DNA of 34,367 nucleotides from Deltaproteobacteria bacterium (lineage in GTDB: Bacteria > Desulfobacterota > Desulfarculia > Adiutricales > Adiutricaceae): contig JAITJB010000120.1 of NCBI GenBank assembly GCA_031279155.1, positions 1-34,367 on the forward strand, written 5' to 3'. The notes under the pieces were generated by a model that was given only the letters and a program-made list of their open reading frames with translations, did no database searches and was not told where the DNA came from. How positions within the stretch are numbered: the stretch's first letter is position 1; each line of letters starts with the position of its first letter. The translations under genes and the position numbers were made by a program. This document shows positions 1 to 34,367 of the stretch, piece by piece.

Positions 1-100
1 TAAATTGTCAATTTTCAATTGGGCAATTGGTTACCTGGTTACCTAGGTCAATTGGCGTTACTTGGTTACCTGGTTACCTAGTTAATTGGTCAATTGGTTT
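1..100. repeat. Short intergenic tandem repeat (TTGGTTACCTGGTTACCTAG, period about 35 bp) with CAATTGG spacers
   Basis: Exact 20-mer TTGGTTACCTGGTTACCTAG at 27-46 and again at 62-81, flanked by CAATTGG/TTAATTGG words. Confidence 0.75.
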
Positions 101-294
101 TGGTCTAGCAGGCCAAAACTTGGGATTGAAGGCCTAAACTCTATTTACTGGACTTTAACCCCACTAGGTATGTAAAATAGTCCAGTTTTATTTAGTGGCA
201 ACTGGCCCTGGTAAGATTGTTGGTTTATTTCTTGACCGCCTTTGGCCATAAGATTAGCCAACCCGCAAGATTTGAAGTATTTTGAGGTTTAAGT

Positions 295-909
295 TTGTCC
301 AAGCATCCACCGCAGATTATTGAGTTAATTGATCGCCTAGCCCGGCTCCCCGGACTAGGTCCCAAGAGCGCTACCAGGCTTGCTCTTTATTTTCTAAACC
401 GCGACATTGAAGAAGTTAGGAGCCTAGCTACGGCCTTGGTGGCCGTTAAGACCGAAATAGGCTTTTGCTCGGTCTGTCACAACTACACCCAACACGATCC
501 CTGTCCAATATGTTCGGATCCCAAGCGCGATAAGACAAAGATCTGCGTGGTCGAAACCCCAACCGACCTTTTGGCTATCGAGTCTAGCGGCTTGTACCAC
601 GGTTTGTATCACATCTTAGGCGGGGTTCTGAGCCCCTTAAATGGTATCGGGCCAGGGGATCTCAATATCTCGGATCTGTTAGCTAGGGTTAACGAGGCTT
701 CCTCGACTGAACTACCTATCGAGGAAATAGTTTTAGCTACCGGGAGCTCCCAGGAAGCTGAGTCTACTTGCGTCTACTTAAGCAAAAAAATTAAGGACCT
801 AAACGTCCCCGTAACCCGCCTAGCTCGAGGGCTGCCCTTGGGAGTGGATCTGGAATACGTAGACGGCGGCACCTTAAAACAGGCCTTGGAATTTCGGAGG
901 CAGGCTTGA
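295..909 (+). CDS. recR: Recombination mediator protein RecR
   Basis: 204 aa; N-terminal LIDRLARLPGLGPKSATRLALY (HhH), zinc finger CSVCHNYTQHDPCPIC, Toprim region VVETPTDLLAIE; TTG start, TGA stop. Confidence 0.95.
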   Translation: MSKHPPQIIELIDRLARLPGLGPKSATRLALYFLNRDIEEVRSLATALVAVKTEIGFCSVCHNYTQHDPCPICSDPKRDKTKICVVETPTDLLAIESSGLYHGLYHILGGVLSPLNGIGPGDLNISDLLARVNEASSTELPIEEIVLATGSSQEAESTCVYLSKKIKDLNVPVTRLARGLPLGVDLEYVDGGTLKQALEFRRQA

Positions 910-957
910 GATAGACCAGTAGAATTTTTTTTAACGTTTAACGCTACCGGCATAATG

Positions 958-996
958 GCTTAAAGCCTAACAGTTTAAAGCCTAACGGCTTTAAGC
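958..996. other. Inverted repeat / stem-loop in the recR-ilvB spacer
   Basis: GCTTAAAGCC (958-967) and GGCTTTAAGC (987-996) are perfect reverse complements; no T-tract follows. Confidence 0.5.
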
Positions 997-1019
997 TATA
1001 GCCAGATAAGGAGGGTCAG

Positions 1020-1046
1020 ATGATTATTCCAATTAAAGTAGGCTAG
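1020..1046 (+). other. Candidate leader mini-ORF MIIPIKVG (stop UAG) upstream of ilvB
   Basis: AAGGAGGG Shine-Dalgarno at 1007-1014, ATG ATT ATT CCA ATT AAA GTA GGC TAG; 3 Ile + 1 Val in 8 codons ahead of a branched-chain amino acid operon. Confidence 0.4.
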
Positions 1047-1083
1047 AACCCTTGGCATTATCCCGCCACCAATCGAGGCAGAA

Positions 1084-2820
1084 GTGAAAGAAAAGTCCAA
1101 AAGTAAAGTTGCTCGGACCAAAGAGGCCGGGCCAAAAGACACCCCCCGCAATGGGGCTCAAGTTATCACAGATTTTTTAAACTCCGTCGGTACAGAAGTT
1201 ATCTTCGGTTATCCCGGCGGGGCGGTTATCCCCCTCTACGACGCCCTCTATGATTCCGGTCTTCGCCATATCTTAACCCGGCATGAGCAGGGCGCCATCC
1301 ACGCTGCCGACGGCTACGCCCGCGCGTCAGGTAAGGTCGGGGTGGTCTTCGCCACCAGCGGTCCCGGGGCCACCAACTTGGTGACCGGCCTAGCCACAGC
1401 CCACATGGATAGCGTGCCCATCTTAGCCATCACCGGCCAGGTGCCCACCACCTCCTTAGGTAGCGATAGCTTCCAAGAGGCCGACATCTACGGCATATCC
1501 ATCCCCATCACCAAGTACAATTACCTGGTTAAAGATCCCAACCAATTGCCGACCATCTTAGCCGAAGCCCACTATCTGGCTAGAAGCGGTCGTCCTGGGC
1601 CGATATTGGTAGACGTCCCCAAAGACATTCAGACCACTTTAATCACGGCCAAGGCCGGGCCTCTGGACATTCCTGGCCAGAACAATCACTGCGGCTCCGA
1701 CCCCCATCAGTTGGAGGCTATGATCGAGGCTTTAACCTTAAGTCAGCGTCCGGTCATGTACTTGGGCGGCGGGGCGACCATCACCGGGGCAGGCCCGGAG
1801 ATCCTAACCCTAGCTGAGCGCTTGGATATGGCCGTGGTGACCACTCTTCAGGCTAAGGGCGTTTTTTCCGATCGCCATCCTCTGTCTTTGGGGCTGCCAG
1901 GCATGCACGGCAGTAAATACGCAAATCTGGCCATTAACGAAAGCGATCTCATTGTCGGCTTAGGCGTAAGATTTGACGACCGGGTGGTCGGAAACGTCCG
2001 GCGCTTCGCCCCCATGGCCCGCATCTTACACGTTGATATCGATCCCGCCGAGATAGGCAAAAGGCTTCCCGTAGATATCGCGGTTATCGGCGATTTAAAA
2101 GATGTCCTAACTAAAATCTTAGCTAAGATCAAAAAGAGCAGCCGGCCTCAATGGCGCCACCGCATTAACGAGCTCAGGCAGCTCTACCCCATGGAAATCC
2201 CCGTAGCCAACGGGACCCTCAAACCCCAGGGGGTCATCAGAGCCCTATCAGATCACCTAAAGGGCCAGGCCGTGGTCGTAACAGACGTAGGTCAGCACCA
2301 GATGTGGGCGGCTCAGTACTTTCAGTGCGAACAGCCGCGCCATTTTCTGTCCTCAGGCGGCCTAGGCACCATGGGTTATGGTTTACCGGCGGCCATCGGC
2401 GCCCAGTTAGCTAGACCCGATAGGACAGTAGTCTTAATCGTCGGAGACGGCGGCTTTCAGATGAACATCCAGGAGCTGGCTACCGTCATGGAAAACCAGC
2501 TGCCGATTAAAATCCTCCTCATCAATAACGGCTGCCTAGGCATGGTTAGACAGTGGCAGCAGTTTTTCTTTAACCGCAGGTATTCTTCGACCGTCTTTAA
2601 CTACAATCCCGATTTTGTAGCCCTAGCTAAGGTCTACGGCTTATGGGCCAAAAAGATCTCTAAACCTAACGAGGTCGACCGGGCTGTAAAAGATCTGATG
2701 AAGACTACGGGGCCGGCCCTACTTGAGGTTGAAGTGGCCTTAGAGGAAAACGTCTTACCAATGATCCCCGCCGGACAAGGTCAGACGGATTTCTTTGAGG
2801 GTGAGGAGGGCGCTCAATGA
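1084..2820 (+). CDS. ilvB: Acetolactate synthase large subunit
   Basis: 578 aa ThDP enzyme; GYPGGAVIPLYDAL, RHEQGAIHAADGYARASG, C-terminal GDGGFQMNIQELATVMEN; GTG start; stop overlaps ilvN start. Confidence 0.96.
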   Translation: MKEKSKSKVARTKEAGPKDTPRNGAQVITDFLNSVGTEVIFGYPGGAVIPLYDALYDSGLRHILTRHEQGAIHAADGYARASGKVGVVFATSGPGATNLVTGLATAHMDSVPILAITGQVPTTSLGSDSFQEADIYGISIPITKYNYLVKDPNQLPTILAEAHYLARSGRPGPILVDVPKDIQTTLITAKAGPLDIPGQNNHCGSDPHQLEAMIEALTLSQRPVMYLGGGATITGAGPEILTLAERLDMAVVTTLQAKGVFSDRHPLSLGLPGMHGSKYANLAINESDLIVGLGVRFDDRVVGNVRRFAPMARILHVDIDPAEIGKRLPVDIAVIGDLKDVLTKILAKIKKSSRPQWRHRINELRQLYPMEIPVANGTLKPQGVIRALSDHLKGQAVVVTDVGQHQMWAAQYFQCEQPRHFLSSGGLGTMGYGLPAAIGAQLARPDRTVVLIVGDGGFQMNIQELATVMENQLPIKILLINNGCLGMVRQWQQFFFNRRYSSTVFNYNPDFVALAKVYGLWAKKISKPNEVDRAVKDLMKTTGPALLEVEVALEENVLPMIPAGQGQTDFFEGEEGAQ

Positions 2821-3323
2821 AAAAGATACTCTCCATCTTAGTGCGCAATCGCCCGGGCGTTTTGTCTCATGTAGCCGGACTCGTCACTCGCCGCGGCTAT
2901 AACGTGGAATCCATCGCCGCCGGCCCTACGGAAAATAGGGCTATCACCCGCATCACCTTGGTGGTGGCTGGCGATGAGCCCATCTTAGAGCAGGTGGCCA
3001 AACAGGTCGGTAAACTGGTAGACGTCATCTCCCTTGAGGATTTGCCTTTAGAAGAAGCTATGACCGGGGAACTGGCCATCATCACCGTCAACGCCGACAG
3101 GGCTCGGCGGGCGGAGATGCTAAACCTCATTAACCTTTTGGGCTTAACTCTGACCGACATCCGCGATGACAGCTTAAGCGTCATGGCCGCCGGGACAGCC
3201 AAATCGGTTCAAATGGCCATCTCTGGCCTGATGCCCTTTGGCATCAGGGCCATGGCTAGGACCGGTCTTGTGGCTTTATCGAGGCCTTTGGATCCTAAGT
3301 CGGCCAATGAGGAGGACGAATAA
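2817..3323 (+). CDS. ilvN: Acetolactate synthase small (regulatory) subunit
   Basis: 168 aa ACT-domain protein; ILVRNRPGVLSHVAGLVTRRGYNVESIAAGPTE; ATGA overlap with ilvB. Confidence 0.95.
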   Translation: MKKILSILVRNRPGVLSHVAGLVTRRGYNVESIAAGPTENRAITRITLVVAGDEPILEQVAKQVGKLVDVISLEDLPLEEAMTGELAIITVNADRARRAEMLNLINLLGLTLTDIRDDSLSVMAAGTAKSVQMAISGLMPFGIRAMARTGLVALSRPLDPKSANEEDE

Positions 3324-3935
3324 GTGTCCGATAACCCACTAAGCCCGCCGGGGCCTCCCCGGCGGGCCGAAGTCTCCCGTAAGACTAAGGAGACAGATCT
3401 ATCGGTAAAGATAGATCTCGATGGCGGGGCGATAGAACTTAGCTTAAACGCCCCGGGTTTTTTTCTCCACATGCTAAACACCTTAGCTGTCTACGCCGGG
3501 TGGGGGCTGACTCTTACCGGCACGGGCGATACTAACGTTGACGATCATCACACCGTAGAAGACGTAGGCTTAGTTTTGGGAGAGGCTTTAGCCATCTGTT
3601 TAGGCGATTTTTCTGGCCACGCCCGCTTTGGATCTGCTTTGGTCCCCATGGATGAAGCCTTAGGGGAAGCGGCTTTGGACGCGGGCCGCAGGCCATACTT
3701 AAATTTAGAAGTCAACTGGCCTCAGCCCATAAGCGGGCAATTTGAGATGTGTTTGGTCCAAGAGTTTTTCCAAGCTCTCGTCCAAAAGGCCGGCTGGACT
3801 CTGCACTTAACAGGCCGGCATGGCGCCAATAGCCATCACTTATGTGAGGCCATATTTAAGGCTACGGGATTAGCGGCAAAAGCCGCTCTGGCCAAAAAAC
3901 CCGGTCAAGTTTTTTCAACTAAGGGAATGCTTTAG
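3324..3935 (+). CDS. hisB: Imidazoleglycerol-phosphate dehydratase
   Basis: VDDHHTVEDVGLVLGEAL, FGSALVPMDEAL, GANSHHLCEAIFKATGLAAKAAL motifs; TAG stop overlapping the hisA GTG start. Confidence 0.92.
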   Translation: MSDNPLSPPGPPRRAEVSRKTKETDLSVKIDLDGGAIELSLNAPGFFLHMLNTLAVYAGWGLTLTGTGDTNVDDHHTVEDVGLVLGEALAICLGDFSGHARFGSALVPMDEALGEAALDAGRRPYLNLEVNWPQPISGQFEMCLVQEFFQALVQKAGWTLHLTGRHGANSHHLCEAIFKATGLAAKAALAKKPGQVFSTKGML

Positions 3936-4669
3936 TGCTCTTAATTCCGGCTATCGATCTTAAAGACGGCTTGTGCGTCCGCCTGTTTAAGGGCCGCTTC
4001 AACGAGCAGACCGTCTACGGCTCTGACCCGGCGGCCATGGCTATTAGGTGGGCGGAGAGCGGGGCCAGCTTTATCCATTTAGTCGATCTTGACGGCTCGG
4101 TCGGCCAGAACCAGGCTAATTTTGCGGCCATTAAATCTATTCGGAAGAGCGTAGACGTTAAGTTAGAATTAGGCGGCGGCCTTAAAACCATGGAGAGCTT
4201 GGAGAGGTGGTTTGACGCCGGTCTCGATCGCCTGGTCTTGGGTACAGCTGTCTGCCGAGATCCCAAAATGGTTGAAAGGGCCGCAGCCCGCTGGCCCGGC
4301 AAAATCTACGCCGCCTTGGACGCTATTGGCCGTAAGGTTAAGGTTAGGGGCTGGCTGGAAGACGGCGGGGTCGATCTGTTGGAAGCGGCGGCTAATCTTT
4401 CCCAAATGGGGATTTCTCTGATAATCTATACTGACGTGGACCGCGACGGCACCCAGAGCGGTCCCAACTTGGAGATGGCCGAGCAGGTAGCTAGAGTATC
4501 AAAACTCCCGACGGTCATATCCGGCGGTATTTCTGGCCCCCAAGATCTGCAAAAGGTGCGCCTTAAAGCTGAGCAAGACCCCTCTCTCTTCTATGGGGTC
4601 ATCTCCGGTAAAGCCCTCTACGAGGGGACGCTCGATTTTAAAGAAGGGCAAGATATCTTGTCGGCTTAA
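3935..4669 (+). CDS. hisA: Phosphoribosylformimino-5-aminoimidazole carboxamide ribotide isomerase
   Basis: LLIPAIDLKDGLCVRLFKGRF N-terminus, HLVDLDGS, YTDVDRDGTQSGPN; TIM-barrel HisA. Confidence 0.95.
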   Translation: MLLIPAIDLKDGLCVRLFKGRFNEQTVYGSDPAAMAIRWAESGASFIHLVDLDGSVGQNQANFAAIKSIRKSVDVKLELGGGLKTMESLERWFDAGLDRLVLGTAVCRDPKMVERAAARWPGKIYAALDAIGRKVKVRGWLEDGGVDLLEAAANLSQMGISLIIYTDVDRDGTQSGPNLEMAEQVARVSKLPTVISGGISGPQDLQKVRLKAEQDPSLFYGVISGKALYEGTLDFKEGQDILSA

Positions 4670-4698
4670 ACTTAACTAGGAGCCTATTTGGAAGATTG

Positions 4699-7062
4699 AT
4701 GGAACAATCGACCCTGGAAATGTTAGAGTTTGAGGGGGTCTTAAGGTGGTTAGCCGAGGAGACTCACTCAAACCCTGGCGCCGATTTAGCTATGAGCCTT
4801 AGGCCCAACTTAGACGCCGAAGGCGTTAAAGAATCCTGGGCCAAAATTAATGAAGCTAGAGACCTTTTGGCGACCTTAGAGAGCCCGGATCTGCGCGATC
4901 ATGTCGATCTAACTACTCTCTTATCAAAGGCTGCGCCTGAATCGGCCCGCTTAGATCCCGACGAACTGCGCGTTTTTGGCTTAGAGGCTCAGACCTCAAC
5001 CATGGTTTTGGCCTGGTTTAGAGGGGTCAAGTCAGATTTACCGTTATTGCAAGCAATTGTAGGCGATCTTTTTGATTTTTCCGAATTGACCGGAGTCTTA
5101 GCTAGGACCTTTGGCCCTGACGGGGAAATTTTAGATAGCGCCAGCCCTAGGCTAGCTCAGCTGCGCTTGGAACTGACCAATGCCCGCTCGGCTTTGACCT
5201 TAAAGCTAGGCGATCTAATGCGATCTGAAGAATATAAGCCTGTCTTGATGGATGAACTTATTACCACCCGAAACGATCGCTTTGTCGTGCCCGTTAGGGC
5301 CTCAGCTGCTGGTCGGCGCCGGGGTATGGTCCACGATTGGTCAAAGAGCGGGCAGACGGCCTATTTAGAGCCCTTAGAGACGGTTGAGGACAATAACCGT
5401 TTAGCTAAGATTAAGCTTGAAGAGCGCCGGGAGATCGAAAGAATTTTACTTAAAATTTCCCAAATGTGCCGAGAACTCGCCCCGTTCTTTGTTAAAGCCG
5501 GACGCGCCTTAACTATTATTGACGTCATCATGGCTCAGGCCCGGCTGGCCATAATTTGGCGCTTTAGTTTTGTCGAGCATATTATTGGCGCAGGTCTAAA
5601 ATTTGTTCAGGCCCGTCATCCTCTCTTAGAGCGGCGCTTAAAAGCTACTGGCCGCTCGATGGTTCCCCTAGATTTAGTAGTTACTCCCAAGAGCCCGGTT
5701 ACGATTGTCTCAGGAACTAACACTGGCGGAAAGACAGTTGCCTTAAAGACCCTAGGCCTCATTACGGTCATGGCCTTGGCCGGACTACCTTTACCTGTGG
5801 CTGACGGCAGTCATATGGATTTTCCGATAGACGTCATTGCCGTTATGGGCGATCGCCAGGATATGGATAGCGATCTCTCAACCTTTTCCGGTCACGTCAA
5901 AGCCTTAGGAAGCGTTCTTGACATAGCTAAAGAAGGGGTATTGGTGATTATCGATGAGCTGGGCTCAGGCACTGACCCGGCCGAAGGGGCGGCCTTGGGC
6001 TTGGCCGTTTTGGAGCGCTTAGTTATAAGCCGGGCGCAGGTATTTGCCGCCACTCACTTTCATCTGATAAAGAGCTGGGCCGCCGTAACCGATGGCGTGG
6101 TCAGCGTTTCAGTTAATACCTCCCCAACTGGTCAGCCGGTCTTCGGCTTAAGCTACGGGGCGCCCGGGTTTTCCGGCGGCCTTATGATGGCTAGAAGGCT
6201 AGGCATAGCCCCAGAAATTATCGATAGGGCTGAAAGCTTTTTAGATGATGGTCACAAGCGGGCCATTGAGATCCTAAGCCGCCTAGATGAAGAGCGCGGG
6301 GCTTTGGCTGCCGAGCGCGAGGCTATGGCCCTAACCCGTCAAAAGGCCCAAGAGAGCGAAGAAGAAAGAAGAGAAATTTTTAGGCGGGAGCGGGAGGCCA
6401 TAAATAGGGAAGCTAGAGAGCAGGCGGCCTTAATAAAAAGCCAATTGGCCAGAAACCGCCGGGAGTTTGAGGCCCTCAAAGAAGAGCTAAAGGCGGCTGT
6501 TAAGGCCGGTAGAGATAGCGATATCGTCCGCTTAAATCTAAAGCGATCGGATCAAGAAAAAGAGCTGGAAACCGTAAAGCCTAAGATTTTGGACCAGAGA
6601 GCAGGCAGGCCCGCTAAAGTTATCAGCGAGGGGGCTCAGGTCTTTGTCGAGAGCCTAGGCCATAACGGGATCATTAAGCACATAAACCCGGAAAAAGACG
6701 AGTACACGGTAGAGACCTGCGGCTTAACGGTTAAGGTCCGGCGTAAAGATCTATCTGAGCCCTCAGCTAGCGACAAGCGGCGTTCGGTGGTTAACGTATC
6801 CTTAGGCCCTGATGAGCCGGCCCTCTCGCTAAACCTCTTAGGCCGGACCGTTGATGAGGCCGAAGACATAATCGATCGGGAGATAGACCGGGCCATCGTG
6901 GTTGGCCGCGATAGGCTGACCATCATCCATGGGCTAGGAACAGGGCGGCTCAAACAGGGTATTATCAGTCACCTCAGAAGACACCCGCGAGTGCGGGCCT
7001 TCTCAAGTCCCTTCAACGTCCCAGGGGGTTCGGGGATTACCGAAGTTGAGCTGAGTTCTTAA
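4699..7062 (+). CDS. mutS2: Endonuclease MutS2
   Basis: VSGTNTGGKTVALKTLGL Walker A, DELGSGTDPAEGAALGLA, coiled-coil region, C-terminal Smr domain ending HGLGTGRLKQGIISHLRRHPRVRAFSS; ORF start could be TTG 4696 or ATG 4699. Confidence 0.95.
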   Translation: MEQSTLEMLEFEGVLRWLAEETHSNPGADLAMSLRPNLDAEGVKESWAKINEARDLLATLESPDLRDHVDLTTLLSKAAPESARLDPDELRVFGLEAQTSTMVLAWFRGVKSDLPLLQAIVGDLFDFSELTGVLARTFGPDGEILDSASPRLAQLRLELTNARSALTLKLGDLMRSEEYKPVLMDELITTRNDRFVVPVRASAAGRRRGMVHDWSKSGQTAYLEPLETVEDNNRLAKIKLEERREIERILLKISQMCRELAPFFVKAGRALTIIDVIMAQARLAIIWRFSFVEHIIGAGLKFVQARHPLLERRLKATGRSMVPLDLVVTPKSPVTIVSGTNTGGKTVALKTLGLITVMALAGLPLPVADGSHMDFPIDVIAVMGDRQDMDSDLSTFSGHVKALGSVLDIAKEGVLVIIDELGSGTDPAEGAALGLAVLERLVISRAQVFAATHFHLIKSWAAVTDGVVSVSVNTSPTGQPVFGLSYGAPGFSGGLMMARRLGIAPEIIDRAESFLDDGHKRAIEILSRLDEERGALAAEREAMALTRQKAQESEEERREIFRREREAINREAREQAALIKSQLARNRREFEALKEELKAAVKAGRDSDIVRLNLKRSDQEKELETVKPKILDQRAGRPAKVISEGAQVFVESLGHNGIIKHINPEKDEYTVETCGLTVKVRRKDLSEPSASDKRRSVVNVSLGPDEPALSLNLLGRTVDEAEDIIDREIDRAIVVGRDRLTIIHGLGTGRLKQGIISHLRRHPRVRAFSSPFNVPGGSGITEVELSS

Positions 7063-7070
7063 GAAATTGG

Positions 7071-7230
7071 GAGAAAGCGCAAGAAAGCGCAAGAAAGCGC
7101 AAGAAAGCGTTGGAAAGCGAAAGCCAGCCAAAGCCAGCGCGAGAAAGCGTTGGAAAGAGAAAGCCAGCCAAGGCCAGCGCAAGAGAGCGTAGGAAAGCTA
7201 TAGACAGCGTAAGCCAGCGGAAGAAAGAGA
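7071..7230. repeat. Decameric minisatellite, about 16 units of consensus AAGAAAGCGC in strict 10-bp phase
   Basis: Successive 10-mers gagaaagcgc aagaaagcgc aagaaagcgc aagaaagcgt tggaaagcga aagccagcca ... ; 40-bp higher-order repeat at 7101-7140 and 7141-7180. Confidence 0.85.
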
Positions 7231-7234
7231 AGGC

Positions 7235-7666
7235 TCAGGACTCTTTAAAAACGTCCATAATGGGGTTTAATTGGTCGAGGTGTTTTTCAATCAAGGCCTT
7301 TTCCTGATCGTCAGGCAAGACGCCTAAGCCCAGTTCCCTGACAATGGCTTCGCGGCTAGAATTAGGAATAAAATTAAAAGTGATTTTAACCGTGATATAA
7401 TTTAGGCGAAGCATGTCGACGCCCCGGGTCCGGGAAAACATATTTATATCAGCTAGTTGACCGCCTATGGCTAAAATATGGGTAAATAAATCGACAAATA
7501 ATGTTATATCTTGCTCTGAGAGCCGGGGCTGGCTGGCCATGATCTCCGGGGTGAGCATGTCTTGGCCAGGCTGACCATTTAAAAATTGGGCCTTGGCCGG
7601 CGAAGCTAAAAACAAAAAAGCCGTAAGCGTCACTATTAATATCAAGACCCTGGGGATTTTGAACAT
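7235..7666 (-). CDS. Small secreted/periplasmic protein of unknown function (paralogue-like to 15826..16206)
   Basis: Signal peptide MFKIPRVLILIVTLTAFLFLASPAKAQ, GAGGAAAAG SD before ATG at 7666; LSEQDITLFV and DDQEKALIEKH motifs. Confidence 0.7.
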   Translation of the reverse strand: MFKIPRVLILIVTLTAFLFLASPAKAQFLNGQPGQDMLTPEIMASQPRLSEQDITLFVDLFTHILAIGGQLADINMFSRTRGVDMLRLNYITVKITFNFIPNSSREAIVRELGLGVLPDDQEKALIEKHLDQLNPIMDVFKES

Positions 7667-7998
7667 CTTTTCCTCAAAAATTAGCTCTATTGCCTGAGCC
7701 AATCTAGCTGGCATTAGGCGTATTTTGTAATTTAGGCTAAAAGAGCGATTGTTAGGCCAGGCTGATTTTAGGCTAAGTGGCCCGAAATCTAGCGACCATA
7801 TTAAGATACTCTGGCCAGGCCCTGTAAGTCAAGTTCCCTTAAAGCTGTAAGATAAGCTCTTTGGCAGCCATAAGTTGAGCTCACTGAAAGCCGTAAGGCA
7901 AGCTCTTTGTCTTACCAGGTTAAGCTGTCCGGGGCTAAGCTTGGCCCGGACTTTCCCGGGTTTAGCTTTTCCCGGTCTTTCTCAGGCTAAGCTCAAGA

Positions 7999-8214
7999 TC
8001 ACTCTTCGCTTGGGAATAAGATGTTAAAGCCAAAGACAATACATATTAATATTCCGACTGTTTTATAGAAAAGTGAAACTGGAATATCGTTAGTTGAAGT
8101 TATAAATTTGAATATTCCAAATCCCCAGATATCTGTCCATATTAAGATAGATATAACCAGGAAGGTAATTATTATTGCCGATACTGTAATGATAGCATGC
8201 CGTATTAATCGCAT
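7999..8214 (-). CDS. Small hydrophobic membrane protein, unknown function
   Basis: 71 aa with two strongly hydrophobic stretches (IITVSAIIITFLVISILIW and VGILICIVFGFNILF); no homology recognised. Confidence 0.4.
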   Translation of the reverse strand: MRLIRHAIITVSAIIITFLVISILIWTDIWGFGIFKFITSTNDIPVSLFYKTVGILICIVFGFNILFPSEE

Positions 8215-8680
8215 ATTTACTCGATCTATAATGTTATGATGAAAAGGAACTGGAAAAAATGTAGAAGGCTTGACAGGAAAAATGTAATGATTATTATACT
8301 TGTGGGTTTAAAAAAGTCAAGACAGCCGATAGCGGGCTCTTAGAGTGAGCAACCAGGTTTGGTAATTTAGTATAATATTGTATAAATATAAGCTGTTAGT
8401 ATTACTTAAAATAGCGTTTTGGGCTATTAGTTTTAATCGCCCAGACTAGTCTTGGCTTTAATAAGCCCGTGCTTAGGCCCTGTGAGGTCTAAGGTGAGCT
8501 GACTGAAACTAGAATAGTGAGTTGGAGTTTTGGCACTTTTGGACTGGAAAACCTAAAATTGTAACTTGACCAATTAGTATTGGTGGATTAAAATGAATAA
8601 GATTAGAGCCGCCTTTTTGGGGCGACCGCTAACATTATCCCGCAAATGTTGAAGTTGGACAGTCCCGACAAGGAGGAACA

Positions 8681-8902
8681 TTGACCCGCGAAGATTTGAT
8701 AAAGCTTGAAGGCTACGTGACCAAGACTTTGGGCGATGGCCACATGGAAGTCGAAACCAACGAGGGAGTCAAGATCCGGGCTATGCTGTCCGGTCGACTT
8801 AAGCGGTTTAAAATCCGCGTCTTGATGGGTGACCGGGTGGAAGTGGCTGTTTCTCCTTATGATCCTACCCACGGACTTATTACCTACCGCTTGAAAAGTT
8901 AG
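8681..8902 (+). CDS. infA: Translation initiation factor IF-1
   Basis: 73 aa S1-like protein LEGYVTKTLGDGHMEVETNEGVKIRAMLSGRLKRFKIRVLMGDRVEVAVSPYDPTHGLITYRLK; TTG start after AAGGAGGAAC; TAG stop. Confidence 0.93.
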   Translation: MTREDLIKLEGYVTKTLGDGHMEVETNEGVKIRAMLSGRLKRFKIRVLMGDRVEVAVSPYDPTHGLITYRLKS

Positions 8903-8972
8903 CTTTTGTCTCACCCCCCGGAGCGCTCCCGGTCAGTCCGGTATGGGGCGGCGAGAGTTCGCCGTCCTTCCG

Positions 8973-8996
8973 AATCGAACCGGGGTCGATTTTTTT
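8973..8996 (+). terminator. Possible Rho-independent terminator after infA
   Basis: AATCGA-ACCGGGG-TCGATT followed by TTTTT. Confidence 0.45.
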
Positions 8997-9163
8997 ACGC
9001 CCCGCCTTAGCCGGTGGATACCGTAATGTCGGTCTTTTTGAGACTTATTTGAAAGTCTCTTAAAGCTACGCCGGGCTAGTTTGCTGGTCAAATATTCCCA
9101 TATAGGCTTTGGGAAGGCGGATGCAGGCCGGGCGTATTGGTTATTGAAACTTGGGAGCTAAAA

Positions 9164-11071
9164 TTGACATCATTTTCCCGTAATCTTCTTATATACGCTA
9201 TTATCCTTGTGATTGTGGTGGGCCTGTACAACATGTATAAGCCCAATGAAGCCCGCAACTACAAGAGTTATTCCGACATCTGGCAAGCCATCCAAAACAA
9301 AGAAGTCAAAGAAGTTCTACTAAATGAGCATGAGATCATTGTAAATACCACTAGCGGTCGGTGGAAGGCTATTGCCCCGCCATATGATCAGGAACTCTTG
9401 CCCCTCCTGCGTTCCATGGGCGTCAAAGTTGAGATAGCCCCGCCGCCATCGTCTTTTTGGTATGCCTTCTTAGGTAACCTGGTCCAGGTAGTGGTCTTAG
9501 TAGCCGTTTGGCTTTTGATAATGCGTCAGATGCAGGGAGGCGGCAAAGCCATTAGTTTTGCTAAAAGTCGGGCTCGCATGCTTAGCGAAGACCAGAAAAA
9601 AGTTACCTTCGAGGATGTGGCCGGTATTGAGGAAGCCAAGGGCGAGCTTGAGGAGATAATTGATTTTCTAAGGTACCCCAATAAATTTGTTAAATTGGGG
9701 GGCCGCATTCCCAAAGGCGTCCTTTTGATGGGCGCCCCTGGCACGGGGAAGACTCTTTTAGCTAGGGCCATCGCTGGCGAGGCCGGGGTACCATTTTTTT
9801 CCATCAGCGGCTCGGATTTCGTGGAAATGTTTGTCGGCGTCGGAGCTTCAAGGGTTAGGGACATGTTTGCCCAAGCTAAGAAGAACTCCCCATGTATCTT
9901 GTTTATCGATGAGATCGACGCTGTGGGCCGTCACCGCGGCGCCGGCTTAGGCGGTGGGCACGACGAGCGCGAGCAGACCTTAAACCAGCTTTTGGTCGAG
10001 TTAGACGGCTTTGAGCCCAACGAGGCCTTGATCGTCATCGCGGCCACCAACCGCCCGGACGTCTTAGATCCAGCCCTCCTAAGGCCTGGACGCTTCGACC
10101 GCCAAGTCATGGTCCCGGTCCCCGACGTGCGGGGGCGGGTGCAGATTTTAAAAGTTCACAGTAAAAAGGTGCCTCTCTCTTCGGAGGTCAGCCTTGAGGT
10201 GGTGGCCAGGGGAACGCCTGGTTTTTCCGGAGCCGATCTGGAAAATTTAATCAACGAAGCCGCCTTGATGGCGGCCAGAAGCAACAAAGATCATGTCGGC
10301 AATGACGATCTTCAAGCCGCTCGCGATAAGATCATGATGGGAGCCGAGCGCAAGAGCATGATCATGAGCGAGAAGGAGAAAAATACCACCGCTTGGCATG
10401 AGGCCGGTCACACCCTAGTATCATTACTTTGCCAGGGATCAGATCCCATCCACAAGGTCTCCATCATCCCTCGCGGCAATGCCTTAGGCGTCACCCAACA
10501 CCTGCCGGTCGAAGATAAGTACACTTACAGCCGGGAGTATTTTACCGTTCGCATAGCCGTCCTCATGGCCGGACGGGCAGCCGAAGAGCTGGCCCTCAAT
10601 CAGATGACCACCGGCGCCGCTAACGACATAGAGCGGGCCACCCTCTTAGCTCGCAATATGGTCTGCCGCTACGGCATGAGCGAGACCTTAGGGCCGCTGA
10701 CCTTTGGTAAGCAGGAAAATCAAATTTTCTTGGGCCGGGAATTTGCTCAGCACCGCGATTATTCTGAGGAAACAGCTCAGCAAATCGATAGCGAGGTCAA
10801 CCGCCTGGTGACCTCTGGCCACGCTAAGGCCAAAGAACTATTGGCCGCCCACATGGATACTTTGAAAGCCTTAACCGATATGCTTCTGGAAAAAGAGACC
10901 TTGGATGCCGTCCAAGTCATTGAGATCTGCCGGGACGCTATTATCGCTGAAGGCCTAGAAGTGCCGGAACCGGGTGCGGAGTCTAGATTTTCGGCCGGGG
11001 CCAATAAGCCGGAGACTGGCGGCCCGCCTCCAAGTCCGCCTCCGACTCAACCGGACTCTCCAACCCCGTAA
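9164..11071 (+). CDS. ftsH: ATP-dependent zinc metalloprotease FtsH
   Basis: [49 protein letters not shown] region, HEAGH zinc site; the ORF can extend to TTG 9137, but GGGAG precedes TTG 9164 ([13 protein letters not shown]). Confidence 0.96.
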
Positions 11072-11171
11072 AAAATATTATAAAATGGCTAGCCCGCTTC
11101 TTTAGCGGGCGCCATCGCGCCTTAGGTCCGAGAAAAGATAACCCTATCAACTAAATAAAAAGGTCATAACC

Positions 11172-12068
11172 ATGGTTTGCGGATCCGACAAGCTACTTTC
11201 TTGGTCTTGCTTGGGCCGAAAATACCAACTTGATTTTAGTCGCACCGTGGTCATGGGGATTATCAACATCACCCCGGATTCTTTTTCTGATGGCGGCTTG
11301 TTTTTCTCCCCTGAGAAAGCCTTAGAGCTGGCCGATCGCCATATAGCCGAGGGCGCGGATCTATTGGATTTAGGCCCTGAAACCACCCGCCCGGGCTCAT
11401 TACCAACTAATTTAGACGAGCAGTGGCGGCGCTTAAATCCAGTGCTCAGTAGCCTTAATAAAAAAGAGGGCTGCCCGCCAATTTCCATTGACGCCAACCT
11501 GAGCCTTATCGCTGAAAAAGCCCTAAATTCTGGGGCCTCCATCATCAACGACATCTACGCTGGTCGAAAAGATCCCAAAATCTTCGAGGTGGCCGCTTCC
11601 TACGGCGTCCCCATCATCCTCATGCATATGTTAGGGGAACCTAGGACGATGCAGATTGAGCCCCACTACGACGATGTGGTTAGTGAAGTCAGAGACTTTT
11701 TAAATGAACGGGCTCAAATAGCTATGGACGCCGGCATCCCCAAAGAGCGCATCATTTTGGATCCTGGTTTGGGTTTTGGCAAAAACGCTGACCACAACCT
11801 AATCCTCTTAAATCGCTTCCCTGAGTGCATACCGGAGGGTTTTCGATCTCTAATGGCCTTATCGCGCAAGGCTTTCTTGGGCCGGATCACCGGTTATACC
11901 GAGGCTAAAAAGCGGGACCAAGCTACGGCGGCAGCCAACGCCATCGCCGTCCTCAAAGGGGCTGATATGATCCGTGTCCACAATGTTGCCCCCAGCCTCG
12001 ACGCCTGCCAGGTGGCCTTGGCAACCAAAATGGAGAGCCTTAATGTCGCTCCCCATGAACCTTTCTAG
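11172..12068 (+). CDS. folP: Dihydropteroate synthase
   Basis: MGIINITPDSFSDGG, ILDPGLGFGKNADHN, RVHNV motifs; TAG stop. Confidence 0.95.
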   Translation: MVCGSDKLLSWSCLGRKYQLDFSRTVVMGIINITPDSFSDGGLFFSPEKALELADRHIAEGADLLDLGPETTRPGSLPTNLDEQWRRLNPVLSSLNKKEGCPPISIDANLSLIAEKALNSGASIINDIYAGRKDPKIFEVAASYGVPIILMHMLGEPRTMQIEPHYDDVVSEVRDFLNERAQIAMDAGIPKERIILDPGLGFGKNADHNLILLNRFPECIPEGFRSLMALSRKAFLGRITGYTEAKKRDQATAAANAIAVLKGADMIRVHNVAPSLDACQVALATKMESLNVAPHEPF

Positions 12069-12119
12069 GACAGTAAATCCAATCGCTTTAGGTAGACTAA
12101 GCCAGACCCCGGCTAAAAT

Positions 12120-12186
12120 TGCTAGGGAAAAAATGGCTAGAGGAAAAATGGCTAGAGGAAAAAGTAGCGAGGGAAAAAGTAGCTAG
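12120..12186. repeat. 15-bp degenerate tandem repeat (ATGGCTAGAGGAAAA) between folP and cdaA
   Basis: gctagggaaaaa atggctagaggaaaa atggctagaggaaaa agtagcgagggaaaa agtagctag. Confidence 0.65.
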
Positions 12187-12191
12187 TAAAG

Positions 12192-13004
12192 ATGTTTAGT
12201 TCCATCGTCGACACCGTAGCCATCATGCGCAGGGAAGATTACGCCGACATCATCTTGGTGGCGGTGATAATCTATAACGTCATCATGCTGGTTCGCGGGA
12301 CCAGGAGCGGTCAGGTGCTCTTGGGCTTGGGCCTACTCCTTGTGACCTACTTTTTGGCGGGATACTTCCAGCTTTTAACTTTAAGTTTTTTAATGGCCAA
12401 TTTGATGGCCAACATCTTTACGTTCTTGGTGATTTTATTTGCCGCCGATATCAGGCGGGGGCTAGCCAGGATGGGGCGCTTTTCCTTTTCCAAAACCAAC
12501 CCGGCAGTCTACGACGCCATTAACGAGGTGGTCAGAGCGGCGTTTTTTATGGCTGAAAACCGCGTTGGGGCTCTGATCGCCTTTGAACGCCACGTAAGCT
12601 TAGGCGAGTACATCGAAGCCGGGGCCAAGCTCTTTTCGGTCGTCTCAGATAGGCTTTTACTGGCCATTTTTAACAACCACGCCCCGCTCCACGATGGGGC
12701 CGTCATCATCCAAGACGGCCGCTTAGCTGCGGCCGGCTGCTTTTTGCCGCTTTTGCCTTCAGAGGATAACGTGGCCAAGTTCTTCGGCACCCGCCACCGG
12801 GCGGCCATCGGCTTATCTAGGGAATCTGACGCCCTGATAGTCGTTGTCTCCGAAGAAAGAGGCCTGGTTTCTTTGGTCCGCGACGGCGAGGTCGAGGTCA
12901 TGATGGGCGCGGCCAGCCTGCGCGATCGCTTGCTAAGCGAGATGGGCCTTAAGGTTAAAAAGGATAAGGTCAGCCCGATTAGACCAGTAACCAAAACCCT
13001 TTAA
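12192..13004 (+). CDS. cdaA: Diadenylate cyclase (CdaA/DacA family)
   Basis: N-terminal TM segments, DAC domain with LHDGAVIIQDGRLAAAGCFLPL and GTRHRAAIGLSRESDALIVVVSEE; followed by YbbR and glmM. Confidence 0.93.
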   Translation: MFSSIVDTVAIMRREDYADIILVAVIIYNVIMLVRGTRSGQVLLGLGLLLVTYFLAGYFQLLTLSFLMANLMANIFTFLVILFAADIRRGLARMGRFSFSKTNPAVYDAINEVVRAAFFMAENRVGALIAFERHVSLGEYIEAGAKLFSVVSDRLLLAIFNNHAPLHDGAVIIQDGRLAAAGCFLPLLPSEDNVAKFFGTRHRAAIGLSRESDALIVVVSEERGLVSLVRDGEVEVMMGAASLRDRLLSEMGLKVKKDKVSPIRPVTKTL

Positions 13005-13167
13005 CTAAAACCCAATAACCAAAACTCAAAACCCAATAACCATATCCCTTTAGCCAAAACCCTTTAAACAAGTCTTTTTTTTGATTCATTTTTTCCACCC
13101 TAAATGGCCCAGATTGCCAACACCCTGACCGAAGGTATGTTTGGGAGCTTAAAGCTTTGATGCATCC

Positions 13168-14154
13168 ATGACCAATTTTCTGAAAACCAAATTTCCCGTC
13201 ATAGTGCTGTCGCTAGTCTTGAGCTTTTTGTTCTGGTTGCGCGTCTCTGGCCAGAATATGACCACCCACGATCTAGTCTTCTCGCTAGTCTTAAACGATA
13301 TCCCCACCAACATAGCCTTAGGCGATAATACCCCTGAAACCTTTAACATTAGGGTTGAGGCCAATACCGCCCAGGCCAGGTTGTTTACCGACCGTAGGCA
13401 GGTGCTAAGGCTAGACATGTCTGACATCAGGCCAGGTAAAAATACCAAGGCTATCGATCGCGAGGCCATAACTAGTCTGTTACCCCGTGGAGTCAGGATT
13501 ACCAGGGTGACCCCGGAGGAGTTGGTCTTTGAGGCCTACGCCTACGTCGATAAAACTGTTCCGGTAAGAGTACCCGAGATAGGTTCGCTGTGGGAGGCGC
13601 TTGAAAAGAAAGGCGATTTAAAGATCGTACCCCTTGAGGCCGTTCTTTACGGTCCCTCTAATCGCTTAGAAGATATTATCGATGTTCCAACCAACCCCTT
13701 TAATTGGGATTTAGTCAGAAACATTGGCGCAACTCAAATCTTAAAGCCTCAGCTCTCTGGCTTAGACAGTTGGCTTAAAATCAGCCCCAATGAGTTTCGG
13801 GCGACGGCTGACGTCTCCGTTAAGTACAAAAACCTAGCCTTCGATGTCCCGGTAAAGCTTAAGGATCTGGCCGCTTTTGGTGAAAAGGCTAAAAACGTCA
13901 ACTTCCGGCCACAAGAGGTGGCCGTAACCGTGTCCTGGCCCATGAACCTGCCTGACCCGGCCCCAAGTTCTGATGGGGGGGTAATCATAACCGTGACAAT
14001 TGACCCGGCGACCTTGGAGCGCCGCAAGAGCCTGAGAGTCGATTTAGAGGTCGAGCATCCCAATCCCGACGTCAGGATTATCACGGCTTATCCCCAAAGA
14101 ATTTTAGCCACCTGGGAGGAAGTAGACAAAACCTCCAATCAAGGTGAGGAGTGA
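13168..14154 (+). CDS. YbbR-domain protein, CdaA regulator-like
   Basis: N-terminal TM MTNFLKTKFPVIVLSLVLSFLFWLRVSG then repeated YbbR-like beta domains; between cdaA and glmM. Confidence 0.85.
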   Translation: MTNFLKTKFPVIVLSLVLSFLFWLRVSGQNMTTHDLVFSLVLNDIPTNIALGDNTPETFNIRVEANTAQARLFTDRRQVLRLDMSDIRPGKNTKAIDREAITSLLPRGVRITRVTPEELVFEAYAYVDKTVPVRVPEIGSLWEALEKKGDLKIVPLEAVLYGPSNRLEDIIDVPTNPFNWDLVRNIGATQILKPQLSGLDSWLKISPNEFRATADVSVKYKNLAFDVPVKLKDLAAFGEKAKNVNFRPQEVAVTVSWPMNLPDPAPSSDGGVIITVTIDPATLERRKSLRVDLEVEHPNPDVRIITAYPQRILATWEEVDKTSNQGEE

Positions 14155-14157
14155 GGC

Positions 14158-15603
14158 ATGGACAGCCAAAATACTAGGGTCTTGTTTGGGACCGACGGCA
14201 TAAGAGGGGTCGTCAACCGCGCTCCCATGACGGCGGAAATGGCTCTCTCATTGGGCCGGGCGCTTACCTACCTTCTGCAGACGGATCTCTGTCTAACCAG
14301 GCGCCCTAAGATAGTCGTCGGTCAAGATACCCGCCTTTCGGGCCATATGCTCTCAGACGCCCTTTCAGCCGGCATTATGAGCCAAGGTGGGGATGTCTTT
14401 TCAGCTGACGTTTTGCCTACCCCGGGCCTAGCTAACCTCGCTTCCAGCACCCGCGCCGACGCCGGTGTGGTCATCTCGGCCTCCCACAACCCCTTTCAGG
14501 ACAATGGGCTTAAGATCTTCGACGGTCAAGGCTATAAATTGCCCGATGAGACCGAAGCTAGGCTTGAGAGGCTGATGGAAGATAGAACCCTCTTAGACCA
14601 TCAGAGGGCTAAAAGCGAGGCCGTGGGACGGTCGTGGCGTATTCACGACGCCGTGGGCCGCTACGTGGTCGCCCTTAAGGCCACCTTTCCCAAAGCCTTA
14701 AGCTTAGAGGGTTTGACCTTGGTTTTAGATTGCGCCAATGGAGCGGCTTACCAGTCGGCGCCGGCGGTGTTTGAGGAGCTTGGGGCTCAAGTTCACCTTT
14801 TGGGAGTTAACCCGGACGGCTTCAACATTAATCGCGGCCTAGGGTCCTTGCACCCGGAAGTCTGCGCCGAAAAAGTCTTAGAGGTCCACGCTGACCTAGG
14901 CGTCACCTTAGATGGCGACGCTGATAGGGCTATTTTTATCGATCACCGTGGCGAGGTCGTCGATGGCGATCAGATAATGTATTTGTGCGCCATGCACCTA
15001 AAAGACAAAAATGAGCTTAGCCGCAGTACCATAGCTACCACCGTCATGAGCAACATGGGTTTGGAACTAGCTTTGGAGAGAGAATCTATCAAAATGCTGC
15101 GCACAGCTGTCGGCGACCGCTACGTTGCCGAATGCTTAAGGCGCGAGCGGCTCAATTTTGGCGGCGAAAAGAGCGGACACCTTATCTTTCTAGATCACGC
15201 TACTACCGGGGACGGGACGCTAGCCGCCCTTCAGACCTTGGCTGTAATGAAAACCACTGGCCGCTCCTTACGGGATTTAGCCGGCTTAATCTCCTTGTTG
15301 CCCCAGGTCCTTATAAGCGTCCCGGTGGCTGAGCCGGTAGCCGCCGCCGCCCATCCAAAGGTCACGGCCTTGGTCAAAGAGGTAGCTGAGCGCCTAGGCC
15401 GACGCGGCCGAGTGCTTCTAAGGCCCTCAGGCACCGAACCCGTGGTCCGGGTCATGGTCGAGGGCGAGGACGAGGCTCAAATTAACGAATTAGCCAGAGA
15501 ATGCGCCTTAACGGTGGCCTCTGTCCCGAGCCTTCTGGCCCCTACGCCGTCTAGTCATGTGGCCTCTAGTTCGGTTGAGCAATGTGTCAGTAATGGCAGC
15601 TAG
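14158..15603 (+). CDS. glmM: Phosphoglucosamine mutase
   Basis: LFGTDGIRGVVN, VVISASHNPFQDNGLKIF, DGDADRAIFID, RPSGTEPVVRVMVEG; TAG stop. Confidence 0.96.
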   Translation: MDSQNTRVLFGTDGIRGVVNRAPMTAEMALSLGRALTYLLQTDLCLTRRPKIVVGQDTRLSGHMLSDALSAGIMSQGGDVFSADVLPTPGLANLASSTRADAGVVISASHNPFQDNGLKIFDGQGYKLPDETEARLERLMEDRTLLDHQRAKSEAVGRSWRIHDAVGRYVVALKATFPKALSLEGLTLVLDCANGAAYQSAPAVFEELGAQVHLLGVNPDGFNINRGLGSLHPEVCAEKVLEVHADLGVTLDGDADRAIFIDHRGEVVDGDQIMYLCAMHLKDKNELSRSTIATTVMSNMGLELALERESIKMLRTAVGDRYVAECLRRERLNFGGEKSGHLIFLDHATTGDGTLAALQTLAVMKTTGRSLRDLAGLISLLPQVLISVPVAEPVAAAAHPKVTALVKEVAERLGRRGRVLLRPSGTEPVVRVMVEGEDEAQINELARECALTVASVPSLLAPTPSSHVASSSVEQCVSNGS

Positions 15604-15612
15604 AGTAGAAGG

Positions 15613-15690
15613 TTATTAAAATTTATTAAAAGTTATCAAACTAAATTTATTAAAGTTTATCAACTAAATTTATCAAAGTTTATCAAATTA
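15613..15690. repeat. AT-rich degenerate tandem repeat (ATTTATYAAAGTTTATCAA-type)
   Basis: ttattaaaatttattaaaagttatcaaactaaatttattaaagtttatcaactaaatttatcaaagtttatcaaatta. Confidence 0.6.
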
Positions 15691-15723
15691 AAAAGGCGGG
15701 CTGACCAGAAGTCAGACCCGCCT
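15688..15723 (-). terminator. Rho-independent terminator for the minus-strand gene 15826..16206
   Basis: AGGCGGG(C)TGAC-cagaa-GTCA(GA)CCCGCCT hairpin 15694-15723; on the minus strand it is followed by TTTTTAATTTGA. Confidence 0.7.
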
Positions 15724-15825
15724 AAGAACCATCAAAAAAAATTATCGACTAATATACGATCAACTAGTGTGGCCAACTAATGTCAGCCAAAACAAGTCAT
15801 TTTAAGGCAAATCACGAAATACTGC

Positions 15826-16206
15826 TCACTGTTGGTACATTTTCTGGTAGGCCGCGACAATAGTATCTTTGTGGCTTTCGACCAAGGCCTTTTCCTCGGG
15901 GCTGAACTTCATGGTGGGATTGGAGTCCAGTACCATGTTGATCATTTCGGCAGTGGCGCCCGGAGCCGAGTAGGCGGCAGCCGCGTGGGCGAGCTTGGCC
16001 ACGACGATCGGGGCCCTAGTCTGGAGCTCGGGGCTGAGCCCTTCGAGGAAGGCCGCTTGACCGGCCATGCCGGCTTCACCGGATTGAACGAACAGATCAA
16101 TGTCATCAGCCGTCAAGGTGATCTCTGGCAATTGGGCTAAGGCTAGGGACGAGAACAGCACCGTGGCGACGAAAATCGTGAAAAGACTAGTAAGTTTCCT
16201 GAACAT
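15826..16206 (-). CDS. Small secreted protein of unknown function
   Basis: Signal peptide MFRKLTSLFTIFVATVLFSSLALAQ; LTADDIDLFV and SPEEKALVESH motifs shared with 7235..7666. Confidence 0.75.
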   Translation of the reverse strand: MFRKLTSLFTIFVATVLFSSLALAQLPEITLTADDIDLFVQSGEAGMAGQAAFLEGLSPELQTRAPIVVAKLAHAAAAYSAPGATAEMINMVLDSNPTMKFSPEEKALVESHKDTIVAAYQKMYQQ

Positions 16207-16574
16207 AATAAACAGAACCTCTTTAGCTCAAAAATGAGCGATAATTTGCTTGGTAAAAAAAAATACACCAAAAAATATGGTGATAACCAAGCAGGAAATT
16301 AAATTATACCAGTCAAAATCTAGCCAAAATTTTTGACTAGATAAAAATTACAATAGATATTGATAACTATTGGGTAAGACGTGTGCTGTTTTCTCGTTTT
16401 GGCCTTTCTGTTATCTGTGTTGTGTCGCTTTAGCGACTCAAGCACATAAAAGACAATTTACCAAGAAAGTGTCCGGTTGTCAAGATTTTTTTTATAACAT
16501 TATTTTGCTAGTTCAAAATCAGTAAACTGAGGTAACATAGGGCTGGAATAATAAAAATCACCTGGAATAATAAA

Positions 16575-16728
16575 AACCGCCTTTTGGTGGTTTAGGGAAT
16601 CCCGTTAAAATCGGGAGCGGACCCATCACTGTGAGTTGAGCCCTCTAAAAAGGAGGGCTTTTTAGGACCCGGCTAGGAAAACCGAAAAGGATTAGGGGTC
16701 TTAAATCGACGAGCCAGAAACCAACCAG
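16575..16728 (+). promoter_or_regulatory. Cobalamin (AdoCbl) riboswitch
   Basis: AGGGAATCCCGTTAAAATCGGGAGCGGACCCATCACTGTGAG core and B12 box GACGAGCCAGAAACC at about 16708-16722, upstream of cbiZ. Confidence 0.9.
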
Positions 16729-16800
16729 GAGAAGATAGACGACTTTGGCGGGGATCGGTCAAAGTTGCCGGGCTGACTTTGAGCCCGAGGGTGTATGGGG

Positions 16801-16831
16801 CCCGGACATTATGGCGTCCGGGTTTTTTTTT
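16801..16831 (+). terminator. Rho-independent terminator between riboswitch and cbiZ (expression platform)
   Basis: CCCGGAC-attatggc-GTCCGGG followed by TTTTTTTTT. Confidence 0.85.
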
Positions 16832-16861
16832 GCCTGCTTTTTAAACCTAGGTGGAGGCGTG

Positions 16862-18139
16862 ATGTTGATCGGAAATTATTATGAAGGCTTAGAGTTCTAT
16901 CGGGAAGACAAGATAATTTACGGAAAGTTCTTGGTTCCCCACCAAGTTGTGACCACCTGCCGGTCCGGAGGCGGGCAAAGAGATGATTTACTTTTTTTGG
17001 GCAATCACCAGGGCTGCGAGCCAGCCGGTCACTCCCATTCATTGGTGGCGGCCATCGAGCCCGATGTTTACCATAAAAACATCTGTTTGGCCCACGGGCT
17101 GGACCCACAAAGATGCGCTCTTTTGGGCACAGCCGCCAACATGCGCTTAGCCGCCGTTAAAGACCTAACTTTTAGGGATCTGACGGTCGTGGCCGCCGTG
17201 ACCGGCGGCGTTGAAGGTAACGCTGGCCGGGCCGGCGACCCGGCTTACGGTTGGGAGGGCCAAGATGGCTATGAGGCCTTAAAGAGGCCCCATGAAGAAA
17301 ATAGCCAGGCCCAAGAAAGACAAGCCAGCCAAGAAAGTCAAGAAAGAAAAGATAGCCAAGAAAGAAAAGATAGCCAAGAAAGCCAAGCCTCCGGGCTAAA
17401 TCCCAACCACGGGACCATCAATATCCTCCTTTTTATCAATCGGCCCCTAACGCCCGGCGCCTTGGCTAGGACGCTTATTACCATAACCGAGGCCAAAAGC
17501 GCGGCTCTGGCGGAATTAGCTGTAAATTCCAGGTATTCTAACGGTTTAGCCACTGGGACCGGGACAGACCAAATAGGCGTGGCTTGTAAGATATCTAAAG
17601 ATCAAAGGCCCATAACCAGTTCCGGTAAGCACTCCAAATTGGGTGAGCTCATCGCCCTATGCGTCATCGGGGCCCTTAAGGAGGTCTTAATCAGGCAAAA
17701 TGGCATGACCACGGCTCGCCAGTGCTCGGTTAGAATCCACCTTGAGCGCTTCCATGAGATATCGCCGGGCCGACATGGTTTAGCCAAAGAGACGCTGGTA
17801 AACATGGTGGCCGCCCACTTAGATGACCAGACGGCTTCGCTACTTAGGGAAAATTATCGGGGCTTGTTCCACGATCCCATGAACGTAGCCCAGGTGGCGG
17901 CCATGACGGCGATTAGGGACAAATTTAACTATGGGATACTACCGCCTTCGGTTTATGCCGAAGTCATGGTCCACCAAGCTGCCCTTCTGGCCGTTGAGGC
18001 TGGCGGGCGGACCGGAGAATTTACCAAATATTTAGAGAGGTTGACTGAAAGCCCCCCAGAAAACTCGGATCAAGGCTTTATAGAGTTGGCGGCCTTGGCC
18101 ATGGCCATGGGTTTTAACGATAAATGGCAGGAATTGTAA
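16862..18139 (+). CDS. cbiZ: Adenosylcobinamide amidohydrolase, CbiZ family
   Basis: VVAAVTGGVEGNAGRAGDPA, GTINILLFINRPLTPGALARTLITITEAKSAALAEL, SNGLATGTGTDQIGVA, GKHSKLGELIA; downstream of a B12 riboswitch; GGAGG before GTG/ATG; low-complexity SQERKD insert. Confidence 0.88.
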   Translation: MLIGNYYEGLEFYREDKIIYGKFLVPHQVVTTCRSGGGQRDDLLFLGNHQGCEPAGHSHSLVAAIEPDVYHKNICLAHGLDPQRCALLGTAANMRLAAVKDLTFRDLTVVAAVTGGVEGNAGRAGDPAYGWEGQDGYEALKRPHEENSQAQERQASQESQERKDSQERKDSQESQASGLNPNHGTINILLFINRPLTPGALARTLITITEAKSAALAELAVNSRYSNGLATGTGTDQIGVACKISKDQRPITSSGKHSKLGELIALCVIGALKEVLIRQNGMTTARQCSVRIHLERFHEISPGRHGLAKETLVNMVAAHLDDQTASLLRENYRGLFHDPMNVAQVAAMTAIRDKFNYGILPPSVYAEVMVHQAALLAVEAGGRTGEFTKYLERLTESPPENSDQGFIELAALAMAMGFNDKWQEL

Positions 18140-18337
18140 AATCGAGCAATTTTCGATCAGAATAAAGATTTAATTCTCTCCTCATTGTGCTATAATAAAT
18201 TTGACTGTAGTGGTGTAGGCTGACTAAATTTTTTCCTTTGACTTTTCGGAATGCCCCAAATTCTGGGAATTGGTGGCTTAGCCCTTGATGGTTTTAGCTT
18301 GTTTAGGCAAGAAAACTAGCATTAGTGAGGTCGCATT

Positions 18338-21300
18338 ATGAATAATCACCCCCCTGTCAGGCCAAGAAGCAAGAACATTAATTACCAGGGTTTTAGAATG
18401 CGGCGCCATACAGTCGGCATTATTTTAGCATTTTTTGCTATATTTTTATTTCATTTGCCATTATATGCTGGTCAAGTATCAGAGCCAACTGTTGATAATC
18501 TCCAAAATTTACTGAATAACGCTGACGAAGGTGAGACCATATCATTTAATGGTAATATACCTGGCATTGATTTTAGTATTGATGACTCTATTATTAGCAT
18601 TAAAACCGAATTTTTAGTTATAACGGGCAATATTTCTAGCAATTTCAAAAATATGATAAGTGGAATATCATCAAGTATTTCAAATTTTGCATCTAGTAAC
18701 CTAACATCCTCGAGTAGCCAGTTAACTGATTTTGTTAATACATCGCTAAGTAATTTTATTGCTTCTATACCATCTAATATGACATATATTAAAGGTGATG
18801 GCAAACAAAGATTTAATAGAAATTTAATAACTATTGATAAAGGGAATTATGATAATAAATTAACAATCAAAAATATTAATTTTAATAATTTTAAATTATA
18901 TTATTCTAGATATGTCAACGTAGCTGGAGGTTTTGTCAATACATTTATTGGTAATTCTAAAGACACAACTATTGATATTTATACCTATTCCTTTGAAGAT
19001 AATATAGTGAAAGATATTAGTATAAAATTTTCAGGACTTAGTGATTCTCATTACCTTGCTGGCGGTGGCATTCTTGGTTTAAGAAACACAGGCCTAAATA
19101 TGCATAGTAATGGAATTGCATATTTTGGTAATATTTCAGGAAATTACTTTGATAATTTAGATATTAGCCTAACTAGATATAATGATCCCACTGCAGACAC
19201 GCCTTATCTTATAGGTGGTGGTGTTATCGGTATTGTCGCCGTGGACACGCTGGCCGCAAAATCTGGCTATGGAAGGTTAGACACTCTTTCTAATAATATT
19301 TTTACGACAATATCTGTTAATTCAGAAAATAATATAATTGGTGGCGGAATTGTTGGTATAGACAACAATAGTACCCAAGTAGGTACTATTGTTGCTTCAA
19401 AAATAAATCAAGCCATTGGTAATATCTTTGGCAATGGCCAGGCCGGCAATATCTCGGTTAAAGCCTATTACTCCTTAAATGGCGGCGGGATAATCGGGCT
19501 TAACGGCTTGTCAGCGGCCAGTACGCAGCTAGACTACCTCTCGCAAAATGTTTTTGGCGGCCTAAGCGTCTCCACCGGGACTTATTTGTTCGGCGGCGGC
19601 GTTGTGGGGCTACAAACTAATAATGACCCCCAAAATAGTTCCACCCAAGGACCAAGTTACAAACCGCCTGTAGGTTTTGCGAAAGATGAAGCTCCCAACA
19701 TAACTTCTATCATAAGCACGGCTACTAATAATGTTTTCTACAATGTCGATCTTAAGGTTGGAATCCTATCGACCGGCGGTTTACTGGAAGGTGGCGGCAT
19801 AATCGGGGTTCGGAGTTTTTCCGATCGGGCCCTGATAGATAACCTAGAAAGCAATTATTTTAATAATATCAATGTTGCGACCTATGCCGGTTCCACTCAT
19901 AGCGGTAATTTATTTGGTGGTGGTATAGTAGGCGTCGCATCAAAAGGTTATTCTTCTATTAATTTTGCTAATAATAATTATTTTAAACAGATAACTGTAA
20001 ATATTGCCGGGGACTTATATGGCGGCGGCGTAATGGGTGTTGATGCCCATGAGCCAGGCAATAAAAATAATATTGAAACTGGTGCGACTATAGGTAAGAT
20101 TTATAACAATACATTTACAGATATAAATCTAAATTTTGGTTCAAGCTCAGCACCAAATTCAGGTATGATATATGGTGGCGGCGTCATCGGCTTAAACTCG
20201 CCTAATGGAATAAATACTGCCTTGACAATTAATAACGATTATGATTTAGAAGCAATAAATAATAATAGATTTTATAATATAACTCTTAATGCTCAAAATG
20301 GTCTTTATGGTGGTGGGGTTATCGGATTGGCCAATGAGCTCGGTTACAGCCTAATCGGGCCTGTTGTTGATAATATCTTCAGTAATGTAAATATCAAAGC
20401 TAAATTTATTGAAGGTGGCGGTCTAATTGGTATATACTCAAAAGGTTTGGGTATTTTATATTCAGTAGATAATTCCTTCTTTCAAAATTCTACTATCACC
20501 TCCGATTACTACATCGATGGTGGTGGCATTATCGGGGTGACTGGAGACGCTTCTAGTCCGTCGGCCAATGGAATCTATTCGATAAAAAATAGTTATTTTG
20601 CAAATAATAAAGTTATTGCTAATAATGGTATAATAATGGGCGGGTTGGTTTATACTTACGGCTCAACAGCTGCTGAATTTCTAATTGAAGATTCTATATT
20701 TATGAATAATCAATTTATAACAGGTATAAATTCTAGTAGTTATACTCCAAATGATATGAGCATTTTAGATCCTAATAATTATGGAACTTTCGGTGCTGTT
20801 GTTGTCGATACTGGTATAAATATTTCTAATCAAGATAGTATAAATCTTACTCTATCGGCAACAGCAGGTAGTAGTCTTTTGTTTTATAATAACATCATAA
20901 AAAATTCTGGCCAAGCTGATAGATACAACTCTGTTTATATCGGTGTGATACCAGAATATAATTATGATTTAGCAAGTAATACTTTTAACGTCTCGGGTGA
21001 TACTTCAGAGATTGATGCTATTTTAACGATTAAAACCGAACCTTATTCATCTATTGCTCTTTATGATCCTATAGTCGTTAATCAAGATAGTAACAAAAAT
21101 TTTACCATGGTCGTTGAAGGTAGCGGCGAATTTGCCTGGGCAGGTGATAACATTTTTAATGTCCAAAATCTAAATAGTGATAATATAATAACATTAAAAT
21201 CCGGCTCTCAGACTATTTTTATGAATAGTATTTATGGAACAAAACAGACTGAATATTATAAACCATTTTCCTTAACTGCCCCTAATCATGATTTTGTCTT

Positions 21301-22810
21301 AGAAAGTGGGGCCCAGCTTAATCTGCTTGGCAATAACTATTTAGATGTTCACAAAGCAGATCTTAATGGTACGCTTTATTTTAATCTTACTAATGCGCTT
21401 GTTAACGACTATACCAATCCGATTTTAACGATCAATACGGCTCCTGATGAATTTGTTTCCCTAAAAGGTGCTAAAATCATCGTTAGCAATCTAAATTGGG
21501 GACAAACACCTGTGGTGGGCGATAAATTAGTGCTTATTGATACTGGTGAAAACGATAAAATAATAGATTACCCAGAAGCCATAGTTATTAGTGCTAAATA
21601 TGGGTATATTACGTATTATACAATGGTGGTCGATAGCGGTACGACGACTGATACCGGAACCCCGACTGATACCGGAACGCCGACTACGCCAGGAACGCCG
21701 ACTACGCCAGGAACGCCGACTACGCCAGGAACGCCGACTACGCCAGGAACGCCGACTACGCCAGGAACGCCGGCCGCAAACTCGGATCGTCAATTGGTGA
21801 TTAGAGTGCCGGCGCCAGACGATCCGATCTTAGTAGAATTAGGCCTTGAGCCCATCGCCGTCGTATCAGAGGTCAAATTGCTCTCCGAGGGTCAGGTAGC
21901 CGGCCTTAACCTGATCAGCCACTCGGTAAGTTGGCTAGCCGATCAAGCCTACCGGCAAGCTGATGTGGCCTTTGAACATGGCGGACGTAACTGGGCCCCC
22001 TTTGGAGGCCTAGACGGGGCTCTATTTAGTTCGAGGAGTATACATTCCACGGTGACCGTGGAATCTGGTTCGGCTATTGCCGGAATGGCCTACCGGGTAC
22101 CATTTTCTTCTTCCCGGCTCGTCATCGGCGCCTTCGTTGAGAGCTCCATAGGTGAATATGAAGTTACTGGCGGCTATAACTCCCTCAAAGACAATAATCT
22201 AGAAGCTACCGGTAGGTTAAGATCTATTGGCGGCGGTCTTTTGATTCACCATCGCTTCAATAACGGCATTTCACTGGAAGCTGGTGGCCGGGTTGGTCAA
22301 CTGCGCAATGAATTTAAGAGCTCGGCCTTTGACCATGAATTAGGCAACGTCTTCAATTACGATATCCAAACGCCTTATTTGTCCGCTTATGGCGGCTTGG
22401 GCTTTAAGTGGCAGATTAACGAGCATTCCAGTTTAGATTTTTCAGGTCGCTACTATTGGACTAACTTAAAGGGCCAGTCAGTAAAGTTGGATAGCCAAGA
22501 AGTTGTTGATATCCACGAGGCTACTTCTAAGAAGGTGCGCGGCGGCCTTCGCTATACTTTCTCACCCCAAAATAGTTTTTCTATCTACGCTGGCGGCTAT
22601 TGGGAGCGAGAGCTAGATTCTGACTCGACAATTTCTGTTCACGGTAAGTCAGTTGCCGGCGAGGGTCCCAAAGGCGATTCCGGCTTAGGTGAGGTCGGCG
22701 TGATGCTCCATTCGCCGGGTAGTAATTGGGGGCTTGAGCTCGGGCTTCAAGGCTATACCGGTAAGATCCATGGTTTCTCAGGTGGCTTAAGGCTACGTTA
22801 CCAATTTTAA
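18338..22810 (+). CDS. Large autotransporter (type Va secretion) with repeat passenger, Thr-Pro linker and C-terminal autotransporter beta-barrel
   Basis: 1490 aa; signal-like MRRHTVGIILAFFAIFLFHLPLYAG; at least 12 GGG(I/V/L)(I/V/L/M)G motifs; (TPTTPG)n linker; C-terminal about 280 aa barrel-like, ending in LRLRYQF (terminal aromatic). Confidence 0.88.
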   Translation: MNNHPPVRPRSKNINYQGFRMRRHTVGIILAFFAIFLFHLPLYAGQVSEPTVDNLQNLLNNADEGETISFNGNIPGIDFSIDDSIISIKTEFLVITGNISSNFKNMISGISSSISNFASSNLTSSSSQLTDFVNTSLSNFIASIPSNMTYIKGDGKQRFNRNLITIDKGNYDNKLTIKNINFNNFKLYYSRYVNVAGGFVNTFIGNSKDTTIDIYTYSFEDNIVKDISIKFSGLSDSHYLAGGGILGLRNTGLNMHSNGIAYFGNISGNYFDNLDISLTRYNDPTADTPYLIGGGVIGIVAVDTLAAKSGYGRLDTLSNNIFTTISVNSENNIIGGGIVGIDNNSTQVGTIVASKINQAIGNIFGNGQAGNISVKAYYSLNGGGIIGLNGLSAASTQLDYLSQNVFGGLSVSTGTYLFGGGVVGLQTNNDPQNSSTQGPSYKPPVGFAKDEAPNITSIISTATNNVFYNVDLKVGILSTGGLLEGGGIIGVRSFSDRALIDNLESNYFNNINVATYAGSTHSGNLFGGGIVGVASKGYSSINFANNNYFKQITVNIAGDLYGGGVMGVDAHEPGNKNNIETGATIGKIYNNTFTDINLNFGSSSAPNSGMIYGGGVIGLNSPNGINTALTINNDYDLEAINNNRFYNITLNAQNGLYGGGVIGLANELGYSLIGPVVDNIFSNVNIKAKFIEGGGLIGIYSKGLGILYSVDNSFFQNSTITSDYYIDGGGIIGVTGDASSPSANGIYSIKNSYFANNKVIANNGIIMGGLVYTYGSTAAEFLIEDSIFMNNQFITGINSSSYTPNDMSILDPNNYGTFGAVVVDTGINISNQDSINLTLSATAGSSLLFYNNIIKNSGQADRYNSVYIGVIPEYNYDLASNTFNVSGDTSEIDAILTIKTEPYSSIALYDPIVVNQDSNKNFTMVVEGSGEFAWAGDNIFNVQNLNSDNIITLKSGSQTIFMNSIYGTKQTEYYKPFSLTAPNHDFVLESGAQLNLLGNNYLDVHKADLNGTLYFNLTNALVNDYTNPILTINTAPDEFVSLKGAKIIVSNLNWGQTPVVGDKLVLIDTGENDKIIDYPEAIVISAKYGYITYYTMVVDSGTTTDTGTPTDTGTPTTPGTPTTPGTPTTPGTPTTPGTPTTPGTPAANSDRQLVIRVPAPDDPILVELGLEPIAVVSEVKLLSEGQVAGLNLISHSVSWLADQAYRQADVAFEHGGRNWAPFGGLDGALFSSRSIHSTVTVESGSAIAGMAYRVPFSSSRLVIGAFVESSIGEYEVTGGYNSLKDNNLEATGRLRSIGGGLLIHHRFNNGISLEAGGRVGQLRNEFKSSAFDHELGNVFNYDIQTPYLSAYGGLGFKWQINEHSSLDFSGRYYWTNLKGQSVKLDSQEVVDIHEATSKKVRGGLRYTFSPQNSFSIYAGGYWERELDSDSTISVHGKSVAGEGPKGDSGLGEVGVMLHSPGSNWGLELGLQGYTGKIHGFSGGLRLRYQF
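21650..21772 (+). repeat. 18-bp in-frame tandem repeat encoding (TPTTPG)n linker
   Basis: acgccgactacgccagga repeated (TDTGTPTDTGTPTTPGTPTTPGTPTTPGTPTTPGTPTTPGTP). Confidence 0.95.
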
Positions 22811-22827
22811 TTGATTAGATAGAATTT

Positions 22828-22867
22828 AAAAAAATAGCCGACCAGTTTTTGGTCGGCTATTTTTTTG
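22828..22867. terminator. Bidirectional Rho-independent terminator
   Basis: AAAAATAGCCGACC-agttttt-GGTCGGCTATTTTTTT between convergent autotransporter and UspA genes. Confidence 0.92.
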
Positions 22868-22897
22868 CTCTTTGCTTTGCTCGCTTAGCTTAGCATT

Positions 22898-23812
22898 TTA
22901 TTGTTTCTTATCTTGGTTGGAGCTTTCCGTACGCACGGCTAAGACCGGGAATTGGCCTAGGCGAATTAGCCGATCAGTAGTTGAGCCGACCATGATGTTT
23001 TCAATGAAGCCTCGGCCATGAACGCCCATGACGATAAGGTCGATATGGTTAAGGATGGCGTATTTGTTGAGTTCCTCGTGGGGATGGCCAGCTAGAACCA
23101 CTGTTGAGGCTTTATCTTTGAAGTCTTCGGACAGCTTATTTTGGAGCTTTCCGGCCAACTCATCGACTAAACGGTGGGCTATGGCCCGGTCTTTTTGGGG
23201 ATCGACGGTCAGAATCTGGTTGAGCTGGCCCTGCTCCAGGACGGTAGCCAAGGTCACCTTAGTTGAGAAGGTCCTGGCAAAGGCCAGACCCCATTGGACG
23301 GCGGAATCGGAGTCATCGGAAAAATCACAGGCGATCATAAGTGATTCGATCTGGCGGAGGGCCAATCGTTCAACTGGCAGATCGCCAGGGATTATCAGAA
23401 ATGGCACGGTTACGGTAAACATCAACTTGCGGCTGACCGAGCCTAAAAGGAGCCTCTCTAAGCCGCTCCTCGGGTGAGTGGCGGCTACGAGTAGACCAGC
23501 AGATGTTTCTGAGACGATCTGCTGAATCTCCTTAGCCGGATAGCCTATGGAGATGTGGAGTTCCCATTGAACGCCTTCGATGTTAGTTAGGATATCGGTA
23601 ACTTGGGCTCGGGTGGATTGCTCAACGCGGGCCCTGAGCTCTTGGGGATCGACCATGGTCTCCCCGTAAGGAGTGACGGCTGGTAGATCTATGACGTGGG
23701 CGATAACTAGTTTGGCCTTAAAGCCTTTGGCGATGTAAGCGGCCAAGGGTATGGCCTTGTTGGAGCCCTCCGATAGATCGGTGGCGCAGACTACGGCTGA
23801 AATTGAGAACAT
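22898..23812 (-). CDS. Universal stress protein, two tandem UspA domains
   Basis: 304 aa; VVCATDLSEGSNKAIPLAAYIA repeat 1, MIACDFSDDSDSAVQWGLAFA repeat 2, DLIVMGVHGRGFIENIMVGSTTDRLIR. Confidence 0.92.
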   Translation of the reverse strand: MFSISAVVCATDLSEGSNKAIPLAAYIAKGFKAKLVIAHVIDLPAVTPYGETMVDPQELRARVEQSTRAQVTDILTNIEGVQWELHISIGYPAKEIQQIVSETSAGLLVAATHPRSGLERLLLGSVSRKLMFTVTVPFLIIPGDLPVERLALRQIESLMIACDFSDDSDSAVQWGLAFARTFSTKVTLATVLEQGQLNQILTVDPQKDRAIAHRLVDELAGKLQNKLSEDFKDKASTVVLAGHPHEELNKYAILNHIDLIVMGVHGRGFIENIMVGSTTDRLIRLGQFPVLAVRTESSNQDKKQ

Positions 23813-23908
23813 GGTTTCGTCTCGCTTATCCGGCCGTGGCGCCCATAGCTAGGGGCCGGCCTGTTATATTTAGAACGTATCGACATTATTGAAGCCATTT
23901 TTATCGAG

Positions 23909-25009
23909 TTAAATATTCATAAGTTCAATCTCCCGGTCTAAGAGTTCTTCGGCCAGGTCTAAGTAGAGCCGGCCCCGGGAGAGGTTTTGGGCGTGGAGGG
24001 AAGGGTAGGCCTGTTGGTCCCATTTAAAGTAGACCTCGGCCAGCGAATCGGTTAGGTATCTTCGGGCTAGGTTTAAGGCCAGGCCGCGTATGACAGCAGG
24101 TAATAGATTTAGGTTTTTTAAAACTAAGTCCGGGGCGGTTTGACGATAGCCGTCAACTAAGGCCTTGGCTAGTTGCTCGTCAAAATGAGGCTTAGTTGGG
24201 GAGACGGCAAAGGATCGGCACATCTCGCCTAAATCGAGCATGGGATCCCCAAATCCCACGGTGTCCCAATCGATAATGGCCATGGGGCCTACGGGAGGCG
24301 CCAGAAAGTTTTCGCGTTTAGAGTCGCGGTGAATGACCAGATCCCTGGCCAAAAAGATCCTACAAAATGATGGCCTGGTGGGCAACCAGTCGGCGTTTTT
24401 CATGCCGCGCGTAAGTTCTGGAAGTACGGCCTCAAGGTTGGGATGGCCGCGATAGCGGGCGGCAATGCACTGAAAGTCTTCTCGGGTATTAAGTCTTTGG
24501 TTGGTTACGTCGCCATCGTCTGCTAGGGCGGTGACCAAAATGGGCTTAGGGTTATTTAGGTAATAGTGAGTGCGGCCTAAGGCGGCGGCGGCCTCTCTAG
24601 CTTCATTAATCGATCTAGGTAACGGAGGGCGGCCGTTAACAAAGGTTGAGAGGCGCCAGACATCGCTATTTTGTGGGTCTAGGGCTAAGGGCTGCCCGCT
24701 TTGGGTTAAAACAAGTTTGGGGCAGCCGACTTGGCCTTCTAAGGCCTGATGAACTAACGTTAGATTTAAGCCCAAAGAAGCATCGCTACCAAATCTCGGA
24801 TTTAAGCGCTGGAGGACGTAGGCTATGTCGCCATCTATGGTTACCGAAAAGGTCTGATTGACCCTACCTGAGCCAAAGGGGGCTACATGGGCCTTGGGCA
24901 GATCGTAGAACAGCTCTAAGATGGCCTTGGCCTCATCTGGCGAGCGCTGGGAGTTTAAGTTGCCCAGCAAAGGGGCGATATTTTGACTCTGAAATCGGTG
25001 AGGTTCCAT
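23909..25009 (-). CDS. APH/choline kinase-family phosphotransferase (N-acetylhexosamine 1-kinase-like)
   Basis: SGRVNQTFSVTIDGDIAYVLQRLN, LVIHRDSKRENFLAPPVGPMAIIDWDTVGFGDPMLDLGEMCR (catalytic HxD and DWD). Confidence 0.85.
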   Translation of the reverse strand: MEPHRFQSQNIAPLLGNLNSQRSPDEAKAILELFYDLPKAHVAPFGSGRVNQTFSVTIDGDIAYVLQRLNPRFGSDASLGLNLTLVHQALEGQVGCPKLVLTQSGQPLALDPQNSDVWRLSTFVNGRPPLPRSINEAREAAAALGRTHYYLNNPKPILVTALADDGDVTNQRLNTREDFQCIAARYRGHPNLEAVLPELTRGMKNADWLPTRPSFCRIFLARDLVIHRDSKRENFLAPPVGPMAIIDWDTVGFGDPMLDLGEMCRSFAVSPTKPHFDEQLAKALVDGYRQTAPDLVLKNLNLLPAVIRGLALNLARRYLTDSLAEVYFKWDQQAYPSLHAQNLSRGRLYLDLAEELLDREIELMNI

Positions 25010-25157
25010 GGTTTTCCGCGTAGCTCGATGGGATCTTATGGCTCACGCTTACTTTACTTTGTTTTTAGAAAAGAGGCCAAGCCTCTAAAAGATATTTTAG
25101 CATTTTCTTAGTTTTTTTTTCGCCTCGCATTTTATCTTTTTAATTGGCGAGCAAGCC

Positions 25158-26018
25158 TTAGGCTCGCCAGTAGATAAGCCCGGCGTAGCCAACGGCTTGG
25201 TTGCCGGGTTGGATATCGCTACTGGCATAGTGGTCGATAAGTTCAGCTTTGGCCTTATAGATTTTGGCCGCCTCCGCCGCTGCCGCCGCCGCTCCCGCCG
25301 AACAGGCGGCCCGGTTAGATTCCCCGATATCCATCATGGCGTTGGGATCGGGTTTTAAGGCCGCCTCGATAAAAGCCTGATCGTTTTTTTGCCGGAAATC
25401 CTGGCCGGCTTGACCGCCTCCGGCGGGCGCAAATCCGTAGGCCGATCCGTAATGGGTCAGATCGGTTGAGGCGACGATCAAAAGGTTGACGCTTTCGGCC
25501 ATTTCGGCCAAGATCGTCCCCACCCTAAGGGCGCCGGGGCCAGAGGCTAGCCTTAAGGGCCAGAGTTTAGCTTTAGGGCACATAAGTCTCAATAGCGGCA
25601 GTTGGACCTCCACGGTGTTGTCGTCCGAAGGGCCGTACCAGGGGCGGGGGTTTAGGGCGCTAATTTTTTCGTTTAGTTCGGTGGCGATTTCAATATGACC
25701 CAAGGGCGTGGCCCAAGCTTGATCGCTGAAGATGACCGGAGGCGATCCCGGGGTTAAGTGGCCGCCCAAGACGACCACCAGAGCCGGGCCGTCAGGCCCA
25801 AGGCTAGCGGCAGCTTGGTAAATGGTCTTGGCGGCCAAGCGACCACTATAATACCAGCCGGCGTGGGGTACGATGATCGACAAGGCCTGGCCTTGAAACT
25901 TAGGCGGGTTGGATTTTATATAGGGATCCCAATCTTTGACAACGGACTCAACCTCTTTATATTTGGCTGGATACCAGGTGCCGTCTAGTTGGGAGCGTCG
26001 GATTCTGGCCACTGACAT
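25158..26018 (-). CDS. MEMO1-family / AmmeMemoRadiSam system protein B
   Basis: RSQLDGTWYPA, LSIIVPHAGWYYSGRLAAKTIYQ, NTVEVQLPLLRLMCP, VASTDLTHYG. Confidence 0.92.
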   Translation of the reverse strand: MSVARIRRSQLDGTWYPAKYKEVESVVKDWDPYIKSNPPKFQGQALSIIVPHAGWYYSGRLAAKTIYQAAASLGPDGPALVVVLGGHLTPGSPPVIFSDQAWATPLGHIEIATELNEKISALNPRPWYGPSDDNTVEVQLPLLRLMCPKAKLWPLRLASGPGALRVGTILAEMAESVNLLIVASTDLTHYGSAYGFAPAGGGQAGQDFRQKNDQAFIEAALKPDPNAMMDIGESNRAACSAGAAAAAAEAAKIYKAKAELIDHYASSDIQPGNQAVGYAGLIYWRA

Positions 26019-26144
26019 TGAGTTATTCTCCTAACCTGGCTCGCAGCCATGATGTAATAATTGATGGCATATTGAAGACGTATTAAAGTATAGCATATTT
26101 TAATCTACGATCTCGCATTTGGGCTCTTGATAGCTTAGCTGTTA

Positions 26145-26256
26145 GCTTGGTTGACGGCTTGGCTGATAGCTTAGCTGGCATTTTGGCTGATGGCTTGGCT
26201 AATAGCTTAGCTGGCATTTTGGCTGATGGCTTGGATAATAGCTTAGCTGGCATTTT
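26145..26256. repeat. 36-bp intergenic tandem repeat GGCTGATGGCTTGGCTAATAGCTTAGCTGGCATTTT
   Basis: Full units at 26185-26220 and 26221-26256, partial unit at 26161-26184, degenerate copies upstream. Confidence 0.85.
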
Positions 26257-26544
26257 GGGCCAAAGTCGATCAGGTCTTTTCCCAACCCGGAAAGTCGGAA
26301 ACGTTTAGTCGGTTGAGGGTTTTAAGCTAGATAGTTAATTTTTTAGAACTAGGTCTTCTCAGGCTCTAGAAAACTCCTCAAAGATAGCCCACAAAACTAG
26401 CCAAACGAACTTAAGAGATAGAAAGATTTGACAATGCCGTTAAACATGGGTTAGTATTGGCTGGCTAAGACTTAGTGACCATTCATTTAAAAATGGTTCG
26501 AATGAAGGCTGGCGCCTTTAATATTATATTTTATGGAGGATTTT

Positions 26545-27399
26545 ATGATTAGGCAATTTTGGGTTTTTGTTTTAATGGCTCTCGTAGTTGGCCTGTTTTT
26601 GGCCAATAGCCCTCAGGCCCAGGCTCAGGCTCAAAACGTCAGAGCAGATGACAATGGCAATAGTTATTCCCTAGAGCTCCCGGAGTTAAAGGCCTTTAAC
26701 GTCACCGAGTCTATAGCTCATTTAAAGTGTCCAAATGTCAAACTGACGGTCAACATAAGTTACCCACAGGGAACCGGTGATGATTTACTCGATCAGATGT
26801 CTATAGTCCAGACCTCCATGGAGGAGAGGGCGGTCTTGGCTAATTTACAAAAAAATATTGGCGATTGCCCGGCCAACGCCAAAGAGAACTATGAAGCCGA
26901 ATACTTCCGTAATTTTGAGGCCCATAGCGCCTCCAAAGATGTCTTATCGGTACTTTTTACCATCTTCGAGTCCACGCCAGGGGCGGCTCACCCGACGACG
27001 ACTTTTGAGAGCTCCAATTACAGCTTTTCTTTGGGCCGTCAAATCACCCTTAACGATATCTTTTCCGATGATAGCTCTAAAATACAAAACGCCTGGCAAT
27101 ACGTGGCCTCGAGCTGGTGCGCCTACAACGACTATCACAGCTTACCTTATTTCTACCGGTACCAAACGGACGCCGATATATGCGCTCAATCTGAAACCCT
27201 AGATCTGCCGCCAGGACTAAAGCTTGAGCCCGGTAGCCTAAAGTATTTGGGTAACGCTTTTCTGACCACCGAAGGGCTGAAACTCATTTTATCCGCCGAC
27301 GACGGCTGGAGCCGCGCTGACGGCCCTTCTACGATTTTGATAGACAAAAATAAGCTTAAGGATTTGGGCGCCGATCTCTCTTTTTGGGGCGGCAAGTAA
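26545..27399 (+). CDS. Secreted DUF3298/RsiV-like domain protein
   Basis: Signal peptide MIRQFWVFVLMALVVGLFLANSPQAQAQ; GAAHPTTTFESSNYSFSLGRQITLNDIFSD; SD GGAGG before ATG 26545. Confidence 0.7.
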   Translation: MIRQFWVFVLMALVVGLFLANSPQAQAQAQNVRADDNGNSYSLELPELKAFNVTESIAHLKCPNVKLTVNISYPQGTGDDLLDQMSIVQTSMEERAVLANLQKNIGDCPANAKENYEAEYFRNFEAHSASKDVLSVLFTIFESTPGAAHPTTTFESSNYSFSLGRQITLNDIFSDDSSKIQNAWQYVASSWCAYNDYHSLPYFYRYQTDADICAQSETLDLPPGLKLEPGSLKYLGNAFLTTEGLKLILSADDGWSRADGPSTILIDKNKLKDLGADLSFWGGK

Positions 27400-27448
27400 G
27401 AGCCCTTTAGTCTCTTAATCCCTTAGCCCTCTTATCTCTTTTTGACCG

Positions 27449-27481
27449 AGCCTTAGCTTTCAGAGCTGAGGCTTTTTTTTT
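27449..27481 (+). terminator. Rho-independent terminator
   Basis: AGCCTTAGCT-ttcag-AGCTGAGGCT followed by T9. Confidence 0.88.
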
Positions 27482-27666
27482 GGCCAAAGGCTCAAGTTTT
27501 GATTTGGATCAAGGCTTGGATCAAAAGGAGAGGTTATCCTAAATCTACCAACCTAGATCTTCGGCTTTTTTTGTCAATTAAGAAGCAAGATTATAGGAGA
27601 ATTCAAGATTTTAGGTTAACACATCTGCCGGCGGCCAGGCGCCGCTTGAACAAAAGGGAGGGCAAT

Positions 27667-29301
27667 ATGTTTTGTTATCAATGTGAACAAACTCGCGCTG
27701 GCCAAGGCTGCGATCAAGGAGGCGTCTGCGGGAAAACTTCTCAGGTGTCTGACTTAAGCGATCTTCTGACCTATTATCTTAAGACTCTAGCTTTAACCGC
27801 GACCAGAGCCAGGGCGGCGGGCTATAACGATAGGGCCGCCGATCGCTTCTTGGTTCGGGGACTCTACGCTAGCCTAACTAACGTCGATTTTGATCCCAAT
27901 AGCCTTTCTGAGCTTCTCGATAGAGCGGTTCATCACCGGGAGAGGTTACTGAAGGCCTCAGGTATTAGATTGGGCGAAGAGTATTGTCCGAGTTTAGCCG
28001 AAAGTCTTTCTGAGCGCGAGATTCAAGCTCAGGCCTATCCTTTAGGTAGCTTGGGCTCAGAAGAAGCATATCTGGCCAAAGAGGCTATCTCTTTAAGGGA
28101 GACGGCCCTTTACGGCTTAAGGGGCTTGGCGGCTTACGTCTGGCACGCTCAGAATCTAGGATACGAAGACGACGCCTTATACGCCGCCTTGGAAGAAGCT
28201 TTGGCTAAAACTTTAGATAGCTCTCTAGGAGTTGAAGATCTCCTAGCATTAGCATTGGAAGTGGGAAGAATAAATTTAACGGCTATGGAGCTTCTCGATA
28301 AGGCCCACACCGAAAGCTTCGGTCACCCTGAGCCCACTAAAGTTGAATTAGGGTACCATAAGGGGCCGGCCATCTTGATAAGCGGTCACGATCTAGGCGA
28401 TCTTAAAGATCTCTTAAATCAAATCAATGGGCAAGATATTAAGGTCTACACCCACGGGGAAATGCTTCCAGCCCATGGATACCCCGATCTCAAAGGGCCA
28501 GATCTATGTGGTCACTATGGTACCGGCTGGCCAAATCAAGTGAGAGAACTTAATAAATTTCCTGGGCCCATTGTTTTTACTTCCAACTGCTTAACTAAGC
28601 CCGATGACGCCTATATCGACCGGGTCTTTCTAACCGGCCCTGTGGCTTATCCTGGAGTCCGGCGCCTCCATAAAGACGCCTCTGGTAAGATAGATTTTGG
28701 GCCGGTCATTAAGAGCGCCATAAAATGCGCGGGATATAAATACCATAACCAGCAAGATAAGGTCACCGTAGGTTGGGGCCATAAGGCCATCCTAAGTCAG
28801 GCTCAGGCGGTCGTAAACTTGATCAAAATTGGTAAGCTCCAAAAGATCCTCTTAGTGGGCGGCTGCGACGGCGGTAAATCTTCCCGCGATTACTACCGGC
28901 AGCTTGTGGCTAAGACTAAAGCTGACACGTTGGTTTTAACTTTAGGCTGCGGCAAGTTTAGATTTTTCGATCTAAACTTAGGCGACATTGGCGGGGTGCC
29001 TAGGTTACTAGATTTAGGTCAGTGTAATGACGCTTTTACGGCTATTACCGTAGCCGCCGCCTTAGCCGGGGCCTTGGAGATGAGTTTGGGCGATCTTCCG
29101 CTCTATTTGATCTTGTCGTGGTTTGAGCAGAAGGCCTGCGCTATTTTACTGACCCTCTTACATTTGGGCATCAAAAATATCCGCTTAGGCCCAAGTCTTC
29201 CAGCCTTTGTCCATCCCAATATTCTAAGCGTGCTCGTTGATAAATATAACCTAGCTCCGACCACGACGCCGGAGGGCGATCTGGCGGCAATCGGGGCTTA
29301 A
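27667..29301 (+). CDS. hcp: Hydroxylamine reductase (hybrid-cluster protein)
   Basis: MFCYQCEQTRAGQGCDQGGVCGKTSQ N-terminal Cys cluster; VFTSNCLTKP, GGCDGGKSSRDYY, LTLGCGKFRFFDL; true start at 27667, downstream of the ORF-track start. Confidence 0.94.
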   Translation: MFCYQCEQTRAGQGCDQGGVCGKTSQVSDLSDLLTYYLKTLALTATRARAAGYNDRAADRFLVRGLYASLTNVDFDPNSLSELLDRAVHHRERLLKASGIRLGEEYCPSLAESLSEREIQAQAYPLGSLGSEEAYLAKEAISLRETALYGLRGLAAYVWHAQNLGYEDDALYAALEEALAKTLDSSLGVEDLLALALEVGRINLTAMELLDKAHTESFGHPEPTKVELGYHKGPAILISGHDLGDLKDLLNQINGQDIKVYTHGEMLPAHGYPDLKGPDLCGHYGTGWPNQVRELNKFPGPIVFTSNCLTKPDDAYIDRVFLTGPVAYPGVRRLHKDASGKIDFGPVIKSAIKCAGYKYHNQQDKVTVGWGHKAILSQAQAVVNLIKIGKLQKILLVGGCDGGKSSRDYYRQLVAKTKADTLVLTLGCGKFRFFDLNLGDIGGVPRLLDLGQCNDAFTAITVAAALAGALEMSLGDLPLYLILSWFEQKACAILLTLLHLGIKNIRLGPSLPAFVHPNILSVLVDKYNLAPTTTPEGDLAAIGA

Positions 29302-29349
29302 ACCGGTATAAATTTGCACCATAAGCCTAAAACCATAATAAGCCTAAAT

Positions 29350-29796
29350 TTAGCTTATAGGGAGCCTCGAATAGGCCAGGCCAAGAAAAAAGCCCACGGT
29401 CGTGGCTAAATTTAGGCTCCTTACCCCGGGGGCCAAGGGGATATTTAAGATCTCGTTGGCCTCTTTAGTTACCTCCTCTGGGAGACCCCTGGTCTCTGGA
29501 CCAAATAAGAGGTTATCAGATTGCTGCGGTTGGTAGGAGGTAAAATGTTTACCTCTCCGAGCTGAAGTGGCTATCAGGCGGCCTATGGGTTTACTTAGGC
29601 AAAAAGAAGGCCAGTCAGGCCAGATCTTAAGTTTCACTAGCGGCCAATAATCTAAACCTGCTCGCTTAAGATAGCGATCTTCTAAGGAAAAACCCAAAGG
29701 CTCAACTAAATGGAGAGTAAGGTTAAAGCCAGCGCAAAGTCTGGCGATGTTCCCGGTATTGGGGGGTATTTCAGGTTGGTATAAAACGATGTTCAT
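29350..29796 (-). CDS. trmL: tRNA (cytidine/uridine-34 2'-O)-methyltransferase (SPOUT)
   Basis: MNIVLYQPEIPPNTGNIARLCAGFNLTLHLVEPLGF, LLFGPETRGLPEE, PGVRSLNLATTVGFFLGLAYSR. Confidence 0.92.
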   Translation of the reverse strand: MNIVLYQPEIPPNTGNIARLCAGFNLTLHLVEPLGFSLEDRYLKRAGLDYWPLVKLKIWPDWPSFCLSKPIGRLIATSARRGKHFTSYQPQQSDNLLFGPETRGLPEEVTKEANEILNIPLAPGVRSLNLATTVGFFLGLAYSRLPIS

Positions 29797-29870
29797 TAGA
29801 CGCGCGGTATGGTTATTGGCCTAAAACTTTAGGTTTTTTTTGGCTTAAAAGATGAATGAATTTAGTATAC

Positions 29871-30944
29871 TCAATTAAACAATCGGATGAGGGTAGCTAC
29901 GTAATTTCCGGTTTCCGGTTTGCCGCCCACCAGGGCCTCTTGGGCTCCCATAAAGCCCGGAACGACCGATAAAGGCCCCATGGTGGTCATAACCCACTCC
30001 CCGGGCGGGCGCCTCTGACCTTCTTGAAAGTGGACATGCTCGAAAATAACATTTTTTGGGGCTTTAGTGGTGACGGCATTATGGCTGCTAACCGGAATAA
30101 AGCAGTTGACCATTTCCACTAACAAGTTTACGCCCGTGGAATAATAGATAGCCGTGGGCGTCTGGCTAGGGAAGCGGGCGTCAATTTCCAGAAGTTTTAA
30201 GACTCCTTGGCTATCGATGGCCTCGAGATCCATGATGCCGGTTAGGCTCAGTTTTTTGGCGATCAATTCGGCCATGCGGCCAAATTTATCCTCGCGCTCA
30301 GGGCTTAGGCCAGAGGGAGCGATAACTTGGTAGCAGTCGTGGGCGCTTTCAAAATTTAAAAGGGTAACCTGAAAGCTTTTGGCTTGGCCATTTCGGGCCG
30401 TGACCTCAACGGAGTACTGAGGCCCGGAGAGGTATTCTTCGATGACTAACCCTTGACGGCTCTTTTCGGTCGGGTAGAGCCTACGAACATCTTGAGCGTC
30501 TAAGATTTTAAGGCCCCGGCTACCGGAGAGGTTGTCGGGCTTAATAATATATTGGCCAAAAGATTCAGTATCGCTAAAAGATGCCGGCATGGGGAGAGAA
30601 AGAGATTTAAAAATCTTTTTGGATTTCTTTTTAGAGGAGGTAATCTTATAGGCTTTAAAATCGATGGTAACTGGTGGAATGATTTGTTCTTGGGCGAGGG
30701 AAGTAAAGCGCTCGATAATTTTCTCATCTTCTAAAGTCGGAATGAGCAAATCAAAGCCGGCGGCCAGATGGATAGTGTTTTTAATATTGAGATCCATAAG
30801 ATTTGCGGTAATGGACCAATCGGCTAGGCCAATGGCCGGGGCCCGGGGGTTTTTGTCGACTACGGCCATAGTCCAACCGGCTTTCTTCCCGAGATAAACG
30901 GCCTCAATTCCTTGTAAGCCGCCGCCTAAGCAAAGTGCTCTCAT
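29871..30944 (-). CDS. pylC: 3-methylornithine--L-lysine ligase PylC (ATP-grasp)
   Basis: MRALCLGGGLQGIEAVYLGKKAGWTMAVVDKNPRAPAIGLAD; ATP-grasp EIDARFPSQTPTAIYYSTGVNLL; C-terminal GAQEAL...NYVATLIRLF; ATGA overlap with pylB. Confidence 0.93.
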   Translation of the reverse strand: MRALCLGGGLQGIEAVYLGKKAGWTMAVVDKNPRAPAIGLADWSITANLMDLNIKNTIHLAAGFDLLIPTLEDEKIIERFTSLAQEQIIPPVTIDFKAYKITSSKKKSKKIFKSLSLPMPASFSDTESFGQYIIKPDNLSGSRGLKILDAQDVRRLYPTEKSRQGLVIEEYLSGPQYSVEVTARNGQAKSFQVTLLNFESAHDCYQVIAPSGLSPEREDKFGRMAELIAKKLSLTGIMDLEAIDSQGVLKLLEIDARFPSQTPTAIYYSTGVNLLVEMVNCFIPVSSHNAVTTKAPKNVIFEHVHFQEGQRRPPGEWVMTTMGPLSVVPGFMGAQEALVGGKPETGNYVATLIRLFN

Positions 30945-32041
30945 AAATGATTGTTCCGTTTCATTTGCCTTAGGAGCTCTTGGTACTCCTGAGGTTGGCC
31001 GACCGATAAGTCGTTAGAAGTAAGGATCTCGCTGACCTTTTCAACGCCGCGATTATGGTTTTCTATGTCTAGAGCTTGATGAGCCACCCCGGCTAAGCCT
31101 AAGTAAGCCGGCACCAATGAGGTGACAACGTTGGCGCCGGCTGAAAGTCTGGGAGCTAAGCCTTGTAAGCCTTCGACATCGAGTGAGGCTGGTATTAAGG
31201 CCCGGGGGTAAGATAACCTTAGGACGGCTATCATTAAAAGTTCTTGGTTTGAAGCCTTGACCCGGTAGTCAGGCGGGAGTCCCCCCGGGGAAGGGACGTA
31301 GGCCATGGCCCGCAGTTGGGTGGCCCCAAGTTTACCCATGGCTACGATCGAGTCAGCTAAATCCTCAGGCGTGGCGCCGGCGCCCAAGAGGACGCCTTCT
31401 TCGACTAAAAAACCCATGGCCGCAGCTTTTTTCTTACTTTTCATCCTTTTTTCAAAGTCTTGACCGCGCCGCCAAGCCTTAAACAAATTTCTATTGTGGG
31501 TCTCTTGATACAGGGCGTACCAGGTGACCCCGGCCCGCCTAGCCATTGACAGTTGAGTCTGGCTTAGGACGCCAGGGGAGAGCATGATGGGTAGTTGGGT
31601 CTGTTGACCAATTTTGGCCGCCGTTTGACACAATAGCTCAAAGCCATCCGGGGTAAGTAATTGAGGATCCTCACCCATAGTCAGATCGATTAGGCTGACG
31701 CCGGCTGCGGCTAGCTCAATGGCCGCCCCGTAGATCTCATCGGCGGTCTTGCGGTAGCGGCTAAGAGTGGTTAATTCCGTTCGCCAGTGGCAGAAGGCGC
31801 AATTGTTGCGGCAGTAGGTCGATAGGTAGATAAAACCATAGAGGAAAACGCGGTTGCCAAAATAGATCTCTCTTAGCTTTCTTGCCCCCTCAAAGAGGGC
31901 TTCGGTCGCGGCCTTACTGGTAAGCCTTAAGAGAGCGGCTATCTCGGTTAAGGTTGGTGGCGAGCCGTTTGACGAGCGTTCGACGATGAGACTAACTTGG
32001 TCAGCGGTCAGAGATTTTTTCACAAGACAGTTCCAGATCAA
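30941..32041 (-). CDS. pylB: 3-methylornithine synthase PylB (radical SAM)
   Basis: LYGFIYLSTYCRNNCAFCHWR (CxxxCxxC), LTMGEDPQLLTPDGFELL, GLAPRLSAGANVVTSLVPAYLGLAGVA; TTG start overlapping the pylSc stop. Confidence 0.95.
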   Translation of the reverse strand: MIWNCLVKKSLTADQVSLIVERSSNGSPPTLTEIAALLRLTSKAATEALFEGARKLREIYFGNRVFLYGFIYLSTYCRNNCAFCHWRTELTTLSRYRKTADEIYGAAIELAAAGVSLIDLTMGEDPQLLTPDGFELLCQTAAKIGQQTQLPIMLSPGVLSQTQLSMARRAGVTWYALYQETHNRNLFKAWRRGQDFEKRMKSKKKAAAMGFLVEEGVLLGAGATPEDLADSIVAMGKLGATQLRAMAYVPSPGGLPPDYRVKASNQELLMIAVLRLSYPRALIPASLDVEGLQGLAPRLSAGANVVTSLVPAYLGLAGVAHQALDIENHNRGVEKVSEILTSNDLSVGQPQEYQELLRQMKRNNHL

Positions 32042-32898
32042 ATTTTAAGCGGTATACCCTTAATTCGCCCTAGAGTTCGGCTCACCAAAGACACCCGGTC
32101 CAGATTTGCGGCAGCCATGGCCAGGCGCTCAAGCCCGAAGCCTAAGCCCAACCATGTGCCGTCAAAACCCCAAGCCTCGTCAAGAGGGTGAGGACCCATG
32201 GAGCACGAGGCTAGCTCCAAGCCATCACAGCTTACAATATCGATGGTTTTTTCGTAGACCGTGGAACCTACCTCCTCGTGTCGCCAGTCCTTAAGCCCGA
32301 GGCGGCCCAGTATGGCTTCCACAAGTTCTGAGAGTCTATCTAAGCGCTTATCTAGGGGCAAGCCCACCTCCACTAAGTTTAACATAGTAAACTCGCTGGC
32401 GTGACGTGAACCCTTTGATTCTTTGCGAAAGCAAGGCCCGACCTCGAAGATGCCAAAAGGCCGTCCCTCGGCTAATTTTAAAAGATCTAGCATGTACTCG
32501 TAGAGATGAGGGGCTAGCATCGGCCTTAAGCAGCGCTTGGCGTCGAGCCAGAAAACCTGAGAATAAAAAAGTGGATCGCTCTCTAACACCATGCGAGAGA
32601 GTCGGGCCCTGCTCATGATAATGGGGGTGGAAACCTGAATTAACCCGCGAGAAACTAAGAGCTCACACAAAGTTTCCGATATGACCTCAACCAAAGGCCT
32701 GCCGCCAGTAGATAACATCTCCTTAATCGCGCTTCTAGCCGCCGTTACTAAGGCTTGCTCAGTCTGACGGTAGTTAGCGTCTCTCATTAGGGGACCAGAA
32801 AATTGGGCTTCTAAAGTCTCAGCCTTAGCCCCTAAGTCCCTGAGGCGGGATAGCTGCTCAGATGTAAAGCCGAAAGTTTTGCCATTATATTCGGTCAC
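32038..32898 (-). CDS. pylSc: Pyrrolysyl-tRNA synthetase catalytic (C-terminal) subunit
   Basis: CLRPMLAPHLYEYMLDLLKLAEGRPFGIFEVGPCFRKESKGSRHASEFTMLNLVEVG and VYEKTIDIV...WLGLGFGLERLAMA; class II aaRS PylS motifs. Confidence 0.96.
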   Translation of the reverse strand: MTEYNGKTFGFTSEQLSRLRDLGAKAETLEAQFSGPLMRDANYRQTEQALVTAARSAIKEMLSTGGRPLVEVISETLCELLVSRGLIQVSTPIIMSRARLSRMVLESDPLFYSQVFWLDAKRCLRPMLAPHLYEYMLDLLKLAEGRPFGIFEVGPCFRKESKGSRHASEFTMLNLVEVGLPLDKRLDRLSELVEAILGRLGLKDWRHEEVGSTVYEKTIDIVSCDGLELASCSMGPHPLDEAWGFDGTWLGLGFGLERLAMAAANLDRVSLVSRTLGRIKGIPLKI

Positions 32899-33257
32899 GA
32901 TTTGATCTTTTCTCCATCATCAGGGGCTACGTTTAGGGGTAAGGAAGGCAAAACCGCTCCCCGTCGTTTGGAAAATACAGTGGATCCGTATTTTTCAAGC
33001 TTCCAAGCCGGAATCTGGCAGCTTGGGCAGGGCGAGGTATACTGCTTGGCCCTGAGCCAGCGGGCCGCCCTGGACTTAGACGAATCGCGGGCTGTAAAAA
33101 CCAAGCCGCAATGGGTTGTCACCCGAAGGCCAGCCGGCGTATGGTCGAGGCTTTTGATCCCATGGAGAATGCCGTTTCGCGAGGGCCAAAGCTTGATCTT
33201 AGAGACCAAGGCTACTAGGCGCTGGCGTTTGCGGTAAAATCTTTTGGTCTCAGCCAT
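32895..33257 (-). CDS. pylSn: Pyrrolysyl-tRNA synthetase N-terminal tRNA-binding subunit
   Basis: KIKLWPSRNGILHGIKSLDHTPAGLRVTTHCGLVFTARDSSKSRAARWLRAKQYTSPCPSCQIPAWKLEKY matches the PylRS N-terminal domain pattern including the Zn ligands; GTGA overlap with pylSc. Confidence 0.93.
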   Translation of the reverse strand: MAETKRFYRKRQRLVALVSKIKLWPSRNGILHGIKSLDHTPAGLRVTTHCGLVFTARDSSKSRAARWLRAKQYTSPCPSCQIPAWKLEKYGSTVFSKRRGAVLPSLPLNVAPDDGEKIKS

Positions 33258-33297
33258 GATTAAGATCCGGGGCTGTTATTGGAACAGGCGATGTTAT

Positions 33298-33370
33298 TGG
33301 CGGGGAGTCCGGGAGTCCCACCCGGCTGTACGGGTTTAGAGCCCGTATGATCAGTTGCGATCCACCCCCC
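33298..33370 (-). tRNA. pylT: tRNA-Pyl, anticodon CUA (33337-33339), CCA encoded
   Basis: GGGGGGTGGATCGCAACTGATCATACGGGCTCTAAACCCGTACAGCCGGGTGGGACTCCCGGACTCCCCGCCA: 7-bp acceptor, single-nt acceptor-D linker, 4-bp D stem with 6-nt loop, 6-bp anticodon stem, 3-nt variable loop CAG, T-arm without TPsiC. Confidence 0.97.
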
Positions 33371-33381
33371 AGACCGCGAAA

Positions 33382-33387
33382 ATTATA
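33382..33387 (-). promoter_or_regulatory. -10 box TATAAT of the pylT-pylSn-pylSc-pylB-pylC promoter
   Basis: Minus strand ...GGGTTATAATTTTCGCGGTCT|GGGGGG(tRNA 5' end); consensus TATAAT 11 nt before the mature tRNA 5' end; no good -35 seen. Confidence 0.65.
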
Positions 33388-33744
33388 ACCCAATTTCCCT
33401 AAAAAGACACCCCTAAAGCCTCAAAATTTACCAAAAAAAATCTGCCCTAGATTTTTGTGGCCCTGATTTAGGTCGGATGGTAACGTATACAATTCGCCCT
33501 TTAGGGCTAACTATCAATGGGGCGATTGGCTAGCCATTGGTGTTCGGAGTCTTAAAAAATAATCCGTTTTGGGCCTAAAAAAGTTTGGGGTCGGATGCCC
33601 ATTGGGGAAAGTGTAAGCCTTAACATGCCTAAAGGACTAATTTTTTAAAGGCGGCATAAAACGTCAAAAAAAGTCTTGACAAAACGGAAAAACCTCTCTA
33701 GGATAAAAACGTCTTAAAAAAATACGATTTAACTTTTACTTTGC

Positions 33745-33925
33745 ATTACCGCTGTTTGTTTTACGCCTTCGGTAAGGCCGAAGAACATAGGGAATCCCGT
33801 GGAAATCGGGAGCGAACCCATCGCTGTAAAGTCTTTATACCGGAAACGGTGTCCGAAATAATACGCCCCTTGGATATTTCCTGGCAAGGCATTTCGGGTA
33901 AGACAAGTCAGAAAACCTAAAAACA
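33745..33925 (+). promoter_or_regulatory. Cobalamin riboswitch (second copy), divergent from the pyl cluster
   Basis: ATAGGGAATCCCGTGGAAATCGGGAGCGAACCCATCGCTGTAAAGTC core and B12-box-like GACAAGTCAGAAAACC near 33902-33917. Confidence 0.88.
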
Positions 33926-34063
33926 GACAGCCATAATATATCGTACCACTTGGGGAAAATAAGTTGTACCTATTAGGGACATCTAGGCCTGTTTAGGCTA
34001 TGAATTATCTAAAATAAAAATATTATAGGATAATTGTCCCGCAACTTGCTAGGTTTTTACGGA

Positions 34064-34101
34064 AACTCGGCTTCCTCATTTGGTGGAAGTCGAGTTTTTT
34101 T
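34064..34101 (+). terminator. Rho-independent terminator downstream of the second cobalamin riboswitch
   Basis: AACTCGGCTTCC / GGAAGTCGAGTT (one G-U) followed by TTTTT. Confidence 0.85.
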
Positions 34102-34279
34102 ATTACCAAAAATTCTTTTTTAGAATAAATGATGACAATTTTTTGATAAGCGGAATATCCAGGATGCACTGTCTAGAAACCTTGCCATATCCCTTCTATA
34201 CCGGACCAAGACATAATTTGAGGTCACTTTATGCATATATATGTAAAAAGATGGACTTAAATTATGTAGTTTGTCTATT

Positions 34280-34333
<54 letters not shown>

Positions 34334-34367
34334 CTGTCTGGGGGTGTGTGTATGTGTATGAATGTGA

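Follow-up and report, generated by a model that had tools for sequence, protein, structure and literature searches.

A bacterial split-synthetase pyrrolysine gene cluster of Adiutricaceae with a detached pylD and a specialised Pyl-MttB beside eut genes

The gene cluster described here is, with a probability of about 0.93, a bacterial split-synthetase pyrrolysine system, which is supplied with PylD from another locus and decodes the UAG codon of an mttB gene as pyrrolysine, UAG being otherwise used as a stop. The analysed window of 34,367 nucleotides is the entire contig C187 of an Adiutricaceae MAG designated G000 (2.89 Mb, 92% complete, 339 contigs). The pyl machinery is of a known kind with an ordinary mechanism; the variant worth testing is the combination of a detached pylD with a specialised Pyl-MttB beside eut genes.

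Composition and transcription of the pyl cluster

All five parts named in the preliminary description of this DNA (pylT, pylSn, pylSc, pylB, and pylC, all on the minus strand) proved to be identified rightly according to curated Pyl cut-offs, matches to solved structures, and the fold and covariation of the tRNA. The small tRNA-binding subunit of the split pyrrolysyl-tRNA synthetase is encoded by pylSn (32895–33257), which reached 104 bits against a cut-off of 51 with TIGR03912 in the NCBIfam profile search and had the PylRS N-domain 5ud5 as its top PDB match, to which the His and Cys residues in its CxxC region are aligned. The catalytic subunit gene pylSc (32038–32898) scored 241 bits in the same search (TIGR02367, cut-off 178), and its top PDB matches were the PylSc structures 3dsq and 2zni (E 8e-66), to which the motifs APxLY, FTMLN, and VYxxTiD are aligned. 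The product of pylB (30941–32041), a radical SAM methylornithine synthase, scored 397 bits with TIGR03910 (cut-off 348), the HydE, BioB, and ThiH profiles remaining far below; it contains the cluster motif CRNNCAFC and is closest in the PDB to PylB 3t7v (E 2e-71). The last gene, pylC (29871–30944), encodes an ATP-grasp 3-methylornithine-lysine ligase with 287 bits for TIGR03909 (cut-off 248) and PylC 4ffl as the top structure match (E 4e-47). It is followed by a non-Pyl gene for a trmL-like tRNA 2'-O-methyltransferase (29350–29796, minus strand), assigned by the Pfam SpoU_methylase domain and by 148 bits for TIGR00185, which is under the cut-off of 191; this adjacency is kept in the related genomes G001, G003, G011, G021, and G033.

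The tRNA gene pylT was called by ARAGORN as tRNA-Pyl(cta) at 33298–33370 and possesses the CUA anticodon, an encoded CCA, and G as discriminator. Its stems of 7, 4, 6, and 5 bp, including the 6-bp anticodon stem, the single nucleotide separating the acceptor and D stems, and the variable loop of 3 nt represent the Pyl-specific geometry. Among 12 distinct tRNAs of the family compensatory changes were found at 8 pairs, a number reached by 0 of 500 shuffles.

The overlapping stop and start codons noticed previously at every CDS junction were confirmed as 4-nt overlaps (GTGA, TTGA, and ATGA), while two of the three depend on the choice of GTG or TTG starts, the alternative pylB start being a GTG six codons inward. 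No comparably tight overlaps could be seen in the congener G001, so the compactness of the cluster seems to be local.

The hexamer TATAAT (33382–33387, minus strand) is located 11 nt upstream of tRNA-Pyl and is probably the −10 element of the pylT-pyl transcript, as had been proposed. The same spacing is found in the congener, and 15 of the 20 bases directly upstream of the box are identical between the two genomes, compared with 3–7 of 20 further up. No acceptable −35 element was found upstream of it by promoter scan, and the box is not visibly kept in other genera. It is likely that pylT and the pyl genes are co-transcribed from this position, since the short gap between the tRNA and pylSn (40 nt in G000 and 22–28 nt in several relatives) leaves little space for a second promoter, and tRNA processing might plausibly release the pyl mRNA. 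A cobalamin riboswitch was also considered as a part of the cluster and rejected, as it points away from the pyl genes and none was found at the pyl locus of the congener.

UAG usage and the probable MttB client

In a sample of 434 kb of the G000 genome UAG terminates 55 of 282 genes with at least 150 codons (19.5%), and the next stop follows after a median of 8 codons; UAG is thus an ordinary stop in this organism, and genome-wide reassignment was rejected. Homologous read-through past UAG was observed in one sampled gene only, namely mttB, which is the sole clear UAG client within the scope of the MttB family and a 15% genome sample. This gene (contig C80, 689–2203, minus strand) carries UAG at codon 328, which aligns to residue 334 of Methanosarcina barkeri MttB (PDB 7xcm), known as Pyl334 (PMC9842639). 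When read through, it scored 567 bits with TIGR02369 against a cut-off of 525, while its PYLIS_3 region scored 66 against 38, and the catalytic set Gly110, Tyr364, and Pyl334 is complete.

Among 61 genomes PylSc and UAG-mttB occurred together in 16, each of them alone in 1, and neither in 43 (Fisher p 1.4e-12, a nominal value, the genomes being related). The 17 PylSc of the family form a single clade (support 100/98), with the subgroup of the window on a long stem. The earlier statement that UAG is decoded as pyrrolysine is supported for mttB by the presence of this gene and by co-occurrence, and has to be narrowed in that UAG is still a common stop.

The MttB of G000 and 11 others (genera g1, g3, g6, g10, and g11) form a clade apart from other Pyl-MttBs (support 100/100, stem 0.82), and no relative above 45% identity was found outside the family in a 396-genome sample of the phylum. 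There are 29 fixed differences between this clade and 20 other Pyl-MttBs, including Y289R, G333T, which adjoins Pyl334, and one extra residue inserted after P340; all clade members have Arg at position 245, and Gly110, Met249, Tyr364, and Gly372 are retained. Between G000 and its congener MttB is 97% identical in residues and 57% identical at four-fold sites, the respective values for PylSc being 63% and 31%. Recent horizontal spread of mttB was rejected on account of these four-fold sites, and purifying selection would fit the 97% identity better.

Location of pylD and alternative explanations

In the proposed mechanism PylB would convert lysine to 3-methylornithine, PylC would ligate this product with another lysine, and PylD from the other locus would close the ring of pyrrolysine; PylSc with PylSn would then charge tRNA-Pyl, which would decode the one UAG codon within mttB as pyrrolysine, UAG elsewhere acting as a stop. 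We infer that the tRNA is charged and the system is active. PylD is required to finish pyrrolysine, which PylB and PylC cannot produce by themselves; the preliminary description overlooked that this third biosynthetic gene is encoded outside the cluster.

No pylD is present in the window, and the PylD profile search of G000 returned only noise. The PylD of the congener used as a query, however, revealed a PylD C-terminus at the very start of contig C210, where a piece with WHDPLVTGTAVMLLEAS occupies positions 2–310 and the gene is cut by the contig edge; its frame is interrupted by about 47 residues of inserted repeat. Three neighbours of this piece, named by reading their sequences as flavodoxin-like, PHP-domain, and accC-like genes, occur in the same order beside the intact pylD of the congener, while the far side of that locus (peptidase U32-like, thrC-like, atpE, and atpB) terminates contig C41 of G000, and the edges of both contigs hold low-complexity repeats. 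Because the ends of C210 and C41 match the two sides of the congener locus, the missing part of pylD most probably lies in an assembly gap, linkage between contigs of this fragmented MAG being deduced from relatives, and true absence of pylD was rejected. In the genera g1, g3, g6, g10, and g11 pylD and the cluster are separated; g8 and g9 have pylD within the cluster, in the order Sc-D-(T)-Sn-B-C. In a wider sample of sufficiently complete loci pylD is in the cluster in many bacteria, and none is nearby in Actinobacteria L125 and L134.

The incomplete pylD could be read otherwise, as a sign that the cell has no working PylD and either imports pyrrolysine or an analogue or is losing the system. 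This reading draws on the cluster without pylD, on the assembly of just the repeat-bearing C-terminal part of the gene, and on the patchy distribution of Pyl genes, which were found in 17 of 37 family genomes. It is nevertheless highly improbable: the piece begins exactly at the contig edge with its neighbours in the order of the intact congener locus, pylD is unlinked yet intact in eight relatives (G001, G003, G010, G011, G021, G026, G029, and G034), and the Pyl ORFs are all open, with the UAG-mttB nearly unchanged in the congener despite strongly diverged synonymous sites. The other possibility, raised in part already in the preliminary description, is that the four ORFs are mere look-alikes, namely BioB/HydE-type radical SAM, generic ATP-grasp, and PheRS-like proteins beside an ordinary amber suppressor tRNA. 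Indeed, each of the four proteins is a member of a large superfamily and matches those families weakly, but the cut-offs of the Pyl equivalog models are all exceeded and these models win by wide margins, the top structure matches are PylB, PylC, PylSc, and the PylS N-domain, the cloverleaf folds with Pyl-specific geometry, and a UAG-mttB is present in the genome. As to family membership, this reading is already refuted, and its probability is negligible. An active split-synthetase system with pylD at a separate locus is therefore preferred.

Gene neighbourhood of mttB and comparison with known systems

Where contigs are long enough the Pyl-MttB gene of the clade and eutS-P-B-C-L-E are transcribed divergently, and behind the former come, in this order, genes for a HAD phosphatase, an APH kinase, an EamA transporter, a non-Pyl MttB (MttB_L), and another APH kinase; in G000 this neighbourhood is divided between contigs C80 and C161. 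The non-UAG MttB-superfamily gene thus adjoins a gene that is choline-kinase-like by its APH membership. In G000 genes for a corrinoid protein and a methyl-tetrahydrofolate methyltransferase occur together on contig C68, and the Peptococcaceae contig L150 carries, a short distance ahead of its pyl genes, a kinase, MttB_L (66% identical), a corrinoid protein, and MeTr. In Eubacterium limosum the non-Pyl MttB designated MthB demethylates phosphocholine produced by the neighbouring kinase MthK to dimethylaminoethanol phosphate, and it is hypothesized that pyrrolysine in MttB forms a quaternary adduct with the tertiary amine (PMC12155760), which fits a tertiary-amine substrate for Pyl-MttB.

This neighbourhood points to a possible module for the pyrrolysine-dependent demethylation of choline to ethanolamine, where the kinase and the non-Pyl MttB would remove the first methyl of choline, the remaining tertiary amine, dimethylethanolamine or its phosphate, would be the substrate of Pyl-MttB, the resulting ethanolamine would be fermented by the adjoining eut microcompartment, and the methyl groups would be passed on to methyl-tetrahydrofolate. 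This reading as a whole, including dimethylethanolamine or its phosphate as the substrate of the clade, is tentative, with chances somewhat short of even, and trimethylamine (TMA) may be the substrate, which counts against the choline module. The client is not claimed here as a TMA methyltransferase because no mttC adjoins it in the eut-side locus of G000; an MttC-like gene with MeTr on contig C68 scored 204 bits, slightly under the cut-off of 215, and for RamA only relatives below the cut-off were found in G000 and G001. In-house supply of TMA via choline TMA-lyase was rejected, as no CutC above the cut-off was detected in 41 genomes. In the literature searched no link of pyrrolysine with Adiutricaceae or with the eut microcompartment was found.

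To our knowledge the natural clients of pyrrolysine, the rare 22nd amino acid, are few, being the mono-, di-, and trimethylamine methyltransferases. The divergent, nearly frozen Pyl-MttB beside eut genes makes testable both the spread of pyrrolysine to other tertiary amines and anaerobic choline breakdown beyond dimethylaminoethanol, and, if the proposal is true, it represents a new use of pyrrolysine in the degradation of choline-like compounds. In addition, PylSn, PylSc, and the tRNA provide genetic-code expansion with a bacterial pair that is divergent.

With the published bacterial clusters, arranged as pylTScBCDSn and pylSnScBCD (PMC3941956), the present one has in common the genes, the split PylSn/PylSc, tRNA-Pyl(CUA), and UAG in mttB, but here the order is pylT-Sn-Sc-B-C followed by trmL with distant pylD (g1, g3, g10, and g11; g6 without trmL). 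The Pyl system of marine Deltaproteobacteria, a related phylum-level group, shares the Pyl synthesis genes, while PylSc is about 44–46% identical and falls in a separate clade, and its client, reported to be a UAG-containing TMA methyltransferase (PMC8318568), contrasts with the divergent MttB clade found here next to eut genes. M. barkeri MttB (7xcm; PMC9842639) shares UAG at the Pyl334 position and the four retained residues, whereas the client described here stands in its own clade, shows the above fixed differences, and has no adjoining mttC in G000. The likeness to the MthK-MthB-MthC-MthA system of E. limosum (PMC12155760) consists in a non-Pyl MttB-superfamily gene adjoining APH-type kinases and rests on family membership and gene context; that pathway does not proceed beyond dimethylaminoethanol phosphate and involves no pyrrolysine, whereas the adjoining genes here include a Pyl-MttB and an ethanolamine ammonia-lyase operon.

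Cobalamin riboswitches of the window and repeat-bearing proteins

Upstream of the pyl cluster the window contains a cobalamin riboswitch (33743-33938, plus strand, 58 bits), which faces away from the cluster, towards the contig end; a second one (16568-16743) precedes a CbiS-like ORF. The plus-strand ORF at 18338-22810 encodes a protein of 1490 amino acids, in which repeats are followed by a beta-barrel-like end; no NCBIfam match was found for this protein, and it looks like an autotransporter adhesin. In-frame low-complexity repeats, with the units SGLTS, SQGSQNS, SQERKD, and TPGTPTT, occur in this ORF and in the window ORF 16745-18139, as well as in the loci L098 (1-310) and L101 (5130-5420); PylD and a peptidase U32-like protein are among the proteins so interrupted, and repeats of this kind lie close to two contig breaks.

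Pyl loci in other genomes

At G021:C258 (L078; 3029-7614) pylSc is separated from pylB by an insert of about 4.5 kb, which holds a second, C-terminal pylSc fragment (5552-5788). A single cluster at G028:C200 (L071) includes two tRNA-Pyl genes (5397-5468 and 5932-6003), and G009:C139 (L090; 9836-12294) bears a partial set, pylD-pylSn-pylB, besides a fuller set in the same genome. The 92%-complete genome G017 has a pylD gene (C108, L081; 13266-14069, minus strand), and no PylSc, PylB, or MttB matches above the cut-off were found there; this pylD may be a relic or serve another function.

Sense-codon MttB paralogues

In Pyl-type MttB paralogues of two genomes the Pyl position is occupied by a sense codon: AAG (Lys) in the congener G001, which has a Pyl system (C99, L207; 1131-2645, minus strand), and an Asn codon in G037, which has none (C226, L201; 530-1996, plus strand). 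Pyrrolysine has possibly been lost naturally from these paralogues.
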